Shown here in pieces: positions 1 to 64,000 of a stretch of DNA of 64,000 nucleotides (positions are counted from its first letter, which is position 1; each line of letters begins with the position of its first letter). The translations under genes and the position numbers were made by a program. Source of the DNA: Brevibacillus brevis (GTDB lineage Bacteria; Bacillota; Bacilli; Brevibacillales; Brevibacillaceae); NCBI RefSeq assembly GCF_031583145.1, contig NZ_CP134050.1:3175501-3239500 (forward strand). Reading direction: 5' to 3'. Under the pieces are notes generated by a model, which saw only the letters and a program-made list of their open reading frames with translations, searched no databases and had not been told where the DNA came from.

Positions 1-184
1 TTATCCAAAGCGGTGCGAGAAGGAGTTTGCTGCTGCTGTTTGACTTTGCTTCTGTTTGCTCTCCACCACTTGCGAGCATTCCCACGCACTGTGCAACCCT
101 CTCCTGCCTCATCCAGGTTACGGAAATTTTGCCCAACAGGTGGGACTTTTATCCATCGTCGAAGTAGAGTCAATGAATGAGCAA
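1..184. other. Unassigned left edge
   Basis: I see no convincing gene here. Short open frames on both strands lack a good ribosome binding site or a recognisable product. A minus-strand stop codon occupies the first three bases, but the frame leading to it is short and of odd composition. Confidence 0.4.
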
Positions 185-214
185 ACAAAAAAACGCCCGT
201 GTAACCGGACGTTT
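184..214 (-). terminator. Intrinsic terminator of brnQ
   Basis: A 9-bp stem (191-199 with 206-214) containing one position that pairs only as G-U in minus-strand RNA, followed on that strand by a U-rich run from the A tract at 184-193. It lies 37 bp after the brnQ stop codon. Confidence 0.8.
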
Positions 215-251
215 TTTCTCTGAAACGAGCTACGAATAAGAGCAGTGGCGA

Positions 252-1586
252 CTAGGACGAACCGCCTTTCTCGTAAACGGACAGAACTTTTTTCCCGAAG
301 TCGAGCAGCATACCGGCGCACCCCGCGAGCAACGCAGGCATGATCCATCCTGCACCCTCCCCGTAAAAGGGCAGGAAAAGCAGCCAATCATCCCAAGCAT
401 GTCGCAAGAAGGTGACATTCACCATGTCGATTACGCCGAAGCAGGCGACGACTCCCACTGTGACGGGATATACCCATGACGTGGATGGAATCAGCCCCTC
501 CAGCACTGCCAGGCCAATCAGGACGATCGCGACAGGATAGATCGCGCCCAGAATCGGAACAGACACACTTAAAATTTCCGTCAGACCCAAATTGGCGATC
601 GCCATGGACAGCAAGCACAAAATGGTGACCCATGCCCGGTAAGACAGGGTGCCAAACAGACCTTGAAAGTATTGGCTGCAGGATGTGACGAGCCCGATCG
701 ATACACAAAGGCATGCGACGGTAAACACGATACCGAGAAGAATCGTCCCGGCTTGGCCAAACAAATGCTGCATGACACCGGTCAAGATCTGGGCGCCATT
801 CTCGGCATTGCCTACGAACGAGCTGCGGGAACCAAGTACTCCGAGAATCACATAGATGATGGTCAACAAAACACCGGCCCCTACACCCGCCATGATCATG
901 TGGGCGGACACCGACTTCGGCTCGTCAACGCCTTTATTTCGAAGCGTGCCAGCGATCACAATGCCAAATACGAGCGCGGCCAGAGCGTCCATCGTCAAAT
1001 ATCCATCCAGGAACCCTTGGATAAACGGGTGCTCGGCATACTTGGCGACAGGCTCTGTGCTTGGCCCCATCGGCGTCATCAGACTCTTGAGGAAGATCAG
1101 GGCGATCAAGGCCAGCAGCGCGGGAGTCAGCCATTTTCCAAAGCGATCGACCAGCTTGGAGGGAGATAGACTCAACCAAAAGACGATGCCGAAAAACACC
1201 AACGTGTACAGGAACAGACTGATGGGCGAGCTGACCCACTCCTCGGACAGGAATGGTGCCATCCCCATTTCGAATGCCAAACTGCCTGCACGGGGAATGG
1301 CGAGCCCGGGTCCGATCGACACGTAGATCAGAAACGGAAAAATGACGGCGAAAAGCGGATGGACGCGACTAGCCAGGCGGTGAAAGGTCCCTGCTTTCGC
1401 GATTGCCACTACTCCCAGGATCGGCAAACCCACGGCGGACAAAATGAATCCTGCCAGAGACACCCAGACACTCATCCCGGCTGACTGTCCCAGAAACGGC
1501 GGAAAAATGAGGTTGCCTGCGCCAAAAAACATGGAGAAGAGCATAAAACTGACCAAGATCAGTTCACGTTTGGATAAGGTTATCAT
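252..1586 (-). CDS. brnQ: Branched-chain amino acid:cation symporter BrnQ
   Basis: The 444-residue protein is a polytopic membrane carrier of the LIVCS family, which imports leucine, isoleucine and valine with Na+ or H+. The N-terminal stretch with F-F-G-A-G-N-L-I-F-P-P is the family signature, and hydrophobic segments run along the whole chain at the usual length. The gene stands alone, with its own terminator downstream. A GGGAGG sequence lies about 14 bases before the chosen ATG, a long spacing. A nearer ATG exists but is in another frame. Confidence 0.93.
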   Translation of the reverse strand: MITLSKRELILVSFMLFSMFFGAGNLIFPPFLGQSAGMSVWVSLAGFILSAVGLPILGVVAIAKAGTFHRLASRVHPLFAVIFPFLIYVSIGPGLAIPRAGSLAFEMGMAPFLSEEWVSSPISLFLYTLVFFGIVFWLSLSPSKLVDRFGKWLTPALLALIALIFLKSLMTPMGPSTEPVAKYAEHPFIQGFLDGYLTMDALAALVFGIVIAGTLRNKGVDEPKSVSAHMIMAGVGAGVLLTIIYVILGVLGSRSSFVGNAENGAQILTGVMQHLFGQAGTILLGIVFTVACLCVSIGLVTSCSQYFQGLFGTLSYRAWVTILCLLSMAIANLGLTEILSVSVPILGAIYPVAIVLIGLAVLEGLIPSTSWVYPVTVGVVACFGVIDMVNVTFLRHAWDDWLLFLPFYGEGAGWIMPALLAGCAGMLLDFGKKVLSVYEKGGSS

Positions 1587-1679
1587 CGGCGATCATACTA
1601 CCTCCCATCATAATGAGAGGCATTCTACCAAGTTTCCGCGCCAGATACTAGTGATTCGCCCGTATTCGCAATTGCAAAA

Positions 1680-2501
1680 TCATTGCAAGTTTTCGTATTC
1701 CGCTACGCGCTCCAGCCATTCCTCCACAAGCTCGCGAAACAGGTGGCTTTGCTCGATTTGCAGATTGTGTCCGGCCCGATCAAGGACGGCAAAGCTCGCA
1801 CGAGGATAACGATCCAGAATGGCCCACACATCTGCATAGCCCGTGACGTGATCCTGCCTTCCTGTCAAGAACAGCGCAGGCTTGTCAAAGTGCTCGTGGT
1901 CCAAATCAAAGGAGAATGCGTAACGCTTGCTGATTCTCCTCAGAAACTCCCGGTCAGCGACTTGCAGCCCTGGCAGGATGTCTCTCGCGAACTGTTCCCA
2001 GTTGGTTCGGTCCTGGACTACCGCTATGGAAGTAAACTGGTCCTGCTGTTCTTTGGGCAGCGTGGCGACAAACGCCTCGTCTCTCGCAATCACCGAAGCG
2101 GGAGGAACCATTCGGTTGGAATCGAGAGGCTGGATAAGCGGACAAAGGAATAGAAGGCCGGCGATTCTTTCTTTTTTCCTGGCAGCCAATCCTCTCGCCA
2201 AGTATCCGCCGTACGATTCACCAGCCAGCAGATACGATCCTTCCGGGACCACCCTTTCAATAAAGCGCTCCACGACATCGAGCATCTCGTCGGAGCTTTG
2301 GATCCACTCTTCTCCTTTGGTACGCCCCATTCCCGGCAGATCGAGATAGATTCGCTGATAACCTGTCCGCTTGGCGAATAATGGCTCAAAGCAGCCTTTC
2401 ATCAACCGGTGGTCAGGGGTGAATCCATGAATCAACAGTACAGGAATCCCTTCCCCGTGCGTTTCATAGTAAACCGATACATCGCCCAAATCGCAAAACA
2501 T
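1680..2501 (-). CDS. Alpha/beta hydrolase
   Basis: The 273-residue soluble protein has the alpha/beta-hydrolase fold: an oxyanion H-G-F near residue 26, the nucleophile elbow G-E-S-Y-G-G around residue 95, an acidic residue in G-R-Q-D-H near 215 and a terminal histidine in G-H-N. These give a complete Ser-Asp-His triad. The start has GGAGGGG seven bases upstream. The substrate cannot be told; esterase, lipase-like or C-C hydrolase activities are all possible. It is not obviously in an operon with brnQ, from which it is separated by 93 bp. Confidence 0.85.
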   Translation of the reverse strand: MFCDLGDVSVYYETHGEGIPVLLIHGFTPDHRLMKGCFEPLFAKRTGYQRIYLDLPGMGRTKGEEWIQSSDEMLDVVERFIERVVPEGSYLLAGESYGGYLARGLAARKKERIAGLLFLCPLIQPLDSNRMVPPASVIARDEAFVATLPKEQQDQFTSIAVVQDRTNWEQFARDILPGLQVADREFLRRISKRYAFSFDLDHEHFDKPALFLTGRQDHVTGYADVWAILDRYPRASFAVLDRAGHNLQIEQSHLFRELVEEWLERVAEYENLQ

Positions 2502-2584
2502 GCCAACACCCCTCCAAGCGGAACAAACGTTCCTTTTTTCTTCATCTTAGCGGATTCCCCACAAAAAGGAAAGCGAACATCAGC

Positions 2585-2630
2585 AAAAAACCACGCGGCC
2601 CTAGGTGTAACTCTGGACCCGTGGTTTTTC
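2585..2630 (-). terminator. Intrinsic terminator after the YheC/D gene
   Basis: An inverted repeat AAAACCACG ... CGTGGTTTT spanning 2587-2628, with A and T runs on both sides, just past the stop of the minus-strand gene ending at 2633. It could also work for plus-strand transcripts. Confidence 0.6.
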
Positions 2631-2632
2631 CT

Positions 2633-3325
2633 TCATTTTTTTCGCATAGCAATGATCTGCTTGTAAAAGGTTTGATCCTTTAGCTTTCGAAAGAGGGAGA
2701 GAGACGGACGAAAATTGGCTTCGATGATCCATGGCTTTCCCTCGATATCGATTCCCAGGTCAAATCCGACTTCCCTTAGAGTAGGGTACGCTTTTCCCAA
2801 CGTGTCGGCCGCTTCCAGCGTGACATGGCGGATCTCGTCAAGCAAATCGTCTGACGCTTCCACATTGGACAAGCGGATGGCGGTATGAAGCGGGAGCACT
2901 TTCCCTCTGCTGCGTGCGACATTCGTCACCACATAGCCGGGGCCTGCCAATTTGGCGACCCATCCGGTGACAGTCCAAGGTGACTTCTTTCCCGATCGCT
3001 GCACCATCACCCGCACATCAAACGGCCGTCCATCGATCCTTCCAAGCGATATCAGCGGCTGCAGAAGGTACTGCTTTGGCCTGAACAGCGATTTTACGTA
3101 AGAAACCGTCTTCTCTCGACCTTCCACCACTCGCTTCGTACTGCCAGCGTGTACGAGGTACCGGTCATTGCCTTTGTCCGTGAGCTGGATGATGCCGGCT
3201 CCCCCTCCACCTCCCGACGGCTTCAGCATGACTTTCTCATAGTCCTCGACGTATCTCCACAGCATGTCGGGCGAGAACAGCTTGGTTGCGGGCAAGTATT
3301 CCCGCAGGAACTCATGCTTCACCAT
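2633..3325 (-). CDS. YheC/YheD-family ATP-grasp protein, start uncertain
   Basis: This is a YheC/YheD-type ATP-grasp protein, a family found in endospore formers and linked to the spore coat. Visible features are the glycine-rich K-P-S-G-G-G-G-G-A-G loop near residue 36, the F-D-V-R-V segment near 115 and the terminal E-V-G-F-D-L / W-I-I-E-A-N-F-R-P block typical of ATP-grasp metal sites. The first ATG gives 230 residues, but the frame stays open back to about 3427 and reads I-K-A-P-N-V-G-K-W-S-K-H-Q-H just before it. That resembles the conserved family stretch normally inside the protein. No ATG, GTG or TTG exists in that extension, which overlaps the end of panD. Confidence 0.8.
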   Translation of the reverse strand: MVKHEFLREYLPATKLFSPDMLWRYVEDYEKVMLKPSGGGGGAGIIQLTDKGNDRYLVHAGSTKRVVEGREKTVSYVKSLFRPKQYLLQPLISLGRIDGRPFDVRVMVQRSGKKSPWTVTGWVAKLAGPGYVVTNVARSRGKVLPLHTAIRLSNVEASDDLLDEIRHVTLEAADTLGKAYPTLREVGFDLGIDIEGKPWIIEANFRPSLSLFRKLKDQTFYKQIIAMRKK

Positions 3326-3363
3326 ATGCTGATGCTTGCTCCACTTTCCGACGTTTGGCGCTT

Positions 3364-3756
3364 TTATGACGATGTCTCCCCATTCGTAATGAGATGATGC
3401 TCCTCTATCTTGGTGATTTGGTTTTGTTCATCGACAAAAACGACCCGTGGTACCAGCTTTGCTGCTTCTTTTTCCTCATACATCCCCATACTGAGGATGA
3501 TGACCAGATCGCCGGGTGCAAATAAGTGGGCGGGCGGTCCGTTCAAGCATATTTTCCCAGATCCTTCCGGTGCCGGCAGAGCGTACGTCTTCCACCGTGT
3601 GGCGTTGCGAAGGCTGGTGACCTGTACGATTTCATAAGGCATGATGTCAGCCGCTTTCAAGAGAAGGGCGTCGATCGTGATGCTTCCGACGTAGTTCAGT
3701 TCCGCCTGCGTCACTGTCGCTCGATGTATTTTTCCTTTGCACATATGCCTTTGCAT
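3364..3756 (-). CDS. panD: Aspartate 1-decarboxylase (pro-enzyme) PanD
   Basis: PanD converts L-aspartate to beta-alanine for pantothenate and CoA synthesis. It cleaves itself at a Gly-Ser bond to create a pyruvoyl cofactor. Taking the ATG at 3756 gives 130 residues with G24-S25 in the motif Y-V-G-S-I-T-I-D, exactly the canonical cleavage position, and the N-terminus aligns with the B. subtilis style start. An AAGGAAGG site precedes this ATG. No panB or panC is adjacent, which is unusual because the three genes are often together. The YheC/D frame follows directly and probably shares its transcript. Confidence 0.95.
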   Translation of the reverse strand: MQRHMCKGKIHRATVTQAELNYVGSITIDALLLKAADIMPYEIVQVTSLRNATRWKTYALPAPEGSGKICLNGPPAHLFAPGDLVIILSMGMYEEKEAAKLVPRVVFVDEQNQITKIEEHHLITNGETSS

Positions 3757-3837
3757 GAGCCATCCTTCCTTTCCAAACCGATGACACCAGTCTATGTGCA
3801 AAAGGCTGTCTGTGAAACTGATGGCCGTCGTTTCCTC

Positions 3838-4902
3838 TCACTCTTCGATACATGCATCCCGCAAGTCGAGCCCGATCTCCGCGCACAAGCGTTCAAGCTC
3901 TTTTGCGATGCCTGTCGCCAGCGTGATTCCTTTCGACTTCTGACTCTCCATGTTCCGTCTCTCGATCTCCCCGGGAATCATGATTTCTTCGATTCCCGCT
4001 CTTCGGGGTACGGACTTGATTTCATTGATGTACGCGTCCATCCTTCGTTGAAAAACAGAGAGCGGCCAGAATCGTTCGATGTCAACCGCCATAAAAACGT
4101 GACCGATATTTTGCGGATGTTCCAGATTGTCGTACAGGCTGCGGACACCCGGCCCACAGGCGGCTCCTGTCAATATGCCGCACAGAATATCGATAAACAT
4201 GGCAAGACCGTACCCTTTCGCCCCGCCGATGGGCAAGAGGGAACCAGCCAATGCTGCCTGCGGACTGGTCGTCGGGTTGCCTTCCGAATCAATCGCCCAG
4301 TCTGCCGGGATGCTCTCGCCTCTTTTTTCCGCCAGCGCAATCTTCCCTCGAGCTGCGACGCTCGTCGCCATATCGAGCAAAAACGGTGGCTGCTTTCCCG
4401 CCGGAATCCCTACGGCAACGGGATTCGTCCCGAAAAATGGGCGAATGCCGCCGGTCGGGGCCATTGCTTCCGGCGCATTGGACAGCACGAGCAAGATCTG
4501 TCCTCTCTCGATTGCCTGTTCCGCATAGTACGAGCAGCTGCCGAAATGATTGGAATGACGTACTCCAACGAAACCGACTCCCATCTGTCTCGCCAGGGAA
4601 ATCGCTTGATCCAGTGCCGCCATCCCAACTACGGCACCCAGGTGGTTGTCACCGTCGATCAGAGCTGTTGCGCCCTCCTGCATGATGACTTTCGGTTCGC
4701 TGTCCAATCTGATGACACCGGCATTTATGCGTTCGAGGTAAATCGGCAAGCGGGCAAGTCCATGGGATTCGATTCCCCGCAGGTCTGCGTGTACCAGCGA
4801 TTGGGCAACCGTTCGGGCGTGCTGTTCGGACGCCCCCGCCCGGACAAGCAGATTCGTGGCCAGTTCCTCCAGCCGTCTCCAATCAAAGTGTCTCGGTCCC
4901 AC
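3838..4902 (-). CDS. Ldh-family (malate/L-lactate/ureidoglycolate) dehydrogenase
   Basis: The 354-residue protein belongs to the NAD(P)-dependent Ldh_2 family that includes YlbC-like malate/L-sulfolactate and ureidoglycolate dehydrogenases. Family features are the S-H-G-L-A-R-L segment near residue 50, V-R-H-S-N-H-F-G-S near 117 and G-G-A-K-G-Y-G-L near 225. It starts at GTG with GGGAGGG about eleven bases upstream. It ends 81 bp before panD on the same strand, so co-transcription is possible. The family members reduce 2-keto acids or oxidise 2-hydroxy acids; the substrate here is not readable. Confidence 0.85.
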   Translation of the reverse strand: MGPRHFDWRRLEELATNLLVRAGASEQHARTVAQSLVHADLRGIESHGLARLPIYLERINAGVIRLDSEPKVIMQEGATALIDGDNHLGAVVGMAALDQAISLARQMGVGFVGVRHSNHFGSCSYYAEQAIERGQILLVLSNAPEAMAPTGGIRPFFGTNPVAVGIPAGKQPPFLLDMATSVAARGKIALAEKRGESIPADWAIDSEGNPTTSPQAALAGSLLPIGGAKGYGLAMFIDILCGILTGAACGPGVRSLYDNLEHPQNIGHVFMAVDIERFWPLSVFQRRMDAYINEIKSVPRRAGIEEIMIPGEIERRNMESQKSKGITLATGIAKELERLCAEIGLDLRDACIEE

Positions 4903-5010
4903 TGATCTATCTTCCCTCCCCAGCTACTTCTACCGTTCGCATCCGTATGCACCTGGATATAGATATGATAGCAGTCTCAGCACCGACACCGTCATTGGCC
5001 CAGCGTCCGG

Positions 5011-5058
5011 AAAAAGCGAAAGGAAGAGGACGTTCTTTCGGAAAAAGAGAACGTCCTC
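5011..5058 (-). terminator. Hairpin after the PBP4-like gene
   Basis: A perfect 11-bp stem GAGGACGTTCT (5026-5036) pairs with 5048-5058. The U run on the minus strand is interrupted, so it is a moderate terminator for the gene ending at 5072. Confidence 0.65.
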
Positions 5059-5071
5059 ATGAAAATGTGCA

Positions 5072-7954
5072 TTATTCGCTGGAAGAGAGACTCGTGATGA
5101 TTTCATCCTGCAAGCCGGTCATCACTTTGCTGCTTTCGGCGTAACCGTTCAATACAATTGAGAAAACGAGCTGCTCGCCGTCTTTGGTCGTGAAATAGCC
5201 GGACAAACTGTTGACGCCCGTCATCGACCCCGTTTTGCCGTGCACGTTGTTCTCTGCCCCCGTCCCCTTCAAACGGTTCTTCAAGGTCCCATCCACACCG
5301 GCAATCGGCAGCGACTCGTAATACACGGCAAAGTCCTTCGACTTCGTCATTCCTTCGAGCATGGCCGCGATATGCCTTGCGGAAATCAGATTGTAGCGGG
5401 TCAAACCGGAGCCGTCTACCATGTCAAAGTTCGTTTGGCCACCCAGCGATTTCAGCGTTTCCTGAACGACCTCGGCTCCAGCTGCCGAACTTCCTTCCCC
5501 TTTGATTACCGCTCCGAGCGTTTTGAGCATCATTTCCGCATAAAAGTTGTCACTCTGTTTATTCAAATAAAGAAGGATATCCTTTAGGGGCAGCGAGGCA
5601 AACTCGGTCCACTTCGCAGCAGATGGCGGAACCGTCCCGATTTCGACATTGCTGTTCGGAGAAAAGCTGACTCCCGCTTTGACCAACGCTTCTTTCAGGG
5701 CCGTTCCAACGTACTTGGCAGGTTCTTCGACAGGTACGCGTTCGTAGTCGGCGCTTTGGTCCAACGGCAGGCTCCCGGTGAGGCGAATCGTATTCGTGGC
5801 GCGGTCACGCGCGATGGCAATTGTATTTTCCTCTCCTGCAGATGCGGTCGTGGCCTGATTGATGACGGTTACGTAGGACGTTTTCGGCAGCACATTGATC
5901 CTTACGGGCTCCCCTGCATTCTTCGCAGGTTCGTATTGAATCATGACGGTTCCGCGGTTTAGCGCCAGGGCTCCCAATGTCGGGTTATACGAATAGCTCT
6001 CGTCATCCCAGGCCCACCCCAAACCCAATCGCTGCTGGTCGAAAAAGCTCTCGTCCATGACGAGATTCCCGCTCACTCGCTTGATCCCTTGGGCCTTCAG
6101 CCAGGCGGCAATTTCCTCGATCGAGACGCCCTCCTGCACCTTCAAGGCATCTTCAGTGTGAAGAGTGGGGTCACCATAGCCTTTGATGTAGACATTGCCC
6201 GTCTGAACTCCGTTCTTCGCGATAGGAGCATCTCCGTAAAGCTCCGTCTTAAAAGTGTAGTCCGGCCCCAGTCTTGTCAGCGCGGCACCGGTCGTCAACA
6301 GCTTGAGATTGGAGGCTGGCGTGAGCAGCGAGTCGGCGTCCCTCTCGTACAGGACCTCGCCACCCACCTTTTTCACGATCAGACCCGCAGTCAATCCGGC
6401 TGCCTCGGGCTTGTCGAGGATCGGGTCGAGCACGGCGGACAGCTGGTAGGTCGCAGGTGTTTTTGGTGCATAGCCATCCGGCGTACGGTTGTCAGGGTAA
6501 GTGGCCAGCTGGACCGCGATGTAATCCTGCAGATCCTTCGCGTATTTGGATTTGTAAATTCCATTGATCAGAATGGAAAAGAGGAGCTTGTGTCCATTTT
6601 TCGCCGTAACGTAGCCGGACAAGCTGTTTACTCCGCCCATAGAGCCGGTCTTGGCGATCAACCGGCTTTCAGCTGGCGTGCCGATCAGCCGGTTTTTCAA
6701 CGTGCCATCTACGCCCGCGATCGGCAATGACGCCTCCAGCGCTTCCCGATAGTCCTGGTCTTGAAGGAACGACAGCAGTTCGACGACCTGCTCAGGCGTG
6801 ACGAGGTCAAATCGGGAGAGACCCGAACCGTCCGCTTGACGATAGCCCGAATCGATGCCAGCCCGCTTGAGCACATCGGACACGGTCTCGACGCCCGCCT
6901 CGAAGCTGCCTTTCCCTTTTTGCGTTGCCCCCAAAGTCTTGAGGAGCATCTCCGCGTAGAAATTGTCGCTCTCCTTGTTCAGCTCGACAATGATCTCCCC
7001 AAGCGTCGGAGAGAGGTGCGATGTCAAAGGCACCCCTTTGGTCACAGCCGTCTTCATTACCTGTGCTTTCGGACCCAGCTTGACGCCCTGAGCAAGCAGC
7101 TGTCTTTTCCAAATCTCCCCGACGAACATTGCCGGGTCCTCCATCGTCACATCCTCCTGGTATGGCGCCGCCTTCGTTCCGATCGTCCCGGTTACGATGA
7201 CCTCGTTTTTCCCCCGGAGACGCTCCACCGTCAGGTCGGATTTGCTTCCCTCTACGGTCTTGGCCCGATTGGTTAGGGTCAGGTAGGAAGTGGCGGGTTC
7301 GAGGGCAATCTTCGCGGCATCGCCGATCTTTTGTCCCGGAGCGATTGTAGCCGTAACGAAGTTTTTGTGAACCGCAAGCGCACTCAGTTGGGCGCTGTAC
7401 CCGTATGGCTCGTCGTCCCACATCCAGCTCGTGCCGAGCCGGACATCGTCGAAGTAGCTTTCATCCAACAGCAGATTTCCGTTCACCTGCTTGATGCCTT
7501 TTTCTTTGACAGCGGCCGCCAGCTCTTGCAGTCCTTCCTCGGTCAGACTCGGGTCCCCGTTCCCTTTCAAGATGAGATTGCCCTGCAGGATCCCTCCGGC
7601 ATTTACCTGTCCGTCTATGTACACCTCGGTCTTCCACTGGAAGGCCGGTCCCAAACGATCGAGGGCCGCAATCGTCGTAAACAGCTTCATGTTGGAAGCC
7701 GGTATATAATGGCGCTTTTCATGATGGGTGTAAATATATCTTTTGTCCGTCCAGTCGTACACAGCGATCCCCGCATACAACCCCATGTTCTCTTCGCCTT
7801 TTTGCAGATCGGACAAAAATTTTTCCACACTGGCGGCGAGCGGGCTCGCAGCTGCCGTTGCTTCCTGGGCAAGTGCAGGCGCAGCTGCCGCCTGGAACAC
7901 GAGCAAAAGCATCAGGATCCACGCGAACCCATGTCTGATACACCGTACGTTCAT
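5072..7954 (-). CDS. Tandem double-module PBP4-type D-Ala-D-Ala carboxypeptidase/endopeptidase
   Basis: This secreted protein of 960 residues carries two complete PBP4 (DacB, peptidase S13) modules in one chain. The ATG at 7954 follows GAGGAGG by five bases and opens with a clear signal peptide ending near A-L-A. Module one (about 40-485) has S-N-M-K near residue 87, S-D-N near 329 and K-T-G near 435. Module two (about 505-960) repeats P-A-S-N-L-K near 548, S-D-N-F-Y and G-K-T-G. All three active-site motifs are intact in both halves, so both should be catalytic. DacB enzymes normally have one module of 450-490 residues. The role is peptidoglycan trimming outside the membrane. Confidence 0.93.
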   Translation of the reverse strand: MNVRCIRHGFAWILMLLLVFQAAAAPALAQEATAAASPLAASVEKFLSDLQKGEENMGLYAGIAVYDWTDKRYIYTHHEKRHYIPASNMKLFTTIAALDRLGPAFQWKTEVYIDGQVNAGGILQGNLILKGNGDPSLTEEGLQELAAAVKEKGIKQVNGNLLLDESYFDDVRLGTSWMWDDEPYGYSAQLSALAVHKNFVTATIAPGQKIGDAAKIALEPATSYLTLTNRAKTVEGSKSDLTVERLRGKNEVIVTGTIGTKAAPYQEDVTMEDPAMFVGEIWKRQLLAQGVKLGPKAQVMKTAVTKGVPLTSHLSPTLGEIIVELNKESDNFYAEMLLKTLGATQKGKGSFEAGVETVSDVLKRAGIDSGYRQADGSGLSRFDLVTPEQVVELLSFLQDQDYREALEASLPIAGVDGTLKNRLIGTPAESRLIAKTGSMGGVNSLSGYVTAKNGHKLLFSILINGIYKSKYAKDLQDYIAVQLATYPDNRTPDGYAPKTPATYQLSAVLDPILDKPEAAGLTAGLIVKKVGGEVLYERDADSLLTPASNLKLLTTGAALTRLGPDYTFKTELYGDAPIAKNGVQTGNVYIKGYGDPTLHTEDALKVQEGVSIEEIAAWLKAQGIKRVSGNLVMDESFFDQQRLGLGWAWDDESYSYNPTLGALALNRGTVMIQYEPAKNAGEPVRINVLPKTSYVTVINQATTASAGEENTIAIARDRATNTIRLTGSLPLDQSADYERVPVEEPAKYVGTALKEALVKAGVSFSPNSNVEIGTVPPSAAKWTEFASLPLKDILLYLNKQSDNFYAEMMLKTLGAVIKGEGSSAAGAEVVQETLKSLGGQTNFDMVDGSGLTRYNLISARHIAAMLEGMTKSKDFAVYYESLPIAGVDGTLKNRLKGTGAENNVHGKTGSMTGVNSLSGYFTTKDGEQLVFSIVLNGYAESSKVMTGLQDEIITSLSSSE

Positions 7955-8136
7955 AACGTCCTCCTCGTCTTCTCCTATTCTTCTCTCTCTTGTGAGATCC
8001 TCTAGCGATATGAACACATCATAGCACGACGCGTTTATTTTCGAAATATTACCATAATACCAAAAAGTACAATCCGGTTAACTTGCCAACCGATGACCAT
8101 ACTAAAAGCATTCGGAAAAGAAGGGAGAAATCTAGT

Positions 8137-8679
8137 GTGTTCTATCGTGTTTCTCTCATCCTGCTGCTATTTTGCACCATTGCCTTTCCGGCTGCCGCGG
8201 CACGCGACATCGGAAGCATTCGCGTCGATCCTACTTTGGCAAGGTCTTGGCAGGAGCTGGTCAAGCGAAGCGATTGGATCGTCGCTGTGAAAGCCGATGC
8301 TTCCTATCGGGCCTTTGCGACGGGCCGATCCATTCGCGAAGGAAAGTTGGTCAACTACGTACAGACCCTACAGGTCACACAGACAATCAAAGGAGCTCCC
8401 TCTGCCTCCATCAAAATGGTCAGCACGGGAGTCGATCCTTTGCCCGACGCCCGCAGCCCTCTAAACCAGATCTATCCGGGTCCGCTGGCTGAAGGCAGCT
8501 ACCTTCTGTTTCTCCATCGGGTGCAAGGAACCGACTTGTCCAGCACGGTCGGACTCTGGCAAGGCGTCTATCCGCTTCACCTCGGCAAGACGGTAGCGCT
8601 TCAGGGGGCGGGCTTCGCCGAACTGAATCAGCTCACGGTAGACGAACTCGCCGCCAAAGTCAAAGCGGTCTCCAGATAA
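8137..8679 (+). CDS. Secreted protein of unknown function
   Basis: The 180-residue protein has a strong signal peptide (hydrophobic L-I-L-L-L-F core, then A-F-P-A-A-A-A) and no transmembrane segment after it. I chose the GTG at 8137 because GAAGGGAG lies nine bases upstream and the signal peptide starts there; an earlier TTG at 8083 would put a charged tail before it. The mature part looks like a compact beta-rich domain, with K-R-S-D-W-I-V-A-V near residue 45 and repeated short strands. No family is recognised. It is divergent from the PBP4 gene, with about 180 bp between them. Confidence 0.7.
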   Translation: MFYRVSLILLLFCTIAFPAAAARDIGSIRVDPTLARSWQELVKRSDWIVAVKADASYRAFATGRSIREGKLVNYVQTLQVTQTIKGAPSASIKMVSTGVDPLPDARSPLNQIYPGPLAEGSYLLFLHRVQGTDLSSTVGLWQGVYPLHLGKTVALQGAGFAELNQLTVDELAAKVKAVSR

Positions 8680-8685
8680 TCCAAA

Positions 8686-8725
8686 CAAAAAAGAAGCCGG
8701 CACGGTGCGCAAGCTTCCTTTTTCG
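8686..8725. terminator. Bidirectional terminator
   Basis: GAAGC (8693-8697) pairs with GCTTC (8713-8717), with an A run before and a T run after. It can end both the plus-strand secreted protein gene and the small minus-strand membrane protein gene. Confidence 0.6.
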
Positions 8726-8739
8726 GTAAACGAACTCCG

Positions 8740-8850
8740 TCAGCTTCTCATGACGTAAATGAAAACGACCATGGACAGCGCGCAAGCCAGGATCGTGCCG
8801 ACAAATCCCCAGATAACCAGCTTGTTGCTGCCTTCACGATTATCACTCAT
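8740..8850 (-). CDS. Small single-pass membrane protein (36 aa)
   Basis: A 36-residue frame begins at ATG 8850 with GGAG eight bases before it. The chain has a short charged head with D-N-R-E and K, then one hydrophobic helix from about residue 11 to 33 with W-G-F-V-G-T and V-V-F-I-Y-V, and a basic end M-R-S. This layout fits a genuine small membrane protein. It has its own terminator and opposes the secreted protein gene. The function is unknown; such proteins often modulate a membrane partner. Confidence 0.6.
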   Translation of the reverse strand: MSDNREGSNKLVIWGFVGTILACALSMVVFIYVMRS

Positions 8851-9005
8851 GCCAACTACTCCTTACCGTTTCGTTCTCATCCATTATAAAACGGATCGAG
8901 CCGGAAGGGAAACGGGAATGTCCGAGCAGTCATCTGCAGCGAATATTTTCCTCCTGAAAGCGAAATGTTATCGAATATGCCTGTTTTAAAGGGGGAAGTG
9001 AGAAC

Positions 9006-10214
9006 GTGAATCCAGACAAGCAGCCTACCCGCTACGCCAACATCATCTATATGAAGGAACTCGCGCGGGAAGAAGATCAGTTGTTACCTTTTCCGATTTA
9101 TCGAAAGCTCCGTGAGAGCACGCCGGTCCGCTTCGATGAGGATCGCGAGTCGTGGGATGTGTTTCGCTATGAGGATGTGCATCGCATCTTGAAGGATCCT
9201 GCCACCTTCTCTTCCCGGCGCGGATTGGAAGTCCGGGGCGAGACTTTGCTGACGATGGACCAGCCCAAGCATACGCACATGCGCAACCTGGTCAACAAAG
9301 CGTTCACGCCGAAAGCGATCAACGACCTGGCGCCGCGCATCACGTCCATCACGCATGACCTGCTCGATCAGGTTCTTTCGAAAGGCCAGATGGATATCGT
9401 CCACGACTTGGCGACTCCCTTGCCTGTCATTGTCATCGCTGAGCTGCTGGGCGTCCCTTCCAAAGATCGAAAGCTGTTCAAGGATTGGTCCGATACGTTG
9501 GTCAAGGGAGTGGAAGGAAACTCCCAGGAAGCATTCGCCAAGATGGTAGCGGAACGCGATGTAGCAGTTAGGGAGCTCTCGGAGTACTTCCGTGCGATAT
9601 TGGCCGAGCGGCGCAGCAAGCCTGAAGACGATCTGGTCTCCGCCTTGCTGGAAGCCGAAATCGATGGGGAAAAGCTGGAGGAAGACGAAATTTTACAATT
9701 CTGCATCTTGCTGCTCGTCGCCGGAAACGAAACGACGACCAACCTCATCACCAATGCGATCCGCCTGATGACCGAGCAGCCCGCTATTCAGGAACAGGTG
9801 CGGACCCATCCCGAACTCGTCAAAACGACGGTGGAGGAGACCCTGCGCTACTATCCTCCGATCGTAGCGATCGGCCGCGTCGCCACTGAAGACGTCGAGA
9901 TCGGCGGCCAGCAAATCCAAAAAGGGCAGCAGGTAGTTTCATGGGTGGGCTCTGCCAATCGCGATCCGGACAAATTCGAGGATCCCGATACTTTTCTGCC
10001 GGATCGCAAGCCCAATGCACATATGGGCTTTGGGTTTGGCATCCACTTCTGCCTTGGGGCGCCGCTTGCCCGGTTGGAGGGTCAAATCGCGCTCGAAATC
10101 TTGTTGTCCAAGCTCGGCGATATGCAGTTCACAAAGTCCAAGCTGTCGCCTATTCCTAGCCCTTTCGTGTTCGGTGTGAAGAGCTATCCCATTACATTTA
10201 CAGCACGTACATAG
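9006..10214 (+). CDS. Cytochrome P450
   Basis: The 402-residue soluble bacterial P450 has the I-helix motif A-G-N-E-T-T (239-244), the K-helix E-x-x-R (E278 to R281) and the haem loop F-G-F-G-I-H-F-C-L-G with the axial Cys at 349. Length and sequence look like the CYP107/CYP109 group of Bacillus, which hydroxylate fatty acids, steroids or polyketides using a separate ferredoxin. No redox partner gene is adjacent. The start is GTG after AAAGGGGG. It is monocistronic, with a terminator directly after it. Confidence 0.95.
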   Translation: MNPDKQPTRYANIIYMKELAREEDQLLPFPIYRKLRESTPVRFDEDRESWDVFRYEDVHRILKDPATFSSRRGLEVRGETLLTMDQPKHTHMRNLVNKAFTPKAINDLAPRITSITHDLLDQVLSKGQMDIVHDLATPLPVIVIAELLGVPSKDRKLFKDWSDTLVKGVEGNSQEAFAKMVAERDVAVRELSEYFRAILAERRSKPEDDLVSALLEAEIDGEKLEEDEILQFCILLLVAGNETTTNLITNAIRLMTEQPAIQEQVRTHPELVKTTVEETLRYYPPIVAIGRVATEDVEIGGQQIQKGQQVVSWVGSANRDPDKFEDPDTFLPDRKPNAHMGFGFGIHFCLGAPLARLEGQIALEILLSKLGDMQFTKSKLSPIPSPFVFGVKSYPITFTART

Positions 10215-10225
10215 CACCACAAGAC

Positions 10226-10260
10226 GCCCCTGTTTGCATGAGAGAACGGGGGCTTTTTCC
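10226..10260 (+). terminator. Terminator of the P450 gene
   Basis: GCCCCTGTT (10226-10234) pairs with AACGGGGGC (10245-10253) with one U-G wobble, followed by a T run. Confidence 0.85.
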
Positions 10261-10414
10261 ATGATTCGCGTTGCAATCGCTTTCCATGATCCCTTTACAC
10301 TTTTCTCAAACTTTTTTTCCTCTCCTGTCTTTCCATCTTCCGCGATGAGTGGTAAAGTCATTACTTGTTTGAAGCAACCACTCGGAACAGCATGAAAGTT
10401 AGGAGACTTACGAA

Positions 10415-11326
10415 ATGGACAGTTTTAACAGTCAATTTTTATCATCGGTCTTGATCATCGCACTCGGGTATCTGCTGAAAAGATTCCGCATCATCAAGGA
10501 AAAAGACGGAGAAGGGCTGGCCCGCATCATCTTCAACCTCACCCTTCCTTGTCTGATCATCCACACGTTTCACAACATCTCCTTGGACAGCTCCCTGCTG
10601 CTCTTGGTTGTCATCGGTTTTTTGTACGGAATTCTCGCCGCCGTCCTCGCCTACTTCGCATTCCGTAACGAAAACCGGAAGACAAAAGGGATGCTTGGCA
10701 TGATGATACCCGGCTTCAATGTCGGTCTGTTCGCTTATCCCCTCGTGCAAGGAATCTGGGGAGAGAAAGGCCTCGCGTATTTCGGGATGTTCGACATCGG
10801 CAACGCTCTGGTGGTCTTTGGGGTCAGCTATTTGATCGGCAGCTACTACTCGGCGGAGGACGTCAAGCTGGATTTCAAGCAGGTGCTTGGAAAAGTATCG
10901 AAGTCGATTCCGCTCCTTACGTACCTGGTGATCTTTGTCATCAACCTGGCGCACATTCCTCTTCCCGATTTGCTTCTCGGCGTGACCGGGACGATTTCCA
11001 AAGCGAACATGCCCCTGTCCCTGCTCTTGCTCGGCATTTATCTGAACTTCTCGTTTGACAAGCGTTACCAGCACCATTTCTGGAAAGTGCTCGGCCTTCG
11101 CTATCTCGTCGGTTTGGCGATCGGGATCGTCTGCTTCATGCTGCTGCCTTTCGAAGACATGTTCAAGTATACGCTATTAGTCGGGTTCATCTTGCCGATG
11201 GGCGTTTCCGTCCTCGCCTATTCCGTCGAATTCAAGTATGATCACAAGTTCGTCGGGATGGTATCGAATACGACCATCCTCATCAGCTTCGTGCTGCTGT
11301 GGGGAATTTCCAACATGCTGCTGTGA
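10415..11326 (+). CDS. AEC-family transporter
   Basis: The 303-residue protein has about ten hydrophobic segments and belongs to the auxin efflux carrier (AEC) family, which in bacteria moves malate, malonate or other small organic acids. Typical family elements are the N-terminal L-K-R-F-R-I-I-K-E-K and the central Y-P-L-V-Q-G-I-W-G segment. An AGGAG site lies nine bases before ATG. It is monocistronic. The substrate is not predictable from sequence. Confidence 0.88.
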   Translation: MDSFNSQFLSSVLIIALGYLLKRFRIIKEKDGEGLARIIFNLTLPCLIIHTFHNISLDSSLLLLVVIGFLYGILAAVLAYFAFRNENRKTKGMLGMMIPGFNVGLFAYPLVQGIWGEKGLAYFGMFDIGNALVVFGVSYLIGSYYSAEDVKLDFKQVLGKVSKSIPLLTYLVIFVINLAHIPLPDLLLGVTGTISKANMPLSLLLLGIYLNFSFDKRYQHHFWKVLGLRYLVGLAIGIVCFMLLPFEDMFKYTLLVGFILPMGVSVLAYSVEFKYDHKFVGMVSNTTILISFVLLWGISNMLL

Positions 11327-11327
11327 C

Positions 11328-11385
11328 AAAAAAGCAACCCGTGGAGATGGGGCTGATGGCCGTCCGTCTCACGGGTTGCTTTTTC
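11328..11385. terminator. Bidirectional terminator between the AEC gene and thiY
   Basis: A long stem (11331-11347 with 11367-11382, one bulged base) with A run on the left and T run on the right. It ends the AEC transporter gene on plus and the thiamine operon on minus. Confidence 0.88.
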
Positions 11386-11386
11386 G

Positions 11387-12412
11387 TTACTTCGTCAGAT
11401 CACGCATGACTTCTTCCACTTTGACATCTTGGGCAATCAGCTTTTCTTTCTTCATCCAATCGATCAGCGTCTGCCACGACTCTGTTGTTTGGCTTGCGAA
11501 CGGTTTGTCTTTCGCGTCCATCAACGGGAGCAAGATATCCAGACTCTTCGTCTCGATGTCTTTTTCCAGCGGGAATTCGTTGGCCTGCTTGCTGAGGAGC
11601 AGATCCAGCGCTTTCTCCTTGTTTTCCTGGACGTACTTTTGGCCTTTTCCAGCGGCGCGCAGGAACGCTTCAATAGCCTGCTGCTTTTGGCCGAGCGTAT
11701 CGTCGCTGGTTGCCAAGACGAGCTCGTAGTAATCCGGTACACCGAAGTCAGTCGGCGCGAATACGTTGACCGGAATGCCGTTTTTCTCAAGAATCAGCTG
11801 CTCGTGGTTTTTGTACCCGCCGACGACCGCATCTACTTTTTTACCGGTCAGTGCCGGCACGATGTCGAATCCGATATCGGTAAAGGAAATGCCGGAATCG
11901 TCTGCGCCGGTGTGCTTGACCACATTGCGAACGATCGATTCGTCCAGCGGAACGGACGGGTAGCCGACGTTTTTGCCTGCGAGCTGCTGCGGGGAATCCA
12001 GTCCGCTATCTTTTCTGGTCATGATGACATTAAGCGGATGGCGAACCAAAGCACCGACCGAGACGACCGGGATCCCTTCGGCGCGCGCTTGCACCACTTG
12101 CGGCTGATAGCTGATCGCCAGGTCCACTTTGCCGGCCGCTGCCATTTTCAGTGGATCGTTCGTGTCGGATGGCATTTGCAGATTGACTTTCAGATTTTCT
12201 TCTTTGAAGTAGCCTTGTTCCTCGGCTGCGTACAGGAAGGAATGGACGGCGTTTGGATACCAGTCCAAGGCGACGGTCAATTCTTGCGGAGCGTTCGCTT
12301 GATTCCCTGCCGGCGCGCTCTGGCCGGTACTCGGCTGATTGCCGCACGCTGCCAGACCTGCTGTCAGCAGCAATGCGATTGCGGCTTTGCTCCAATGCTG
12401 GATACGTTTCAT
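11387..12412 (-). CDS. thiY: ABC transporter substrate-binding lipoprotein ThiY (formylaminopyrimidine)
   Basis: The 341-residue lipoprotein has a lipobox L-A-A-C with Cys23 and a NMT1/THI5-like periplasmic-type domain opening with V-A-L-D-W-Y-P-N-A. ThiY binds N-formyl-4-amino-5-aminomethyl-2-methylpyrimidine (FAMP), a thiamine breakdown product, and hands it to ThiXZ. The operon with YlmB and TenA is the strongest support for this ligand. It is the last gene of the operon. A longer open frame continues upstream through thiX on the same strand, but the signal peptide fixes the start at 12412. Confidence 0.92.
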   Translation of the reverse strand: MKRIQHWSKAAIALLLTAGLAACGNQPSTGQSAPAGNQANAPQELTVALDWYPNAVHSFLYAAEEQGYFKEENLKVNLQMPSDTNDPLKMAAAGKVDLAISYQPQVVQARAEGIPVVSVGALVRHPLNVIMTRKDSGLDSPQQLAGKNVGYPSVPLDESIVRNVVKHTGADDSGISFTDIGFDIVPALTGKKVDAVVGGYKNHEQLILEKNGIPVNVFAPTDFGVPDYYELVLATSDDTLGQKQQAIEAFLRAAGKGQKYVQENKEKALDLLLSKQANEFPLEKDIETKSLDILLPLMDAKDKPFASQTTESWQTLIDWMKKEKLIAQDVKVEEVMRDLTK

Positions 12413-12426
12413 GTTTATGACTCCCC

Positions 12427-13203
12427 TTACATTTTCTTCGATGTTTTTCGTTTCGCTCTCGCCTGCGGGGTAAAATACCTCTCGAGCCTCCCGACCAGCC
12501 AAAACATCAGCATGCCGAGCACGGAAAGCAGCAAGACGGAAGCAAAAAGCGCCGGTGCCTGAAAATTGCCGGAGGCTCTGCGGCCGAAATAGCCCAGACC
12601 TTCGCTCGCCCCGAGCCACTCCCCGATTGTCGCGCCGGCCACACTGTAGGTTGCCGCGACCTTTAGCCCACTGAAGAAGTGCGGCAGGCTGGAAGGCAGC
12701 TGCAGCTTGGCAAACAGCTGCCACCGGTTCGCGCCCATCGTTTTGAGCAGCTGGAGCATTTCCTTGTCCACTCGGCGCAGACCGTCGTAGGTACTCACCA
12801 CGATCGGGAAGAAAGTAAACAAGATCGTAATCGCAATTTTTCCGGAAAGGTCGTACCCGAACCACAAAATGAAGACGGGAGACAAGGCGATAATCGGGAT
12901 CGTTTGGGAAATGACGATATACGGATAGACCAGCCGCTCCACGATGCGGCTCATACTCATCGCAAAAGCGAGCAGCATGCCAAACAGGATCGAGACCGCG
13001 AGCCCGAGCAGCACTTCCTTTAGTGTCACCCATAGATGCAGCCCCAGGAGAGTCTGGCGCAGCTCCCAAAGCGACAAGACGACCGCGCTGGGCGGCGGCA
13101 AAATAAACGGTGGCACATGCAAGAGCCGGCACCCGCCTTCCCATGCTGCCAGGAAAAGCGCAATCGAGATGGCAAACCATGTCCCCTTGTTCCATCGGTC
13201 CAC
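12427..13203 (-). CDS. thiX: ABC transporter permease ThiX
   Basis: The 258-residue protein has about six transmembrane helices and the EAA-loop region with the family pattern around G-A-N-R-W-Q. It is the membrane part of the ThiXYZ importer for FAMP. The start is GTG directly at the thiZ stop (TAGTG arrangement), so translation is coupled. The gene lies 14 bp before thiY. Confidence 0.92.
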   Translation of the reverse strand: MDRWNKGTWFAISIALFLAAWEGGCRLLHVPPFILPPPSAVVLSLWELRQTLLGLHLWVTLKEVLLGLAVSILFGMLLAFAMSMSRIVERLVYPYIVISQTIPIIALSPVFILWFGYDLSGKIAITILFTFFPIVVSTYDGLRRVDKEMLQLLKTMGANRWQLFAKLQLPSSLPHFFSGLKVAATYSVAGATIGEWLGASEGLGYFGRRASGNFQAPALFASVLLLSVLGMLMFWLVGRLERYFTPQARAKRKTSKKM

Positions 13204-13979
13204 TACGCTTCCCTCCTGCCCGGCTGTTTGCCGTTTTGTTGCCGCAGCAGCTCCCAGATCTGCTCGCGCAGGGCAAGGAACGCTGCCTGGTTGCGGCAGC
13301 TGGACGTCCGGGGACGAGCGATGTCCACCTTCAGCTCCACAGGCTTTTCAATCGGCTTTCCCGTGAGGACGACCACCCGATCGGCGAGCAGAATCGCTTC
13401 GTCGATATCGTGGGTGATCATCAGCATCGTACTTCCGGTCTCTTGCCACATCGACATCAGCCATTCCTGCATCTCCATCCGGGTGAGTCCGTCGAGAGCG
13501 CTGAACGGCTCGTCCAGAAGCATGATGTCCGTCCCGGAGAGCAGCGCCCGCAAAAAAGAGACCCGCTGACGCATGCCGCCGGACAGCTCGGACGGGTACG
13601 CATCCGCCCATTCGCTCAGTCCGTAGCGCGGAAGCTCCCCGCGTACGCGAGCCTGTGCCTCCATCTTCGATACCCCTTTGATTTCCAAAGGAAGGGCCGC
13701 GTTTTCCACGACTGTGCGCCAAGGCAGCAGCGCATCCCGCTGCGGCATATAGCCGACCATCCCCAGACGGTTTTCCACAGGGGCACCGTTGATTGCGATG
13801 GTCCCCGCCTGCGGTTCCAGCAAACCGGCGATCAATTGAAAGACCGTGCTCTTGCCGATGCCGCTGGGGCCAATCAGGCTGATGAACTCGCCTTTCCCGA
13901 TGCGCAAATCGAAGTCGCGGAGGATGGGGGCATCGCCGTAGGAGAACCGGACTTCGGAAAAGGCCAGCTGCTCTAGCAC
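13203..13979 (-). CDS. thiZ: ABC transporter ATP-binding protein ThiZ
   Basis: The 258-residue ATPase shows Walker A G-P-S-G-I-G-K-S-T (37-45), the signature L-S-G-G-M-R-Q-R, Walker B L-L-D-E-P-F-S-A-L-D and the switch His in I-T-H-D. It energises ThiXY. The chosen start is GTG 13979, which overlaps the end of tenA by 7 nt and has AAAGGA nine bases upstream; a TTG six bases earlier is the alternative. An open frame reaches further upstream through tenA, but it carries no family sequence. Confidence 0.93.
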   Translation of the reverse strand: MLEQLAFSEVRFSYGDAPILRDFDLRIGKGEFISLIGPSGIGKSTVFQLIAGLLEPQAGTIAINGAPVENRLGMVGYMPQRDALLPWRTVVENAALPLEIKGVSKMEAQARVRGELPRYGLSEWADAYPSELSGGMRQRVSFLRALLSGTDIMLLDEPFSALDGLTRMEMQEWLMSMWQETGSTMLMITHDIDEAILLADRVVVLTGKPIEKPVELKVDIARPRTSSCRNQAAFLALREQIWELLRQQNGKQPGRREA

Positions 13980-14644
13980 GGCCAAAGTTCCTTTCTGTAC
14001 GCCATATCCCAAAACAGGTACTCCATCCGCGATGTCGTGAGGAAATGCTCTTCCAGGATGGAAAGCTCCCTTTCCGGTTTCCCCTCTGCCAGTTGGTTCA
14101 TCACGTCGATCAGCCAGGATGCCAGCTGCCCAAACTCTTCGGAGCTGTAGGTCCGCACCCATTCGCCGTACAGTTCGTGCTCCAGTGCCCCCTCTACCTT
14201 CGCCAGCTGTTTGCCGATCTCCCAATAGCCCCACATGCAAGGAAGAAGAGCGCTGACCAGCTCAGCGAGAGAGCCTTGATGGGCCACCCTCAGCATGTAA
14301 CTGGTGTACGCGAGCATGACGAATGACGGCTTCGTCGCTTCCAGCTCTTCCCGCGAGATGCCGAACCGCTCGGCATACTGGCGGTGCAGGGCCATTTCCC
14401 CGTTCAGTGTCGCTTCCTGCAAGCCGGCGAACTTCGCGCTCGTCGCAAGGTCATTCGCTTTGGTACTGGCAATCGCAAAAATTTTGGCGTAATCGATCAG
14501 ATAGACGTAGTCCTGCTTCATGTAAAACTTGAACGACTCAACGGGCAAGCTGCCGTCACCCAATCCCGTTACAAACGGGTGCTGATGTGTCTTTTCCCAA
14601 ATGGGAGCAACGCTTTTCCAAAGACGATCGGTAAATACTGCCAT
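13973..14644 (-). CDS. tenA: Aminopyrimidine aminohydrolase (thiaminase II) TenA
   Basis: TenA hydrolyses 4-amino-5-aminomethyl-2-methylpyrimidine to HMP, the thiamine pyrimidine precursor. The 223-residue protein keeps the catalytic residues of the family: D45, Cys136 in L-L-P-C-M-W and E208 in S-R-M-E-Y-L. The ATG at 14644 follows AAAGGGG, which lies in the end of ylmB. Together with YlmB (deformylase) and ThiXYZ it makes a full base-degraded thiamine salvage route. Confidence 0.95.
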   Translation of the reverse strand: MAVFTDRLWKSVAPIWEKTHQHPFVTGLGDGSLPVESFKFYMKQDYVYLIDYAKIFAIASTKANDLATSAKFAGLQEATLNGEMALHRQYAERFGISREELEATKPSFVMLAYTSYMLRVAHQGSLAELVSALLPCMWGYWEIGKQLAKVEGALEHELYGEWVRTYSSEEFGQLASWLIDVMNQLAEGKPERELSILEEHFLTTSRMEYLFWDMAYRKELWPC

Positions 14645-14652
14645 TGTCAGCT

Positions 14653-15939
14653 TTACCCCTTTCCCACTTTTTCTGTATTGCACCAGGAAGCGATAAATCG
14701 CGCCATGACCTGGGCGAACTGGACAAGCTGCTGCGGATCTATCGATTCATCCACGGCATGGGCCTGCTCGAGTTCACCCGGTCCGAACAGCACTGCAGGA
14801 ATTCCGGCGTGAGCAAACCAGCCGGCGTCCGTCACGGTCGGCGACATATCCGTCTTGGGAGGCTGTCCGAGCTGCTGCTCGTAGGCGGTTTGCAAAGCGG
14901 ATAACCCGGGATGGTCGCGATCCAGCTCCAAAGACGGAAAAATCTCGCCCCGCTCCTCAATCATGGAGCGGCCTCCCCAGCGAAACGTCGGCGGATGTTC
15001 CCGCAGCCATACGTCGGCAGCTGCGGCTCTTCGAACATGCTCCTCGATTTCACGAATAATGTCCTCGTGCGATTCGTTCGGATAAAAGTGAACGGTGATC
15101 CACAAGGAGCATCGATCCGCGATAAAGGCGGCGTGGCGACCGCCTTCGATCACGGCCGGATTGATCGTATTGCTCCCGGGGGCGAAGCCGGGGTAAGCCT
15201 TCATCACTGCCCAATGGCGTTCCAGCTCCTGCAGGGAGGCGATGACCTTCATCATTTTTTCGATGGCAGAAGCGCCGTGGACACGCCCTCCGGCATGGAT
15301 GGTCTTGGCCCGCATGCCATCATGCAGCGTCGTCGGGCTCTCAATCGTGATCCACCCGGTGATGACGCCCCCCTGGCCTTGCATGTGCAGATCGCTCGTA
15401 TCCACGACGACCGCGTAATCGGCACGGTACCCCCGCTCGATCGCAGCCAGCGTCCCCGCTTCTCCCGCCTCTTCGCCGATGACCGATTGGAACAGAAGGT
15501 CGCCAGCGAGCTTTACCCCGTGCTCGCGCAGCATTTTGATCGCGAACAGACTGGCGGCCAGTCCGCCTTTCATATCTGCTACCCCGCGACCGTACCAGCG
15601 TCCGTCGCCGCCTTCCGTCAAGGCGAAGGGCGGATACGTCCACCCGGCATCGTCCCCGACTTCCGCGACGTCGATGTGACCGTTGATAATCAGGCTCTTG
15701 GCCTTCCCAGGCGAAGTTCCAGGCAGCCTGCCGACGACATTGTCGTCACCGGGGAAAACCGGCCAGCGATCGACGGTGAAGCCAAGCCGCTGCAATTCGC
15801 GGGCGATCAAGCTTTGCGCTTCGGTGCTGTTGCGGGCAGGCGGGCTGACAGTAGGATGCGCGATCAGCTCGCCGAGAAGCCCGAACAACTCCTTTTTTCG
15901 TTGGGCGATCGCTTCGACCGCCGCCGCGATCCGGTCCAT
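14653..15939 (-). CDS. ylmB: N-formyl-aminopyrimidine deformylase YlmB (M20 family)
   Basis: The 428-residue M20 metallohydrolase has the ArgE/DapE metal motifs: I-N-G-H-I-D-V near residue 84, G-R-G-V-A-D-M-K-G-G near 118 and the catalytic pair in G-E-E-A-G near 157. M20 enzymes act on many N-acyl substrates. Placement between thiG and tenA, with thiXYZ after, identifies it as the YlmB-type deformylase that turns imported FAMP into the TenA substrate. It starts one base after the thiG stop (TAGGATG). Confidence 0.9.
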   Translation of the reverse strand: MDRIAAAVEAIAQRKKELFGLLGELIAHPTVSPPARNSTEAQSLIARELQRLGFTVDRWPVFPGDDNVVGRLPGTSPGKAKSLIINGHIDVAEVGDDAGWTYPPFALTEGGDGRWYGRGVADMKGGLAASLFAIKMLREHGVKLAGDLLFQSVIGEEAGEAGTLAAIERGYRADYAVVVDTSDLHMQGQGGVITGWITIESPTTLHDGMRAKTIHAGGRVHGASAIEKMMKVIASLQELERHWAVMKAYPGFAPGSNTINPAVIEGGRHAAFIADRCSLWITVHFYPNESHEDIIREIEEHVRRAAAADVWLREHPPTFRWGGRSMIEERGEIFPSLELDRDHPGLSALQTAYEQQLGQPPKTDMSPTVTDAGWFAHAGIPAVLFGPGELEQAHAVDESIDPQQLVQFAQVMARFIASWCNTEKVGKG

Positions 15940-15940
15940 C

Positions 15941-16720
15941 CTACTCGATCATCCCTTCCGTCGGGCTGCTTGCGGAAGCGTACCGTTTCTTTGCGATCCG
16001 CCCGGCGAGGAAGCCTTTGCGGCCAGCCTCCACCCCGAGCCGCATCGCTTCCGCCATCAGTACCGGGTTGTCGGCAAGTGCGACAGCGGTGTTCAAGAGC
16101 ACCCCATCTGCCCCAAGCTCCATCGCTTTAGCGCAATCCGCAGGGGCGCCGATCCCCGCGTCGACGATCACCGGCACCTTCGCGTCTTCGATGATGAAGC
16201 GCAAATTGTTTTCGTTGAGGATCCCTTGGCCCGAGCCGATCGGAGAGGCTCCCGGCATCACTGCGTGCACGCCTACTTCCTGCAAGCGGCGAGCAAGGAT
16301 AGGGTCGTCGTTGGTGTACGTCAGGACGATAAAGCCTTCCTCCACCAAGATCTTCGAGGCTTCCAGCGTCCCGATCGGATCGGGCAGCAAAGTTTTCGGA
16401 TCGCCGATCACTTCGACCTTGATCATGTCGCACAGTCCGGATGCCTTCGCCAACCGGGCGATGCGCACCGCTTCCTCCGCCGTGTAAGCCCCCGCCGTAT
16501 TCGGCAGCAGGGTGTACTTTTTCAAGTCCAGCTGTTCCAAAAAGTTCGGCTCTTGCGGATTGTCCAAATTCAGCCTGCGAATGGCGAACGTGAGAATTTC
16601 CGCCTGTGAAACATCTACTGCCTTGCCTTGCGTCTCGAGATCGGCGAACTTCCCTGTTCCCAGCAGCAAGCGAGAGCGAAATTCATACGGTCCAATTTTC
16701 CAAGTATCCATTCCAATCAT
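15941..16720 (-). CDS. thiG: Thiazole synthase ThiG
   Basis: ThiG builds the thiazole phosphate ring from deoxyxylulose 5-phosphate, dehydroglycine and ThiS thiocarboxylate. The chain shows the conserved R-L-L-L-G-T-G-K-F start, the lysine in M-I-K-V-E-V-I-G that forms the imine with the sugar, and V-D-A-G-I-G-A-P. Length is 259 from the first ATG, which overlaps the thiS stop as ATGA. The second ATG (16711) is better spaced from GGAGG and may be the true start, giving 256 residues. Confidence 0.96.
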
Positions 16721-16920
16721 CCTCCTCCGACAAAATGAACGATTTCAATGCGGTCTCCATCTGCGATCGGTGCGTTTTCATAGCGGGAACGGTCAATAAT
16801 CTCTCCGTTTTGCTCCACGACGACGATCTTTTCCTGCAGCTGATACGAAGCGAGCAGGGCGCGGACCGTGGTGATCTCTTCCGCGAGCTCTACCTGCTTG
16901 CCGTTTAGTACAACTACCAT
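16717..16920 (-). CDS. thiS: Sulfur carrier protein ThiS
   Basis: The 67-residue beta-grasp protein ends in G-G-G, close to the Gly-Gly end that is adenylated and thiocarboxylated to carry sulfur to ThiG. It is a little unusual in ending with three glycines after H-F-V. The start with V-V-V-L-N-G-K fits the family. It is the first gene after the TPP riboswitch. No thiF or thiO is present in this operon, so activation and glycine oxidation must come from elsewhere. Confidence 0.94.
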
Positions 16921-17073
16921 CCTCTTCCCCCCATCCAGAAACCCTCGATCGCGGCCGGCCAAAACTGAACGACCGCGAAAAAGGAAAGGTAACAAAAAAA
17001 CGACTCCTTCCTTCACTGGAATTCTCCAGCAAACAGAAGAAGCCGTCTATCCAATCATCACGTACGGCAGACA

Positions 17074-17101
17074 GAAAAAACCATCCGCCGTGGATGGTTT
17101 G
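17074..17101 (-). terminator. Riboswitch-controlled terminator
   Basis: AAACCATCC (17078-17086) and its complement (17092-17100) enclose a 5-base loop, and a U run follows on the minus strand. It sits between the TPP aptamer and thiS and is the likely expression platform. Confidence 0.9.
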
Positions 17102-17116
17102 GTTCATAACGATTCG

Positions 17117-17215
17117 TTATACCTCTTCCTCCGCTGGCATGACCCAGTTCAGGTTCAACGGTCAGTAGCACTCTCGCTACAATCTCAGCCGACGATGCTC
17201 GGCCCCCGTTTGGTA
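17117..17215 (-). ncRNA. TPP riboswitch (THI element)
   Basis: Read on the minus strand the segment contains the conserved THI-box blocks in order: ACGGGGGCC, GGCTGAGA, then CCGTTGAACCTGA, CTGG and GCCAGCGGAGG. These form the two helical arms that hold the pyrimidine and the pyrophosphate of thiamine pyrophosphate. It precedes thiS and its terminator, so the whole thi operon should be shut off when TPP is high. Confidence 0.96.
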
Positions 17216-17260
17216 ATCTTTTTATGCGATTGTCGTTCGTTCGAGTTCTACACTACCACT

Positions 17261-17641
17261 CTACTTCGAATTTGTAAAGGCTTCCTTGTGCATGGCCTCG
17301 AGCTCCACCAGACAGCGCTGAGCCCACAAGGACATTTTTTTCAGCTTTTCCATTTCCCGCTCCATGGCGACACGGACGGATTCCTTGTAGTCCGGGATCG
17401 GTCCGTTGTAGCGGATCGCCGATTGGCTTAGGGTCATGAACTTCTCTTGGTAAGAGAGGGCTGGACGCTGATGAAACAAAGGCACGTCCACTTCAAAAGA
17501 GGTATGCAAGTCGCCCTGCGTCGGAAACTTCGTGACAGCGAGCACCTTGACGAGCAGCTTGGTGTCATGGACTTCCAGCACTTCGGTGATGTACTCTCCT
17601 GTTTTTTGCGTGACGCGCACAATATCTCCCGGGTTCCACAT
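17261..17641 (-). CDS. kapB: Kinase-associated protein B KapB
   Basis: The 126-residue protein matches the KapB family, which in Bacillus supports KinB signalling into the sporulation phosphorelay. Recognisable parts are K-T-G-E-Y-I-T-E-V, L-V-K-V-L-A-V and G-P-I-P-D-Y-K-E-S-V-R. The N-terminal half is a small SH3-like beta barrel and the C-terminal half is helical. The ATG follows GGAG by ten bases. No kinB is adjacent. It ends about 45 bp before the TPP riboswitch, so the thi promoter probably lies at its 3' end. Confidence 0.85.
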   Translation of the reverse strand: MWNPGDIVRVTQKTGEYITEVLEVHDTKLLVKVLAVTKFPTQGDLHTSFEVDVPLFHQRPALSYQEKFMTLSQSAIRYNGPIPDYKESVRVAMEREMEKLKKMSLWAQRCLVELEAMHKEAFTNSK

Positions 17642-17670
17642 CGTGGCTCATCTCCTCTTCACTTCTTTTG

Positions 17671-18891
17671 TCAGTGTCCGGCAGTCGCGAGGGCTGACTC
17701 GAGCAGCTGCCGGGCATGAGCCAGAACGTCATCCGCCGGCACGCTCGGTTGACCGCCGCCTTGCGCCATGGCCGGATTTCCGCCGCCCTTGCCGGCGATC
17801 AGGGGAAGTGTTTCCTTGATCAATTGATTGACGGGCACGTTCACGTCGGAGCCTCGGGCGAAGACTAGCTGCAGCTTCTCCCCTGTCGCCGCCAGCAAGC
17901 AAACGGCATCCGGTGCCAGCGCAACCGTCAGCTGGGCAAACTGCTGCAGCTCCTGAATCGACCGTCCTTCAAACGAGCGCTGAATCAAGCGCACAGGGCC
18001 GAGCAGACTCGCCTGCTCCAATTGCTGGCGGACTTCCCCTTCGAGCAACAGGCGCTCTTTTTCCTGCAACGCTTGCCGGAGGGCATCACGCTCCGCGACC
18101 AGCCTTTCCGACTGCGCGACGAGCTCGGCTTCGCCGGTCATCAGCAGCTTGGACACATCGCGGATCGTGGCTTGCTTTTTGCTGTAATCACGCAAAGCGC
18201 GCCACCCGCAAATAAACTCCAGGCGAATGTTCCCCCGATGGCGCTCCCAACCCAATATTTTGATCATCCCGACTTCCCCGGTGCCCGCCGGATGTGTCCC
18301 TCCGCATGGATTGTAATCGAAATCGGGGATAATCACGACACGGACATTTTCCGTCACAGTCGGCTGCTTTTTCAGCGGCAGCGTCGCTAGTTCCTCATCA
18401 TCAACGAAACGGGCAGAAATCGGACGGTTTTCCAGGACGACCTGGTTGGCCCGCCGTTCAACGGCTTCCCAGAGCTCTGCCGACAGCTCGTCAAGTCTGA
18501 CATCGATGGTGACTCGCTCTTTCCCCAAATGAAAGGCGACTGTCTCGGCACCCGCCACTTCCAGAAAGGCTGCGGACAGGATATGCTGGCCGGCGTGCTG
18601 CTGCATATGGTCGAAGCGGCGATCCCAATCGATCGAGCCAACGACTGTCGTCACCTGCTCCGGCATCGGCTCTAAGAGGCGATGACGAATCTCCCCGTCC
18701 ACTTCTTCCACGTCCAACACCTGAATGTCCCCAAGCGTCCCTTGGTCGGACGGCTGCCCGCCGCCGGTCGGGTAAAAGGCGGTCTGGCTGAGCACAACGA
18801 ATGGAACACCGTCCTCCTCCACTCCGCGCCTGGTCACTTCCGCCGTAAAGCTTTGCTGATATGCATCCTGATAATACAATCTGTCTTTCAT
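17671..18891 (-). CDS. Alanyl-tRNA editing protein AlaX (long type, DHHA1)
   Basis: The 406-residue protein is a free-standing editing enzyme that removes serine or glycine from mischarged tRNA-Ala. It has the Zn site H-x-x-x-H in M-Q-Q-H-A-G-Q-H and the second pair in C-G-G-T-H-P-A-G, plus the opening Y-P-T-G-G-G-Q-P-S-D. A coiled-coil linker leads to a C-terminal DHHA1 domain ending in G-K-G-G-G-N-P-A-M-A-Q-G-G. The ATG at 18891 follows GGAG by eight bases. It sits 29 bp upstream of kapB on the same strand. Confidence 0.93.
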   Translation of the reverse strand: MKDRLYYQDAYQQSFTAEVTRRGVEEDGVPFVVLSQTAFYPTGGGQPSDQGTLGDIQVLDVEEVDGEIRHRLLEPMPEQVTTVVGSIDWDRRFDHMQQHAGQHILSAAFLEVAGAETVAFHLGKERVTIDVRLDELSAELWEAVERRANQVVLENRPISARFVDDEELATLPLKKQPTVTENVRVVIIPDFDYNPCGGTHPAGTGEVGMIKILGWERHRGNIRLEFICGWRALRDYSKKQATIRDVSKLLMTGEAELVAQSERLVAERDALRQALQEKERLLLEGEVRQQLEQASLLGPVRLIQRSFEGRSIQELQQFAQLTVALAPDAVCLLAATGEKLQLVFARGSDVNVPVNQLIKETLPLIAGKGGGNPAMAQGGGQPSVPADDVLAHARQLLESALATAGH

Positions 18892-18970
18892 TCTGACGAC
18901 TCCTTGCCGCATGGAGCAAAAACTGCCACTGGTATTGCCCCAGCCATTTTCTCCCGTACGGGGTAGCTAG

Positions 18971-18976
18971 TATAAT
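18971..18976 (+). promoter_or_regulatory. Candidate -10 element
   Basis: A perfect TATAAT lies just upstream of the AGGAGG of the DUF2203 gene. No good -35 box is found at 16-18 bp, so an activator or another start mode may be needed. Confidence 0.4.
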
Positions 18977-18996
18977 AGGGTCAGGAGGTGGTACTC

Positions 18997-19383
18997 TTGA
19001 CCAAGAAATATTTTACACGCGATGAGGCCAATCAGTTGTTGCCGTATGTACGCGAAGAGCTCGCCTTTTTACAGGAAGCCAAACGCCGTTTTTATAAGCT
19101 GTACCAAGAGCGTGAACAGATCAGAAGAAAGCAGCCCGCTTCCGAAAAGGAGCTGTTTGACGTGGAGTGCCGCCTCGAATTCATGGAAATGGAAGCCCAG
19201 ATGCACATTTCCAGCCTCATTGGCAAAGGGATCCAGGTCAAGGACATCGACATCGGGCTCTTTGACTTCCCGGCAATTATCGATGGCGAAGAAGTACTCC
19301 TATGCTGGCGGGCCGGTGAAGACTCCATCACGTACTACCATGGGCTGCACGACGGCTTTAGCGGGCGCAAGCGGATCGACTGA
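18997..19383 (+). CDS. DUF2203 family protein
   Basis: The 128-residue protein matches the DUF2203 family of unknown function: T-R-D-E-A-N-Q-L-L-P at the start, a long charged helix, then G-I-Q-V-K-D-I-D-I-G-L-F-D-F-P and L-C-W-R-A-G-E with Y-Y-H-G-L-H-D-G-F near the end. I place the start at TTG 18997, eight bases after AGGAGG; a GTG at 18988 lies inside that ribosome binding site. It is transcribed divergently from alaX. Confidence 0.88.
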   Translation: MTKKYFTRDEANQLLPYVREELAFLQEAKRRFYKLYQEREQIRRKQPASEKELFDVECRLEFMEMEAQMHISSLIGKGIQVKDIDIGLFDFPAIIDGEEVLLCWRAGEDSITYYHGLHDGFSGRKRID

Positions 19384-19410
19384 TCTCTCCTCCAGGGGAG
19401 GTTGAACGGC

Positions 19411-19638
19411 TTATCCGAGGAGCTGCTCCATTTTTTCTTCCCGTATCGCGCGCTCTTCCGACGTCGCCAAGTCGTATTTCTTCAAAAGGTGGAACAGCTC
19501 GTTCAGCTTTTCTTGAGACAGACCGGTTTCAAGCAGCGCCCGCAGCTGTTCCACCCGCTCCTGCGGCAAAAACGGCGACTGTTCGGCCAATTTCTTTTGC
19601 ACATCCTCCGTACTGTGATCCAGTTTGCACTCTCCCAT
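19411..19638 (-). CDS. Small hypothetical helical protein
   Basis: The 75-residue protein starts at ATG 19638, five bases after GGGAGGAG. It is predicted to be all helical and highly charged, with E-R-V-E-Q-L-R-A-L-L-E-T-G-L near the middle and L-L-K-K-Y-D-L near residue 55. No signal peptide or membrane segment. No family is recognised. It is convergent with the DUF2203 gene, 27 bp apart. Confidence 0.65.
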   Translation of the reverse strand: MGECKLDHSTEDVQKKLAEQSPFLPQERVEQLRALLETGLSQEKLNELFHLLKKYDLATSEERAIREEKMEQLLG

Positions 19639-19785
19639 CTTCTCTCTCCTCCCGTTTTTTCCGATCGATGACTTCCGTGTTCTTGTTGCCATCATACCAC
19701 GATTTGGGCGGATGGGAAAACACGCCCACCCTTTTCCGTCCGCGCTCAAAACGAGCTCTGAAACCTCTTTTGGCGGATGTGTCAA

Positions 19786-19821
19786 GTAAAGAAGGCGTAC
19801 AACCCGATGGATTGCACGCCT
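19786..19821 (-). terminator. Hairpin after the YaaH-like gene
   Basis: A 12-bp stem with two wobble pairs within 19794-19820, followed on the minus strand by a weak U-rich run. Probable terminator for the gene ending at 19827. Confidence 0.55.
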
Positions 19822-19826
19822 GCCGG

Positions 19827-21110
19827 TTACGCCCTTTTGCGAACGCGAAAATTCCCTTCGATCAACAGCCAGTTTTGCGGAAAGGGAAGACCGAGCTTCC
19901 AGTAGCTGACGCCGCGCAGTCCCATTTGTTTGACGAGATCAAATTTGGCCTGGATCGATCGGGCATCTTCAAACCAGACCTGATGCTTCCGGTCTTGGTC
20001 ATCCGTGTATTCAAAAAACGGAGCCTGTGCCCGGTAGTCGTACTGAATGCGGACGTTGTGCTCGGCAGCCAGGGCAATGGCGGCTTGTGGACTGAGCGCT
20101 CTGGCAGTGGTGCCGCGCTGGTAGGGCAGCGTCCAGTCGTAGCCGTACAAATTTTGGCCCATCATGATCTTTTCGGGCGGCATTTCGGTAACCGCGTAGT
20201 TCAGCACGCGTCGAACCGGTCCAATCGGGGAGACGGCCATGGGCGGTCCGCCGCTGTACCCCCACTCATAGGTCATGATCACCACGAAGTCGGCTATTTC
20301 TCCGATCGCCCGGTAATCGTGGGCCGCATACCATTTGCCTTGCTGCTGAGCGCTTGTTTTCGGCGCGACCGCGACGGACATCATCATCCCTGCTGCCCTA
20401 GCCCGCGCCTTGGCCCGGTGCAAAAAACGGACATACGCTTCCCGGTCCGTAGCCGGCAAGGCCTCCATATCGAAATGGATGTCGCCCATCCCCAGCTCCT
20501 GGGCAGTCGCGATGATGTTGTCCAGCAGCTTGGATTGCAGGTCGTTGTCATTCAGCACAAGGCCACCCAGCTCCGAACTGAACTGGCTCCCCTCCAGATT
20601 GGTGACGACCAGCATCATCACGACGTGATTATCGCGCGTGATTTGATGAAAATGGTCGAGGGGCGGGCGCGCCAGAGTGCCGTCCCGCTTGATCCGAAAG
20701 CTGAACGGAGCCAAGTATGTCAGATGAGGAGCGGCCTTTCGCACATCGGTTTCCAGAGCCTCCGAGACTCTCCTCCTCGGCTCCGCGTACGCGTTGAAAT
20801 CTGCCGCCCGTCTGGGACGGGGCGGAATGTACAGCCTTTGCCCTACTTGCAGAGGGCGGTATTGGGAGATCCCGTTTGCGCGTGCCAGCTCAGCCGCGCT
20901 TATGTGATAGCGCTGTCCAATGGTATACAGCGTGTCTCCTTGCTTCACCGTGTAGTAGCTGCCCTCGATGGGAATCACGAGCGCCTGTCCGATGACGAGA
21001 TTTGCCGGGTCAGGCAGCTCGTTCGCTGTCGCTATTTCAGCAGCTGTCGTATGGTATGTCTCGGCGATGCCAGACAGAGTCTGCCCCGTCTCCACCACGT
21101 GAATTTGCAT
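19827..21110 (-). CDS. LysM and glycoside hydrolase 18 protein (YaaH/SleL-like spore cortex enzyme)
   Basis: The 427-residue protein has two LysM repeats (about 3-47 and 52-97) that bind peptidoglycan, then a GH18 TIM barrel from about residue 110. The catalytic D-x-x-D-x-D-x-E line is read as G-D-I-H-F-D-M-E near residue 213, keeping the acid Glu. This is the domain order of YaaH/SleL, spore-associated N-acetylglucosaminidases acting in germination. There is no signal peptide, as in those proteins. The ATG at 21110 follows GGAGGAGG; a longer frame upstream overlaps the thioredoxin-like gene. Confidence 0.93.
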   Translation of the reverse strand: MQIHVVETGQTLSGIAETYHTTAAEIATANELPDPANLVIGQALVIPIEGSYYTVKQGDTLYTIGQRYHISAAELARANGISQYRPLQVGQRLYIPPRPRRAADFNAYAEPRRRVSEALETDVRKAAPHLTYLAPFSFRIKRDGTLARPPLDHFHQITRDNHVVMMLVVTNLEGSQFSSELGGLVLNDNDLQSKLLDNIIATAQELGMGDIHFDMEALPATDREAYVRFLHRAKARARAAGMMMSVAVAPKTSAQQQGKWYAAHDYRAIGEIADFVVIMTYEWGYSGGPPMAVSPIGPVRRVLNYAVTEMPPEKIMMGQNLYGYDWTLPYQRGTTARALSPQAAIALAAEHNVRIQYDYRAQAPFFEYTDDQDRKHQVWFEDARSIQAKFDLVKQMGLRGVSYWKLGLPFPQNWLLIEGNFRVRKRA

Positions 21111-21175
21111 ACGCCTCCTCCTTCGCCACGTTTCTCTTTTTCTATGTATTCCGTGGGAAGGAAATGGGTGTATGT

Positions 21176-21484
21176 CTAGAACCATTCTTTGAGCCGTTCA
21201 AACAGGAACGCAGCCGATTGTATGGCGTAATGCCGCTCGATCAGCTCCCCTTCACGAAACAGCAGCAACGCAGGTACGCTGGTGATTTCCCACATCCGAG
21301 CCATGTCGGGAGCCAGATTGATGTTGATGCTTCTCGCATTCACTGCGGGCAGCGCTTCCAGCGTCACGGACAGCATCCTCTCGGCGAGCTTGCACGTGCC
21401 GCACATGGGGGTATAGATGAACAGAACGAATGTCAATTTTTCTTCTACGGCTCGGCTGAACTCCTCCGCCTTCCATTCCTGCAC
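21176..21484 (-). CDS. Thioredoxin-like protein
   Basis: The 102-residue thioredoxin fold has the redox pair in T-P-M-C-G-T-C-K (Cys28 and Cys31) and the cis-proline in S-V-P-A-L. The active site C-G-T-C differs from the C-G-P-C of main thioredoxins, as in YusE-like proteins. The start is GTG, six bases after GGGGGAG. There is no signal peptide, so it acts in the cytoplasm. It lies 65 bp before the YaaH-like gene on the same strand. Confidence 0.88.
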   Translation of the reverse strand: MQEWKAEEFSRAVEEKLTFVLFIYTPMCGTCKLAERMLSVTLEALPAVNARSININLAPDMARMWEITSVPALLLFREGELIERHYAIQSAAFLFERLKEWF

Positions 21485-21564
21485 GCATTTCTCCCCCTTG
21501 ACTTCGAGTAAACTCTAACACCTACAATACATCCTACGTCCCAAGAGGAAAAGGAGAAATCACC

Positions 21565-22575
21565 ATGAACCGTTCAAGCATCATCGTTACCCGCTACGGA
21601 GGACCTGACGTCCTCGAAGTCATATCCGAGCCTTTGCTAGCACCTGGAAGAGGCGAAATCCGCGTAAAAGTGGAGGCATCAGGGGTCGCCCTCGCCGATC
21701 TCATGCGCAGGGAAGGTCTGTATCCACTGTCGCCCGAGCCGCCCTTTATTCCGGGTTACGACGCCATCGGTATCGTCGATGCGATTGGCCCGGACGTGGA
21801 GAATCACAAAATCGGCGACCGGGCGGCGGTCTTCTTTAACGGAGTCGGCGGCTACTCTTCACATGTCATTGCCCCCGCCGAGGAAGCGATCCCGGTCCCG
21901 GAAACGCTGGATCCCGCTGCCGCAGTAGCCCTATTGCTGAATTACGTGACGGCTTACCAGATGCTGCACCGCATCGCCCGGGTATCGGCTGGGGACCGCG
22001 TCCTCATTCACGGCGCAAGCGGCGGCGTCGGTACCGCGCTGCTTGAGCTGGGCCGGCTTGCCGAACTGGAGATGTACGGCACCGCTTCGGCAGCCAAGCG
22101 TTCCGTTGTCGAAGGATACGGAGCCGTTGCGATCGACTACCGGTCTTCCGATTTTGTGGAGGTACTCGAAAAGCTGGCACCGAACGGAATCGATGCCGTC
22201 TTCGATCCGATCGGCGGCAGGAATTGGGACCGCTCGATGCGAACCTTACACAATCAGGGCACGTTTGTTGGATACGGGTACACCTCCGTATTGGAACCAG
22301 GGACGGAAAACGACTGGGCGGCCCGGTGGAAAAGCTTGGCCGAGTCAAAGCGGACAAAAAAAGGCAATCCCGTCCATCTATACAGCATCACGAGCTTGAA
22401 GCGTGAGCATCCCGACTGGTTTATGGAAGATGTTCGTCATTTGTTCACGCTGCTTTCGGCGGGACAAATCCAGCCGTTGATCTCCCATCGTATTCCTTTC
22501 CAAAACGCCGCCCAGGCCCACGAGCTGCTGGCAACATCCAGGGCAACGGGAAAAGTCGTTCTTGTCCATTCTTGA
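21565..22575 (+). CDS. Zinc-independent MDR family oxidoreductase (quinone reductase-like)
   Basis: The 336-residue medium-chain reductase has a GroES-like N-terminal part with P-G-Y-D-A-I-G-I-V-D and an NAD(P) binding turn A-S-G-G-V-G-T-A near residue 153. The zinc ligands of alcohol dehydrogenases are absent, which points to the quinone oxidoreductase/zeta-crystallin type. It is followed 22 bp later by a MerR regulator, a common pair in which the regulator responds to the reactive substrate. Confidence 0.9.
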   Translation: MNRSSIIVTRYGGPDVLEVISEPLLAPGRGEIRVKVEASGVALADLMRREGLYPLSPEPPFIPGYDAIGIVDAIGPDVENHKIGDRAAVFFNGVGGYSSHVIAPAEEAIPVPETLDPAAAVALLLNYVTAYQMLHRIARVSAGDRVLIHGASGGVGTALLELGRLAELEMYGTASAAKRSVVEGYGAVAIDYRSSDFVEVLEKLAPNGIDAVFDPIGGRNWDRSMRTLHNQGTFVGYGYTSVLEPGTENDWAARWKSLAESKRTKKGNPVHLYSITSLKREHPDWFMEDVRHLFTLLSAGQIQPLISHRIPFQNAAQAHELLATSRATGKVVLVHS

Positions 22576-22597
22576 AGCGATAGAAAGGAGTTTTTTC

Positions 22598-23017
22598 ATG
22601 TACTCCATCGGTGAAGTGGCGAAGCTAACGGGGGTATCTCCTTACACGCTGCGCTACTACGAAAAGATTGGCGTGCTGCCGGATCCGAACCGACAGGCAG
22701 GCAAGAAAAACGGCATCCGCCAGTACACCGATCAAGACTTGCGGTTCATCCGTTTTATCCACGGATTGAAGCAGACGGGGATGAAGCTCGAGGAGATCGC
22801 TTCTTTCGTGGAGGACGGCTGCCTCATGGTGGACGATTTTCCACAGACGGAGGTTCGTCCCACGCTTGAGAAAAGAATCGAGATGCTGGATCGCCATCTC
22901 GAACAGCTGGAGCAGCAAATGGAGCAGCTTCGGTCCGTGCAAAGCTACGCGGAAGAAAAACGGTCCTTCTACACCCAACTGCTTTCATCCTACGGAGAGG
23001 GGCAAAAACAGGACTGA
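22598..23017 (+). CDS. MerR family transcriptional regulator
   Basis: The 139-residue protein has the MerR winged helix at the start (Y-S-I-G-E-V-A-K-L-T-G-V then L-R-Y-Y-E-K-I-G-V-L) and a long dimerisation coiled coil (residues 75-120). There are no conserved metal-binding cysteines, so it resembles the stress or aldehyde sensors of the AdhR/NmlR class. The ATG follows AAAGGAG by seven bases. It probably controls the upstream reductase. Confidence 0.92.
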   Translation: MYSIGEVAKLTGVSPYTLRYYEKIGVLPDPNRQAGKKNGIRQYTDQDLRFIRFIHGLKQTGMKLEEIASFVEDGCLMVDDFPQTEVRPTLEKRIEMLDRHLEQLEQQMEQLRSVQSYAEEKRSFYTQLLSSYGEGQKQD

Positions 23018-23033
23018 GTACCGGCACACACGC

Positions 23034-23073
23034 AAAAACCAGCGCAATCCTTCACGGTTGCAGCTGGTTTTTT
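23034..23073. terminator. Bidirectional terminator
   Basis: AAAAACCAGC (23034-23043) pairs with GCTGGTTTTT (23063-23072). It separates the plus-strand merR gene from the minus-strand acyl-CoA ligase. Confidence 0.85.
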
Positions 23074-23079
23074 CTCTTC

Positions 23080-24579
23080 TTATTTGCGTAAGGAACGGCG
23101 CAATATTTTCCCCGTGCTGTTCTTGGGCAGTTCAGGCACGAACTCCACTTGACACGGTACCTTGTATTTAGCGAGCTTATCCGAGCAAAACGCTACAATT
23201 TCTTCCTGCGACACCGCGACTTCCTTCAGGGCGACAAACGCTTTCACTGCCTCGCCATGCACTTCGTCCGGTACGCCGATGACAGCCGCCTCGATGATGG
23301 CCGGATGCTGGTAGAGCACTTCTTCGACCTCGCGCGGATAAACGTTGTAGCCGTCTACGAGGATCATATCTTTTTTCCGGTCGACGATGTAGATGTACCC
23401 CTCCTCGTCCATTCGAGCCAAATCGCCCGTATGCAGCCAGCCGTTTTTCAAGGCGGCAGCCGTCTCATCCGGCAGTCCGAGATAACCGAGCATCACGTTG
23501 GGTCCCTGGACGACCAGCTCTCCCACTTCTCCACGAGGCAGCTCGTTACCCTCCGGATCGACCACCTTGTTGACCACCCCAGGCAGATCGATGCCGACGG
23601 ACCCGGGCTTCCGCGTCCCGCGAATCGGGTTGAAAGCCGTAGCCGGGGCAGCCTCGGAGAGACCGTACCCCTCCATGATCTTTACCCCGTATTTTTCCTC
23701 GAACTTGTGCAAAAGCTCCACCGGCATCGACGCTCCTCCCGAGCAGCATACGCGGATGGTCGCGAAATCAGCGCGAGTGGCATCGGGGAGCTGCAGCATG
23801 TAATTGTACATCGTGGGGACGCCGGCAAAGCAGGAAGCCTTTTGTTCCCGGATGACATTTACGACTTCTGCCGGATGGAACTTCTGGACGATCAGCATGG
23901 TCGCCCCGGAGCGAATCGGTCCGTTCAGGCACACAGTCATGCAAAAGACATGAAACATCGGCAGGACCGCCACGACCCGATCATCGGGCTCAAGCTCAAA
24001 CAATACGCCCATGGCTTCCGCATTGGAATCCATATTGAGGTGGGAGAGCATTGCCCCTTTCGGCTGTCCGGTCGTACCCGATGTGTACAGGATTACCGCC
24101 AGGTCGTTCTCGTCTTGCTGAGGCGGCTCAAAACCGGTCTGCTTTTCGGAAATGAGCTGGTCGATTGTGAGGCCGTTCACCGCTGGTCCCGCGTAGATGA
24201 CCATTTGCAGGTCAGGGAGCTGGTCGCGAAGCGGTGTCAGGACCGGCTCCAGAGCGGCCAAGGCGACGACCGCTTTCGCTTTGCTGTTGGACAAGATAAA
24301 GCCGATCTCTCTCGGAGTATAGATGGGATTCATGGGGACAACCGCTGCTCCAGTCCTCAAGACTGCGTAGTAAGCGCTCACAAATTCCGGGCGATTGTCC
24401 AAAAGGAGCGCCACGGCATCCCCTTTTCCGATCCCGCGCTGCGCCAGGGCAGCAGCCAGGTACTCGACCTGCTGGTCCAGCTCCGCATAGGTCGTGGTCT
24501 CCCCTTGGAAGACAAAGGCGGCGCGATCAGGAAAAAGGTGAGCGCTGTGTTTCAAATTTTCATTCAAATGAGCCATCAC
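23080..24579 (-). CDS. Long-chain acyl-CoA ligase
   Basis: The 499-residue adenylating enzyme activates fatty acids to acyl-CoA with ATP. It shows the AMP-binding P-loop L-Y-T-S-G-T-T-G-Q-P-K-G near residue 165, G-Y-G-L-S-E-A near 305, the T-G-D-L motif and the C-terminal catalytic Lys in P-K-N-S-T-G-K-I-L-R. It looks like LcfB/YhfL of Bacillus. AGGAGG lies seven bases before a GTG and ten before the adjacent ATG; both are possible starts. No beta-oxidation genes are next to it. Confidence 0.93.
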   Translation of the reverse strand: MMAHLNENLKHSAHLFPDRAAFVFQGETTTYAELDQQVEYLAAALAQRGIGKGDAVALLLDNRPEFVSAYYAVLRTGAAVVPMNPIYTPREIGFILSNSKAKAVVALAALEPVLTPLRDQLPDLQMVIYAGPAVNGLTIDQLISEKQTGFEPPQQDENDLAVILYTSGTTGQPKGAMLSHLNMDSNAEAMGVLFELEPDDRVVAVLPMFHVFCMTVCLNGPIRSGATMLIVQKFHPAEVVNVIREQKASCFAGVPTMYNYMLQLPDATRADFATIRVCCSGGASMPVELLHKFEEKYGVKIMEGYGLSEAAPATAFNPIRGTRKPGSVGIDLPGVVNKVVDPEGNELPRGEVGELVVQGPNVMLGYLGLPDETAAALKNGWLHTGDLARMDEEGYIYIVDRKKDMILVDGYNVYPREVEEVLYQHPAIIEAAVIGVPDEVHGEAVKAFVALKEVAVSQEEIVAFCSDKLAKYKVPCQVEFVPELPKNSTGKILRRSLRK

Positions 24580-24688
24580 ACATCTACCTCCTTTTGAAAA
24601 ATTTTAACATTCCGAATAGTTCTGCGAAAGCACAACTTTTGGATCAGAAGGGAGTCTCTACGAGTTTTTCATTCAAAGCGTACGGGAG

Positions 24689-24713
24689 GATTCGACACAA
24701 CTCATGTCGAATC
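24689..24713. repeat. Perfect inverted repeat upstream of the HD-GYP gene
   Basis: GATTCGACA (24689-24697) and TGTCGAATC (24705-24713) flank a 7-base spacer, 43 bp before the HD-GYP start. It could be an operator or a leader hairpin. It does not match a site I know. Confidence 0.6.
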
Positions 24714-24756
24714 TTGAAAATATTAGCAGACTGTTAGTTGATCATGGAAAGTTGGA

Positions 24757-26205
24757 ATGATGATGCCTCGCTCACCTCGCTCTTTAGCTGTAATCATGTC
24801 TATTACCACTGTCGTTCTTGTTCTGGGATATGTGTATCTTCTGACGTTCCCCGGACACCGAACGATGTGGATTTTCCCTCGCTTTCACTTTTACGTGATA
24901 ACTCCAACACTTCTTGCGCTGGCCATCAGTGCGGTTGCCGTTGGATGGACGGGGATTCGGCTTCGGGATATGAATGTGCTTATGCTGGCATTAGCTATCG
25001 TATCTCTGACCGGTTTTTTTCTCATTCACGGGCTTTCGACCCCTGGATTCATTATTGATGATCCATCCCACTTGGCAGGTGTTTCCTCGCAAGTCGGGAT
25101 GACCACGTGTGCTGTCTGGATTTTTCTCTCGACCCTTCCATCGGACCACTCCTTTATCCGCTTTATATCGAAACATCGGAGGAGTGTTGTCGCCGGTTGG
25201 GTAGCCATGATAATCCTGTTGAATATCGCAGCACTGAACTATCCTGGCATTTCCGGCTTCATTCCGATCGATTTCATGCCGATGAATTTTCTGCTGGCTT
25301 TTTTCACCGTGTTCCTGTATCTTTGGGCGGCCAAGAGATATTTTCAGCAATATCGGTTCGTCAAGTTTCCTTTGCATGCGGCAATCGTGTTTGGCTCCGT
25401 TCTGCTTTCCATCACCGAATGCGTCATGGTCACAACAAGGATGTGGACCTTGGCCTGGTGGCTGTATCATGCCATTCTTGCCGGCTCGGCCCTGATGCTG
25501 TTGTACGGGATCATAGCCCAGTACCAATCGAACCTTTCTGTAACCCAAATCTTTCAACAAGGATTTAGGTACCCATTCTTGGATCAACTACACATCCGTA
25601 TCTCCAGCAGCATGCAAAATCTGATAGTGGCCACGGAAACCAAAGATGAGTATACTGCAGGTCACAATTACCGTGTAGCCATGTATGGATTGCAGCTGGC
25701 CCGGGCTATGAATCTCGACTCGGAACAATTGCGAGCCCTGACTCGGGGCGGTCTCATTCACGATGTGGGGAAAATACAGATCCCTGGTGAAATTCTGAAT
25801 AAACCGGGAAAGCTAAGTCCGGACGAGCGAACCGTGATCGAGCAGCATCCGGTAATCGGTTACGAAATGTGCAAATACATTGGCTTCATGACGGAAGAAC
25901 TGTCGGCTATTCGGCACCATCACGAAAAATGGGATGGGACGGGTTATCCGGACAAACTGAAAGGAACAGAGATTTCTCTACCTGCAAGAATCCTGGCGAT
26001 TGCGGACGTATACGATGCGTTGACCTCGCGAAGATCCTATCGCGAGCCTTGGTCGCAGGAACGCGCGCTGCAAGTAATTATCGAGGGCAGCGGCACCCAC
26101 TTTGATCCCGAATGCGTTTCCGCCTTTGTGCGACTCTGTACTGAAGGTGAATTGGTTGTTCCGCAAGCCATGGAACAGATTCAGGGAACAGCAGCAACTC
26201 AATGA
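24757..26205 (+). CDS. Membrane-bound HD-GYP domain phosphodiesterase
   Basis: The 482-residue protein has about seven transmembrane helices in the first 270 residues and a C-terminal HD-GYP domain. The catalytic marks are L-I-H-D-V-G-K near 345, H-H-H-E-K-W-D-G-T-G-Y-P near 400 and A-D-V-Y-D-A-L-T near 430. HD-GYP enzymes hydrolyse cyclic di-GMP or related dinucleotides; the intact G-Y-P supports activity. The membrane half resembles the seven-helix sensor modules that detect ligands or membrane state. Three ATG codons in a row precede the chain; the start is not certain by a residue or two. Confidence 0.9.
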   Translation: MMMPRSPRSLAVIMSITTVVLVLGYVYLLTFPGHRTMWIFPRFHFYVITPTLLALAISAVAVGWTGIRLRDMNVLMLALAIVSLTGFFLIHGLSTPGFIIDDPSHLAGVSSQVGMTTCAVWIFLSTLPSDHSFIRFISKHRRSVVAGWVAMIILLNIAALNYPGISGFIPIDFMPMNFLLAFFTVFLYLWAAKRYFQQYRFVKFPLHAAIVFGSVLLSITECVMVTTRMWTLAWWLYHAILAGSALMLLYGIIAQYQSNLSVTQIFQQGFRYPFLDQLHIRISSSMQNLIVATETKDEYTAGHNYRVAMYGLQLARAMNLDSEQLRALTRGGLIHDVGKIQIPGEILNKPGKLSPDERTVIEQHPVIGYEMCKYIGFMTEELSAIRHHHEKWDGTGYPDKLKGTEISLPARILAIADVYDALTSRRSYREPWSQERALQVIIEGSGTHFDPECVSAFVRLCTEGELVVPQAMEQIQGTAATQ

Positions 26206-26291
26206 CCGATTCAAAATGGCTTTTCATGGTCAAAAAAATAAGACAAGCTGCTGCGCTCCACTCGAACCGTAGAAGCTTGTCTGCAGTCTGG

Positions 26292-26320
26292 GCAGCCGAT
26301 ATTCCGGCTGCTTTCTTTTT
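26292..26320 (+). terminator. Terminator of the HD-GYP gene
   Basis: GCAGCCG (26292-26298) pairs with CGGCTGC (26305-26311), followed by TTTCTTTTT. Confidence 0.8.
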
Positions 26321-26461
26321 GAAGCAAACCGTGTTTTGGGCATTTTCTTCCTGAACGTAGATATCCTTTTTTGTTAAGAAGGTGAGAGTTTTTCGAGAAT
26401 GTATAGGGGCTCCCTCAGCTGGGAGAGGCCAAAGGGAGTCATCCCGAGGGCGAAGTGCATG

Positions 26462-26487
26462 AAAAAAGGGAGAGCATTTACTCTCCC
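26462..26487 (-). terminator. Terminator of the 105-residue protein gene
   Basis: GGGAGAG and CTCTCCC (26468-26474 with 26481-26487) form a stem that begins right at the stop codon, followed on the minus strand by a run of six U. Confidence 0.85.
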
Positions 26488-26805
26488 TCAGGGCCATGGG
26501 GTTCTATTCCTTTTAAAAATTCCTAGTCCTTGCAATTCCCGATACGTTTTAAAAATGTCTTTCGCGATTTGTACATTATTTACCACTGCGCCCAAATCTA
26601 TGTCGCTTATGCTTGGAATCATCTGAAGCAATGAGGGTCTCCCCGTCCCTTTTCTTCTCATCGTCTTCATCCATTCCTGATGATACTTATCCAATGCTGC
26701 CGGTTCTCTTTTCAGCTGACGTCTGGAGATGTTGTTCTGCTTGAGCCATTGCATGAATTCCGGCGCGAGACGATCCTGACTCGCGATTGATTGCTGTTTT
26801 CTCAA
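26488..26805 (-). CDS. Hypothetical helical protein
   Basis: The 105-residue protein starts at TTG 26805, seven bases after AAAGGAGG. It is basic and mostly helical, with Q-W-L-K-Q-N-N-I-S-R-R-Q-L-K near residue 19 and a hydrophobic helix-like stretch I-P-S-I-S-D-I-D-L-G-A-V-V near 70. No signal peptide. No family recognised. It has its own terminator and is convergent with the HD-GYP gene. Confidence 0.65.
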   Translation of the reverse strand: MRKQQSIASQDRLAPEFMQWLKQNNISRRQLKREPAALDKYHQEWMKTMRRKGTGRPSLLQMIPSISDIDLGAVVNNVQIAKDIFKTYRELQGLGIFKRNRTPWP

Positions 26806-26948
26806 GGATGTTCCTCCTTTCCCTTCAAAATTCAAAGGAGCAGAAGGAACCTGGCTCCTCCAAAAACAAAGATACTGAATACCATATGTCATTCGGACTA
26901 CATTTGCTTGTACGCTTGCCTATCGATGAAGGGCAGACCCTTCGTTCC

Positions 26949-27608
26949 TTACTTGATTGCACCCCCTGCAATGCCGGCCTTTGCAAAGAAAGCAGCCGCA
27001 GACTCTGCTTCTTGAAACGCCTTGGCTACTACCTCCTCCCTTTTCAAGGAATGATTCCCTTGTGCACGGATGATTTGATAGTCGACTCCCATAAAGTTGA
27101 AAATGGATTGTAAAAATTTGTGAGAATACTCAACTTCCGTGTACCAATCTTGGTTTGTATAGATCGCGCTGCTTGCTTGAATGACAAGCACGTTTCTGCC
27201 GTCGTATAGCAGACCGACCGATCCCTTGTCCGTAAAGGCGTACGTTTCTTTCGGGATCAGAATGTTATCGATGTAGTCCTTGAGCTTGGATGGAATGTTA
27301 AAGTTATGCAGCGGCATGGCGATGACGTACTTTTTCGCACTTTTAAATTGATGGAGAATTTCTCTCATCCGGGAGTCCAGCACCTGTTCTTCTTCCGTCA
27401 AGCGCTCTCCTTTTTTCTTTTTTTCCTGTAGGCTCAGATAGGTACGATCAATGCAAGGAATGTGTTCCCGATACAAATCGATTTGTTCGATAGGCCCTTC
27501 CGGATTCATTTTTTTATATGTCTCCAGAAAATGATGAAGGACTTGCAGACTTACGGACGTGTCGCTATCCACATTCGGATGCGCATTGATCACCAGCAGT
27601 TTTTCCAA
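26949..27608 (-). CDS. FMN-dependent NADH-azoreductase (AzoR family)
   Basis: The 219-residue flavodoxin-fold protein matches the AzoR family. It has the FMN phosphate turn after the first strand (I-N-A-H-P-N-V-D-S-D-T-S) and the loop M-P-L-H-N-F-N-I-P-S-K-L-K near residue 100. These enzymes reduce quinones and azo compounds by two electrons using NADH, mainly for protection. The start is TTG, seven bases after AAGGGAGAG. It lies downstream of the damaged sigma gene on the same strand. Confidence 0.9.
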   Translation of the reverse strand: MEKLLVINAHPNVDSDTSVSLQVLHHFLETYKKMNPEGPIEQIDLYREHIPCIDRTYLSLQEKKKKGERLTEEEQVLDSRMREILHQFKSAKKYVIAMPLHNFNIPSKLKDYIDNILIPKETYAFTDKGSVGLLYDGRNVLVIQASSAIYTNQDWYTEVEYSHKFLQSIFNFMGVDYQIIRAQGNHSLKREEVVAKAFQEAESAAAFFAKAGIAGGAIK

Positions 27609-27698
27609 CTTCGATCTCTCCCTTATCCTCTATTTCGATACGTATATGAGACAAATCACGAATCGATTTTGTGACCGGATCGCTTGGGACACCACATA

Positions 27699-27732
27699 AA
27701 AAAACCGACCCGAAAATCAGGTCGGTTGTTTC
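27699..27732 (-). terminator. Terminator after the sigma factor gene
   Basis: AACCGACC (27704-27711) pairs with GGTCGGTT (27721-27728), with a U run on the minus strand from 27698-27705. Confidence 0.8.
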
Positions 27733-27752
27733 TCTGTTTTGACAAGCAGCAG

Positions 27753-28694
27753 TTACCTTCCATTCAAAGAGACATGTTTCAGCTTATCTGGATTCGAAAT
27801 GATGAACAACCTCACAGGCCGCGAATTGCTGTCGAATTGGAATGACAAGACTCCAAAGACCTCGCCGTCCCTTTTCAACAGAAGGCCAGGCTGCCCGTTA
27901 ACGTTGACAAACAGCTGATTCTTCAACCCAAAGCTTTTGGATGCGATCCCATTGAGAAAGGCTAGGATTCGTTCGCTTCCGATAATCGGGAAGACAGCTG
28001 CCCGTACCTTGCCGCCTCCGTCCATGTACAAGCGCGCCTCATCCGCCAGCATGCCGACAAATTTCTCGAAATTCCCGGTAAGCGCTGCGTTCATGAAGGA
28101 GCGTGCGAGTTCCTCCGCTTGCTTGACGTGCGTGGAACTGGCGCGAACCTCTTCAACAGGCAGGGCAATGGACGCTTCCTGCGAAGTCGCTCCCTGATCT
28201 TTCTCCCGAACCCGCCCTGGGTTGATTTTTCGCTTCGCCCGGCTGTGCAGCTTCCGGCAACTCTCATTGCTCTTGCCCAACATCTCCGCAATGTCCTGAT
28301 AATCATAATCGAGCGTTTCGCGAAAGATGAAGACAGCCCTCTCCAATGGCGATAGCTGTTCAAGCAGGACGAGAAGCGCGTAGGAAATCGATTCCGTCCG
28401 CATCGCCGTTTCTTCCGGTGACCCAACCGTATGACTCACCTCAGGCTCCGGCAGCCAGGGACCGGTATAAACTTCACGAGTTTTGCGGGCTGATTTCAAG
28501 AAATTAATGCAACGGTTGGTAACCATTTTCACTAGATAGGCCCGAACGTTCAAGATATGCTAGAAACGCTTTGTCTCCAGCTCAGCGAAAACGTCCTGCA
28601 CGATATCCTCGGCATCCGCTCGCGAGCCAAGCATTTTGTATGCGAGGCTGCTTAGCAGCGGTTTATACTCGAAATACAAAGCGTTTGTATCCAC
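27753..28694 (-). pseudogene. ECF sigma factor (SigJ/ECF41 type) with an in-frame amber codon
   Basis: Read from GTG 28694, which follows AGGGGGG, the frame gives sigma region 2 (A-D-A-E-D-I-V-Q-D-V-F-A-E), then a TAG at 28560-28562, then continues in the same frame with N-V-R-A-Y-L-V-K-M-V-T-N-R-C, region 4 (D-Y-Q-D-I-A-E-M-L-G-K-S) and a SnoaL-like C-terminal domain with the family ending. Only the stop breaks the gene. It is therefore a nonsense allele, or it depends on readthrough or on restart at the TTG at 28553, which would lack region 2 helix 1. ECF41 sigmas usually sit beside a carboxymuconolactone decarboxylase or oxidoreductase; here the azoreductase follows. Confidence 0.85.
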
Positions 28695-28744
28695 TCTGAT
28701 CGTCCCCCCTCTGTTCAACGAATGTTTCCACGTATGGTATCATA

Positions 28745-29036
28745 ATTCACCTGGGCTGCTTTGTTCACCATGAATCATCAAAATGCAGGAAGCACCCTAA
28801 TGAGGCGATGGCCGAACAATTCGAAGTTCAATTCGGAATGTTTGCCCAACTTGGGGACGCTGATTTTCGGGTGAGGTCTTTGCTTATCCTCCACTCTGCA
28901 TGGGGCGATGCTGCTGGTCTCATCTTACCCTGACCAATGCCCTGTCGAGGACATAGAGGACATCATAGAACAGATCGTACGACAGTTCTGCTATGCCCTT
29001 CACCGTTCGGGGATGGATTTCCAGGCGGGCAGCTAG
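28745..29036 (+). pseudogene. Frameshifted remnant resembling the C-terminal half of a TetR-type regulator
   Basis: One frame reads L-G-C-F-V-H-H-E-S-S-K, then N-E-A-M-A-E-Q-F and F-R-V-R-S-L-L-I-L. Near 28896 the sense moves to another frame reading T-L-H-G-A-M-L-L-V-S-S-Y-P and continues through E-D-I-I-E-Q-I-V-R-Q-F to a stop at 29034. This pattern (long helices, H-G-A-M at the end) looks like a TetR ligand-binding domain. No helix-turn-helix part is visible upstream, so it is a truncated, frameshifted relic. The assignment is from memory of the family only. Confidence 0.4.
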
Positions 29037-29229
29037 GACGGAAGGATAGAACGAATCTCTCTCTTATGCTATACTTGATACTTAGTTCCATAATTTCCAA
29101 ATCATTCTATCCTTAGGGAATTGTCACGCATCGGCGGTTCAGCCTTCTTTGCCTTCGCGATGACCACCCTGTTTCGAATTGCAGGTGATTTTTTTGATCA
29201 GTATAGGGCACGCCGACCCAGGTTTTTTC

Positions 29230-29412
29230 ATGCTTTTCCCGATCCTCTTTATATTGCTGGCGAACGTGCTGAATATCCTCATCAGCATTTGGGCGTACCG
29301 GGATGCGAGGAAAAGGGGGAACAGCAAGGAATATGCCATCATCGTCCTGATCGCGCTCCTGTTTTTTCCGCTCATCGGACTCATCGTCTACCTGGTGATT
29401 CGGAAAGATTGA
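29230..29412 (+). CDS. Small membrane protein, PLDc_N-like
   Basis: The 60-residue protein has two hydrophobic helices linked by Y-R-D-A-R-K-R-G-N-S, the pattern of phospholipase D nuclease N-terminal (PLDc_N) type small membrane proteins, ending in G-L-I-V-Y-L-V-I-R-K. The ATG at 29230 is preceded only by a weak AGG. A longer frame from a TTG at 29179 is possible. Function unknown. Confidence 0.55.
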   Translation: MLFPILFILLANVLNILISIWAYRDARKRGNSKEYAIIVLIALLFFPLIGLIVYLVIRKD

Positions 29413-29571
29413 ATCAGGAAGAAGGATCGCCTTCCCTTCTTGGTCATGGGGAAGGAATCCTCGTGTTTAGTTGGCAGCAGGGATTGAATCTGCTGATCTT
29501 CCGGACGAAAAGAACCCGTACCCATAATGGTCAAGACCCCATTTAGTGGACAGTAAGAAAAAACCCGACCG

Positions 29572-30456
29572 TTAGACCGACAGCTGACGTCTGAATTCAA
29601 CAGGCGTCAGCCTTTTTAATTTTCGTTGTGGTCGACTTTGGTTGTAGAATTGAATATATTCCTCAATTCGCCTTTGTGCCTCATCCACACTTCGGATATC
29701 ATAAGGGTAGAGCCCTTCCGTTTTGAGATGCGAGAAGAAGCTCTCCATCGAGGCATTATCATAACAGTTGCCTCTCCGAGACATGCTGATTTGGGCGCCA
29801 ACCTTCGGCAACATGTCGTGGTAAGCGTAGGACGTGTACTGGAATCCCTGATCGCTGTGAACGATCAGTCCAGTCACGTCTTTCGTCTTTTTAAAGGCTT
29901 TCTCAAAGGTCCGTAGGACCAACTGATTGTCGTTGCGAACTCCAATGTGGTAAGCCACAATCTCATTATTAAACAAATCCTTAATAGCAGACAGGTAGAG
30001 CCACGTATCCGCGACACGATACTGTGTGACATCGGTTACCCATTTTCGATTAGGTGCATCCGCTTTGAAATTCCGCTGCATCACATTCTCAGCGACTCGT
30101 CCACCTTCGGTTGAAGCATAGTGACCTCGATATTTGCGGCGTATTCGAGAACGGAGCTTCATTTCTTGCATCAGACGTAGTACCTTCTTATGGTTGACCC
30201 ATACCCCGTGATCTCGTAAGAGAAACAGCTGGGTTTGTCGATACCCATATTTACCATCATACTTCTTATAAACTACTTTGATGAGGTCTTTCACGGGCTT
30301 GTCCCGGTCCGCTTGTTGCCGTTTCAAGTATGCATAGTATCCACTTCTTGAGACTCCAAACAGGTTGCAAAGTTCACTAGTCGTATACTCACCAGCTACT
30401 TGCTTGATCGCCTCATACTTATGGGCTGCACCTCCCGCATCCAGATTTTCAAACAC
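29572..30456 (-). CDS. IS3-family transposase OrfB (DDE integrase domain)
   Basis: The 294-residue catalytic half has the HTH_21 segment Y-G-Y-R-Q-T-Q-L and the rve integrase core with Asp in W-V-T-D-V-T-Q-Y, Asp in V-H-S-D-Q-G-F-Q-Y and Glu in N-A-S-M-E-S-F-F. It is normally made as an OrfAB fusion by a -1 shift at the A-AAA-AAG heptamer at 30456-30462, which lies in the overlap with orfA. All catalytic residues are present. Confidence 0.93.
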   Translation of the reverse strand: MFENLDAGGAAHKYEAIKQVAGEYTTSELCNLFGVSRSGYYAYLKRQQADRDKPVKDLIKVVYKKYDGKYGYRQTQLFLLRDHGVWVNHKKVLRLMQEMKLRSRIRRKYRGHYASTEGGRVAENVMQRNFKADAPNRKWVTDVTQYRVADTWLYLSAIKDLFNNEIVAYHIGVRNDNQLVLRTFEKAFKKTKDVTGLIVHSDQGFQYTSYAYHDMLPKVGAQISMSRRGNCYDNASMESFFSHLKTEGLYPYDIRSVDEAQRRIEEYIQFYNQSRPQRKLKRLTPVEFRRQLSV

Positions 30457-30722
30457 TTTTTTAGCATCGAGTTCTCTCGTTTTAGCTTTTTAACATATCG
30501 ATCTTGGTCAACATATTCTTCACGTCTACCTCGTTGATCCATCAACCCAAATTCGCCTAACTGTTTATATTTTTTCATCCATACTTTAAGCCGGTGGCGG
30601 TCCGGAATCCCCAGATGCTCCATGATTCGACGGTATGTCCATCCTTCTTCGATATGCAGTCGTATGGCTTCCACCTTTAATTCGTGAGAATAACTTCTAA
30701 ACGTTTGCCCCTCTTTCACCAT
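30396..30722 (-). CDS. IS3-family OrfA (helix-turn-helix)
   Basis: The 108-residue protein has a helix-turn-helix for end binding (T-Y-R-R-I-M-E-H-L-G-I-P) and a leucine-zipper-like helix with V-K-K-L-K-R-E-N-S-M-L-K-K near the C-terminus. The slippery heptamer lies in that helix, as is normal for IS3 elements. It reads out of frame with orfB and overlaps it by 61 bp. Confidence 0.9.
   Translation of the reverse strand: MVKEGQTFRSYSHELKVEAIRLHIEEGWTYRRIMEHLGIPDRHRLKVWMKKYKQLGEFGLMDQRGRREEYVDQDRYVKKLKRENSMLKKCLKIWMREVQPISMRRSSK
30456..30462 (-). other. Programmed -1 frameshift heptamer A-AAA-AAG
   Basis: The minus-strand sequence AAAAAAG lies in the orfA/orfB overlap. Slipping back one base joins the orfA frame to K-K-V-F-E-N-L of orfB, producing the active transposase. 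Confidence 0.8.
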
Positions 30723-30834
30723 AAAAAATGCACCCCTTAAATTTCATCGGATTTACCAGGGGTTTAATCCAATGTCCATTCTAAGGGGTGCACTTCATAA
30801 GGGAGCGGGTTCTTTTTTCTTATGCATCCTGTGA

Positions 30835-31791
30835 TCAAAAATCGAACCGGAAATCGTCATCCGACAACGGCTCGATGTGAATGGAGCGGACGTAGCCATT
30901 GCCTTTTTTGGAGAAGAAGTCGTGCTGCTTCGTCTGCGTGCGGATTCCGTTGAGGACGATCGGATTGACCTCCTCCTCCGGGAAAAGAGGGTCGAGTCCC
31001 AGATTCATCAACGCTTTGTTGGCGTTGTACCGGACGTAGGCATGCACTTCCTCAGCCAAACCGATGGAGGAGTACAGCTCGGCGGTATACGCTTCTTCAT
31101 TGCGATGCAGGTCCTGCAGCAGCTCGTACAGTTCCTCCTTGGCCTCACGCTGCTCTTTTACACTCAGGCGCTGAAACACTTCCTGCGCGAGCACGCCCAC
31201 ATACAAGCCGTGGATGCTCTCGTCGCGAACGATCAGGTCGATGATCTCGCCGCTGCTCGTCATTTTGCCCTGACCCGACAGGTAGAGCGGATAGAAGAAG
31301 CCGCTGTAAAACAGATAGCTCTCCAAGAAGACGGAGGCCACCATGGCCATGTACAAGTCTTTCTCTGTTTGGATTGACTGATATCGGCTGGAAATACGGT
31401 CTGCCTTGTACTGCAAGTGTGGATTCTGCTCGACCCAGCGGAAAATCTCGTCAATTTCCTCCGTCGACGCCAACGTGGTAAAAATGCTGCTGTACGACTT
31501 CGCATGGATCTGCTCCATCATGCCCATAAAGGCGAGTACGGCTTTTCTTTGAAGGCCGTCCACATGCTCCATGATCTTCGGCATCCCCACGCCGCCTTGG
31601 ACCGTATCCAGGAGCGTAAGGCCGCCAAGCACCTTTTTATACGTATCCCGCTCTGCCTGCGACAGCTCGATCCAGGCCATTTTGTCATCCGACAGCGGGA
31701 TTTCATCGTCGGTCCAGAACTGCATGATGTTCTGGTTCCAAAACGTCATCGTAAAATCGTCATCCGGCCTGTTCCAATTGACTGCTTTCAT
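30835..31791 (-). CDS. nrdF: Class Ib ribonucleotide reductase beta subunit NrdF
   Basis: NrdF (318 residues) carries the dimanganese- or diiron-tyrosyl radical used by NrdE. Visible are the metal ligands in E-Q-I-H-A-K-S-Y and D-E-S-I-H-G, and the radical-site region near Y-S-S-I-F. A GAGG site precedes the ATG. It is the last gene of the nrd operon, 38 bp after the serine hydrolase gene, and an IS3 element sits directly downstream where a terminator would be expected. Confidence 0.96.
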   Translation of the reverse strand: MKAVNWNRPDDDFTMTFWNQNIMQFWTDDEIPLSDDKMAWIELSQAERDTYKKVLGGLTLLDTVQGGVGMPKIMEHVDGLQRKAVLAFMGMMEQIHAKSYSSIFTTLASTEEIDEIFRWVEQNPHLQYKADRISSRYQSIQTEKDLYMAMVASVFLESYLFYSGFFYPLYLSGQGKMTSSGEIIDLIVRDESIHGLYVGVLAQEVFQRLSVKEQREAKEELYELLQDLHRNEEAYTAELYSSIGLAEEVHAYVRYNANKALMNLGLDPLFPEEEVNPIVLNGIRTQTKQHDFFSKKGNGYVRSIHIEPLSDDDFRFDF

Positions 31792-31829
31792 CTCGTCGTT
31801 CCTCTTCTCTGTTTTGCTTGTATCGATCT

Positions 31830-32849
31830 CTATGGGACACAGCCCATGACCCGATCTCCAAATCCTCTCACATCCGCCAAATAATCGTAGCCGGGAGGGG
31901 AACCGAAGCTGTTGAACATCCGTACCGCCACCAGATCGCGGGAAGGAACCACGAGCAGCGTCACGCCTGTATACCCCAATATCTGGTAGGATCCCTTGGG
32001 CACCCGCTCGCCGATTTCCGTTTTTCGTGCGGGCAAGTCTTTAACGAACCACAAAAAGCCGTTTTGCGGCAAGTCCTTGTCCTGCAAGGGAGGACTTTGC
32101 AGCGAGGTCGCCATCTCGATGATTTCCTTCGGCACGATCTGCCTGCCAGCCACCAAGCCTTTTTTCAAGTGCACGTACCCCCAAAAGGCGAGCTCGCGTG
32201 CCGAAACGTACAGATTCATTTTGTCGCCCTCGGTGCTCGTGCTGGTGTACCAGCTCGGGTGATTCGGCTCGCGGATAACCTCTGCCATCTTTTCATTCAT
32301 CGCGGCCCGCCAGCCTGTTTCGGCAAATCCCAACGGTGCAAATATTTGTTCGCTTACGATTTGCGCAATCGTTTTGCCTGTGGTCCTTTTGACAATGTCG
32401 GCGAGCATGTCGATGCCTACGCCGCGATACGACCAGCCCTGCCCGGGGGGAAACTCGCGGATGATCTCGCCAGTATAGGTGCCGTTCAATCCGTGTGTAT
32501 GCGTAAGGAGATGGCGGATCGTCGTCCCGGTCATCACCTTCGCATCCACGTGTGTAAGGTAATCTGTCACCGGATCGTCGATCGATCGGATCGCCCTCGC
32601 AACTACGGCATAGGCGACGGCGTAGCCGATGTAGCTCTTCCGTACCGACGCGACGTGAAACTGCGTATCCGCCTGGATTTCACGAGAATCCGGCTCCAGG
32701 GAATGCCTGCCCCAGTATTTTTCCGCCGCGATCGCATCGTTGTGGATGACCATCATCGCTGCACCGGAGCAAACCACTTGCTGATACGTATGTTCCACAT
32801 GCCGGACTACGGGTTCGAACTGCATCGTTTGCTTTCGGCTCAAATCCAT
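31830..32849 (-). CDS. Class C beta-lactamase-fold serine hydrolase
   Basis: The 339-residue protein has the S-x-x-K motif S-V-R-K near residue 69, a Tyr motif in W-S-Y-R-G (Y-R-G, where class C enzymes have Y-x-N) and G-Y-T-G near 296 replacing the K-T-G box. It therefore belongs to the broad esterase/peptidase branch rather than true AmpC. There is no signal peptide, so it is cytoplasmic. It lies between nrdE (69 bp upstream) and nrdF (38 bp downstream) on the same strand, so it is probably co-transcribed with the reductase. Confidence 0.85.
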   Translation of the reverse strand: MDLSRKQTMQFEPVVRHVEHTYQQVVCSGAAMMVIHNDAIAAEKYWGRHSLEPDSREIQADTQFHVASVRKSYIGYAVAYAVVARAIRSIDDPVTDYLTHVDAKVMTGTTIRHLLTHTHGLNGTYTGEIIREFPPGQGWSYRGVGIDMLADIVKRTTGKTIAQIVSEQIFAPLGFAETGWRAAMNEKMAEVIREPNHPSWYTSTSTEGDKMNLYVSARELAFWGYVHLKKGLVAGRQIVPKEIIEMATSLQSPPLQDKDLPQNGFLWFVKDLPARKTEIGERVPKGSYQILGYTGVTLLVVPSRDLVAVRMFNSFGSPPGYDYLADVRGFGDRVMGCVP

Positions 32850-32918
32850 AATCAGCCCCCCAAATGTTGGTACGTCAATTGTACCATTTCTTGATGAGGG
32901 GACGATTCGCTTCTTGCG

Positions 32919-35003
32919 TTACACCGCGCAGCTGATGCACTCTTCTACCGTCAAATGCTTGGTCCGGGTGTAGTAGAGAGATTTCAGCCCTTTCTTGGCC
33001 GCGTAGATGTAGTAGCGGGCCAGCTCCCTCGTCGACACGTTGCTGTTCACGTGCAGGACGGTCGAGATGCCTTGGTCGATGTGCTCCTGAATTTCTGCGA
33101 TCAAATCGATCACCTTGAACTGGTCGATGACATAAGCCGATTTGTAATAGAAGTAGTTCTCCTGCGACAAGTACGGCATTGGATAGTAGGTCGTGGAGTT
33201 GGCGTACGTTCTCGTTTCGATGTGCTCGACGATCGGCATCACGCTCGACGTCGCGTTTTGGATATACGAGATGCTTTGGGTAGGGGCGATCGCCAGGCGG
33301 TATGCATGATACAGACCATGCTGACGGACGTTTTCCTTCAAGGCAGCCCAGTCCTCCGGAGTCGGAATGTGCATCCCCTCAAACAGCTCTTTGCCTCTTT
33401 CCGTCCTTGGCCGGTAATCGGTACCCAAATACTTGTCGAAGTAGGTCCCTTTCGCATATTCGGACTTCTCGAATCCGAGGAAGGTCGTTCCTTTCTCCTT
33501 CGCGATTTCCATGCTCTTTTCCAGCGAGTAATAGTTCATCATCATGAAGAAGGTTCGGACGAAATCTTTTGCTTCTTCACTCTCGTACGAGATTTTGTTT
33601 TTCGCCAAATACCCGTGCAGGTTCATCGCTCCAAGGCCGACGGAATGCAGCTCCCGGTTCGCCTTTTGCACGCCCGGCGCGTTTTCTACGGCGGTCATGT
33701 CGCTCACGGCCGTGATCGCCTCGATCCCTTCGTAGACGGACTCGCGGATCATTCGCTGTTCCATCACATTCACGATGTTGAGCGACGCCAGGTTGCAGCT
33801 GATATCGCGGCGGATGATGTCTGCCTCTCCGTAGTTGTTGATCGTCGAGGTGTCCTGCAGCTGGAAGATTTCCGTGCACAGATTGGACATTTTGACCGAG
33901 CCAATGTCTTTTAAGGCATGCTGGCGGTTGGCATTGGTCTTGTTCATGATGTACGGATAGCCGGATTCGAGCTGGATCATGGCGATCTTGGTCAGCATCT
34001 CGCGTGCGCTCATGAGCGTCTTCTTCTTGATGCGGTCATTGGCCAGCAGCTCTTCGTACATCTCGTCCAGGTCAAGATCGTCCAGGTGCTTGCCGTATTC
34101 CTTATAGACGGAGTACGGAGCAAAGACGGTCAGCGGCTTGTTTTCCTCCGCCAGCTTGTAGAAGATGTTCGGAACGATCAGCCCGATGGAGAGAGTCTTG
34201 ATCCGTGATTTCTCATCCGCATTGATCTTTTTGGAGTCGAGGAACTCGCCTACATCCCAGCCAAAAATGTTGTAGTAAGCAGCTCCGGAGCCTTTGCGCT
34301 GGCCCATCTGATCGGCGTAGGAAAAAGCGTCTTCCAGAAGCTTGAGCACTGGCATGATTCCTTTTGCCGCCCCTTCGACTCCCTTGATCGGCTCTCCACG
34401 GCCGCGCAGCTTGGACAGATTGACGGCAACGCCTCCCCCGATCTTGGAGAGCTGCATGCAAGTACCCAGAATGTAGTTGATCGAGTTGAGCGAATCGTCC
34501 ATTTCGAGCAGGAAGCAGGATACCATTTCGCCGCGCCGGCTTTTCCCCGCGTTCAAGAAGGTCGGAGTCGCTGGCTGCAGCCGCTGGTCCATCATGGAAA
34601 CGGTCAGCCGCTTGGCCTTCTCGAAGTCTCCTTGTGCCAGAGACAGGGCGACGATGGCCACGCGATCCGGGTACTGCTCCAGGTAATACGCTTTGTCGTC
34701 GGTTTTGAGGGCGTAATCTTTATAAAACTTGGAGATCGCCATGTAGGAAGCGAATTGGAACGAAGCGTCCTTCGCCAGTCGGAACACCTCTTCTACCTCG
34801 GACTCCGAGTACCGATCGTAGACGTTTTCGTAGTAGTCGTTTGCGATCAGGTAATCCATCCGTTCCTTGACGCTGCCGAAAGTGAGCGTCTTCTCCTGCA
34901 CTTCCCGCATGAATTCCTCGACAGCTTCGCGATCTTTCTCCAGTTGGTAAAAACCGTCTGCGCCTCGCTGCATGAGTTCGTTGTTCAGTTCAATATGCCG
35001 CAA
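32919..35003 (-). CDS. nrdE: Class Ib ribonucleotide reductase alpha subunit NrdE
   Basis: NrdE (694 residues) reduces ribonucleoside diphosphates. Conserved parts are P-S/T-F-L-N-A-G near residue 157, S-C-F-L-L-E with an active cysteine, N-L-C-T-E-I near 380 and the C-terminal redox pair in E-C-I-S-C-A-V. Class Ib enzymes lack the ATP-cone, and none is seen here. The likely start is TTG 35003 after GGGGTGG, overlapping nrdI by 14 bp, which gives R-H-I-E-L-N-N-E-L as in B. subtilis NrdE. Confidence 0.96.
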   Translation of the reverse strand: MRHIELNNELMQRGADGFYQLEKDREAVEEFMREVQEKTLTFGSVKERMDYLIANDYYENVYDRYSESEVEEVFRLAKDASFQFASYMAISKFYKDYALKTDDKAYYLEQYPDRVAIVALSLAQGDFEKAKRLTVSMMDQRLQPATPTFLNAGKSRRGEMVSCFLLEMDDSLNSINYILGTCMQLSKIGGGVAVNLSKLRGRGEPIKGVEGAAKGIMPVLKLLEDAFSYADQMGQRKGSGAAYYNIFGWDVGEFLDSKKINADEKSRIKTLSIGLIVPNIFYKLAEENKPLTVFAPYSVYKEYGKHLDDLDLDEMYEELLANDRIKKKTLMSAREMLTKIAMIQLESGYPYIMNKTNANRQHALKDIGSVKMSNLCTEIFQLQDTSTINNYGEADIIRRDISCNLASLNIVNVMEQRMIRESVYEGIEAITAVSDMTAVENAPGVQKANRELHSVGLGAMNLHGYLAKNKISYESEEAKDFVRTFFMMMNYYSLEKSMEIAKEKGTTFLGFEKSEYAKGTYFDKYLGTDYRPRTERGKELFEGMHIPTPEDWAALKENVRQHGLYHAYRLAIAPTQSISYIQNATSSVMPIVEHIETRTYANSTTYYPMPYLSQENYFYYKSAYVIDQFKVIDLIAEIQEHIDQGISTVLHVNSNVSTRELARYYIYAAKKGLKSLYYTRTKHLTVEECISCAV

Positions 35004-35349
35004 TGGTGGCCACCCCGCTCGTAAAATGTTCGATATCCCGGCTGGTGCCGGACAATTCAAATTTGGAAATCACCGGAACGCCGTACTTGCTTGCGATCGT
35101 ATCGGCGCTTTTGGCGAAGGTCGCGCCCCAGTTGCGATTGCCGCTGGCAGACACCCCGCGCATGTATGTATGGTTTCGTTTCAGAAAAGCGTCTACCTTA
35201 GCGGGGACTTGTCCAAATCCGGTCGTATACGTCACCAGGACAAACGGCTCCTCGATGACCATCTCCGGATCGATTTCCACGCTTCGCATCGGTAATTTGT
35301 TTACAAACCTTCTGACGTTCCCTGTCTTGGAATCGTACGCGATGAGCAT
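34990..35349 (-). CDS. nrdI: Flavodoxin-like NrdI, cofactor maturase of NrdF
   Basis: NrdI (119 residues) supplies the oxidant that forms the Mn2-tyrosyl radical of NrdF. It has the flavodoxin phosphate loop Y-D-S-K-T-G-N-V-R-R near the start, T-Y-T-T-G-F-G near residue 41 and G-N-R-N-W-G near 71. The ATG at 35349 follows AAAGGA by nine bases. It is the first gene of the operon, downstream of the cobalamin riboswitch. Confidence 0.94.
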   Translation of the reverse strand: MLIAYDSKTGNVRRFVNKLPMRSVEIDPEMVIEEPFVLVTYTTGFGQVPAKVDAFLKRNHTYMRGVSASGNRNWGATFAKSADTIASKYGVPVISKFELSGTSRDIEHFTSGVATIAAY

Positions 35350-35383
35350 CTGTTTCCATCCTTTCCTCGCGCTTGTCGCAAAT

Positions 35384-35420
35384 GAAAAGCGCATTCGACC
35401 TTGGAGATAGTCGAATGCGC
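35384..35420 (-). terminator. Riboswitch-controlled terminator upstream of nrdI
   Basis: A perfect 11-bp stem GCGCATTCGAC (35389-35399 with 35410-35420) followed on the minus strand by TTTTC. It sits between the cobalamin aptamer and nrdI and is the probable attenuator. Confidence 0.85.
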
Positions 35421-35506
35421 TGTCGATCGTAAAGCAATGCCTGTCAACCCGTACGGGCGAATCGAGCGCTCCAACACTTCCCTATCTCCCGTAGGTTCAC
35501 GTGTCA

Positions 35507-35672
35507 GCGGGCAGGCAGGTCTCCTGGCTCCCGGCTCATCGCTTCATTCCTCCTTCCCAATCAGACATGATCAGTGGCCATTTTCTGGAAAGAAGCTCCC
35601 CGGTTACAGTGGCGGGACCGCGCCGGACTCTCACCGGCTTCCCTATTAAGTCTGCCAATATTTTGTGGCTAG
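35507..35672 (-). ncRNA. Cobalamin (AdoCbl) riboswitch
   Basis: On the minus strand the segment contains the cobalamin signatures in order: AGGGAAGCCGGTG, GTCCGGCGCGGTCCCGCCACTG and the B12 box GAGCCAGGAGACCTGCC, with intervening arms including GGCCACTG. A terminator and nrdI follow. When B12 is plentiful the class Ib reductase should be shut off, which implies that a B12-dependent class II reductase is encoded elsewhere. Confidence 0.95.
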
Positions 35673-35683
35673 ACACCTATCCG

Positions 35684-35699
35684 CATCAATATGTAGTTG
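35684..35699. promoter_or_regulatory. NrdR-like box 1
   Basis: A 16-bp element reading CAACTACATATTGATG on the minus strand, just past the expected transcription start. It repeats box 2 (11 identical bases) at a 31-bp step, the usual spacing of NrdR box pairs. Confidence 0.6.
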
Positions 35700-35708
35700 G
35701 TAAAACCC

Positions 35709-35737
35709 ACTTTACATCAATATGTCGTGGTAGTCAA
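35709..35737 (-). promoter_or_regulatory. Promoter of the nrd operon
   Basis: On the minus strand TTGACT (35732-35737) and TAAAGT (35709-35714) are separated by exactly 17 bp. Transcription would start near 35702, giving a leader of about 350 nt that contains the riboswitch. Confidence 0.65.
35715..35730. promoter_or_regulatory. NrdR-like box 2
   Basis: A 16-bp element reading CCACGACATATTGATG on the minus strand. It fills the spacer between the -35 and -10 boxes of the nrd promoter, a place where a repressor would block polymerase. Confidence 0.6.
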
Positions 35738-35811
35738 GATAGACAAAACAGTTTCCGACACTCCGGCTGCTAGTTTCGTCCCGTCCGGTTTTTTCCAAGA
35801 AAGGAAAAAGC

Positions 35812-35840
35812 AAAAAACCGCCCGCTCCTGAGCGGACGGT
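35812..35840 (-). terminator. Terminator of the ACT-domain gene
   Basis: ACCGTCCGCTC and GAGCGGGCGGT on the minus strand form a strong hairpin with one wobble, followed by a run of six U. Confidence 0.9.
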
Positions 35841-35865
35841 AGCTTCAAGTTTACAGACAAACCAA

Positions 35866-36378
35866 TTATTTCAGGGAAACAACCTTGGTGATCTGTGGCA
35901 GCTCTTCAATGGCCGAAACGACAAGGGGAGTGATTTCTTCATCCGTCACCGAGACGAGCAATGCGTTTTTGCCCTTTTGCTCCCGCGAAACGTTGAGCTT
36001 GGAGATGTTGATTTCATGCTCCGCCAATTTCCGCGAAACGTCGTAAATCACACCCGGATAGTCGATATGATGAACCAAAAGACCGAAAGCACCCGGCGGT
36101 ATGCGGCATGCGCAGTAATTGATTTCGCTGATGTACACTTCCCGCCAGTCCTGGGCAAACGTGTACTTGTTGGTGCCGACCCGCAAGATAGCCAAATGGT
36201 TGGCGTACTCTCCCGAGCTGTGCTGCACAGCGATACGGGTGCCCAGTCCCTCCAAGAGTAGATTTGCGATTTCATCCCTGTTGTCGTGAGCCAAAATGCT
36301 CAAGGACGCTCCAGCCAGATTCGGCTCGATCCGCTTGATGAGCATGGCCAACTCGCGAAGACCTGCAAGTTCGGTCAT
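35866..36378 (-). CDS. ACT-domain protein
   Basis: The 170-residue protein ends in a clear ACT domain (about 95-170) with V-H-H-I-D-Y-P-G-V-I-Y-D-V-S and H-E-I-N-I-S-K-L-N-V-S-R, like the regulatory tail of phosphoglycerate dehydrogenase SerA. The first 90 residues look like a second, degenerate alpha/beta domain, as in free-standing SerA-tail homologues. ACT domains bind amino acids. The ATG follows GAGGG. No catalytic domain is present, so it is a sensor or regulator. It has its own terminator. Confidence 0.8.
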   Translation of the reverse strand: MTELAGLRELAMLIKRIEPNLAGASLSILAHDNRDEIANLLLEGLGTRIAVQHSSGEYANHLAILRVGTNKYTFAQDWREVYISEINYCACRIPPGAFGLLVHHIDYPGVIYDVSRKLAEHEINISKLNVSREQKGKNALLVSVTDEEITPLVVSAIEELPQITKVVSLK

Positions 36379-36415
36379 GATATACCCTCACTCTCCCAGT
36401 TTGGTAGCGCGTTTA

Positions 36416-36760
36416 TTACGGATTCACGGAGTCCGGAAATATCCATCCCTCCGGCTCTTTGAGGATGGAGGAATGATTTTCGGAGCGATACCATGCAGTG
36501 AACGGCCTTCCATCTTTTGTAAATTCAATCCTGTAGATCGTGTTTCCTTTCCCGCTTTGCTCAAAAGGACTCTCGTCAACCGGTACGGCGGTGATCCCGC
36601 CAGCTACGATCACTCCGCCTTTTTCTTTGATCGCTTTCTGAATGATCGCCATATGCTCGTTGCCGGTAGCCGACATGCCCATGTATGCGACAAAACCGAG
36701 AAGAATGGCTCCAGCCACAAACGAAACGATGATCACTTTTGATTTTTTCACTGCGTCCAC
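36416..36760 (-). CDS. Membrane-anchored hypothetical protein
   Basis: The 114-residue protein has one N-terminal transmembrane helix (about 8-28) and an outside domain with K-E-K-G-G-V-I-V-A-G and Y-R-I-E-F-T-K-D-G-R-P-F-T-A-W-Y-R. The second half looks like a small beta domain. The start is GTG, seven bases after GGAGG. It sits 18 bp downstream of mnmA and may share its transcript. No family is recognised. Confidence 0.65.
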   Translation of the reverse strand: MDAVKKSKVIIVSFVAGAILLGFVAYMGMSATGNEHMAIIQKAIKEKGGVIVAGGITAVPVDESPFEQSGKGNTIYRIEFTKDGRPFTAWYRSENHSSILKEPEGWIFPDSVNP

Positions 36761-36778
36761 TGCGTTTCCTCCGATTGG

Positions 36779-37903
<1,125 letters not shown>

Positions 37904-38011
37904 CTATTTTCAATTTGTTCCTCTAACAGATTACCACGTTTCGCAAAACAAATCATGTGTTCTTGCACTTCTGCCGGAAATGAGTCAGACGCGCTTTGGT
38001 TTCCCTATAAT

Positions 38012-38045
38012 AAAACGCCTGTCGCATGAAGGCAACAGGCGTTTG
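38012..38045. terminator. Terminator hairpin after tlp
   Basis: AAACGCCTGT (38013-38022) pairs with ACAGGCGTTT (38035-38044). On the minus strand the following TTTTATTATAG is U-rich. Confidence 0.75.
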
Positions 38046-38052
38046 CATTTGC

Positions 38053-38274
38053 TTACTCGGCTTCCGAGACTTCATCCTTGATCTCCGAGCGATACCCTTC
38101 AATACTCTCGGCGCGGCGCTCGTTTTTTTCTTCGAGATTCGCCCGCTCTTCCGCCGACATTTCCTGCGAGTGAGCAGCTATATACGCTTGTGACTCGCGA
38201 ATGTTCTCCTCCGTATTTTGCAGCATCTCCTGGAGCTTTTCTGCGTTGTCTGAACGATCATCCGGTTTCGCCAT
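38053..38274 (-). CDS. tlp: Small acid-soluble spore protein Tlp
   Basis: The 73-residue protein matches SASP-tlp: [10 protein letters not shown] at the start, then a charged helical body with [12 protein letters not shown] and N-L-E-E-K-N-E-R-R, ending in acidic residues. Tlp is made in the forespore. AAGGAG lies eleven bases before the ATG. A longer upstream frame is not family-like. Its presence supports an endospore former. Confidence 0.93.
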
Positions 38275-38361
38275 GTGAAAAAGCACTCCTTCGCAAGGTG
38301 TTTTCGTGGTGGATGCACCTATCCCATTTTGCTCCATTCGTGGCTGAATTATGTAAGCTCG

Positions 38362-38370
38362 TGCTATAAT
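38362..38370 (+). promoter_or_regulatory. Extended -10 promoter of the 71-residue protein gene
   Basis: TGCTATAAT is a perfect extended -10 element 40 bp before the start codon. No -35 match is seen, as often with TGn promoters. Confidence 0.6.
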
Positions 38371-38409
38371 GCTGATACCCAACCCATCACGTAAAAGAAG
38401 GTTTCCAAC

Positions 38410-38625
38410 ATGGCATCTCTCGACCTCTTGGAGCGCAAACTGCTCAAGATCATTACCGACACGGACCCCGTCCGGTTGAAACGTCAGCGAATGAATCCCG
38501 ACAAACCGCGCGAAACGGAAGCGGAACAGCGGCTGCGCATCGGACTCTTGCTGCGCAGACTGGACAAATTGCCGCAGGACAAGCGGCAGGAAGTGCTGGA
38601 GCTGCTGAAATGGTTCAACTGGTAG
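38410..38625 (+). CDS. Small basic hypothetical protein
   Basis: The 71-residue protein is helical and strongly basic, with [10 protein letters not shown] near residue 19 and [13 protein letters not shown] near 47, ending K-W-F-N-W. AAGAAGG lies eight bases before the ATG and an extended -10 promoter lies further upstream. It is convergent with the DUF952 gene, with only 3 bp between the stop codons. No family recognised. Confidence 0.65.
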
Positions 38626-38628
38626 TCC

Positions 38629-38973
38629 TCAGCGAATGCTCGGTCCGATAGCCCAATGACCCTCTTTTCGCTCCATGCGCCTCATGTCCACGATCGCCTC
38701 TTGGTTCAACGGGCCGTAAATGTGCGGATACAGAAGTCCGTCCTTGGCCTGCTCGTACTTTACCGGGGATGAGGTTCTGTCTTCGTCAACGACAAGCACG
38801 AACAGCTCCCCCTCGTACGCCGCATACACGCGGTTTGCGACCTTTTCGAGCAGGTCATCCCCTTTGGTCGCGTGGATAAAGCCCTCCTGCTCATAATCGC
38901 GGGGGAGGTAGTGATCCCGCCCTTTCCATTCTTCCCAGTATCCTTTTGGCACCAAGCAATAAATCGTATTCAT
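38629..38973 (-). CDS. DUF952 family protein
   Basis: The 114-residue protein matches DUF952: I-Y-C-L-V-P-K at the start, the conserved E-G-F-I-H-A-T-K near residue 30 and L-L-Y-P-H-I-Y-G-P-L near 82. Function in the family is unknown, though the fold is related to ADP-ribosyltransferase-like proteins. GGGAGAG precedes the ATG. Confidence 0.9.
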   Translation of the reverse strand: MNTIYCLVPKGYWEEWKGRDHYLPRDYEQEGFIHATKGDDLLEKVANRVYAAYEGELFVLVVDEDRTSSPVKYEQAKDGLLYPHIYGPLNQEAIVDMRRMERKEGHWAIGPSIR

Positions 38974-39002
38974 CGTCGTCTCTCCCTCTTTTGCAGCCGA
39001 TG

Positions 39003-39245
39003 CTACCGGCCTAGATGTCTGTCGATGTGGCGAATGGCTTTGCCGTAAAACATCTCGTCAACCCGCCCCTGATCCCGTCTCCATTGAATGAAGTTGCGCA
39101 AGGAATGCAGGTCGATCCAAGCGTCTTTGGATTGCGGATTGTTTCCAGGCACCTCCCCGGATATTTCCCCGTCATGCACCAGCCTGGCCATCTCGTTCGG
39201 GTGCATGCCAATTTGGTACGCAATTTGATGCAACGCTATTTTCAT
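39003..39245 (-). CDS. Small hypothetical protein with a helix-turn-helix-like start
   Basis: The 80-residue protein begins with I-A-Y-Q-I-G-M-H-P-N-E-M-A-R-L-V-H-D-G, which looks like the start of an excisionase/MerR-type winged helix, followed by W-I-D-L-H-S-L-R-N-F-I-Q-W. GGGAGGTGAG precedes the ATG. It lies 30 bp before the DUF952 gene on the same strand. Function unknown; DNA binding is a guess. Confidence 0.6.
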   Translation of the reverse strand: MKIALHQIAYQIGMHPNEMARLVHDGEISGEVPGNNPQSKDAWIDLHSLRNFIQWRRDQGRVDEMFYGKAIRHIDRHLGR

Positions 39246-39421
39246 GGAGTCTCACCTCCCGTGTACCTGCTAGACTTTCTCCTATTGTGCCAGTCTTTTG
39301 CAGCGCTGCCAAGCATCCAGATGCAGCGACTGATTTGACCAAATGGTCTGCCATTTTTCTAAAACTGCCCGATTTGTTACAATTGATAAACCTTGTCCAC
39401 CTTTTTGGAGGTTTGCATCTG

Positions 39422-40450
39422 ATGAATAAAAGAAATTCCGGGCCGCGCAAGCCCATATGGAAACGAAAATCCCTGTGGATCCTTCTCTTCTTTGTCGCAT
39501 TTGTCTACGTCAACAACAGTTCGCTTCTCGAAGGTCCATCCGGCCGAGAACCGTTCTTGCTCGCACATCGGGGAATGGCGCAAACGTTTCATATGGAAGG
39601 AATCACCAACGAGACATGCACCGCTGAACGGATTTACCCACCCGAGCATCCGTTTCTGGAAAATACCATTCCGTCTATGCAAGCGGCATTCGATGCGGGC
39701 GCCGATATCGTCGAGCTGGACGTCCAACCGACGAAGGATGGCAAGTTCGCCGTCTTCCACGACTGGACACTCGGGTGTCGGACGAACGGCGAAGGTGTGA
39801 CCCGCGACTTTTCCTTGGCCGAATTGCAAAAGCTGGACGTCGGGTACAACTATACCCCGGATGGAGGCGCTACCTATCCTTTTCGCGGGAAAGGCATCGG
39901 ATTGATGCCGTCCCTGGATGAAGTCTTTTCGCAATTTCCCGCACAGCCGTTTTTGATTCACGTCAAGAGCAATGACCCGTCGGAAGGGGTAATGCTGGCC
40001 GACTACCTTCAAAAGCTTCCCGCAGAACGTCTGGCCTCCCTGACTGTATACGGCGGAGACGAGCCCATCGCTACCTTGCATGAAAAGCTGCCCCAGATGC
40101 GGGTCATGTCCATGGCGACATTGAAAAGCTGCCTCATACCTTACATCGCAGTGGGGTGGTCGGGGTACGTCCCCAACGCCTGCAGTCATACACAGCTGCA
40201 CATCCCAGACAAAATCGCTCCGCTGCTTTGGGGTTGGCCGAACCGCTTCATGGAACGGATGGATGCCCAGGATACGCGCGTGATTCTCGTGGCAGGAAGC
40301 GGAGACGTATCCAGCGGCTTCGATACGCTGGAGGATCTTCAGCGCATCCCTGACGGGTTCTCCGGAGGGATCTGGACCAACCGCATCGATCGTATCGCGG
40401 CAGCATATAAACATGGGGAGAGCAGCTATTTTGTACCCAAATCAGAGTGA
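39422..40450 (+). CDS. Glycerophosphodiester phosphodiesterase family protein
   Basis: The 342-residue protein has an N-terminal membrane anchor (about 16-32) and a GDPD TIM barrel outside. Catalytic marks are L-L-A-H-R-G near residue 45, E-N-T-I-P-S near 78, D-I-V-E-L-D-V near 95 with metal ligands, and F-H-D-W-T-L near 112. The normal G-H-R-G-x is present as A-H-R-G. It should hydrolyse glycerophosphodiesters or related phospholipid parts. GGAGG lies ten bases before the ATG. Confidence 0.88.
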   Translation: MNKRNSGPRKPIWKRKSLWILLFFVAFVYVNNSSLLEGPSGREPFLLAHRGMAQTFHMEGITNETCTAERIYPPEHPFLENTIPSMQAAFDAGADIVELDVQPTKDGKFAVFHDWTLGCRTNGEGVTRDFSLAELQKLDVGYNYTPDGGATYPFRGKGIGLMPSLDEVFSQFPAQPFLIHVKSNDPSEGVMLADYLQKLPAERLASLTVYGGDEPIATLHEKLPQMRVMSMATLKSCLIPYIAVGWSGYVPNACSHTQLHIPDKIAPLLWGWPNRFMERMDAQDTRVILVAGSGDVSSGFDTLEDLQRIPDGFSGGIWTNRIDRIAAAYKHGESSYFVPKSE

Positions 40451-40507
40451 AACCAATGCTCTTCATATTCGTATTCCCTACTATCGACACCATAAGGAGT
40501 GATTGGG

Positions 40508-40705
40508 ATGCTTAAAAAATGGTTGAAGAGCCTGATGGGACAGCATTCGTCGTCTCACCACTACCGAAAATTCAGCAGCAGCGACCACAACTATCGAAAG
40601 GGGCACGGATATCCCAACGACTCCGGCTACGGACGCGGCCATTCGTATTACGGCAGTTCCCACTACAAGAAGAAGCGATCCAGTCGCAGCTTTTTCAGCA
40701 GTTAA
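40508..40705 (+). CDS. Ser/His/Tyr/Gly-rich small protein
   Basis: The 65-residue protein starts with a short amphipathic K-K-W-L-K-S-L segment and then is almost wholly serine, histidine, tyrosine, glycine and lysine, ending K-K-K-R-S-S-R-S-F-F-S-S. The composition resembles small spore coat proteins and is likely disordered. AAGGAG lies eight bases before the ATG at 40508. No family identified; a spore coat role is only suggested by the composition. Confidence 0.65.
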   Translation: MLKKWLKSLMGQHSSSHHYRKFSSSDHNYRKGHGYPNDSGYGRGHSYYGSSHYKKKRSSRSFFSS

Positions 40706-40731
40706 ACAATCGTTTAAAATTACTGCAACAT

Positions 40732-40784
40732 AAAGCGGCAGTTCAGAACAGCAAAGAACCAAGTCTGTCTGGACTGCCGCTTTT
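40732..40784. terminator. Bidirectional terminator
   Basis: AAAGCGGCAGT (40732-40742) pairs with ACTGCCGCTTT (40773-40783). It separates the small Ser/His-rich gene and the Nudix gene. Confidence 0.8.
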
Positions 40785-41343
40785 ATTGGAGGATTCCCGG
40801 ATGTTTTTGCAATACCCATTGAAGCAGTTTCAGATGAGGGAATGGTTCGAGCCGCAAATGCAGGGGCAGCTCTTCCTGCATGATTGCTTTTCCTCCCGCA
40901 TTCAAATATTGGCCCAGCGTCATGCCCTTCCCGACGATCCTCGCAATGTCTGCCGGGGCAAGTAGCAGGAGCCCTTTCGTTTCGTGGGCGGGTACCGGAG
41001 TGTCGTTCGAAACAGCCAAATAGATCGGCGTGATCTGACTGCGATTCAAATGCCTGCCGACCAGAATCGGCTCGATCTCCGCAGCGGGCCAAGTGTCCTC
41101 CAGCAATGCGGGATAGCCGGATGACGCTGTCGCGTACCAGTACGTCGCAGGCGGCCGAATTGCTGTGATATGAAGCGTCGCTTCTTCGTACGCCTCACGC
41201 GCCGCACATTGCCATCCTGTCTCCTTTCCTTCCCGATGTCCCCCCAGACGCACGACCCCAAGAGCATTGCCCGCCCGTGTAGGTCCCACCTGGAAAGGAA
41301 ATCGGCCGTCTACCATCACATATGCCCCAGCCGTCACGATCAC
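40783..41343 (-). CDS. Nudix hydrolase, start uncertain
   Basis: The 186-residue protein has the Nudix box G-G-H-R-E-G-K-E-T-G-W then A-A-R-E-A-Y-E-E-A (about 34-55), in which the final Gly of the consensus is Ala. It should hydrolyse a nucleoside diphosphate linked substrate. The GTG at 41343 lacks a close ribosome binding site. The frame stays open a few codons further (D-F-K-I-S-N-E) to a TGA, with AAGGAG just before, so the true start may have been altered or is non-standard. Confidence 0.82.
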   Translation of the reverse strand: MIVTAGAYVMVDGRFPFQVGPTRAGNALGVVRLGGHREGKETGWQCAAREAYEEATLHITAIRPPATYWYATASSGYPALLEDTWPAAEIEPILVGRHLNRSQITPIYLAVSNDTPVPAHETKGLLLLAPADIARIVGKGMTLGQYLNAGGKAIMQEELPLHLRLEPFPHLKLLQWVLQKHPGILQ

Positions 41344-41751
41344 TTCATTGGAAATTTTGAAATCAGCTCACTCCTTCCTGTATAACCTGTGCGACAGGGA
41401 CACCATGGCGCTTGCCCTTCCTCGTCGGTCTGCGCGCTTGGCTATCCTTCACCCCTTCCTGCTGAGTTTGATCTCACCACCGTTTTCCTGCCCACAATCC
41501 ATCACGGAAAATGTCTAGAATAGTTTATGCACGCGTACAAAAACTCGAGAACCGCTACCCTCTTTCTGTCGTGCAGCGCTCCGTGTCCAAGCCAAGCTTC
41601 TCCTGACTTTCGTCTATTTTCCTTCTGGAACCGAGGCAAGCTGTGTTCTCCTCGTCATTTCTTCATCGACTCTTCACAGTTATTGAACGTCCGTTCTGGT
41701 ACATTTAGGAAGAAGACATCTGTTCTACGACGATGAAAGGAGATGTGCGCG
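41344..41751. other. Gene-poor stretch between Nudix and hydrolase genes
   Basis: No protein family is recognised. On the minus strand a 29-codon basic frame (GTG start, ending right before the Nudix frame) has a purine-rich leader and could be a leader peptide, but evidence is weak. On the plus strand, TTGAAC near 41682 may be part of a promoter for the next gene. Confidence 0.3.
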
Positions 41752-42564
41752 ATGGGTCAACTAGGTTTTCTCCCTTGCAATGGGGCCGAGATTTATTACG
41801 AATTGGCAGGAGCCGGCGAAACGATCGTTCTTCTTCACGGAGCCCCACTGGACAGCCGTATGTGGAGGCCGCAAATGGAAGCGCTTTCTCAAAAGTACCA
41901 AGTCTTGCGCTTCGACATGAGAGGAATGGGACAGTCTCTCGATCCAGGAATTCCGTTTACCTTGTACGAAGATCTGCATTCCTTGCTCGCACAATTGGGG
42001 ATTGAATCCGCCACTTTTGTCGGGGCGTCTTTCGGGTGCTACGCTGCCGTCGAATACGCTCTCGCTTTTCCCCATCAGGCGAATGGCCTCGTTCTCCTCT
42101 GTCCCGGAGGCTTTGCGCCTCCATCTGCGTCTTATCAGCAACGGTTGCAGCCATTCCAGGAACAATTCGGCATGGGAAATATGAAGGAAGCAGTGGAGAT
42201 CATCCTGCACATCGTTTTGGACGGCCCCGATCAAGAGAGAGGACGAGTCCAACCCCATCGCCAATGGCTAAAAGAAATTTACGCGGATATTTATCGGAAG
42301 GCGCAACCCGCTACCATGCCGAAATGGCTGGAGCCGGATCCGCGAAGTCGCTTAGCCGAGATATCCGTTCCTACCCAGGTCGTAATCGGCGAGCTCGACC
42401 ATTCCGATTTTCTGAAAGCCGCTGATACGCTGGTACAAACGATTCCTGGTGCGGAGCAGATTCGACTCCCACAATCCGCCCACTTGCCCAGCATCGATAA
42501 TCCGGACGCAGTTAACCAAATCATCGTCGATTTTTTGTCTTCACATACCTGTACCGACAAGTAA
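41752..42564 (+). CDS. Alpha/beta hydrolase
   Basis: The 270-residue protein has the oxyanion motif L-L-H-G-A-P-L-D near residue 27, the nucleophile elbow G-A-S-F-G-C near 91, an acidic residue in G-E-L-D-H-S near 222 and a terminal His in Q-S-A-H-L. All triad members are present. It resembles the BioH/haloperoxidase-like group. AAAGGAG lies nine bases before the ATG. It is monocistronic, with a terminator after it. Confidence 0.88.
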   Translation: MGQLGFLPCNGAEIYYELAGAGETIVLLHGAPLDSRMWRPQMEALSQKYQVLRFDMRGMGQSLDPGIPFTLYEDLHSLLAQLGIESATFVGASFGCYAAVEYALAFPHQANGLVLLCPGGFAPPSASYQQRLQPFQEQFGMGNMKEAVEIILHIVLDGPDQERGRVQPHRQWLKEIYADIYRKAQPATMPKWLEPDPRSRLAEISVPTQVVIGELDHSDFLKAADTLVQTIPGAEQIRLPQSAHLPSIDNPDAVNQIIVDFLSSHTCTDK

Positions 42565-42581
42565 GAGACATGTACAATTGC

Positions 42582-42613
42582 GGGGACTACCTGTCACGGG
42601 AGGTCCCCTTTCG
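42582..42613 (+). terminator. Terminator of the hydrolase gene
   Basis: GGGGAC (42582-42587) pairs with GTCCCC (42603-42608), followed by TTTCG. Confidence 0.6.
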
Positions 42614-42807
42614 TTTGACTTGCCTTTGGACCTTCTCTGCATTCGGTGTCGAGTGCGTGTTCCCGTTCCTTTTCAAGCGAGAATCGTCAATGACCCTTTA
42701 CCTTCGAGTGATGTCCGCAGTCTTCGAAAAGGGATGCCTGGGGGTACATATTCTCTGTAAGTTTACATAACATTAATTATGTTGCGTTCTATTCCTCTCC
42801 CGCTCTA

Positions 42808-42816
42808 TGTTACAAT
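42808..42816 (+). promoter_or_regulatory. Extended -10 promoter with upstream palindrome
   Basis: TGTTACAAT is an extended -10 element 22 bp before the start of the 74-residue protein. Upstream, AACAT and ATGTT arms (42769-42773 and 42779-42783) form a small palindrome in the -35 area that could be an operator. Confidence 0.5.
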
Positions 42817-42838
42817 ATATAGAAAGGAGTGAGCCCAC

Positions 42839-43063
42839 ATGAACTCTTCCAAATCATTTTATTATACGGTTGAACCGGATATGGTGGACGAATACAAAAA
42901 GATGCTGGATTTAATGAAAATCCCGTATCAGATTGAGGCGCCCGTGGCTCTGCTTGCGAATGGAACCCATCATTACTCGTTCGTCTTCCCGAACATGCCC
43001 GGCAGACTTTACGCGATGGTAAGAAAACTGTTTCAGGCTGATGCGAAGCCCTACCCCCAATGA
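42839..43063 (+). CDS. Small hypothetical protein
   Basis: The 74-residue protein has alternating strands and helices: F-Y-Y-T-V-E-P-D-M-V-D-E-Y near the start, I-P-Y-Q-I-E-A-P-V-A-L-L-A and then S-F-V-F-P-N-M-P-G-R. GAAAGGAG lies before the ATG. It is soluble and monocistronic. No family is recognised. Confidence 0.65.
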   Translation: MNSSKSFYYTVEPDMVDEYKKMLDLMKIPYQIEAPVALLANGTHHYSFVFPNMPGRLYAMVRKLFQADAKPYPQ

Positions 43064-43082
43064 GAGGTGTAGGGCCTTTTTC
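43048..43082 (+). terminator. Terminator overlapping the stop codon
   Basis: GCCCTAC (43048-43054) pairs with GTAGGGC (43069-43075), followed by CTTTTT. It spans the end of the 74-residue gene. Confidence 0.75.
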
Positions 43083-43085
43083 AAC

Positions 43086-43110
43086 AAAAAAAAGGACCCA
43101 TTGCTGGGTC
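43086..43110 (-). terminator. Minus-strand intrinsic terminator
   Basis: GACCCA and TGGGTC (43095-43100 with 43105-43110) with a 4-base loop and a run of eight U on the minus strand. No minus-strand gene ends here, so it may terminate a short RNA. Confidence 0.6.
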
Positions 43111-43143
43111 AAAGATAGGAAGTGGAGAGAATGCATGCTATGT

Positions 43144-43176
43144 AATATATACTAACATATGCCAACCATATGTCAA
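43144..43176 (-). promoter_or_regulatory. Candidate minus-strand promoter with operator-like palindrome
   Basis: A consensus TTGACA (43171-43176, minus strand) is followed by A/T-rich sequence that could hold a -10 box (TATATA at 19 bp). A perfect inverted repeat ACATATG, five bases, CATATGT (43155-43173) sits between them. A terminator lies about 40 bp downstream. Confidence 0.4.
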
Positions 43177-43290
43177 TCCATTTTTCGAATTTTATGTAAG
43201 AATATCTAACATAAACAAAAAGAAGCAGACTTTGCTTTGTATTAAATGTCATATTTCCGTACATAAATGAACCATCCTGCAGGACTTTAG

Positions 43291-43491
43291 TCAGGCCCGC
43301 CTATCCTCTCTCGCCCTGACCCATCCCAACCGGTACAGATCGTTTACAGCCTTGCGCAATCGACGATCCGCAACCACAGCCGAGACCTCCGCGCCGTTCA
43401 CCAGCATGTTGAACGCCTTCAAGTGCACAGGTGTCAAGACAGGCACCCGTTTCAATCTTTTGTTAACCGGAACCATGATCGTTTTCAGCAT
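43291..43491 (-). CDS. Small basic hypothetical protein
   Basis: The 66-residue protein begins at ATG 43491, after AGGGGTGGG. It is basic, with V-P-V-N-K-R-L-K-R-V-P-V and a possible helix-turn-helix H-L-K-A-F-N-M-L-V-N-G-A-E-V-S-A, then R-L-R-K-A-V-N-D-L-Y-R-L-G-W. DNA binding is possible. No family recognised. Confidence 0.55.
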   Translation of the reverse strand: MLKTIMVPVNKRLKRVPVLTPVHLKAFNMLVNGAEVSAVVADRRLRKAVNDLYRLGWVRAREDRRA

Positions 43492-43635
43492 GAGCCCACC
43501 CCTCATCGAAATGGATTGAACAGGAGAGATCTGACCGACGCGAATCCTCTCCTCTTTCCCCTTTCCATCATTATACAAATACGAACACATGTTTGCAATC
43601 ATGTTTCGAAGGGTGATTCGTTGCGTTACGATCGG

Positions 43636-44622
43636 TTACCCGGCCTTTTCACTCATCACGATGTTCTCATCTGTTGTCGTTCCCTTTTCAACTGCGGCCA
43701 GAAATTTTCCGAACGTCGAAGCCAACGTCTGCTGGAACAGCATGCCAAGCACGACGGGAAGCGCCACGGGTGCCGGAAAATAGGAAATGGCCATGACAGC
43801 CCCGGCTGAGATGTTGCGCATGCCTGAGTTGAAGGTCAGCGCCACGATCACATCTCGCTTCCAACCAAACAGCCTGGCGACCAGCCAACCCATGAGGTAG
43901 CCGCAAATCGCCAAGGCGAGGACCAAAGCAGCCAAACGGATCAGCTCCCCATCTATCCGGTGCAAGTAAGGTGCCACGACCGAGCTGTTGATGGCGACCA
44001 CTACCCCCATCCCCAGCTTGGAGAACGGAGCCAGCTTAGGCGCCAGCGTCTGCTTCACGCGACCGTGCGTAAACTGGTTCAAAGCCATGCCCATGAGTGA
44101 CGGAAGCACAATCATGAAAAACATCCCTTGCATCATCGAAGCCGCATCCATTTCTACCTTTGCCCCCAAAAACAGAGCCATGCCCAGTGGCACGACAAGA
44201 GGCGAAAGCATCGTATCGATCAAAATAATGGAGAGCGTCAACGCGATGTTCCCCATGTAGATGGAGCTCCACAAAAAACTGGAGATGCCGGTAGGAATGA
44301 CAGCCCCCAGGATCAGACCCGTGACGATATGGATGTCATCCGGGTAAAAAAGCAGCGCTGCTCCCCATGCGATTAGCGGCATCATGGCGTGTAAAATGAG
44401 CAGGTTGGCCAGAAGCGGGAGCGGCCGCGCAAGTACCCGGGCAAACTCCCTGAAGCCAGAGCCAAGACTGCCGGCAAATGTGATGAACGCAAATATCCAA
44501 GGAGAAAGAAATGTGAAAGACTGCAAATACCCTGCAGCCAGCACGCCGATGACTACGCTGGCTGGCGTGAGGATCGGCATGATTTTCTCCAGTGCCTTAT
44601 TTAGCTTTGTCAGTTGATTCAC
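43636..44622 (-). CDS. Bile acid:sodium symporter (BASS) family transporter
   Basis: The 328-residue protein has about nine transmembrane helices and the BASS family features: P-T-G-I-S-S-F-L-W near residue 123, N-S-S-V-V near 222 and F-N-S-G-M-R-N near 280. Bacterial members import organic anions such as pantoate or pyruvate-like acids with Na+. The start is GTG 44622 after GGGGGG. It is divergent from the next small gene, and a palindrome lies between them. Confidence 0.85.
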   Translation of the reverse strand: MNQLTKLNKALEKIMPILTPASVVIGVLAAGYLQSFTFLSPWIFAFITFAGSLGSGFREFARVLARPLPLLANLLILHAMMPLIAWGAALLFYPDDIHIVTGLILGAVIPTGISSFLWSSIYMGNIALTLSIILIDTMLSPLVVPLGMALFLGAKVEMDAASMMQGMFFMIVLPSLMGMALNQFTHGRVKQTLAPKLAPFSKLGMGVVVAINSSVVAPYLHRIDGELIRLAALVLALAICGYLMGWLVARLFGWKRDVIVALTFNSGMRNISAGAVMAISYFPAPVALPVVLGMLFQQTLASTFGKFLAAVEKGTTTDENIVMSEKAG

Positions 44623-44742
44623 CTTTTGTCCCCCCGATGCCTCCCAATCTGACGCAAGCCAGATTACTGATGTGAGGTATGTTACCATGAATCAAAAAAT
44701 CGAACAAGACTAAAGGTCATTCATATACTCGGTTAATTGATC

Positions 44743-44757
44743 CAATCGACTCGATTG
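44743..44757. repeat. 15-bp palindrome in a divergent intergenic region
   Basis: CAATCGA and TCGATTG flank a single central base. It lies between the BASS transporter (minus) and the 70-residue protein gene (plus), a place expected for a shared operator. Confidence 0.5.
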
Positions 44758-44821
44758 ACTCGGTGTTTCCGTATACTTTCCGCAGAGCAGGTAAAGCCTA
44801 TGATTGGAAAGGAGGAATTTC

Positions 44822-45034
44822 ATGAACGGAATGGATTGGGTGGAATTTATCCGGAAAACCGAAAACAAGATGTTTCATATTCACCGGGCGATAGATGGGA
44901 TCTGTAACGAGCCCGAGTACAAAGAGTCCGTTGCTGCATTGACAGAGGTCGTACGGGACTATCAGGTGCTCGTGGAAAAGGCAAAGAACGAGCTGCGCAG
45001 CGTCGACTTGCACCATGACCACCACGTGGATTGA
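44822..45034 (+). CDS. Small hypothetical protein with histidine-rich tail
   Basis: The 70-residue protein starts at ATG 44822, after AAAGGAGG. It is helical and ends with D-L-H-H-D-H-H-V-D, a possible metal-binding tail. No signal peptide or membrane segment. Function unknown. It may be co-regulated with the divergent transporter. Confidence 0.65.
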   Translation: MNGMDWVEFIRKTENKMFHIHRAIDGICNEPEYKESVAALTEVVRDYQVLVEKAKNELRSVDLHHDHHVD

Positions 45035-45074
45035 CCTGCCCCTTTGACTTCTCAGACAAGGGATGATCGAGATA

Positions 45075-45107
45075 GGAAGGCTCCCTCACGCAGGGGAGTC
45101 TTCTTTT
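45075..45107 (+). terminator. Terminator of the 70-residue protein gene
   Basis: GAAGGCTCCC pairs imperfectly with GGGGAGTCTTC and is followed by TTTTT. Confidence 0.7.
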
Positions 45108-45280
45108 TGCATCTATTCCCACGACCTTGACAATGGAATGTCACAATCAAACACTCTCAACACCATCGTGGACGAAGATGAGCCAGAAATCTTTAGTTAA
45201 GAGTGGTTCACGTGAGTCCTGGGAGCTGATTTGCACGTGATCACTGGGCTCGCAGCCTTGTCGCTCGGACAGAAGCCAAG

Positions 45281-45315
45281 CAAAAAAGCGCATGGCCGTC
45301 GCCTGCGCTTTTTAT
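45281..45315 (-). terminator. Terminator of the YebC-family gene
   Basis: AAAAAGCGCA (45283-45292) pairs with TGCGCTTTTT (45304-45313), with U runs in both directions. It follows the minus-strand gene ending at 45347. Confidence 0.8.
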
Positions 45316-45346
45316 CCAACGATGATGTTGGCACGAATATGCGAAT

Positions 45347-46066
45347 TTACTCACCCAAGTCAACGTTATGGTACACTTGCTGCACGTCATCCAGATCTTC
45401 CAGGGCATCGATCAATTTTTCAAACTGTGCACGTGCATCCTCCGGCAAGGTGATCTCGTTTTGCGCGAGCATCGTCAATTCCGCAACGGTAAACTCGGAA
45501 ACCCCCGCCTTTTTGAACGCTTCTTGCACGGCATGGAACTGATCCGGCTCTGCGTAAACGATGACCGCGTCCTCTTCTTCGATGATATCGCGTACATCGA
45601 CGTCAGCTTCCATCAAGATTTCCAGCGCTTCTTCCGCCGTTTTTCCTTCAAGGCCGATCACCGCCGTCGGATTGAACATGTATGCGACCGAACCGGTTAC
45701 CCCCATGTTGCCGCCGTTTTTGTTAAAGGCTGCGCGCACTTCCGGTGCCGTACGGTTTACGTTGTTGGTCAAAGCATCCACGATGATCATCGAGCCGTTC
45801 GGACCAAATCCTTCGTAGCGCAATTCATCGTAGGTTTCCTCGGAACCGCCTTTGGCTTTTTCAATCGCCCGGTCAATGATCGCTTTTGGTACGCTGTATG
45901 TCTTGGCACGCTCGAGCACGACTTTCAGAGCGCGGTTGGACTCTGGATCGGGTTCACCCTGTTTCGCCGCGACGTAAATCTCTTTTCCAAACTTTGCGTA
46001 AATGCGGCTGGTGCTGGCATCTTTAGAAGCCTTCTTCTCTTTGATATTGTTCCATTTACGACCCAT
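45347..46066 (-). CDS. yeeI: YebC/PmpR family protein, YeeI type
   Basis: The 239-residue protein opens with [15 protein letters not shown], the start typical of the B. subtilis YeeI branch; the other branch starts with A-G-H-S-K-W. It has Y-E-G-F-G-P-N-G near residue 84 and [12 protein letters not shown] near 110. YebC proteins act as DNA-binding regulators or, as shown recently in some species, help ribosomes at proline stretches. GAGTGGG precedes the ATG. Confidence 0.93.
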
Positions 46067-46340
46067 ATTTTCCCACTCGCTTTCAATTCCAGAAGATTAG
46101 TAAATGAAATAACAGACAAATGGCAGTCGGGGCTTCGGCCCTTTCACGATCACTGCCAAAAAGCGCAAACGTGATTTGCACTCTTTCACAAGACTATATT
46201 ATACCTTACTTCGCCCGTTATTATAAGGTAGATTCTCAAAAAAAGACAGCATCAAGGTGCTTCCCGCTTCCTTTCAGAAACGCAAAAGATCCCCTGCTTT
46301 CCGTGAATGGGGCGATGGATCCGCTTGCTCGCTTTCTATC

Positions 46341-46378
46341 AAAAACCGCCCGGAGATGATAGAACCCCGAGCGGTTTG
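46341..46378 (-). terminator. Terminator of the YczE-like gene
   Basis: On the minus strand AAACCGCTCGG pairs with CCGGGCGGTTT (one wobble) and U residues follow. Confidence 0.75.
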
Positions 46379-46390
46379 CTTGCGCAGCAC

Positions 46391-47044
46391 TTATTTGGCC
46401 ACGGGCTGTTGGACTGTTTTCCCGAACGGCTTCGCCAGCATTCTCTCCCACATGGGGATAAACTGCTTGATCAGCGGTCCAATCGCTACGGCCGTAACCA
46501 CCGTCCCCACAGATACCGGACCTCCGAGCAAAAATCCGCTCAATGCAACGGTACACTCAATGCCGATCCGCACCTTGCTGATGTCCCAGCCCGTTTTCTC
46601 GTGCAAGGCGAGCATGAAGCTGTCCCGCGGACCCGCACCGATGCGCGGCGAGATATACATCCCCGTGCCGCATGTATAAATGAGCAAGCCAGCTCCGAAT
46701 AGGACGGCTCGTTCGAGCACCGTCTGGCCGATCGGGATCCATTTCAACCACATAAAGAGATCGATGAAGAGCCCGAAGAAAAACATGTTTAAAAACATCC
46801 CTGCATTCGGCTTGATTCTGCCGATGAGGTAGGACGAGACAATGATCAGCAGGCCGACAATTTGCGACCACATCCCAATCGTCAGTCCGAACGTCTTTTG
46901 CAAACCGATGTGCAGCGTATCCCACGGAGCTACGCCCAAGTCTGCTTCAATCATCATGCCGATCCCGTACCCCATGACGGCCAGCCCGAGCATAAACACC
47001 CCGTATCGTATCGTCACCGGGTGAACGAAAAACCTCTTTACCAT
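46391..47044 (-). CDS. YczE/YitT-type membrane protein
   Basis: The 217-residue integral membrane protein has five to six helices and family motifs G-V-A-P-W-D-T-L-H near residue 36 and P-R-I-G-A-G-P-R-D near 132. B. subtilis YczE is needed for surfactin synthesis through phosphopantetheine transfer, but here no such genes are near. The role is unknown. It is monocistronic, with a terminator. Confidence 0.85.
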   Translation of the reverse strand: MVKRFFVHPVTIRYGVFMLGLAVMGYGIGMMIEADLGVAPWDTLHIGLQKTFGLTIGMWSQIVGLLIIVSSYLIGRIKPNAGMFLNMFFFGLFIDLFMWLKWIPIGQTVLERAVLFGAGLLIYTCGTGMYISPRIGAGPRDSFMLALHEKTGWDISKVRIGIECTVALSGFLLGGPVSVGTVVTAVAIGPLIKQFIPMWERMLAKPFGKTVQQPVAK

Positions 47045-47393
47045 TCTGGTTTCCCCCTTGAGGGTGGTCCCTCATTGATCCTGCCTTCTTTAGAAGGCTG
47101 CAGGGGGCGATTGGGCGATTGCCAACATCCATCTATCCATATGGGTCACCTTCTTTCCTTCCTGATGAAACGTACCGTCCTTCCCGAGGACCCGAGTGGT
47201 ACGGGTGTCGGCATCGGTAAGGGAATACCCTTCATTTTCATATAATTTGCACAAATTGTCTAGTACGATCCCTGTCGCACAGAGGCAACAGGATGTATCA
47301 GCGTGGTCGGAAGTGTGCTCTACCCCAATAACAAAGGAAGCATAAAATGGCGCTGTTTTCCACACCCTACGATGGAGAGGTGATGGATAGAAC
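47045..47393. other. Intergenic stretch upstream of yczE-like gene
   Basis: A minus-strand frame ends at 47090 with a plausible-looking tail (T-H-M-D-R-W-M-L-A-I-A-Q), and a 31-codon frame overlaps it, but neither has a good start. I do not call a gene. A promoter-like TAGACA with downstream TATATG occurs on the minus strand around 47245-47265. Confidence 0.35.
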
Positions 47394-47552
47394 ATGGACG
47401 CAAAAAAACATGCCCGCAAACACGAACCGACCGTAGCCCCCAGCATGAATGGCCATGATCCGCTCGAAGCAGAGGCCAGCTCCGAGGAAATTGAAAAAGG
47501 GGACTACACCTCGGTAACCAAACTGTTTCTGGATCGTACGCCGGAGGACTGA
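47394..47552 (+). CDS. Small acidic hypothetical protein (52 aa)
   Basis: The 52-residue frame begins with a basic head D-A-K-K-H-A-R-K-H-E-P and turns acidic, with E-A-E-A-S-S-E-E-I-E-K-G-D-Y-T and ending F-L-D-R-T-P-E-D. GGAGAGG lies about 13 bases before the ATG. Composition suggests a real soluble small protein, perhaps sporulation related, but no family is recognised. Confidence 0.5.
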   Translation: MDAKKHARKHEPTVAPSMNGHDPLEAEASSEEIEKGDYTSVTKLFLDRTPED

Positions 47553-47722
47553 TCGAAAGAGGGATTTGTTCCTCTCTCTGCTCGGCTTTTCCCCGACCGC
47601 CTATGAGAACATGGCTCCTGTCTGTCCACGCGAAGATGGATCAGGAGCTATGAAAAGCTAGGTTGAATCCTTGAGGCCACCAGTGCAAACAAAGAGGCAA
47701 AAACGAAACCATTGCTTTCCAA

Positions 47723-47752
47723 TAAAAAAGAACACTGCAATGAACTACAGTG
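47723..47752 (-). terminator. Terminator of rpmJ
   Basis: CACTG (47733-47737) pairs with CAGTG (47748-47752); on the minus strand TTCTTTTTT follows. Confidence 0.75.
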
Positions 47753-47772
47753 CCCCTCTCTAAGGGTTTCCA

Positions 47773-47886
47773 TTAACCCTGTCTTTGCTTGTGTTTCGTA
47801 TTCTCACAAATCACCATGACCGTTCGGCGCCTTCTAACCGTTTTGCATTTTTCACACATATGTTTAACAGATGGTCTGACTTTCAT
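47773..47886 (-). CDS. rpmJ: Ribosomal protein bL36 (stand-alone copy)
   Basis: The 37-residue frame reads [15 protein letters not shown] then V-I-C-E-N and ends K-H-K-Q-R-Q-G. It has the zinc ligands Cys11, Cys14, Cys27 and a His, so it is the zinc-binding form. AAAGGAGG lies nine bases before the ATG. It stands alone, far from any S10/spc/alpha operon genes in this window, with its own promoter and terminator. It is either a second copy or a displaced rpmJ. His9 and T-V-R-R-R-R differ from the usual sequence. Confidence 0.93.
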
Positions 47887-47916
47887 GATAAAATGCCTCC
47901 TTTGCCTTATTGGGCA

Positions 47917-47944
47917 ATTATAATAAAGCATAACGTATAGACAA
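47917..47944 (-). promoter_or_regulatory. Promoter of rpmJ
   Basis: On the minus strand TTGTCT (47939-47944) and a perfect TATAAT (47917-47922) are 16 bp apart, 30 bp upstream of the start codon. Confidence 0.75.
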
Positions 47945-48131
47945 GAAGATAGATAACCGTATTGAAAATCGTATAGCAACAAACAAACCCAGTCAATTGA
48001 TAATCGTTGGTACAAATGATGCAAGCCCAAATTTTCGGTAATATGCAATGCGAAAAGGTTACTCCACAAGTATGCCCCTTCTAATTCATTATGGTTCAGA
48101 ACGAATAACCATTTCGCTTCACCCCTGGCAA

Positions 48132-48509
48132 TCACTCCTTCACGATGAAACGATACGCGGTGGAAGCCGTTCCACCTCTTGCATCACTTGCAGTCACGAT
48201 AATTGCTACCTTCCCCGCTTTCCGCGCCATTACTTTAATCAAATTCCCTTCCACACGGACGGTTGCTATCGCCTGACTCTGGGACAATGCTGAAAACACC
48301 AGTTCATCTCCATCAACATCCGCAAATATGTGGCTTGCATCAATTTCGTACTCAACCCAAGGAGTAATCGTCTCGGGATCCGGCATTTCTTCTACTACTA
48401 GGGGAGGATGGTTGGCTCCTTCTGATCCGGATGCTGAAACCCCCCCACTGATTAGAAAACCTGTCATTGTTGCTATCAAAGCCTTTGAAAGTATCCATGC
48501 ATGCATCAT
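48132..48509 (-). CDS. Secreted protein with an Ig-like/cadherin-like domain
   Basis: The 125-residue protein has a signal peptide ([14 protein letters not shown] ending near V-S-A) and one beta-sandwich domain with [13 protein letters not shown] and [10 protein letters not shown], the pattern of cadherin-like bacterial repeats that may bind calcium. The ATG at 48509 follows GGAG. A single domain is short for such proteins; they are usually much larger. Surface binding role is inferred. Confidence 0.7.
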
Positions 48510-48556
48510 AACAGCACTCCATTCCCGATCATTCATCCCGTGCTACGTTTAGGATA

Positions 48557-48787
48557 TCATACTTCCTCCCTACACATAACTGAGCTTCTACAAATGACCT
48601 CCATTTCGTTTGGGATGGAGGCTATCATTCTATTTTTCGCGGACACTATCGTGCCAAGCTCGAGCACTTGCAGGCTTGATTCTCTAGCGAGCAGCTTTGG
48701 ATTCTGCACAAACGCTCCGTTCTCCAGTTCGTCTGCTTGAATCATGGCATCATTTGGGGTATGGGAATTCATACCTTTTTTAAGCAT
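48557..48787 (-). CDS. Small hypothetical protein
   Basis: The 76-residue protein starts at ATG 48787 after GGAGGGG. It has K-K-G-M-N-S-H-T-P-N-D-A near the start and V-S-A-K-N-R-M-I-A-S-I near the middle. Two or three cysteines occur late in the chain. No family recognised. Confidence 0.55.
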   Translation of the reverse strand: MLKKGMNSHTPNDAMIQADELENGAFVQNPKLLARESSLQVLELGTIVSAKNRMIASIPNEMEVICRSSVMCREEV

Positions 48788-48886
48788 AAGAATCCCCTCC
48801 AAGTAGCGTGTACCACCCACCGTTAGACGGGCGGACTTTTTACACTGCCTACTGAAAAGGGGATTCGTACCACGAGCATATTCTTG

Positions 48887-49426
48887 TCAGCTGTTCGATA
48901 GACCCGGTCCGGGATCATTCGTAAAATCGGCTGGCTTGCCATACGTTGGTGCAGGGATTTCCGAACTGTACGTCAGTTGTTCCAGCTGGTGGCTCAGATC
49001 CATCAGATGGGAGTTAAGCTGATGAAATTGGTCAAGAAGCTGTTCCTCTTGCCGATATGTCTGAAGAGATTGATACGCTGTCATGTTCATGGTTTGCTGT
49101 TCGGTGTCTGAGGCTTTCTCAAACTCCTCCTTGGAAGTACCCACGGAAGAACGGTACATGTTCACAAGGGGGCCTTGCGCTTGTTCCACCTCATCGGTCA
49201 ACGTATGCAAGTTTCGACGAATTTGCGCCAATTGCTGCCGAACCGCATCCACATGCGCCTTGTTTCCAACTCCTGAAAAGCCGTTGACTTGAGAAGCAAT
49301 GCCTTGAATTGATTGCGTCACGTTTTGTATTTGATTGGAAAACGCATGGTTTCCCGTGGCCATCTCCAGCCTCTGAACAGATTGTTGCAAGCGATTGAGG
49401 ACCTCGGTGATTTGCTGATTTTGCAT
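48887..49426 (-). CDS. Coiled-coil hypothetical protein
   Basis: The 179-residue protein is nearly all helical and rich in glutamine, with heptad patterns over about residues 5-85 and 110-150 (L-N-R-L-Q-Q-S-V-Q-R-L, then L-N-S-H-L-M-D-L-S-H-Q-L). It has no cysteine, no signal peptide and ends in a Gly/Pro/Ser-rich tail. ATG 49426 follows GAGGGG. It may be structural, for example spore-associated, but this is a guess. Confidence 0.65.
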   Translation of the reverse strand: MQNQQITEVLNRLQQSVQRLEMATGNHAFSNQIQNVTQSIQGIASQVNGFSGVGNKAHVDAVRQQLAQIRRNLHTLTDEVEQAQGPLVNMYRSSVGTSKEEFEKASDTEQQTMNMTAYQSLQTYRQEEQLLDQFHQLNSHLMDLSHQLEQLTYSSEIPAPTYGKPADFTNDPGPGLSNS

Positions 49427-50035
49427 GTCGTTCACCCCTCATGAATCATACACGGTGCATTGCTACACGTACCGTCCCATCCATGTTAGAGGCCAGACTT
49501 CTCCCCCACTCACGGTAGTGACAGGCTGCTACAGGAAATCTCCTTACACCGATTGGCTTATTGTCCCCCAAAAACCTGTTGCGTATGTGGTGGAAAAACC
49601 CAGCATCTTCATCAGTCTGTCTGCCTCACGTTCCTGTCCTCAAAACGACAGCACGTTTACGTCCAGATTAAACAGCATCCAGCTAACTCTAATTCGAAGT
49701 CAATAAAAATACCCAGATCACCCAAAATATTCCACGAGGGATATCCGATTTGGTGTGAACACTGTAACTGGAATCTCGCCATCCCTTCAAAAGAACGCCA
49801 AGGTACAACTTGGGAACGCCTCGAGAGGAGAATGCAGGCAATTCATTGACCTCGCAGGATTTCCTATACAGAATGAGACAAGTCATGTGTTATATAAAAT
49901 AATGATCCGATCCTCCATGGTATCATTTACATGTATTGCTGCTACCAAATAGGTTAACTTTCGTTAGCAGACCGTATTGAAGGCTCTGATGTATGCTAAA
50001 GATGCCCGTTGTAAATTTTCACTTCTGATCCGTTG
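49427..50035. other. Decayed stretch with a zinc-ribbon-like fragment
   Basis: No intact gene is recognised. On the plus strand around 49733-49849 one frame reads H-E-G-Y-P-I-W-C-E-H-C-N-W-N-L, which looks like the zinc-binding start of Bacillus membrane metallopeptidase-like proteins, but it stops soon after and the following sense lies in another frame. It appears to be a remnant. No 5' exon for the broken gene beyond 50124 could be identified. Confidence 0.35.
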
Positions 50036-50122
50036 ATGGAACGCCGTGTGCGATGAAAGTCGCCTGCACGGTGTAGGCTCGAACGAAATCCCTCACAAAT
50101 AAAGGGAATAAGTCGAGAATAG
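50036..50122 (+). mobile_element. Group II intron 3' remnant (domain V and VI)
   Basis: CGCCGTG (50042-50048) pairs with CACGGTG (50067-50073); a 2-base bulge, a second 4-5 bp helix and a GAAA loop complete a textbook domain V. Domain VI follows (CTCGA at 50078 with TCGAG at 50113, and CCCT with AGGG inside). The triad reads CGC rather than AGC. No reverse transcriptase frame is found, so only the 3' end of the intron remains. Confidence 0.65.
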
Positions 50123-50123
50123 C

Positions 50124-50438
50124 GATACGAAACCAATTCATGATGTTGTAATTTTTGGGTCTGGTTGGCATGTGTCTCATGGAAGATTTGTTGATTTTTA
50201 CTACACCGCCCCGCAGGACGCCACAGCTGAGAAAGTCTTACAGTCTACGGACAATGGAGAAACTTGGGAGGATGCTTACCTGCCATTAGGGATTAATTCC
50301 GGCTCCGCTAATGGGATTCCCAAGCATATTGTACGTGCTGCTCAGTTACAGGCAGGAAAAACCTATCTATTTAAGGTGGTCATTACAGGTGGTAAGAATG
50401 AAGGCGAATCAAATATGATTACTCAAACTGTCATGTAA
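50124..50438 (+). pseudogene. 3' exon of a beta-rich surface-type protein cut by the intron remnant
   Basis: Directly after the intron end the frame opens and reads I-H-D-V-V-I-F-G-S-G-W-H-V, then D-F-Y-Y-T-A-P-Q-D-A-T and N-G-E-T-W-E-D-A, ending G-E-S-N-M-I-T-Q-T-V-M. This looks like a fibronectin III-like or sugar-binding beta sandwich. A TAA lies in frame just upstream, within domain VI, so the N-terminal part is missing. An internal GTG at 50172 lacks a good ribosome binding site. Confidence 0.6.
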
Positions 50439-50639
50439 TCCATCAACGGCCCTCGGAATATTCCGGGGGTTATTTTATGTGACGGGAATACGGCAATTAC
50501 AATCTTTATTAACAAATTTTGCAAATTAAGATGAGCCCTCGTGTATCCTCTCTTACTATTGCCATCCCTTACTCATTGTTATTGGAAACATTTTGCAGAT
50601 CATTTCGTCTTACCTTTTAAACGAGAAGGAGTGGCAGTG

Positions 50640-50940
50640 ATGAAGAAGCTTTACTTGATGTCGGTCCTTTTACTAGCATCAGGCTGTTCTACTAACTCTC
50701 CTGAATTACAATCAACCAAAATTGTGTTAGAACAGGTGAAACAACAAAATGCCGAATTGGAGCTTCAGTTAAATAAACTCAGTAAGGAACTAAAGCAAGA
50801 GAAATATTCCGCCTAATGAAGATTCCTTCGTTACCGGTTATGAGGTTTGGCACCCGGGTGGTACTCTGTCCATTCTGATTCTAAATTTTGTTCGCAAAGA
50901 CGACGTCTGGATGCTAGATGAAATCAATACTGACATCTGA
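50640..50940 (+). pseudogene. Lipoprotein gene with probable frameshift
   Basis: The ATG at 50640 follows GAAGGAG. It encodes a signal peptide with lipobox L-L-A-S-G-C and a coiled-coil stretch N-A-E-L-E-L-Q-L-N-K-L-S, then stops at 50814 after 58 residues. A continuing sense N-E-D-S-F-V-T-G-Y-E-V-W-H-P-G-G runs in the next frame to a stop at 50938, ending V-W-M-L-D-E-I-N. Deleting one base near 50812 would join the parts. Either a frameshifted gene or a short lipoprotein with a relic behind it. Confidence 0.6.
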
Positions 50941-50976
50941 CGATTTTGACTCTGGGCAAATCACGGGGGGTTTATT

Positions 50977-51204
50977 TTGTCGAGGCGATTAACCGGGGTA
51001 ATCTTTTGTTTTATAGCTGCATTCCTTTTTTGCAGTTACTATATCACGGCTGCCATATTTGCTTCCGGGGTTTCTAGTTGGAACCCTGAACTTTTCCAAA
51101 ACATGCTTTTAAGCGTCGGTGACGATCTACCTACGTGCGCTGGGTTTTCATTGACCATTGGGATCGGCTATTTGATCTGGGCTGAATTCGGAAAAGAAAA
51201 GTGA
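50977..51204 (+). CDS. Small membrane protein
   Basis: The 75-residue protein starts at TTG 50977, six bases after GGGGGG. It has two transmembrane helices (about 6-30 and 50-68) separated by N-P-E-L-F-Q-N-M-L-L-S. No family recognised. Confidence 0.55.
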   Translation: MSRRLTGVIFCFIAAFLFCSYYITAAIFASGVSSWNPELFQNMLLSVGDDLPTCAGFSLTIGIGYLIWAEFGKEK

Positions 51205-51475
51205 CATTTAACATAATTGAACAATGGTTCCCACTCTGGGTGTTCCTTCTTACCGCTCAAGTTAGGCATCCGACCCGTAAGTTGATTCGATTTTTCGGTC
51301 AAATCCAGAGCGTGTATGGCCATCTCGTTCTGATGCCGTCTCGCGCCCTTAGGAATTTCCACAATGGCCGAGTTGTGTGATTCATTATCATAGCGCTTAC
51401 CGAACAACCTATGACGATTTTCCTGGTCTGTACCAAACGTATTCATCTTTCACTGTTCTTCAGGGATACAAAATC
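51205..51475 (-). other. Gene-poor stretch, possible chemoreceptor fragment
   Basis: A minus-strand frame (51168-51446) reads S-A-I-V-E-I-P-K-G-A-R-R-H-Q-N-E-M and L-D-L-T-E-K-S-N-Q-L-T. This resembles the signalling part of a methyl-accepting chemotaxis protein. It lacks a good start and is too short, so if real it is a remnant. No other gene is visible. Confidence 0.25.
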
Positions 51476-51520
51476 ATAAAAAAACAGGTGCTTCGTCGAA
51501 TGTGGCGAGGCACCTGTTCT
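51475..51520 (-). terminator. Terminator after pxpC (copy 1)
   Basis: AACAGGTGC (51483-51491) pairs with GCACCTGTT (51510-51518), followed on the minus strand by a run of U. Confidence 0.88.
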
Positions 51521-51538
51521 ATCCACCCTGAAAGATCG

Positions 51539-52513
51539 CTACCGCAATAACTGTTGGACCGTCAGCAGCTTTTTTTTCTTTTGCAGTCTTGCTTCAATCG
51601 CCTGATCGACCGTTACGGACAAAAAACGCGTCTTGGCATGGGGGCGCGATTGGGAAATGAGGTCCAGATCGGCGTTGATTGCTGTACCGATGGTGACAAA
51701 ACCGCCGCCCGTCGTGGCATCGCGCAGGAGGAGGATCAGCTCGTGCTCGCTGGGAGCCATGATGGCGCCGATCGGATAGACAATATCGACCGCATTGGAT
51801 GCATGGTTCCCTGCCCCGAACGGCGGCTCCGCAGGATTGAACGATACACTGGATCCGAAATACCGATAGGCGATGTTGTTCGACTCCAGCCCTACCTGCC
51901 ACTCGGCATTCAAAAACGCCTTGAGCCCTTCGTCGCTCAGCCGATAGCTGGAAATTCCGAGAACGATGCGCACATCGAGGGAGGAGGAGAACTTCGGGAT
52001 GTACTCCTCCGGTATCCGTTTGCCGATATGATGAAACACGCCGGGCAGCGGCTCTCCGATGGGAATCTCGTCGCCCGCCTGCAGCTTTCGCCCGTGAAAG
52101 CCGCCCAGCTGGCTAAGCGTATAGGTCGATTTGGAACCAAGCACGTCCGGCACCTGAATGCCGCCCGAAACGCAAAGGTATGACTTCACACCCTTGCTCG
52201 TCGACCGGAGCGACAGCACGTCCCCTTCTTGCACACAGATGGTCTCCCACATCGGCGCGGGCTGGCCGTTCACTTTGATGTCGATCGGCGCGCCCGTCAC
52301 TGCCATCACCGTTTTTTTGCGGACCTCGATGACGGGCCCGAGCAGCGTAATTTCCAAAGCGGCATAGTCAAAGGGGTTGCCCAGCAGGATATTGCCCAGC
52401 AGAAAGGAATAGCGGTCCGCCGCACCGGATGGCGGCACTCCCAGGTGGTAATACATGTGGCGTCCGGTGTCCTGAACCAACGTTTGCAGCCCGCCGTCCC
52501 GGATGTGCAGCAT
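51539..52513 (-). CDS. PxpC/KipA-type carboxyltransferase-like subunit, copy 1
   Basis: The 324-residue protein is of the PxpC (KipA, AHS2) family, which with PxpB/KipI forms the ATP-dependent part of 5-oxoprolinase or the carboxyltransferase part of urea-carboxylase-like enzymes. Conserved parts are G-L-Q-T-L-V-Q-D-T-G-R, G-V-P-P-S-G-A-A-D-R-Y-S and P-F-G-A-G-N-H-A-S-N. It starts two bases after the pxpB stop (TAGTATG). This copy follows a sigma-54 activator rather than the accBC operon. Confidence 0.9.
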   Translation of the reverse strand: MLHIRDGGLQTLVQDTGRHMYYHLGVPPSGAADRYSFLLGNILLGNPFDYAALEITLLGPVIEVRKKTVMAVTGAPIDIKVNGQPAPMWETICVQEGDVLSLRSTSKGVKSYLCVSGGIQVPDVLGSKSTYTLSQLGGFHGRKLQAGDEIPIGEPLPGVFHHIGKRIPEEYIPKFSSSLDVRIVLGISSYRLSDEGLKAFLNAEWQVGLESNNIAYRYFGSSVSFNPAEPPFGAGNHASNAVDIVYPIGAIMAPSEHELILLLRDATTGGGFVTIGTAINADLDLISQSRPHAKTRFLSVTVDQAIEARLQKKKKLLTVQQLLR

Positions 52514-52514
52514 A

Positions 52515-53402
52515 CTAAAATCCCTCCATCAATCGTTTCAGATAGCGGGTTTTGTCCCAAAAATACTCTTCCGTGGAAAAGTCGACGTGCTTGATCCGAT
52601 ACCGGTACGTCCCCTCCTCCACCTGCCGGCCGATCTGGCGGTATTCCGCTTCTTCCACCGGCCGATGCTTCCAGATGTCGCCCGGTCTGGCCAGGAAGAA
52701 CGAATCCTGAAGGTCTGGCAGCCGCTGAGACTGATCAAACACCGGGACAGCCGACATCCCGATCAATTGATAGCTGCCTGGCGCCTGCAACGGATAAATG
52801 ACGGTAAACGCGCCTCCGAGTCCGACCGCCCTTCCTGGCGTGTCGGTACGCGGGCTGATGTACTTGGGGGTCTGGATGATCTGTTCCTTGGCCAGGCCGA
52901 GCGGATATTCCCATGCCGTTCCGGGAATGAAGCCCATCATCGTGATCAGATAAGGGCTGGCCGCGTGCGCCTCGATGAACCGCTGCTTGTCGGAAAAGCC
53001 GTTCAGTCTCATCACCAGTTCAAAATTGCTGATCGGATCGCGGACGACGTTGCGCTCCTGGAAGCGGCGGCTGTATTCCTGTGTCAGCGGATCATCGTAC
53101 CAGATCGGGATTTCGACGATGCGCACCCGCAGGTTCAGCTCGGACGGATTGCTCTTGGTGATGTCGATCTCCTTGAGATATTCCAGCAGGTCCGCCGCCG
53201 ATATCGCTTCCGGGTCGAACCGGATGATATAGGAGGAGTTGGACGGGCAAATGTCCAAAATTCCCGGGATTTGCCGCTTGCGCAATTCATGGGTGACGGC
53301 CAGCGCCTTGAAGTTGCTCTCCTCGCTCATATCGCGGGAAATCTCCGCATAGATGTATTCGTCTCCTCCGAAATCGAATCGGGTCTCCGGCAGGGTAAAC
53401 AT
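52515..53402 (-). CDS. PxpB/KipI-type subunit, copy 1
   Basis: The 295-residue protein is of the PxpB (KipI, AHS1) family. Family marks are L-D-I-C-P-S-N-S-S-Y near residue 50, F-I-P-G-T-A-W-E near 152 and P-R-T-D-T-P-G-R-A-V near 182. In B. subtilis KipI also inhibits KinA and KipA relieves this. GAGGAAG lies before the ATG, 15 bp after the regulator stop. It is paralogous to the copy at 58976. Confidence 0.92.
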   Translation of the reverse strand: MFTLPETRFDFGGDEYIYAEISRDMSEESNFKALAVTHELRKRQIPGILDICPSNSSYIIRFDPEAISAADLLEYLKEIDITKSNPSELNLRVRIVEIPIWYDDPLTQEYSRRFQERNVVRDPISNFELVMRLNGFSDKQRFIEAHAASPYLITMMGFIPGTAWEYPLGLAKEQIIQTPKYISPRTDTPGRAVGLGGAFTVIYPLQAPGSYQLIGMSAVPVFDQSQRLPDLQDSFFLARPGDIWKHRPVEEAEYRQIGRQVEEGTYRYRIKHVDFSTEEYFWDKTRYLKRLMEGF

Positions 53403-53417
53403 TGCTCATCTTCCTCT

Positions 53418-55490
53418 CTATTGCAACCGTTTCTGCATGCGCCGGCTTACTGTGGCGGGACTGACGCCCAGGATCTTGGCCACTTTGGAGGCAGTGCCGT
53501 ATTTTTTCAAGGCAAGCGATATCAACTGGCTTTCCACTTCCTCTACCGCTTCTTTCAGCGGCATGATGTCGAGGACCACGGTCCTGCTTTCCCGCGCGAA
53601 GCACTCCTCCCGGTACAGATTGCCGAGCACATCCTGTGCGCCGATGCTGTCCGCTCGCACGGTCGCGATCAGCCGCTCGACCATGTTTTGCAGCTCCCTT
53701 ACGTTCCCCGGCCAGGCGTATCCTTCGAGTGCGTGAAGCGCTTCCCGCGTGAGCACTTTTTCCATCCCGTACATATTGTTGAAATATTTGCAAAAATGAA
53801 TCGCCAGCGGAATGATGTCGGCAGGCCGTTTGCGCAACGGGGGGATCTCAAACGGAATGACATGGAGGCGATAGTACAAATCTTCCCGAAACCTCCCCTG
53901 TCTGACCAATTCCCTGATGTTCTGGTTGGTCGCGACGATCACCCGGACATCGACGCGCAAGGAGCGTGTGCCGCCTACGCGCATGATTTCCCGCTCCTGC
54001 AGGACCCGAAGCAGCTTGACCTGCGTGGAATACGGAAGCTCTGTCACTTCATCGAGAAAAATGCTTCCTTTGTGCGCCAGCTCAAACATCCCCGGCTTGC
54101 CTTTCTGATCGGCTCCGGTAAAGGCCCCTTTTTCATAGCCGAACAGCTCGCTTTCCACCAGATTTTCCGGAATGGCTCCGCAGTTGACGCGAATGAAGGG
54201 CTCCCGTTTGCGCTGGCTGAAGTCATGAATCGCCTGCGCGAACACCTCTTTGCCCACTCCGGATTCGCCAAGCAAGAGGACGGTGGAGTCCACCTTGGCG
54301 ATATGCTTCAGCTCTTCGACCAGACGTTCCATCTCGCGTGAGCGGTAAATCAGCTTTCGATGATGGTCCGTTTTGGAGAGCGTGTCCTCGAGTTCGCTCT
54401 CGTGCTCTTTTGGCTTCCGCGGAGCGATTTCCAGCTCCGGCCGCAGTATGTGGATGCCCGTCACGTCGCGGGAGAGGATCACCACCTTTTCGATCCGCTC
54501 GCCGTGAAAGACGGGGGTAGCTACGGACCACACCATCCGGCCGTTTTGGGACTCCTGGATCATGGACAGCTTTTTCCTTTGCGCGATACACAGGTCGGCA
54601 ATATTGGGATAAAACGTCCCGGCTTTCTCCAACTGGTAGACGTCATTGTCAATCAGCTGCTCCGGTTGATCCACTCCCCAGAATTCACGCAAAAAGGTAC
54701 CGGCAATGCGAATAATCTTGCCGTCCGGATTGACGACGAGAATCTGTTCATTCTCCTGGGAATATATCGCCTGCAGATCGTCGCTCAGATTACGGACAAA
54801 CTCCAACTCGTTCACGGCTTCCCCCAATCGCTCGCGGGGCGAAAAAATGTGGACGATCCCGACCATTTTCCCGTTTTCGTACAGCGGAGAAAAATTGCCG
54901 CTGATCCGCTTGTAGTTGATCGAGCTTTCCACGCTGAGCAGCTGTTTTCCCGACAGCACCTCTTCCAGATCCTTATCGAGGGTCAGGAGCGTTTTATAGT
55001 TGCGGTACTGCAAGACGCTTTTCGGCAGACCCAGAATTTGCTCGGCGGTTTCGTTCATAAAAGTGATTTCAAAAGACGAATCGGTGGTGATCATGCCGAT
55101 GCCGGAGCTGTTGAAAATGTGATTCAGCTGCTCCAGCTTGTAGCGGCTCAGTTGATTCTTCGCTTCCTGCGTTCCGATGTACCCCGCGATGCCGCCTTCC
55201 GGGTCGATCCCGAGCACAACCGAAATGTTGTGATAAAAGGTAATCGGGCTGTTGGCGGGCACCTTCAGCATGTCCTTGTTGTACTCGATCCGCCCCAGAA
55301 TGCTGCCGGACGCATGAATTTGCCGCAAAAGGGAATGACGGTCGACATATCCGACGACACCTTGCTGCTCCTCGTGCACCAGCAGCAGCTCCGCCTTGCT
55401 CGCATCCAGACAGGCAAGCGCTTCCCGTACGGCGCTCTCTTTCGGCAATAGGAATGAAACCGGCTGCAAAATGTCTTTCCAAACCAGCAA
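53418..55490 (-). CDS. Sigma-54-dependent activator with CBS-like and PAS sensor domains
   Basis: The 690-residue protein has an N-terminal CBS-pair-like region (about 1-110), two PAS-type domains (about 115-235 and 240-355), an AAA+ domain with Walker A G-E-S-G-V-G-K-E, the sigma-54 contact G-A-F-T-G-A and Walker B I-F-L-D-E-V-T-E, then a C-terminal helix-turn-helix (A-S-K-V-A-K-I-L-G-V-S). It activates RNA polymerase with sigma-54 in response to a cell signal. The start is TTG after GGAGGGG. It is followed at once by pxpB/pxpC copy 1. Confidence 0.94.
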   Translation of the reverse strand: MLVWKDILQPVSFLLPKESAVREALACLDASKAELLLVHEEQQGVVGYVDRHSLLRQIHASGSILGRIEYNKDMLKVPANSPITFYHNISVVLGIDPEGGIAGYIGTQEAKNQLSRYKLEQLNHIFNSSGIGMITTDSSFEITFMNETAEQILGLPKSVLQYRNYKTLLTLDKDLEEVLSGKQLLSVESSINYKRISGNFSPLYENGKMVGIVHIFSPRERLGEAVNELEFVRNLSDDLQAIYSQENEQILVVNPDGKIIRIAGTFLREFWGVDQPEQLIDNDVYQLEKAGTFYPNIADLCIAQRKKLSMIQESQNGRMVWSVATPVFHGERIEKVVILSRDVTGIHILRPELEIAPRKPKEHESELEDTLSKTDHHRKLIYRSREMERLVEELKHIAKVDSTVLLLGESGVGKEVFAQAIHDFSQRKREPFIRVNCGAIPENLVESELFGYEKGAFTGADQKGKPGMFELAHKGSIFLDEVTELPYSTQVKLLRVLQEREIMRVGGTRSLRVDVRVIVATNQNIRELVRQGRFREDLYYRLHVIPFEIPPLRKRPADIIPLAIHFCKYFNNMYGMEKVLTREALHALEGYAWPGNVRELQNMVERLIATVRADSIGAQDVLGNLYREECFARESRTVVLDIMPLKEAVEEVESQLISLALKKYGTASKVAKILGVSPATVSRRMQKRLQ

Positions 55491-55564
55491 ACTATCCCCT
55501 CCGAAGAATCACGAATCAGTGAATCGTACTACCATGATACCAATTTTTTCATGATCTGGGGGAG

Positions 55565-55582
55565 GTGCAAACAAATTTCCGG
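55565..55582 (-). promoter_or_regulatory. Candidate sigma-54 promoter
   Basis: On the minus strand CCGGAAATTTGTTTGCAC keeps the GG (-24) and GC (-12) dinucleotides ten bases apart, with TTTGCA at -12. It lies about 80 bp before the activator gene, so the activator and the following pxpBC copy may be auto-regulated. The -24 half is weak. Confidence 0.35.
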
Positions 55583-55589
55583 TCCGGAA

Positions 55590-55628
55590 AAATCGCGGGA
55601 AGCTGACCGCTACTGCGATCAGCTTCCC
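55590..55628 (-). terminator. Terminator of the molybdenum hydroxylase-pxp-acc operon
   Basis: GGGAAGCTGA (55597-55606) pairs with TCAGCTTCCC (55619-55628), overlapping the pxpA stop codon. On the minus strand GCGATTTTT follows. Confidence 0.85.
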
Positions 55629-56377
55629 TGGACCGGCTCTACGGCAATGCCTGCCTCCGCAAACGCCTGACGGATGTGCCTGATCAATTCGACAGCCCCC
55701 GGCGTATCAGCGTGAATGCACACCGTTTCGGCGCATATCTCCGCTTCTTCCCCATCCGGGGTGACCACGATGCCCTCTTTCACCATGCGCACCACCCGCG
55801 CGGCCATCTGTGCATAGTCTTGAATGGCGGGTCCGGTGCGGGTGAGGACGATCGATCCGTCTTTCGTATGCTCCCTGTCGGCGTATACTTCCCTCGCCAC
55901 CTGGATGCCCATTTGCCTGGCGACCAGCTCCATCGCGGAATTCTTCAGGACAAACACTATCATCCGGTCCGAGACGCTGGCCAGCCCCTCCAGAATGGCG
56001 CGGGCGATCTTTTCCTCCTGCATCGCCATCATGTACAGGGCGCCATGCGGCTTGCAATGATGGAGCTCCATCTTAATGGAAGCAGCAAATTCCCGGAGCG
56101 CCCCTACTTGATAAAGTACGTAGTCGCGGATTTCGTCCGGCGTACAAGTCATATAGCGGCGGCCAAACCCCATCAGGTCGGGAAACCCGGGGTGCGCACC
56201 GATGGCGACGCCGTGCTGTTTGGCCATCTCGACCGTTTTGCGCATCACATGCGGATCGCCGGCGTGATACCCGCAGGCTATGTTGGCGGAGGAGATATGG
56301 CGGATCATCTCCTCGTCATGGCCCAGCCGGAAAAGCCCAAAGCTCTCTCCCATATCACAGTTCAGATCCACCTTCAC
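55619..56377 (-). CDS. PxpA (LamB/YcsF family) 5-oxoprolinase subunit A-like
   Basis: The 252-residue protein opens with K-V-D-L-N-C-D-M-G-E-S-F-G and has N-I-A-C-G-Y-H-A-G-D near residue 35 and H-P-G-F-P-D near 62, all conserved in the LamB/YcsF fold. In E. coli PxpA with PxpBC hydrolyses 5-oxoproline. The start is GTG 56377 after GGAGAG, overlapping the accC stop as GTGA. It is the last gene of the operon; the next downstream feature is the terminator. Confidence 0.93.
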   Translation of the reverse strand: MKVDLNCDMGESFGLFRLGHDEEMIRHISSANIACGYHAGDPHVMRKTVEMAKQHGVAIGAHPGFPDLMGFGRRYMTCTPDEIRDYVLYQVGALREFAASIKMELHHCKPHGALYMMAMQEEKIARAILEGLASVSDRMIVFVLKNSAMELVARQMGIQVAREVYADREHTKDGSIVLTRTGPAIQDYAQMAARVVRMVKEGIVVTPDGEEAEICAETVCIHADTPGAVELIRHIRQAFAEAGIAVEPVQGS

Positions 56378-57738
56378 GTTCGCATCTCTCCCTGACCACA
56401 GTCCTTCAGAACGGTTTCCACAAATTTGGTCGTGTACGCCCCCGCCTGGAAGTCGGGATGATCCATCACGTTCACCAGCAGCGGAATGTTGTGCTTGATT
56501 CCGCTGACCACGCAGCGCCCCAAGGCTTCTTTCATCTTCCGAATCGCTTCCGGCCGGTTCGCGCCGTGTGCGATGATTTTGCCGATCATCGGATCGTAAA
56601 AAGGAGTCACCTGGTCGCCTTCCGTCACGGCGAATTCCAGACGGACGCCGTCGGGCAGCCGCAGCGTCTCGATTTTGCCGGGAGACGGCATGAAGGTGCG
56701 CGGGTCTTCCGCATAGACACGGCATTCGATCGCGTGTCCCTGCGGAGCCGACGGCAGCGCTTCCCGCTGAAGCGGGCGGCCTTCCGCGATGCGAAGCTGC
56801 CATTCGACCAGGTCCACGCCGGCAATCTCTTCTGTCACCGGATGTTCCACTTGAATGCGGGTATTCATTTCCAGGAAGTAAAACTGCCCCTGTTCATCCA
56901 CGATGAATTCCATCGTCCCGACGTTTGTGTACCCGATGCTCCGTGCGCCCCTGACCGCTGCTTGGCACAACGCTTCCCGCCGCGATTCATCCAGGAAGGG
57001 AGAGGGCGCTTCCTCGATGATTTTCTGGTTTCGCCGCTGGACGGAACACTCGCGTTCCCACAGGTGCACGACATTTCCATGCTGATCGGCCGCGATCTGC
57101 ACCTCGATATGGCGGGGCGCGGCGATGAATTTTTCCAGGAACAGCGTATCATCTCCAAAGTAGGAGCCGGCCCGCTGAGCGGTGCTGGCAAACGCTTTTT
57201 CCAGCTCGTCGTCGCTGGACACGACCTGCATGCCGATCCCTCCGCCTCCCGCGCTCGCTTTCAGCATGACGGGATAGCCGATCTCCTGTGCGGCCTGAAT
57301 CGCTTCCTCCACGGATGACAGCGCGCCGTCCACGCCGGGAACGATGGCGACGCCAGCCGCTTTCATCTGGCGACGCGCCTCGATTTTGTCCCCCATCAGC
57401 CGAATGACCGAGGCGCTCGGGCCGATGAACGTAATGCCCTCTGCTACGCAGCGTTCGGCAAAAGCGCTGTTCTCCGCGAGAAAACCGTACCCGGGGTGAA
57501 TGGCATCGGCACCGGTTTCCTTCGCAGCACGGATGATGTTCTCCATGTCGAGATAGCTTTTCTTGACGAGCGCAGGTCCAATGGCCACCGCTTCATCCGC
57601 TTCCCGGACAAACAACGCATCCCTGTCCGCGTCCGAATACACGGCCACGGTCGGAATCGACAGGCGCCTGCAGGTACGGATGATACGCCGGGCAATTTCT
57701 CCACGGTTGGCAATTAACACTTTTTTGAAATCGCTCAT
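56374..57738 (-). CDS. Biotin carboxylase (AccC type)
   Basis: The 454-residue ATP-grasp enzyme carboxylates biotin on a carrier protein with bicarbonate and ATP. It has V-L-I-A-N-R-G-E-I-A near the start, the glycine-rich loop K-A-S-A-G-G-G-G-I-G-M near 158, E-M-N-T-R-I-Q-V-E-H near 285 and the whole C-terminal domain. GGAGGAGG precedes the ATG at 57738. Its place between accB and pxpA, rather than beside accB/accD genes of lipid synthesis, points to a role with PxpB/PxpC. Confidence 0.94.
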   Translation of the reverse strand: MSDFKKVLIANRGEIARRIIRTCRRLSIPTVAVYSDADRDALFVREADEAVAIGPALVKKSYLDMENIIRAAKETGADAIHPGYGFLAENSAFAERCVAEGITFIGPSASVIRLMGDKIEARRQMKAAGVAIVPGVDGALSSVEEAIQAAQEIGYPVMLKASAGGGGIGMQVVSSDDELEKAFASTAQRAGSYFGDDTLFLEKFIAAPRHIEVQIAADQHGNVVHLWERECSVQRRNQKIIEEAPSPFLDESRREALCQAAVRGARSIGYTNVGTMEFIVDEQGQFYFLEMNTRIQVEHPVTEEIAGVDLVEWQLRIAEGRPLQREALPSAPQGHAIECRVYAEDPRTFMPSPGKIETLRLPDGVRLEFAVTEGDQVTPFYDPMIGKIIAHGANRPEAIRKMKEALGRCVVSGIKHNIPLLVNVMDHPDFQAGAYTTKFVETVLKDCGQGEMRT

Positions 57739-57752
57739 GGCATCCTCCTCCG

Positions 57753-57995
57753 TTATTTCAGGCTGACAATTTCTTGTCCGACGTCCACGATGCTCTCGTT
57801 CTCCACGCAAAACTGGTCAATGACGCCGTCTTCCTCCGCTTTCACCTCGTAAAAATTTTTCATGACCTCGATGAGACCGACGACATCCCCTGCCTTGACG
57901 GTGTCGCCTTCTTGGACGTAATCCGGTTTTTCCGGGCTTGGCTTCCGGTAAAATACGCCCGGCAGCGGGGAAAGAATGGCTTTTTTGTCACTCAT
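57753..57995 (-). CDS. Biotin carboxyl carrier protein
   Basis: The 80-residue protein is a minimal biotinyl domain with the acceptor Lys46 in L-I-E-V-M-K-N-F-Y-E. The usual M-K-M or M-K-L is M-K-N here, which may tune partner choice. The short N-terminal part lacks the long Ala/Pro linker of fatty-acid AccB, as expected for a domain acting inside a dedicated complex. It lies 14 bp before accC. Confidence 0.93.
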   Translation of the reverse strand: MSDKKAILSPLPGVFYRKPSPEKPDYVQEGDTVKAGDVVGLIEVMKNFYEVKAEEDGVIDQFCVENESIVDVGQEIVSLK

Positions 57996-58014
57996 GCTAG
58001 CCCCTCCTGTCCTT

Positions 58015-58983
58015 TTATAGCGAAGCGGCGATCCGCATCAGCTTCTCCTCGGTTTCCCTGCGCGCCTGAAGGGCTTCCGCCAAGGAAACTGCCGCAAAGC
58101 GGACCTTCTCATTTGTTTTGATTTGCCCCATCCGGTTCAAGTCGCTGCTGATCACCGTCGCGATCGTGGCGTACCCGCCGCCTGTGACGGCATCGTGCAG
58201 CAGAACGATCGGTTCCACACCGTCCGGCACCTGAATCGAACCGATCGGATAGCCGAGGTCGGTCACGTTGGACGGATTGCTGCCCGCTCCGAACGGCTGC
58301 TCGCGCTCGACGAACTGCAGGCGCTCCCCGCGGTGCCGGTAGCCGATACGGTTGGCCTCCGGGGTAACCGTCCATTCGGTCTGCAAAAACGTCTGCTTGC
58401 TTTCTTCCGTCAGCCGGTAGCTGCACAAGCCGACGACGACCCGTATTTCGTGCGCTTTCCCGAAGACGGGAATATACGCCTCGTCGATTCGGCTGCCGAC
58501 CGGAACGTCCTTTTCCTTCATGTCCGCCGTATGCAGCACATCCCCGGCGGCAAGCGCCCTGCCGTTGTATCCGCCAATCCCGATCAGCGTGTAGGTCGAA
58601 CGGGAATTCATGATGACCGGAACGTCAATGCCACCCTCTACGGCCAGATAGACCCGTGCGCCGGACTTGACGAAATCAAAGCTCAGGATATCTCCCGGTT
58701 TAACCTCGAGCGTTTCCCACATCGGGACCGGCTCGCCGTTGATTTTCGGCGGCATGTTGGCGCCGGTCAGGCTGATGCGCATCCCTTTCTCAAACAGCAG
58801 CTCCGGTCCCAGATAGGTGATCTCCAACACCGCCGCATTCGGATGGTTTCCTACCAGCAAATTGGCCGCCGCAAAAGAGTATTTGTCCATCGCCCCGGAC
58901 GGAGGCATCCCGATTTCATACAGGCCGATTCGTCCTTTGTCCTGCACCGTCGTTTGCAGACCTGGTTTGATTACCTTAATCAT
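58015..58983 (-). CDS. PxpC/KipA-type subunit, copy 2
   Basis: The 322-residue protein matches the PxpC family: G-L-Q-T-T-V-Q-D-K-G-R, G-M-P-P-S-G-A-M-D-K-Y-S and P-F-G-A-G-S-N-P-S-N-V. It overlaps the pxpB copy 2 stop by 8 bp, so the subunits are translationally coupled. It is clearly related to copy 1, but many positions differ. Being in the accBC operon, it is the likely carboxyltransferase half of the biotin enzyme. Confidence 0.92.
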   Translation of the reverse strand: MIKVIKPGLQTTVQDKGRIGLYEIGMPPSGAMDKYSFAAANLLVGNHPNAAVLEITYLGPELLFEKGMRISLTGANMPPKINGEPVPMWETLEVKPGDILSFDFVKSGARVYLAVEGGIDVPVIMNSRSTYTLIGIGGYNGRALAAGDVLHTADMKEKDVPVGSRIDEAYIPVFGKAHEIRVVVGLCSYRLTEESKQTFLQTEWTVTPEANRIGYRHRGERLQFVEREQPFGAGSNPSNVTDLGYPIGSIQVPDGVEPIVLLHDAVTGGGYATIATVISSDLNRMGQIKTNEKVRFAAVSLAEALQARRETEEKLMRIAASL

Positions 58984-59854
58984 GGTACAGCCTCCTCATC
59001 ACGTTCTCGGAGAACGCCTCCGGATCGGCCAGCACATCCCCGGGCGTGAACGAAAAGTCTTTTTTGCGGTAGACAAAGGTCCCGTCCTCCACCTGCCGGC
59101 GAATGTCTTCGTACTCTTCGCGCGTGATGCTCCGGTAGCGGAAAATGTCTCCCTGCCTCGGAAACACCATGGAATCCTGGAAATCGGGCAAGGTCTGCTC
59201 CTTCTGGTAGATGGGCGCCGGCGCAATCCCGTACAATTGATACCCGCCCGCTCCCTGCACGGGATAGATGACCGCGAAGGCCCCGCCAAAGCCAAACGCG
59301 CGCTCGGGCGTATAGGTGCGCGGACGAACGTATTTGGGCACCTCGATCTGCTTCTCCCGCGAAACCATCTGGAAGCACCACGGCAAACCGGGAACAAAGC
59401 CGATCATGGAGACGAGAAACGGCGCGCCGGTGATCGCCTCGATAAACTTCTCCGTACTTGCATAACCGTTGATTTTGGCCGAGTATTCCAGATCGGTCGC
59501 TTCCGGATCCTGATGGCGGTCGCGAAATCTCATCAACGCCTCATGCGTCCACGGGTCTTCGAACAAGACCGGGACATCCACGAGTCGACTGGCAATCGTC
59601 ACGTCATCCAGCCGATTCGTTGTCTTCTCGATTTCCTGCAAGACGTCCATGAGCTCTTCTGAATCCAGCACATCCGGATTGTATCGGACCATGTAGGAAG
59701 CATTGGACGGGCAAATATCCAGGATCCCTTCCAGCTGCTTCTCCTTCAGCTTGCGGGTGATCGCCATCCCTTTGAAGTTGGATTCGAGGCTCATTTCCTC
59801 GGAAAACTGAACAAAGATGAATTCGTCGCCACCGTATTCATAGCGTGTCGGCAC
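58976..59854 (-). CDS. PxpB/KipI-type subunit, copy 2
   Basis: The 292-residue protein has the PxpB marks L-D-I-C-P-S-N-A-S-Y, F-V-P-G-L-P-W and P-R-T-Y-T-P-E-R-A. GTG 59854 has GGGAG eight bases upstream and lies 5 bp after the mocA stop; an ATG at 59878 inside mocA is less likely. With copy 2 PxpC it forms the AHS1/AHS2 pair of a urea-carboxylase-like carboxyltransferase. Confidence 0.92.
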   Translation of the reverse strand: MPTRYEYGGDEFIFVQFSEEMSLESNFKGMAITRKLKEKQLEGILDICPSNASYMVRYNPDVLDSEELMDVLQEIEKTTNRLDDVTIASRLVDVPVLFEDPWTHEALMRFRDRHQDPEATDLEYSAKINGYASTEKFIEAITGAPFLVSMIGFVPGLPWCFQMVSREKQIEVPKYVRPRTYTPERAFGFGGAFAVIYPVQGAGGYQLYGIAPAPIYQKEQTLPDFQDSMVFPRQGDIFRYRSITREEYEDIRRQVEDGTFVYRKKDFSFTPGDVLADPEAFSENVMRRLYHD

Positions 59855-59859
59855 GCCGC

Positions 59860-60483
59860 TCACTCCCTTCGCCCCCATACTTGGCGCGCTTTCTCAACAT
59901 CTTCTTGTGTATCCAGATCCACGTGAATGCCGGGATCGTCAATGGGAAGAAAGACGCGGTGTTTGATCGATGCCAATATCGGTTTTGCACCCTGATCGCC
60001 ATAGACGGCATCCAGCAACAGGGCCTCTGGGTTCCCGAAAAAGACGGGATGTCCCGGCTTCTGCTCGAAAACTGGCTGCAGCACAAACGGTTCCGCCTGT
60101 CGGAAAAGCAGTTCGTCTCCCGCTCGTTTCACCTCCCCGACGCTTTGCCTTCGGATAAACGGCTGATCGCCGAGGAACATCATGACAGCAGAAGCGCGAG
60201 ACTCCATGGCGGCTTGCATTCCCAGACGAAACGACGTGCTTTGTCCCAGCCGATACGCCGGGTTGAAGACCCACTGAAAGCGCGGGTCGCGGATGGCGAT
60301 GGTTTGCTCGATCTGCTCCGCCTCATGCCCGATGACGGCGATGACCCGCGAAAAGTCCGCCGAAAGAACAAGCCGGATCACGCTCTCCAAAAGATACTCG
60401 CCGTCCAGCTCCAGCAGCTGCTTCGCCGCCCCCATGCGAGTGGAGCGGCCCGCTGCCAAAATTACGGCCCACGTCTGATTCAT
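59860..60483 (-). CDS. MobA/MocA-type molybdenum cofactor nucleotidyltransferase
   Basis: The 207-residue protein has the NTP transferase start A-V-I-L-A-A-G-R-S-T-R-M-G and K in A-A-K-Q-L-L, then G-D-Q-P-F near residue 106. MocA converts molybdopterin to the cytosine dinucleotide form used by xanthine-dehydrogenase type enzymes. The neighbours XdhC, CoxM and CoxL support this. GGAGG precedes the ATG. Confidence 0.9.
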   Translation of the reverse strand: MNQTWAVILAAGRSTRMGAAKQLLELDGEYLLESVIRLVLSADFSRVIAVIGHEAEQIEQTIAIRDPRFQWVFNPAYRLGQSTSFRLGMQAAMESRASAVMMFLGDQPFIRRQSVGEVKRAGDELLFRQAEPFVLQPVFEQKPGHPVFFGNPEALLLDAVYGDQGAKPILASIKHRVFLPIDDPGIHVDLDTQEDVEKARQVWGRRE

Positions 60484-60507
60484 ACTGCCGTCCTCCCCCT
60501 TCGCAGC

Positions 60508-61638
60508 TTAGCCGGAACGGACCGCAGCAAGGTGAATGCGGTCTTTGTTTCGCAGAGGACCGCCGCCATGGCCGCTGCGCAGCGCCACAATCTCGGCCAG
60601 GATGCTGACTGCAATTTCGTCCGCACTATCGGCCCCGATGTCTAGTCCGATCGGGCTGAACAGACGGTCCATCTGGCTTTTGGCAAACACGCATCCTTCG
60701 TTTACCAGCAATTCGAGCAGGCGGTTGCGGCGGGAGAGGGGCCCCAACAGACCGATGTACGGCGCCTTCGAGGAGATGGCGAAACGCAGCGCTTCCTTAT
60801 CCCGCTCCAGATGATGGTTCATGATAATCAGATAGCTCCGATGTGTAACGGCGACCTTCTCCGCGTACCCGGCTGGGGTCACTAGCAGTCTCGCCGCTCC
60901 CGGAAAACGCTCCTCGGTATTGTAGGACTCCCGCGGATCAATCACGACAGTGGAGTACCCGAGAGACTGGCTGAGCCTTGCGACCGGCATGGCGTCATGG
61001 CCCGCCCCGAAAATCATGACAGTCGGCTCCGGCACCGCGATGTCGATAAATACGTCGGCAGTCGTTCCGTCCGCGAGCGTGAAGCTCTGTCTGACCGGTC
61101 GCGGATGCTGCTTCCGAAGCAGGGTACGGGTCCACTCGGCTGCCATTCGGTTGAGTCCCACATCTCCGAGGGAGCCGGCGGCGCTCCCCGTCTCGGGAAT
61201 CCACAAACGCCGCTCCAGGGAGAGGGCATCTGAGTCCTGGTTCATTACCGTACAAAGCGCGCCTGCTCTGCCGCGAAGCACATCCTCCGTCCACAGGGCA
61301 AAGGCGGGATGCGTTTCGTTCGAGACGGGCTCTATCAGGATCTCGACCGTGCCCGGACATCCCAGCCCGAGACCCCATACGAGGTCCTCATCCAGTTCGT
61401 ACCGCTTGATCACCGGCTGCCCTTGCTCGATTACAGTACGGGCCGTCTCCGCCACATCCCGTTCCAGACATCCTCCGGAGATGAGCCCGGTAAACCGGCC
61501 GGATTCCTCCACGTACATTTTGGCACCTTCCCGCCGATAAGCGGAGCCGCGCACGCGAATCACGGTCGCAAGTGCGCCTTTTTTTCCTTCCCTTCTCGCT
61601 TCCTCTATCGCCCGAAGGACATCAACATTTTCCCGCAT
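60508..61638 (-). CDS. XdhC/CoxI family maturation factor
   Basis: The 376-residue protein has the XdhC/CoxI N-terminal domain with R-G-S-A-Y-R-R-E-G, I-S-G-G-C-L-E (Cys near residue 59) and the Rossmann-like XdhC_C domain starting at V-M-I-F-G-A-G-H-D-A near 200. XdhC binds molybdenum cofactor, has it sulfurated and inserts it in the large subunit. GGGGGTGA precedes ATG 61638; a GTG directly before is also possible. Confidence 0.92.
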   Translation of the reverse strand: MRENVDVLRAIEEARREGKKGALATVIRVRGSAYRREGAKMYVEESGRFTGLISGGCLERDVAETARTVIEQGQPVIKRYELDEDLVWGLGLGCPGTVEILIEPVSNETHPAFALWTEDVLRGRAGALCTVMNQDSDALSLERRLWIPETGSAAGSLGDVGLNRMAAEWTRTLLRKQHPRPVRQSFTLADGTTADVFIDIAVPEPTVMIFGAGHDAMPVARLSQSLGYSTVVIDPRESYNTEERFPGAARLLVTPAGYAEKVAVTHRSYLIIMNHHLERDKEALRFAISSKAPYIGLLGPLSRRNRLLELLVNEGCVFAKSQMDRLFSPIGLDIGADSADEIAVSILAEIVALRSGHGGGPLRNKDRIHLAAVRSG

Positions 61639-61662
61639 CACGTCACCCCCGCCCCGTCCTGA

Positions 61663-62526
61663 CTAGGTTTCCAGGAGAATTTGTCTCAGCGCGCGTTCGG
61701 TATACACCTGGCACAGATGGCGGCGATATGATTCCGACGCGAACAGATCATGGCCAATCTCCCCGTCCTCCGCCGCTAAGAGAGACGCCTGGCGGATCGT
61801 TTCTTCCGTCGGCTGTTCACCCAAGAGCGCCTGCTCAACCGATGCTGCCCGGTAGGCGATGTCAGCGGCGCCGTTGATCCCGATGCGCACAAAATCGATT
61901 CGTCCTCCTTCGTCCACCCCGGCAATCGCACACACGCCCACTACGGCATATCCGGAGGCGGGATGCGCGTATTTCAGGTACACGCTTCTTGTATGAGGGG
62001 GCGGAATCAGGAAAGAGACAGACGTCAGCACGCTCGTTTCAGAAAGCGCGGTGACGAGCGGCCCTAGGAAGAACCCCTCGACCTCCATCGCCTCTTTGCC
62101 GTCTTCGCCGTGGACTTCAACGATCGCCTCCAGGGCGAGAGCCACACCCGGAAGGTCTGCGGCGGAATCCGCGTGGGCGAGATTGCCGCCTACCGTTCCC
62201 TTGTTGCGTACCTGCAAGTCCCCAATCGTGCGGGCAGCCTCCCCCAGGACCGGGATGTGAGCCTGAACCAAAGCGTCCTGATAAAGCGCCCGATGCGTCG
62301 TCAAAGCTCCCACGACCAGCCGGTTTCCTTCTTTGCGAACGCCTCTCAGCTCGGTGATCTGGCTGATATCGATTAGCACGCCCGGATTGGTCAGACGAAA
62401 CTTCATCAGCGGGAGCAGGCTATGTCCGCCGGCAAGAAACTTTCCTTCCCCATTGCTCTCGTGCATCAGATGAATGGCTTCCTCGATCGAACCTGCGCGA
62501 ACGTAGTCAAACGAGCTGGGTATCAT
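61663..62526 (-). CDS. FAD-binding subunit of a molybdenum hydroxylase (CoxM type)
   Basis: The 287-residue protein is the FAD subunit (CoxM/XdhB) that takes electrons from the iron-sulfur subunit. It has the FAD motif A-G-G-H-S-L-L-P-L near residue 32 and T-V-G-G-N-L-A-H-A-D near 110, then the C-terminal CO_deh_flav domain. GGAGGGAG lies five bases before the ATG, which overlaps the coxL stop as ATGA. The iron-sulfur subunit gene is not in the window. Confidence 0.94.
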   Translation of the reverse strand: MIPSSFDYVRAGSIEEAIHLMHESNGEGKFLAGGHSLLPLMKFRLTNPGVLIDISQITELRGVRKEGNRLVVGALTTHRALYQDALVQAHIPVLGEAARTIGDLQVRNKGTVGGNLAHADSAADLPGVALALEAIVEVHGEDGKEAMEVEGFFLGPLVTALSETSVLTSVSFLIPPPHTRSVYLKYAHPASGYAVVGVCAIAGVDEGGRIDFVRIGINGAADIAYRAASVEQALLGEQPTEETIRQASLLAAEDGEIGHDLFASESYRRHLCQVYTERALRQILLET

Positions 62527-64000
62527 GCATTCTCCCTCCTGCTTTGCATCGCTCTCCACACCTTTTCCGGCGTGAGCGGCATATCCAGATCCTTGATGCC
62601 AAACGGACGCAGCGCATCCATCACCGCATTGACCACAGCCGGCGGCGCTCCCGTCGTGCCCGTCTCCCCGACTCCTTTTGCGCCAAGCGGGTTCACCGGG
62701 GACGGATTCTCGGTAAAGCGGGATTCGATGGTGGGGAAAAACCTCGCTTTCGGCATGGCGTAGTCCATGAACGTGCCGGACAACAGCTGTCCGTTGTCGC
62801 TGTAGACCGCGCCTTCCCACAGCGCCTGACCGATTCCCTGGGCGACCCCGCCGTGCACCTGGCCCTCCGCCAGCAGCGGATTGATGACGCGTCCGACGTC
62901 ATCGACGGCGACGTACCGTTTCAATTCAATTTCGCCCGTCTGCCCATCCACTTCCACGACGCAGATGTGAGCGCCGAACGGATAGACGAAATTGGGTGGA
63001 TCAAAGAACGACTGCCCTTCCAGTGCCGGTTCCACGCCATCGGGAAGGTTCCAGGCAAAGTTGGCCGATTTGGCGATTTCCTGGAAGGTGCGGCTTCGTT
63101 CTGGAGCACCGATCACCCGGAATACGCCCTCGGAAAACTCCACATCCGTGGCTGAGGCTTCCAGTTCGTGCGCGGCAATCGTTTTCGCTTTCGCAACTAC
63201 GCGGTCGGCCGCGATGGCCACCGCCGCCCCTCCGACTGCCGTATTGCGGGACCCGTACGTCCCCCAGCCCATGGAGACGCTGCGTGTGTCGCCGGATATC
63301 AGCTCGATGTCGTCGATTGGGATGCCCAGCTTCTCCGCAACGACCTGGGCGAACGTAGTTGCGGTGCCCTGGCCGTGGGGGGAGGTTCCGGTGAAGACCG
63401 ACACCTTGCCGCTCGGATGGACCCGAACCGTGCTGTTTTCCCACACGCCGCCCATAAATCCGATGGCCCCCGCCACTTTCGACGGACCGAATCCGCAGAG
63501 CTCCACATACGTGGAAACGCCGATCCCCAGCCATTTGCCTTCCTGGCGCAAGCGCTCCTGCTGCTTGCGAAGACCCTCATAGTCGACGATCTCCAGCGCC
63601 TGACCCAGCGTATCTTGGTAATTGCCGCTGTCATAGGCCACGCCCATCGCCGTACTGTACGGGAACGCCTCATGCGGGATCAGGTTTTTGCGCCTGACCT
63701 CGACCGGATCCATTCCGATCTCCTGCGCGAACAGATCGACGATGCGCTCGATCTGGTAAGCCGCTTCCGGCTTGCCCGCTCCCCGGTACGCGTCGGTCGG
63801 AGTCGTGTTGGTGTAGACGCCGTACGTGACGACAGCTGCTTTCGGAATGGTGTAGGCGCCAGTCACCATCAGTCCAAAGTCGATCGTCGGACAGCCTCCG
63901 CCAAACGTGGACAGATACGCTCCCAGGTTGGCGGTATTTTTCACGCGGATCGCGGTAAACGTGCCATCCCGCTTCCCGGCCAGCTCTACCTCGATCACTT
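62523..64000 (-). CDS. Large subunit of a molybdenum hydroxylase (CoxL/XdhA type), partial
   Basis: The N-terminal part lies beyond the window. The visible 490 residues are the molybdenum-binding half: A-Y-R-G-A-G-K near residue 71, P-H-G-Q-G-T-A-T-T-F near 210 and the catalytic Glu in G-V-G-E-T-G-T-T-G-A-P-P near 440. The active-site loop A-Y-R-G-A-G is that of form II and xanthine dehydrogenase type enzymes, not the A-Y-R-C-S-F-R of true aerobic CO dehydrogenase. The enzyme should hydroxylate an N-heterocycle or aldehyde. Confidence 0.94.
   Translation of the reverse strand, partial: VIEVELAGKRDGTFTAIRVKNTANLGAYLSTFGGGCPTIDFGLMVTGAYTIPKAAVVTYGVYTNTTPTDAYRGAGKPEAAYQIERIVDLFAQEIGMDPVEVRRKNLIPHEAFPYSTAMGVAYDSGNYQDTLGQALEIVDYEGLRKQQERLRQEGKWLGIGVSTYVELCGFGPSKVAGAIGFMGGVWENSTVRVHPSGKVSVFTGTSPHGQGTATTFAQVVAEKLGIPIDDIELISGDTRSVSMGWGTYGSRNTAVGGAAVAIAADRVVAKAKTIAAHELEASATDVEFSEGVFRVIGAPERSRTFQEIAKSANFAWNLPDGVEPALEGQSFFDPPNFVYPFGAHICVVEVDGQTGEIELKRYVAVDDVGRVINPLLAEGQVHGGVAQGIGQALWEGAVYSDNGQLLSGTFMDYAMPKARFFPTIESRFTENPSPVNPLGAKGVGETGTTGAPPAVVNAVMDALRPFGIKDLDMPLTPEKVWRAMQSRRENA

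Follow-up and report, generated by a model that had tools for sequence, protein, structure and literature searches.

The question raised by this locus is how a genome with a B12-independent and a B12-dependent ribonucleotide reductase chooses between the two. In the window analysed here, the whole stretch of 64,000 nucleotides from Brevibacillus brevis, an initial annotation made from the sequence alone had placed a class Ib operon, nrdI-nrdE-nrdF, under the control of both B12 and NrdR. It described a full AdoCbl riboswitch with an attenuator-like terminator in the leader, and two 16-bp boxes exactly 31 bp apart, one of them in the −35/−10 spacer. Our analysis indicates that two stacked controls, an NrdR operator and B12-dependent attenuation, very probably choose between the two reductases.

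Genes of the operon and of the second reductase

The operon lies on the minus strand, and the products NrdI (TIGR00333), NrdE (TIGR04170), and NrdF (TIGR04171) all scored over the respective cut-offs:

34990..35349, minus strand: nrdI, class Ib assembly flavodoxin (TIGR00333, over cut-off)
32919..34997, minus strand: nrdE, class Ib large subunit (TIGR04170, 1034 bits; start approximate)
31830..32849, minus strand: beta-lactamase-family ORF in the nrdE/nrdF interval (domain match, PF00144)
30835..31791, minus strand: nrdF, class Ib small subunit (TIGR04171, 487 bits)

By these cut-offs, and by an NrdE in which a domain search gave no match to the ATP-cone domain, the reductase belongs to class Ib, as first proposed. 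The identities of the three genes also stood, but the direct adjacency of nrdE and nrdF did not, since the PF00144 ORF intervenes. This ORF occupies the same spot in three of 11 Brevibacillus loci and is accessory, outside the regulatory device. The start of nrdI was assigned to the ATG at 35349, upstream of which GAGGAAAGGA (35368-35359) was judged by eye to be Shine-Dalgarno-like. A longer in-frame start, the ATG at 35394, was discarded because it falls within the terminator described below.

A genome search for nrdJ and nrdR, suggested in the initial annotation as a check, recovered single copies of both. The nrdR gene (TIGR00244, 215.9 bits) encodes a product with a Zn ribbon and an ATP cone. 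The lack of a class II reductase had been named as evidence against the proposal; this genome encodes one, the AdoCbl-dependent RTPR NrdJ (TIGR02505, over cut-off), while class III nrdD gave no match in it. Judged by these profile matches, a B12-dependent isozyme is encoded beside the class Ib enzyme. The only perfect NrdR-box consensus in the 6.2 Mb stands before nrdJ, with a 12/16 partner at offset 32. Five other cobalamin riboswitches were found in the genome; four of them stand before genes for two substrate-binding proteins of PF01497, a corrinoid adenosyltransferase, and the cobalt transporter CbiM, and one copy is weak (39.9 bits, locus L006).

Layout of the nrdI leader

The following elements were located upstream of nrdI, listed in the direction of transcription:

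35709..35737, minus strand: sigma-70-type promoter of nrdI-nrdE-nrdF (9/12 consensus positions)
35715..35730, minus strand: NrdR-like box 1, CCACGACATATTGATG (10/16 to consensus), occupying the whole −35/−10 spacer
35684..35699, minus strand: NrdR-like box 2, CAACTACATATTGATG (10/16 to consensus), offset from box 1 by 31
35497..35695, minus strand: cobalamin riboswitch aptamer, RF00174 (119.5 bits)
35474..35504, minus strand: P13-like hairpin, ACAC/CCTA, loop CGGGAGA, TAGG/GTGT
35464..35482, minus strand: putative antiterminator strand, made up of the 3′ side of P13 plus the bases that follow it (pairing z-scores, fold energies)
35388..35421, minus strand: intrinsic terminator hairpin of 13 pairs, then TTTTCATTT (hairpin search, covariation, resampled control)

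The promoter consists of a −35 element TTGACT (35737-35732) and a −10 element TAAAGT (35714-35709) with a spacer of 17; chance alone would yield about one site of this quality in a scan of 1.2 kb. Box 2 runs over the expected start of transcription and the initial bases of the RF00174 match. The coordinates agreed with the box spacing and placement first described. Scored against what we take to be the 16-position NrdR-box consensus, the pair in the window did not rise above chance by itself, with 20/32 vs 21/32 for a fortuitous pair (offset 33) elsewhere within these 700 bp. Since each box reaches only 10/16 and the chance pair scores one higher, the boxes of the window are credible only through their conservation in relatives. 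Boxes at the place of box 1 score 12-14/16 in relatives such as L030, L041, and L080, and the 16-mer of box 2 recurs unchanged in Paenibacillus leaders that lack the riboswitch (e.g., L046, L050, L059, and L062). Of 81 regions upstream of nrdI, 46 had their best pair at an offset of 31 or 32, vs 3, 2, 5, and 0 of 81 in four first-order Markov resampled sets and 5/78 in other DNA, and Saccharibacillus had an offset of 41/42 (four turns) in six of seven loci. The offset of 31 in the window corresponds to an integer number of helical turns and to a conserved spacing. A genome search allowing up to three mismatches to a pattern derived from the boxes of the window returned 88 matches (34 forward, 54 reverse) vs 23 for a backwards control. 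The NrdR consensus under the same limit gave 23 sites vs 18 for its control, so that all except the perfect site are near chance.

The RF00174 match covers the full model (1-189) at 119.5 bits (E 2.2e-29), the gathering score being 31.5, and by this covariance-model score the leader holds a complete cobalamin riboswitch, as had been claimed. In the P13 hairpin behind it, 94.6% of the cells were paired across 31 distinct leaders. Both-sided changes in P13 numbered 11 cells vs 2.3 in shuffles, but they were confined to two of nine pairs, a pair count that 133/500 shuffles also reached and that is hence not unusual. The CGGGA of the P13 loop is complementary to TCCCG of aptamer L5, and this loop could kiss L5, the pairs having been read by eye and the L5-L13 naming following PMC9600662.

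The terminator in the window alone is little proof, since three terminator-like sites were found vs 1.4 expected in the 1.2-kb stretch scanned. An unfiltered hairpin finder also returned a best hairpin in 194 of 205 resampled sequences; we consequently relied on a controlled count, for which a stem of at least nine pairs with at most one mismatch and a T-rich run after it was required. Such a stem was present in 37 of 41 riboswitch-bearing leaders vs 20 of 205 first-order Markov resamples, the four failures being L098, L100, L105 (two mismatches), and L115. Covariation was calculated from alignments of 37 of the 41 leaders, from which L115, L116, L118, and L119 were excluded because their platforms looked different; ten named Brevibacillus leaders were removed as duplicates of others in the set. 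Both-sided changes occurred in 10 of the 13 terminator pairs vs 3.4 in shuffles, with 0/500 shuffles as high. The percentage of paired terminator cells is biased upward because the hairpin finder chose the terminator rows. The attenuator-like terminator of the initial annotation was thus substantiated, and the leader has the terminator that a transcription-attenuating riboswitch requires.

The candidate antiterminator strand (35464-35482) can base-pair with the terminator segment 35421-35402, which comprises the 5′ strand and the loop. When the terminator strand alone was shuffled base by base, the pairing z was −2.1 for the window, and across the 41 leaders it averaged −1.07, being negative in 38 but reaching values under −1.5 in just 12, which amounts to moderate support for the pairing across leaders. 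An antiterminator formed by loop pairing alone (GGAGATAG with the terminator-loop CTATCTCC) was considered as well. The window shows this pairing and L110 comes close to it; because most other Brevibacillus leaders lack it, the longer antiterminator including the terminator 5′ strand was adopted. In the folds calculated for the window platform, the antiterminator state (−31.6) lies below the state with P13 kept (−27.4) as long as the 3′ strand of the terminator has yet to be synthesised; for the complete platform, P13 plus terminator (−42.6) lies below the antiterminator (−34.1). This order of modelled energies fits what a kinetic OFF switch would need. The terminator of the free platform (35510-35380) folds even without ligand, and P13 is absent from its best fold; the switch would therefore have to act during transcription.

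Occurrence of the arrangement among relatives

The initial annotation had left open how common such riboswitches are before class Ib genes in Firmicutes, and our counts give an answer for the relatives of the window. Of the 30 genomes of the order that carry nrdI, 29 have the riboswitch in front of it; where an nrdI locus had no riboswitch neighbour among the RF00174 matches listed (12 loci), its sequence was scanned directly. The riboswitch is present in 22 of the 80 nearest nrdE loci and in 12 of the 70 nearest non-Brevibacillus loci. Absence in the other 58 of the 80 was determined by nhmmer rather than by the covariance model, using a profile of 18 leaders (17 of those counted plus that of the window). 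At riboswitch-less loci, nhmmer also gave eight short matches (32-51 nt, E ~1e-4 to 1e-2); these lay within the box region and do not contribute to the 22/80. The arrangement of boxes, riboswitch, P13 hairpin, and terminator is kept across genera, as the mechanism requires.

Every one of the 29 genomes of the order with the riboswitch before nrdI gave a class II match, judged by score and length. In Paenibacillaceae such a match was found in 12 of 12 riboswitch-bearing vs 30 of 37 riboswitch-less genomes, an association not significant by itself (Fisher p 0.17; only three independent tree pairs). A strict rule of the riboswitch occurring only with class II is compatible with the 12/12 and not significant, because 30 of the 37 riboswitch-less genomes also carry class II. 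Riboswitch presence on the NrdE tree demands at least seven changes, of which at least four are forced by well-supported branches.

Proposed control and comparison with known systems

In the mechanism we propose, NrdR with dATP/ATP would occupy both boxes, which lie three helical turns from each other, covering the −35/−10 spacer and the start site, and would repress nrdIEF when dNTPs are plentiful; nrdJ would be under the same NrdR through its perfect box. After transcription starts, the leader would sense cobalamin. When B12 is lacking, the 3′ side of P13 together with the adjoining bases would pair with the terminator across its loop and 5′ strand, and this antiterminator would let RNA polymerase proceed into nrdI-nrdE-nrdF. 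Once B12 is bound, the aptamer would keep P13 through the L5-L13 kissing loop, the antiterminator strand would be sequestered, the terminator would fold, and the class Ib operon would be attenuated, leaving the cell dependent on the B12-dependent class II NrdJ. NrdR would set the reductase supply and B12 would attenuate class Ib when class II can work, so that the class Ib enzyme is probably off once B12 suffices for the B12-dependent version. The gene set and the conserved order of elements lend support to the joint B12 and NrdR control first suggested for this operon.

One alternative concerns the operator. The riboswitch could work as proposed while the boxes no longer serve as a functional NrdR operator, or bind another factor, with NrdR acting mainly at nrdJ; the 10/16 scores, the better chance pair in the same stretch, and the perfect nrdJ box fit such a reading. 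We consider it unlikely, as the 31/32 spacing in 46 of 81 regions, the 41/42 spacing in Saccharibacillus, and the identity of box 2 in distant Paenibacillus argue against it, and NrdR binds at such spacings (PMC12051234, in the part available).

It is still less probable that the leader works mainly on translation, with the hairpin near nrdI a mere end point. The terminator ends only ~40 nt upstream of nrdI, and cobalamin riboswitches can also block ribosome binding according to the section seen of a review (PMC8390425), but the strong, covarying hairpin with its T-rich run in 37 of 41 leaders and the Shine-Dalgarno-like site ~20 nt past the hairpin speak for termination. That aptamer and boxes are ancestral leftovers, presently without function, is hardly credible: the genome does hold the weak riboswitch copy at L006, but the high aptamer score in the window, the 29/30 conservation in the order, and the covariation of the expression platform all point the other way. 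Stacked NrdR and B12 control accordingly stays our preferred reading. More tentatively, and with slightly more doubt than confidence, we suggest that, in Brevibacillus and Paenibacillaceae, nrdI is separated from a fixed NrdR operator by a riboswitch-terminator that forms a removable cassette, NrdR deciding the amount and the cassette the class of reductase. The cassette would have been gained or lost repeatedly with the operator undisturbed, and in the strain of the window NrdR may repress nrdJ, with its perfect box, more tightly than nrdIEF, with its weak ones, giving a ranked response.

The finding explains ordinary physiology and introduces no new kind of system. It extends the rule that B12 decides which reductase is used to class Ib, throughout one order and part of a neighbouring group, and here it is combined with an NrdR-type operator immediately upstream. 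Related species that have or lack the cassette form a natural set for measuring the cost and benefit of B12-gated DNA-precursor synthesis.

Work by Borovok and by Grinberg, both from 2006, reportedly placed a cobalamin riboswitch and NrdR on the class Ia nrdABS of Streptomyces, with class II present. The window shares with that system a B12-independent aerobic reductase under a B12 riboswitch and, as predicted here, NrdR control at class I as well as class II promoters, but has class Ib nrdIEF, belongs to Bacillota, and carries an RTPR-type NrdJ.

The portions available of PMC2211319 and PMC4009431 contained nothing on riboswitch control of reductases; other sources describe close parallels. 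Propionibacterium acnes has cobalamin riboswitches and NrdR boxes at nrdAB and nrdDG beside a B12-dependent nrdJ, and by RNA-seq much nrdAB transcription stops ahead of the first gene, behind the riboswitch (PMC3848588). Both control layers and the B12 logic are alike, whereas P. acnes is an actinobacterium with a single nrd-box at nrdAB, and the window has nrdIEF. Listeria and Streptococcus reductase promoters carry NrdR box pairs resembling those of the window, two boxes of 16 bp separated by 15-16 bp (offset 31-32) that overlap the RNA polymerase site; the paper describing them (PMC12051234) makes no mention of a riboswitch. D. vulgaris and Desulfuromonas, which possess NrdJ, have B12-elements before nrdDG (PMC545781), and an AdoCbl riboswitch precedes nrdAB in Bacillus methanolicus (PMC4342826); these resemble the control proposed for the window in that a B12-free isozyme is shut down when B12 permits the B12-dependent one, and differ in controlling nrdDG or nrdAB instead of nrdIEF. 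Priestia megaterium, with cobalamin riboswitches before metE and nrdEF, likewise combines, within Bacillota, a B12-independent NrdEF under a cobalamin riboswitch with NrdJ in the genome, but belongs to another family of Bacilli, and NrdR is not mentioned in the review that describes it (PMC8390425). The control logic is already known from other bacteria, and the window is a further case of it.

Leader layout and putative NrdR boxes

The features of the class Ib operon and its leader are listed below.

Features of the nrdI leader and operon (window coordinates; all on the minus strand)
35737-35709, promoter TTGACT-17-TAAAGT, from a promoter scan
35730-35715, NrdR-like box 1, CCACGACATATTGATG, occupying the promoter spacer
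35699-35684, NrdR-like box 2, CAACTACATATTGATG, at an offset of exactly 31 bp from box 1
35695-35497, full-length cobalamin riboswitch (RF00174, 119.5 bits, E 2.2e-29)
35504-35474, P13-like hairpin
35421-35388, terminator hairpin of 13 pairs
35349-34990, nrdI, followed by nrdE, a beta-lactamase-family ORF and nrdF in that order
31830-32849, PF00144 beta-lactamase-family, serine-hydrolase-like ORF between nrdE and nrdF

The full riboswitch and the two boxes 31 bp apart, one inside the promoter spacer, were found as the initial annotation had described them. The three genes of its nrdI-nrdE-nrdF operon are all present, but it had left out the PF00144 ORF. This ORF lies at the nrdE/nrdF junction in three of 11 Brevibacillus loci (the window, L030, and L039) and scores far under the cut-offs for named beta-lactamases. 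A TPP riboswitch (RF00059, 59.8 bits) is located at 17109-17219 on the minus strand.

Each window box matched the NrdR consensus at 10/16 positions; within the 700 bp upstream of the window's nrdI, a chance pair outscored the two together by one. By themselves, the window boxes are not credible as real sites. When the 700 bp upstream of nrdI were compared between the window and 80 related loci, the highest-scoring pair had an offset of 31 in 39/81 and 32 in 7/81; these 46 regions, which do not include the window, are related sequences and hence not independent observations. The same offsets occurred in 3, 2, 5, and 0 of 81 regions in four resampled sets and in 5/78 stretches of other DNA from the same loci. 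Judged together with their relatives, the boxes appear to be real. In Saccharibacillus, the best pair was at 41 or 42 in six of seven loci (L090, L096, L099, L101, L102, and L103) and at 58 in the seventh, L082. An offset of 41-42 corresponds to four helical turns, resembling reports from Streptococcus. The accessible text of one study reports NrdR binding with 15-16 and also 24-27 bp between boxes, equal to three or four turns (PMC12051234).

The only perfect NrdR consensus in the window's genome (6.2 Mb) precedes nrdJ, with a 12/16 partner at offset 32. Predicted control of nrdJ by NrdR thus has good support; for nrdIEF in the window strain, such control is likely but more weakly supported.

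A predicted co-transcriptional OFF switch

In a covariation alignment of 37 leaders (31 distinct), 94.6% of the P13 cells were paired, with 11 both-sided changes versus 2.3 in shuffles; these changes fall in only 2/9 pairs, which 133/500 shuffles reach. The terminator had both-sided changes in 10/13 pairs versus 3.4 in shuffles, and 0/500 shuffles were as high. A stem of at least nine pairs, allowing no more than one mismatch, was present in 37/41 leaders versus 20/205 resampled sequences. In most leaders, the 3' part of P13 and the next bases are predicted to pair with the 5' strand and loop of the terminator as an antiterminator, the pairing z being negative in 38/41 leaders (mean -1.07; below -1.5 in 12).

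For the window's expression platform, the calculated fold energies favored the antiterminator over P13 (-31.6 versus -27.4) when the terminator was incomplete, and P13 plus terminator over the antiterminator (-42.6 versus -34.1) when it was complete. These modeled values match what a co-transcriptional OFF switch would need. The L5-L13 kissing loop is known in this riboswitch class, according to the portion consulted of PMC9600662. With ligand bound, P13 would be held through this loop, and the terminator would thereby win over the antiterminator.

Reductase genes and riboswitch distribution

The nearest named nrdE loci were from Brevibacillus, also in the NrdE tree, with B. centrosporus at 91% identity. 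The window's genome (6.23 Mb, 3 contigs) contains both nrdJ and nrdR, for which the initial annotation had proposed a search. Its two large-subunit reductases are the class Ib enzyme and an RTPR-type, adenosylcobalamin-dependent NrdJ (TIGR02505 above cut-off); no match to class III NrdD was found in this genome, and its single NrdR has the Zn ribbon and ATP cone. The genome has five other cobalamin riboswitches. Two precede genes for the cobalt transporter CbiM and for a corrinoid adenosyltransferase, and two precede genes for substrate-binding proteins of family PF01497 that match BtuF below the cut-off. The remaining riboswitch is a weak match of 39.9 bits (locus L006 1501-1668 = G000:C1:347569-347736), with an apparently shortened middle and the platform motif GGGAGATAGGG common to the nrdI leader; the ORF behind it had no Pfam or NCBIfam match.

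The sample of the window's order comprised 39 genomes from one family and seven genera. Of the 30 genomes that have nrdI, 29 carry RF00174 immediately before this gene (19 by coordinates among the matches listed, 10 by scanning fetched upstream stretches), the exception being G032. A second nrdI in G028 had no riboswitch within 1.5 kb upstream; it adjoins an nrdE in fragments with internal stops (G028:C1:1903778-1906096). In three genomes without nrdI (G003, G025, and G036), RF00174 precedes a class I large subunit (loci L122, L123, and L124) that passes TIGR02506 and NF006665 and fails the class Ib model; the switch therefore occurs with more than one kind of class I enzyme within one order. 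No riboswitch was found in the stretches fetched for L125-L133, nine further large-subunit genes from the order that were assigned to class I. The riboswitch stands before nrdI in 22 of the 80 closest named nrdE loci: 10/10 from Brevibacillus and 12/70 others (Paenibacillus, Cohnella, and Gordonibacillus). On the NrdE tree, its presence requires at least seven changes, at least four being forced by well-supported branches. The distance from these same boxes to nrdI is ~160 bp in the riboswitch-less L046, L050, L059, and L062 versus ~370-490 bp with a riboswitch, as if a cassette had been gained or lost between boxes and nrdI.

Class II reductases were assigned by how strongly and over what length they matched PF02867; NCBIfam confirmation covers only that of the window's genome, a gene of NrdJ_Z type in G027, and an RTPR in G037. 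Class II was present in 29/29 riboswitch-nrdI genomes of the order and in all three with the riboswitch before the other class I gene. In Paenibacillaceae, leaving out L042, it was present in 12/12 with and 30/37 without the riboswitch (Fisher p 0.17; the tree gives only 3 independent pairs). This co-occurrence fits the idea of a B12-dependent choice and is no proof of it. The Saccharibacillus genomes of L082, L090, and L102 each had one large-subunit match and thus seem to be without class II.

Several Brevibacillus carry another cobalamin riboswitch downstream of nrdF and upstream of metE, the other B12-independent isozyme, placing two such isozymes close together with one switch each.

Second riboswitches before metE
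L031 8169-8370, metE by TIGR01371
L032 9671-9877, metE by sequence likeness
L039 10760-10967, metE by sequence likeness

In L078 and L095 (Paenibacillus), the second riboswitch precedes other ORFs. In the window, metE was not found; an IS3-family transposase (29572-30456) lies downstream of nrdF instead.

Relation to known systems

The regulatory idea behind this leader is already established. Judging from paper titles (Borovok 2006; Grinberg 2006), class Ia of Streptomyces is under a B12 riboswitch as well as NrdR. The parts consulted of the following sources describe an NrdR box plus cobalamin riboswitch at Propionibacterium acnes nrdAB, much of whose transcription stops ahead of the first gene in RNA-seq, and a riboswitch plus distant box pair at nrdDG, with a B12-dependent nrdJ in the genome (PMC3848588); B12-elements before nrdDG in delta-proteobacteria with NrdJ (PMC545781); and AdoCbl riboswitches before nrdAB and metE in Bacillus methanolicus (PMC4342826) and before metE and nrdEF in Priestia megaterium (PMC8390425). 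For Brevibacillus and Paenibacillus, no description of such control was found among the matches listed (best 20 of 1,054), with subscription journals thinly covered. Like P. acnes nrdAB, the window nrdIEF combines NrdR-type boxes and a cobalamin riboswitch with nrdJ in the genome; the particulars of the present case are the class Ib enzyme, the order-wide distribution, and the layout of a putative NrdR operator plus riboswitch.
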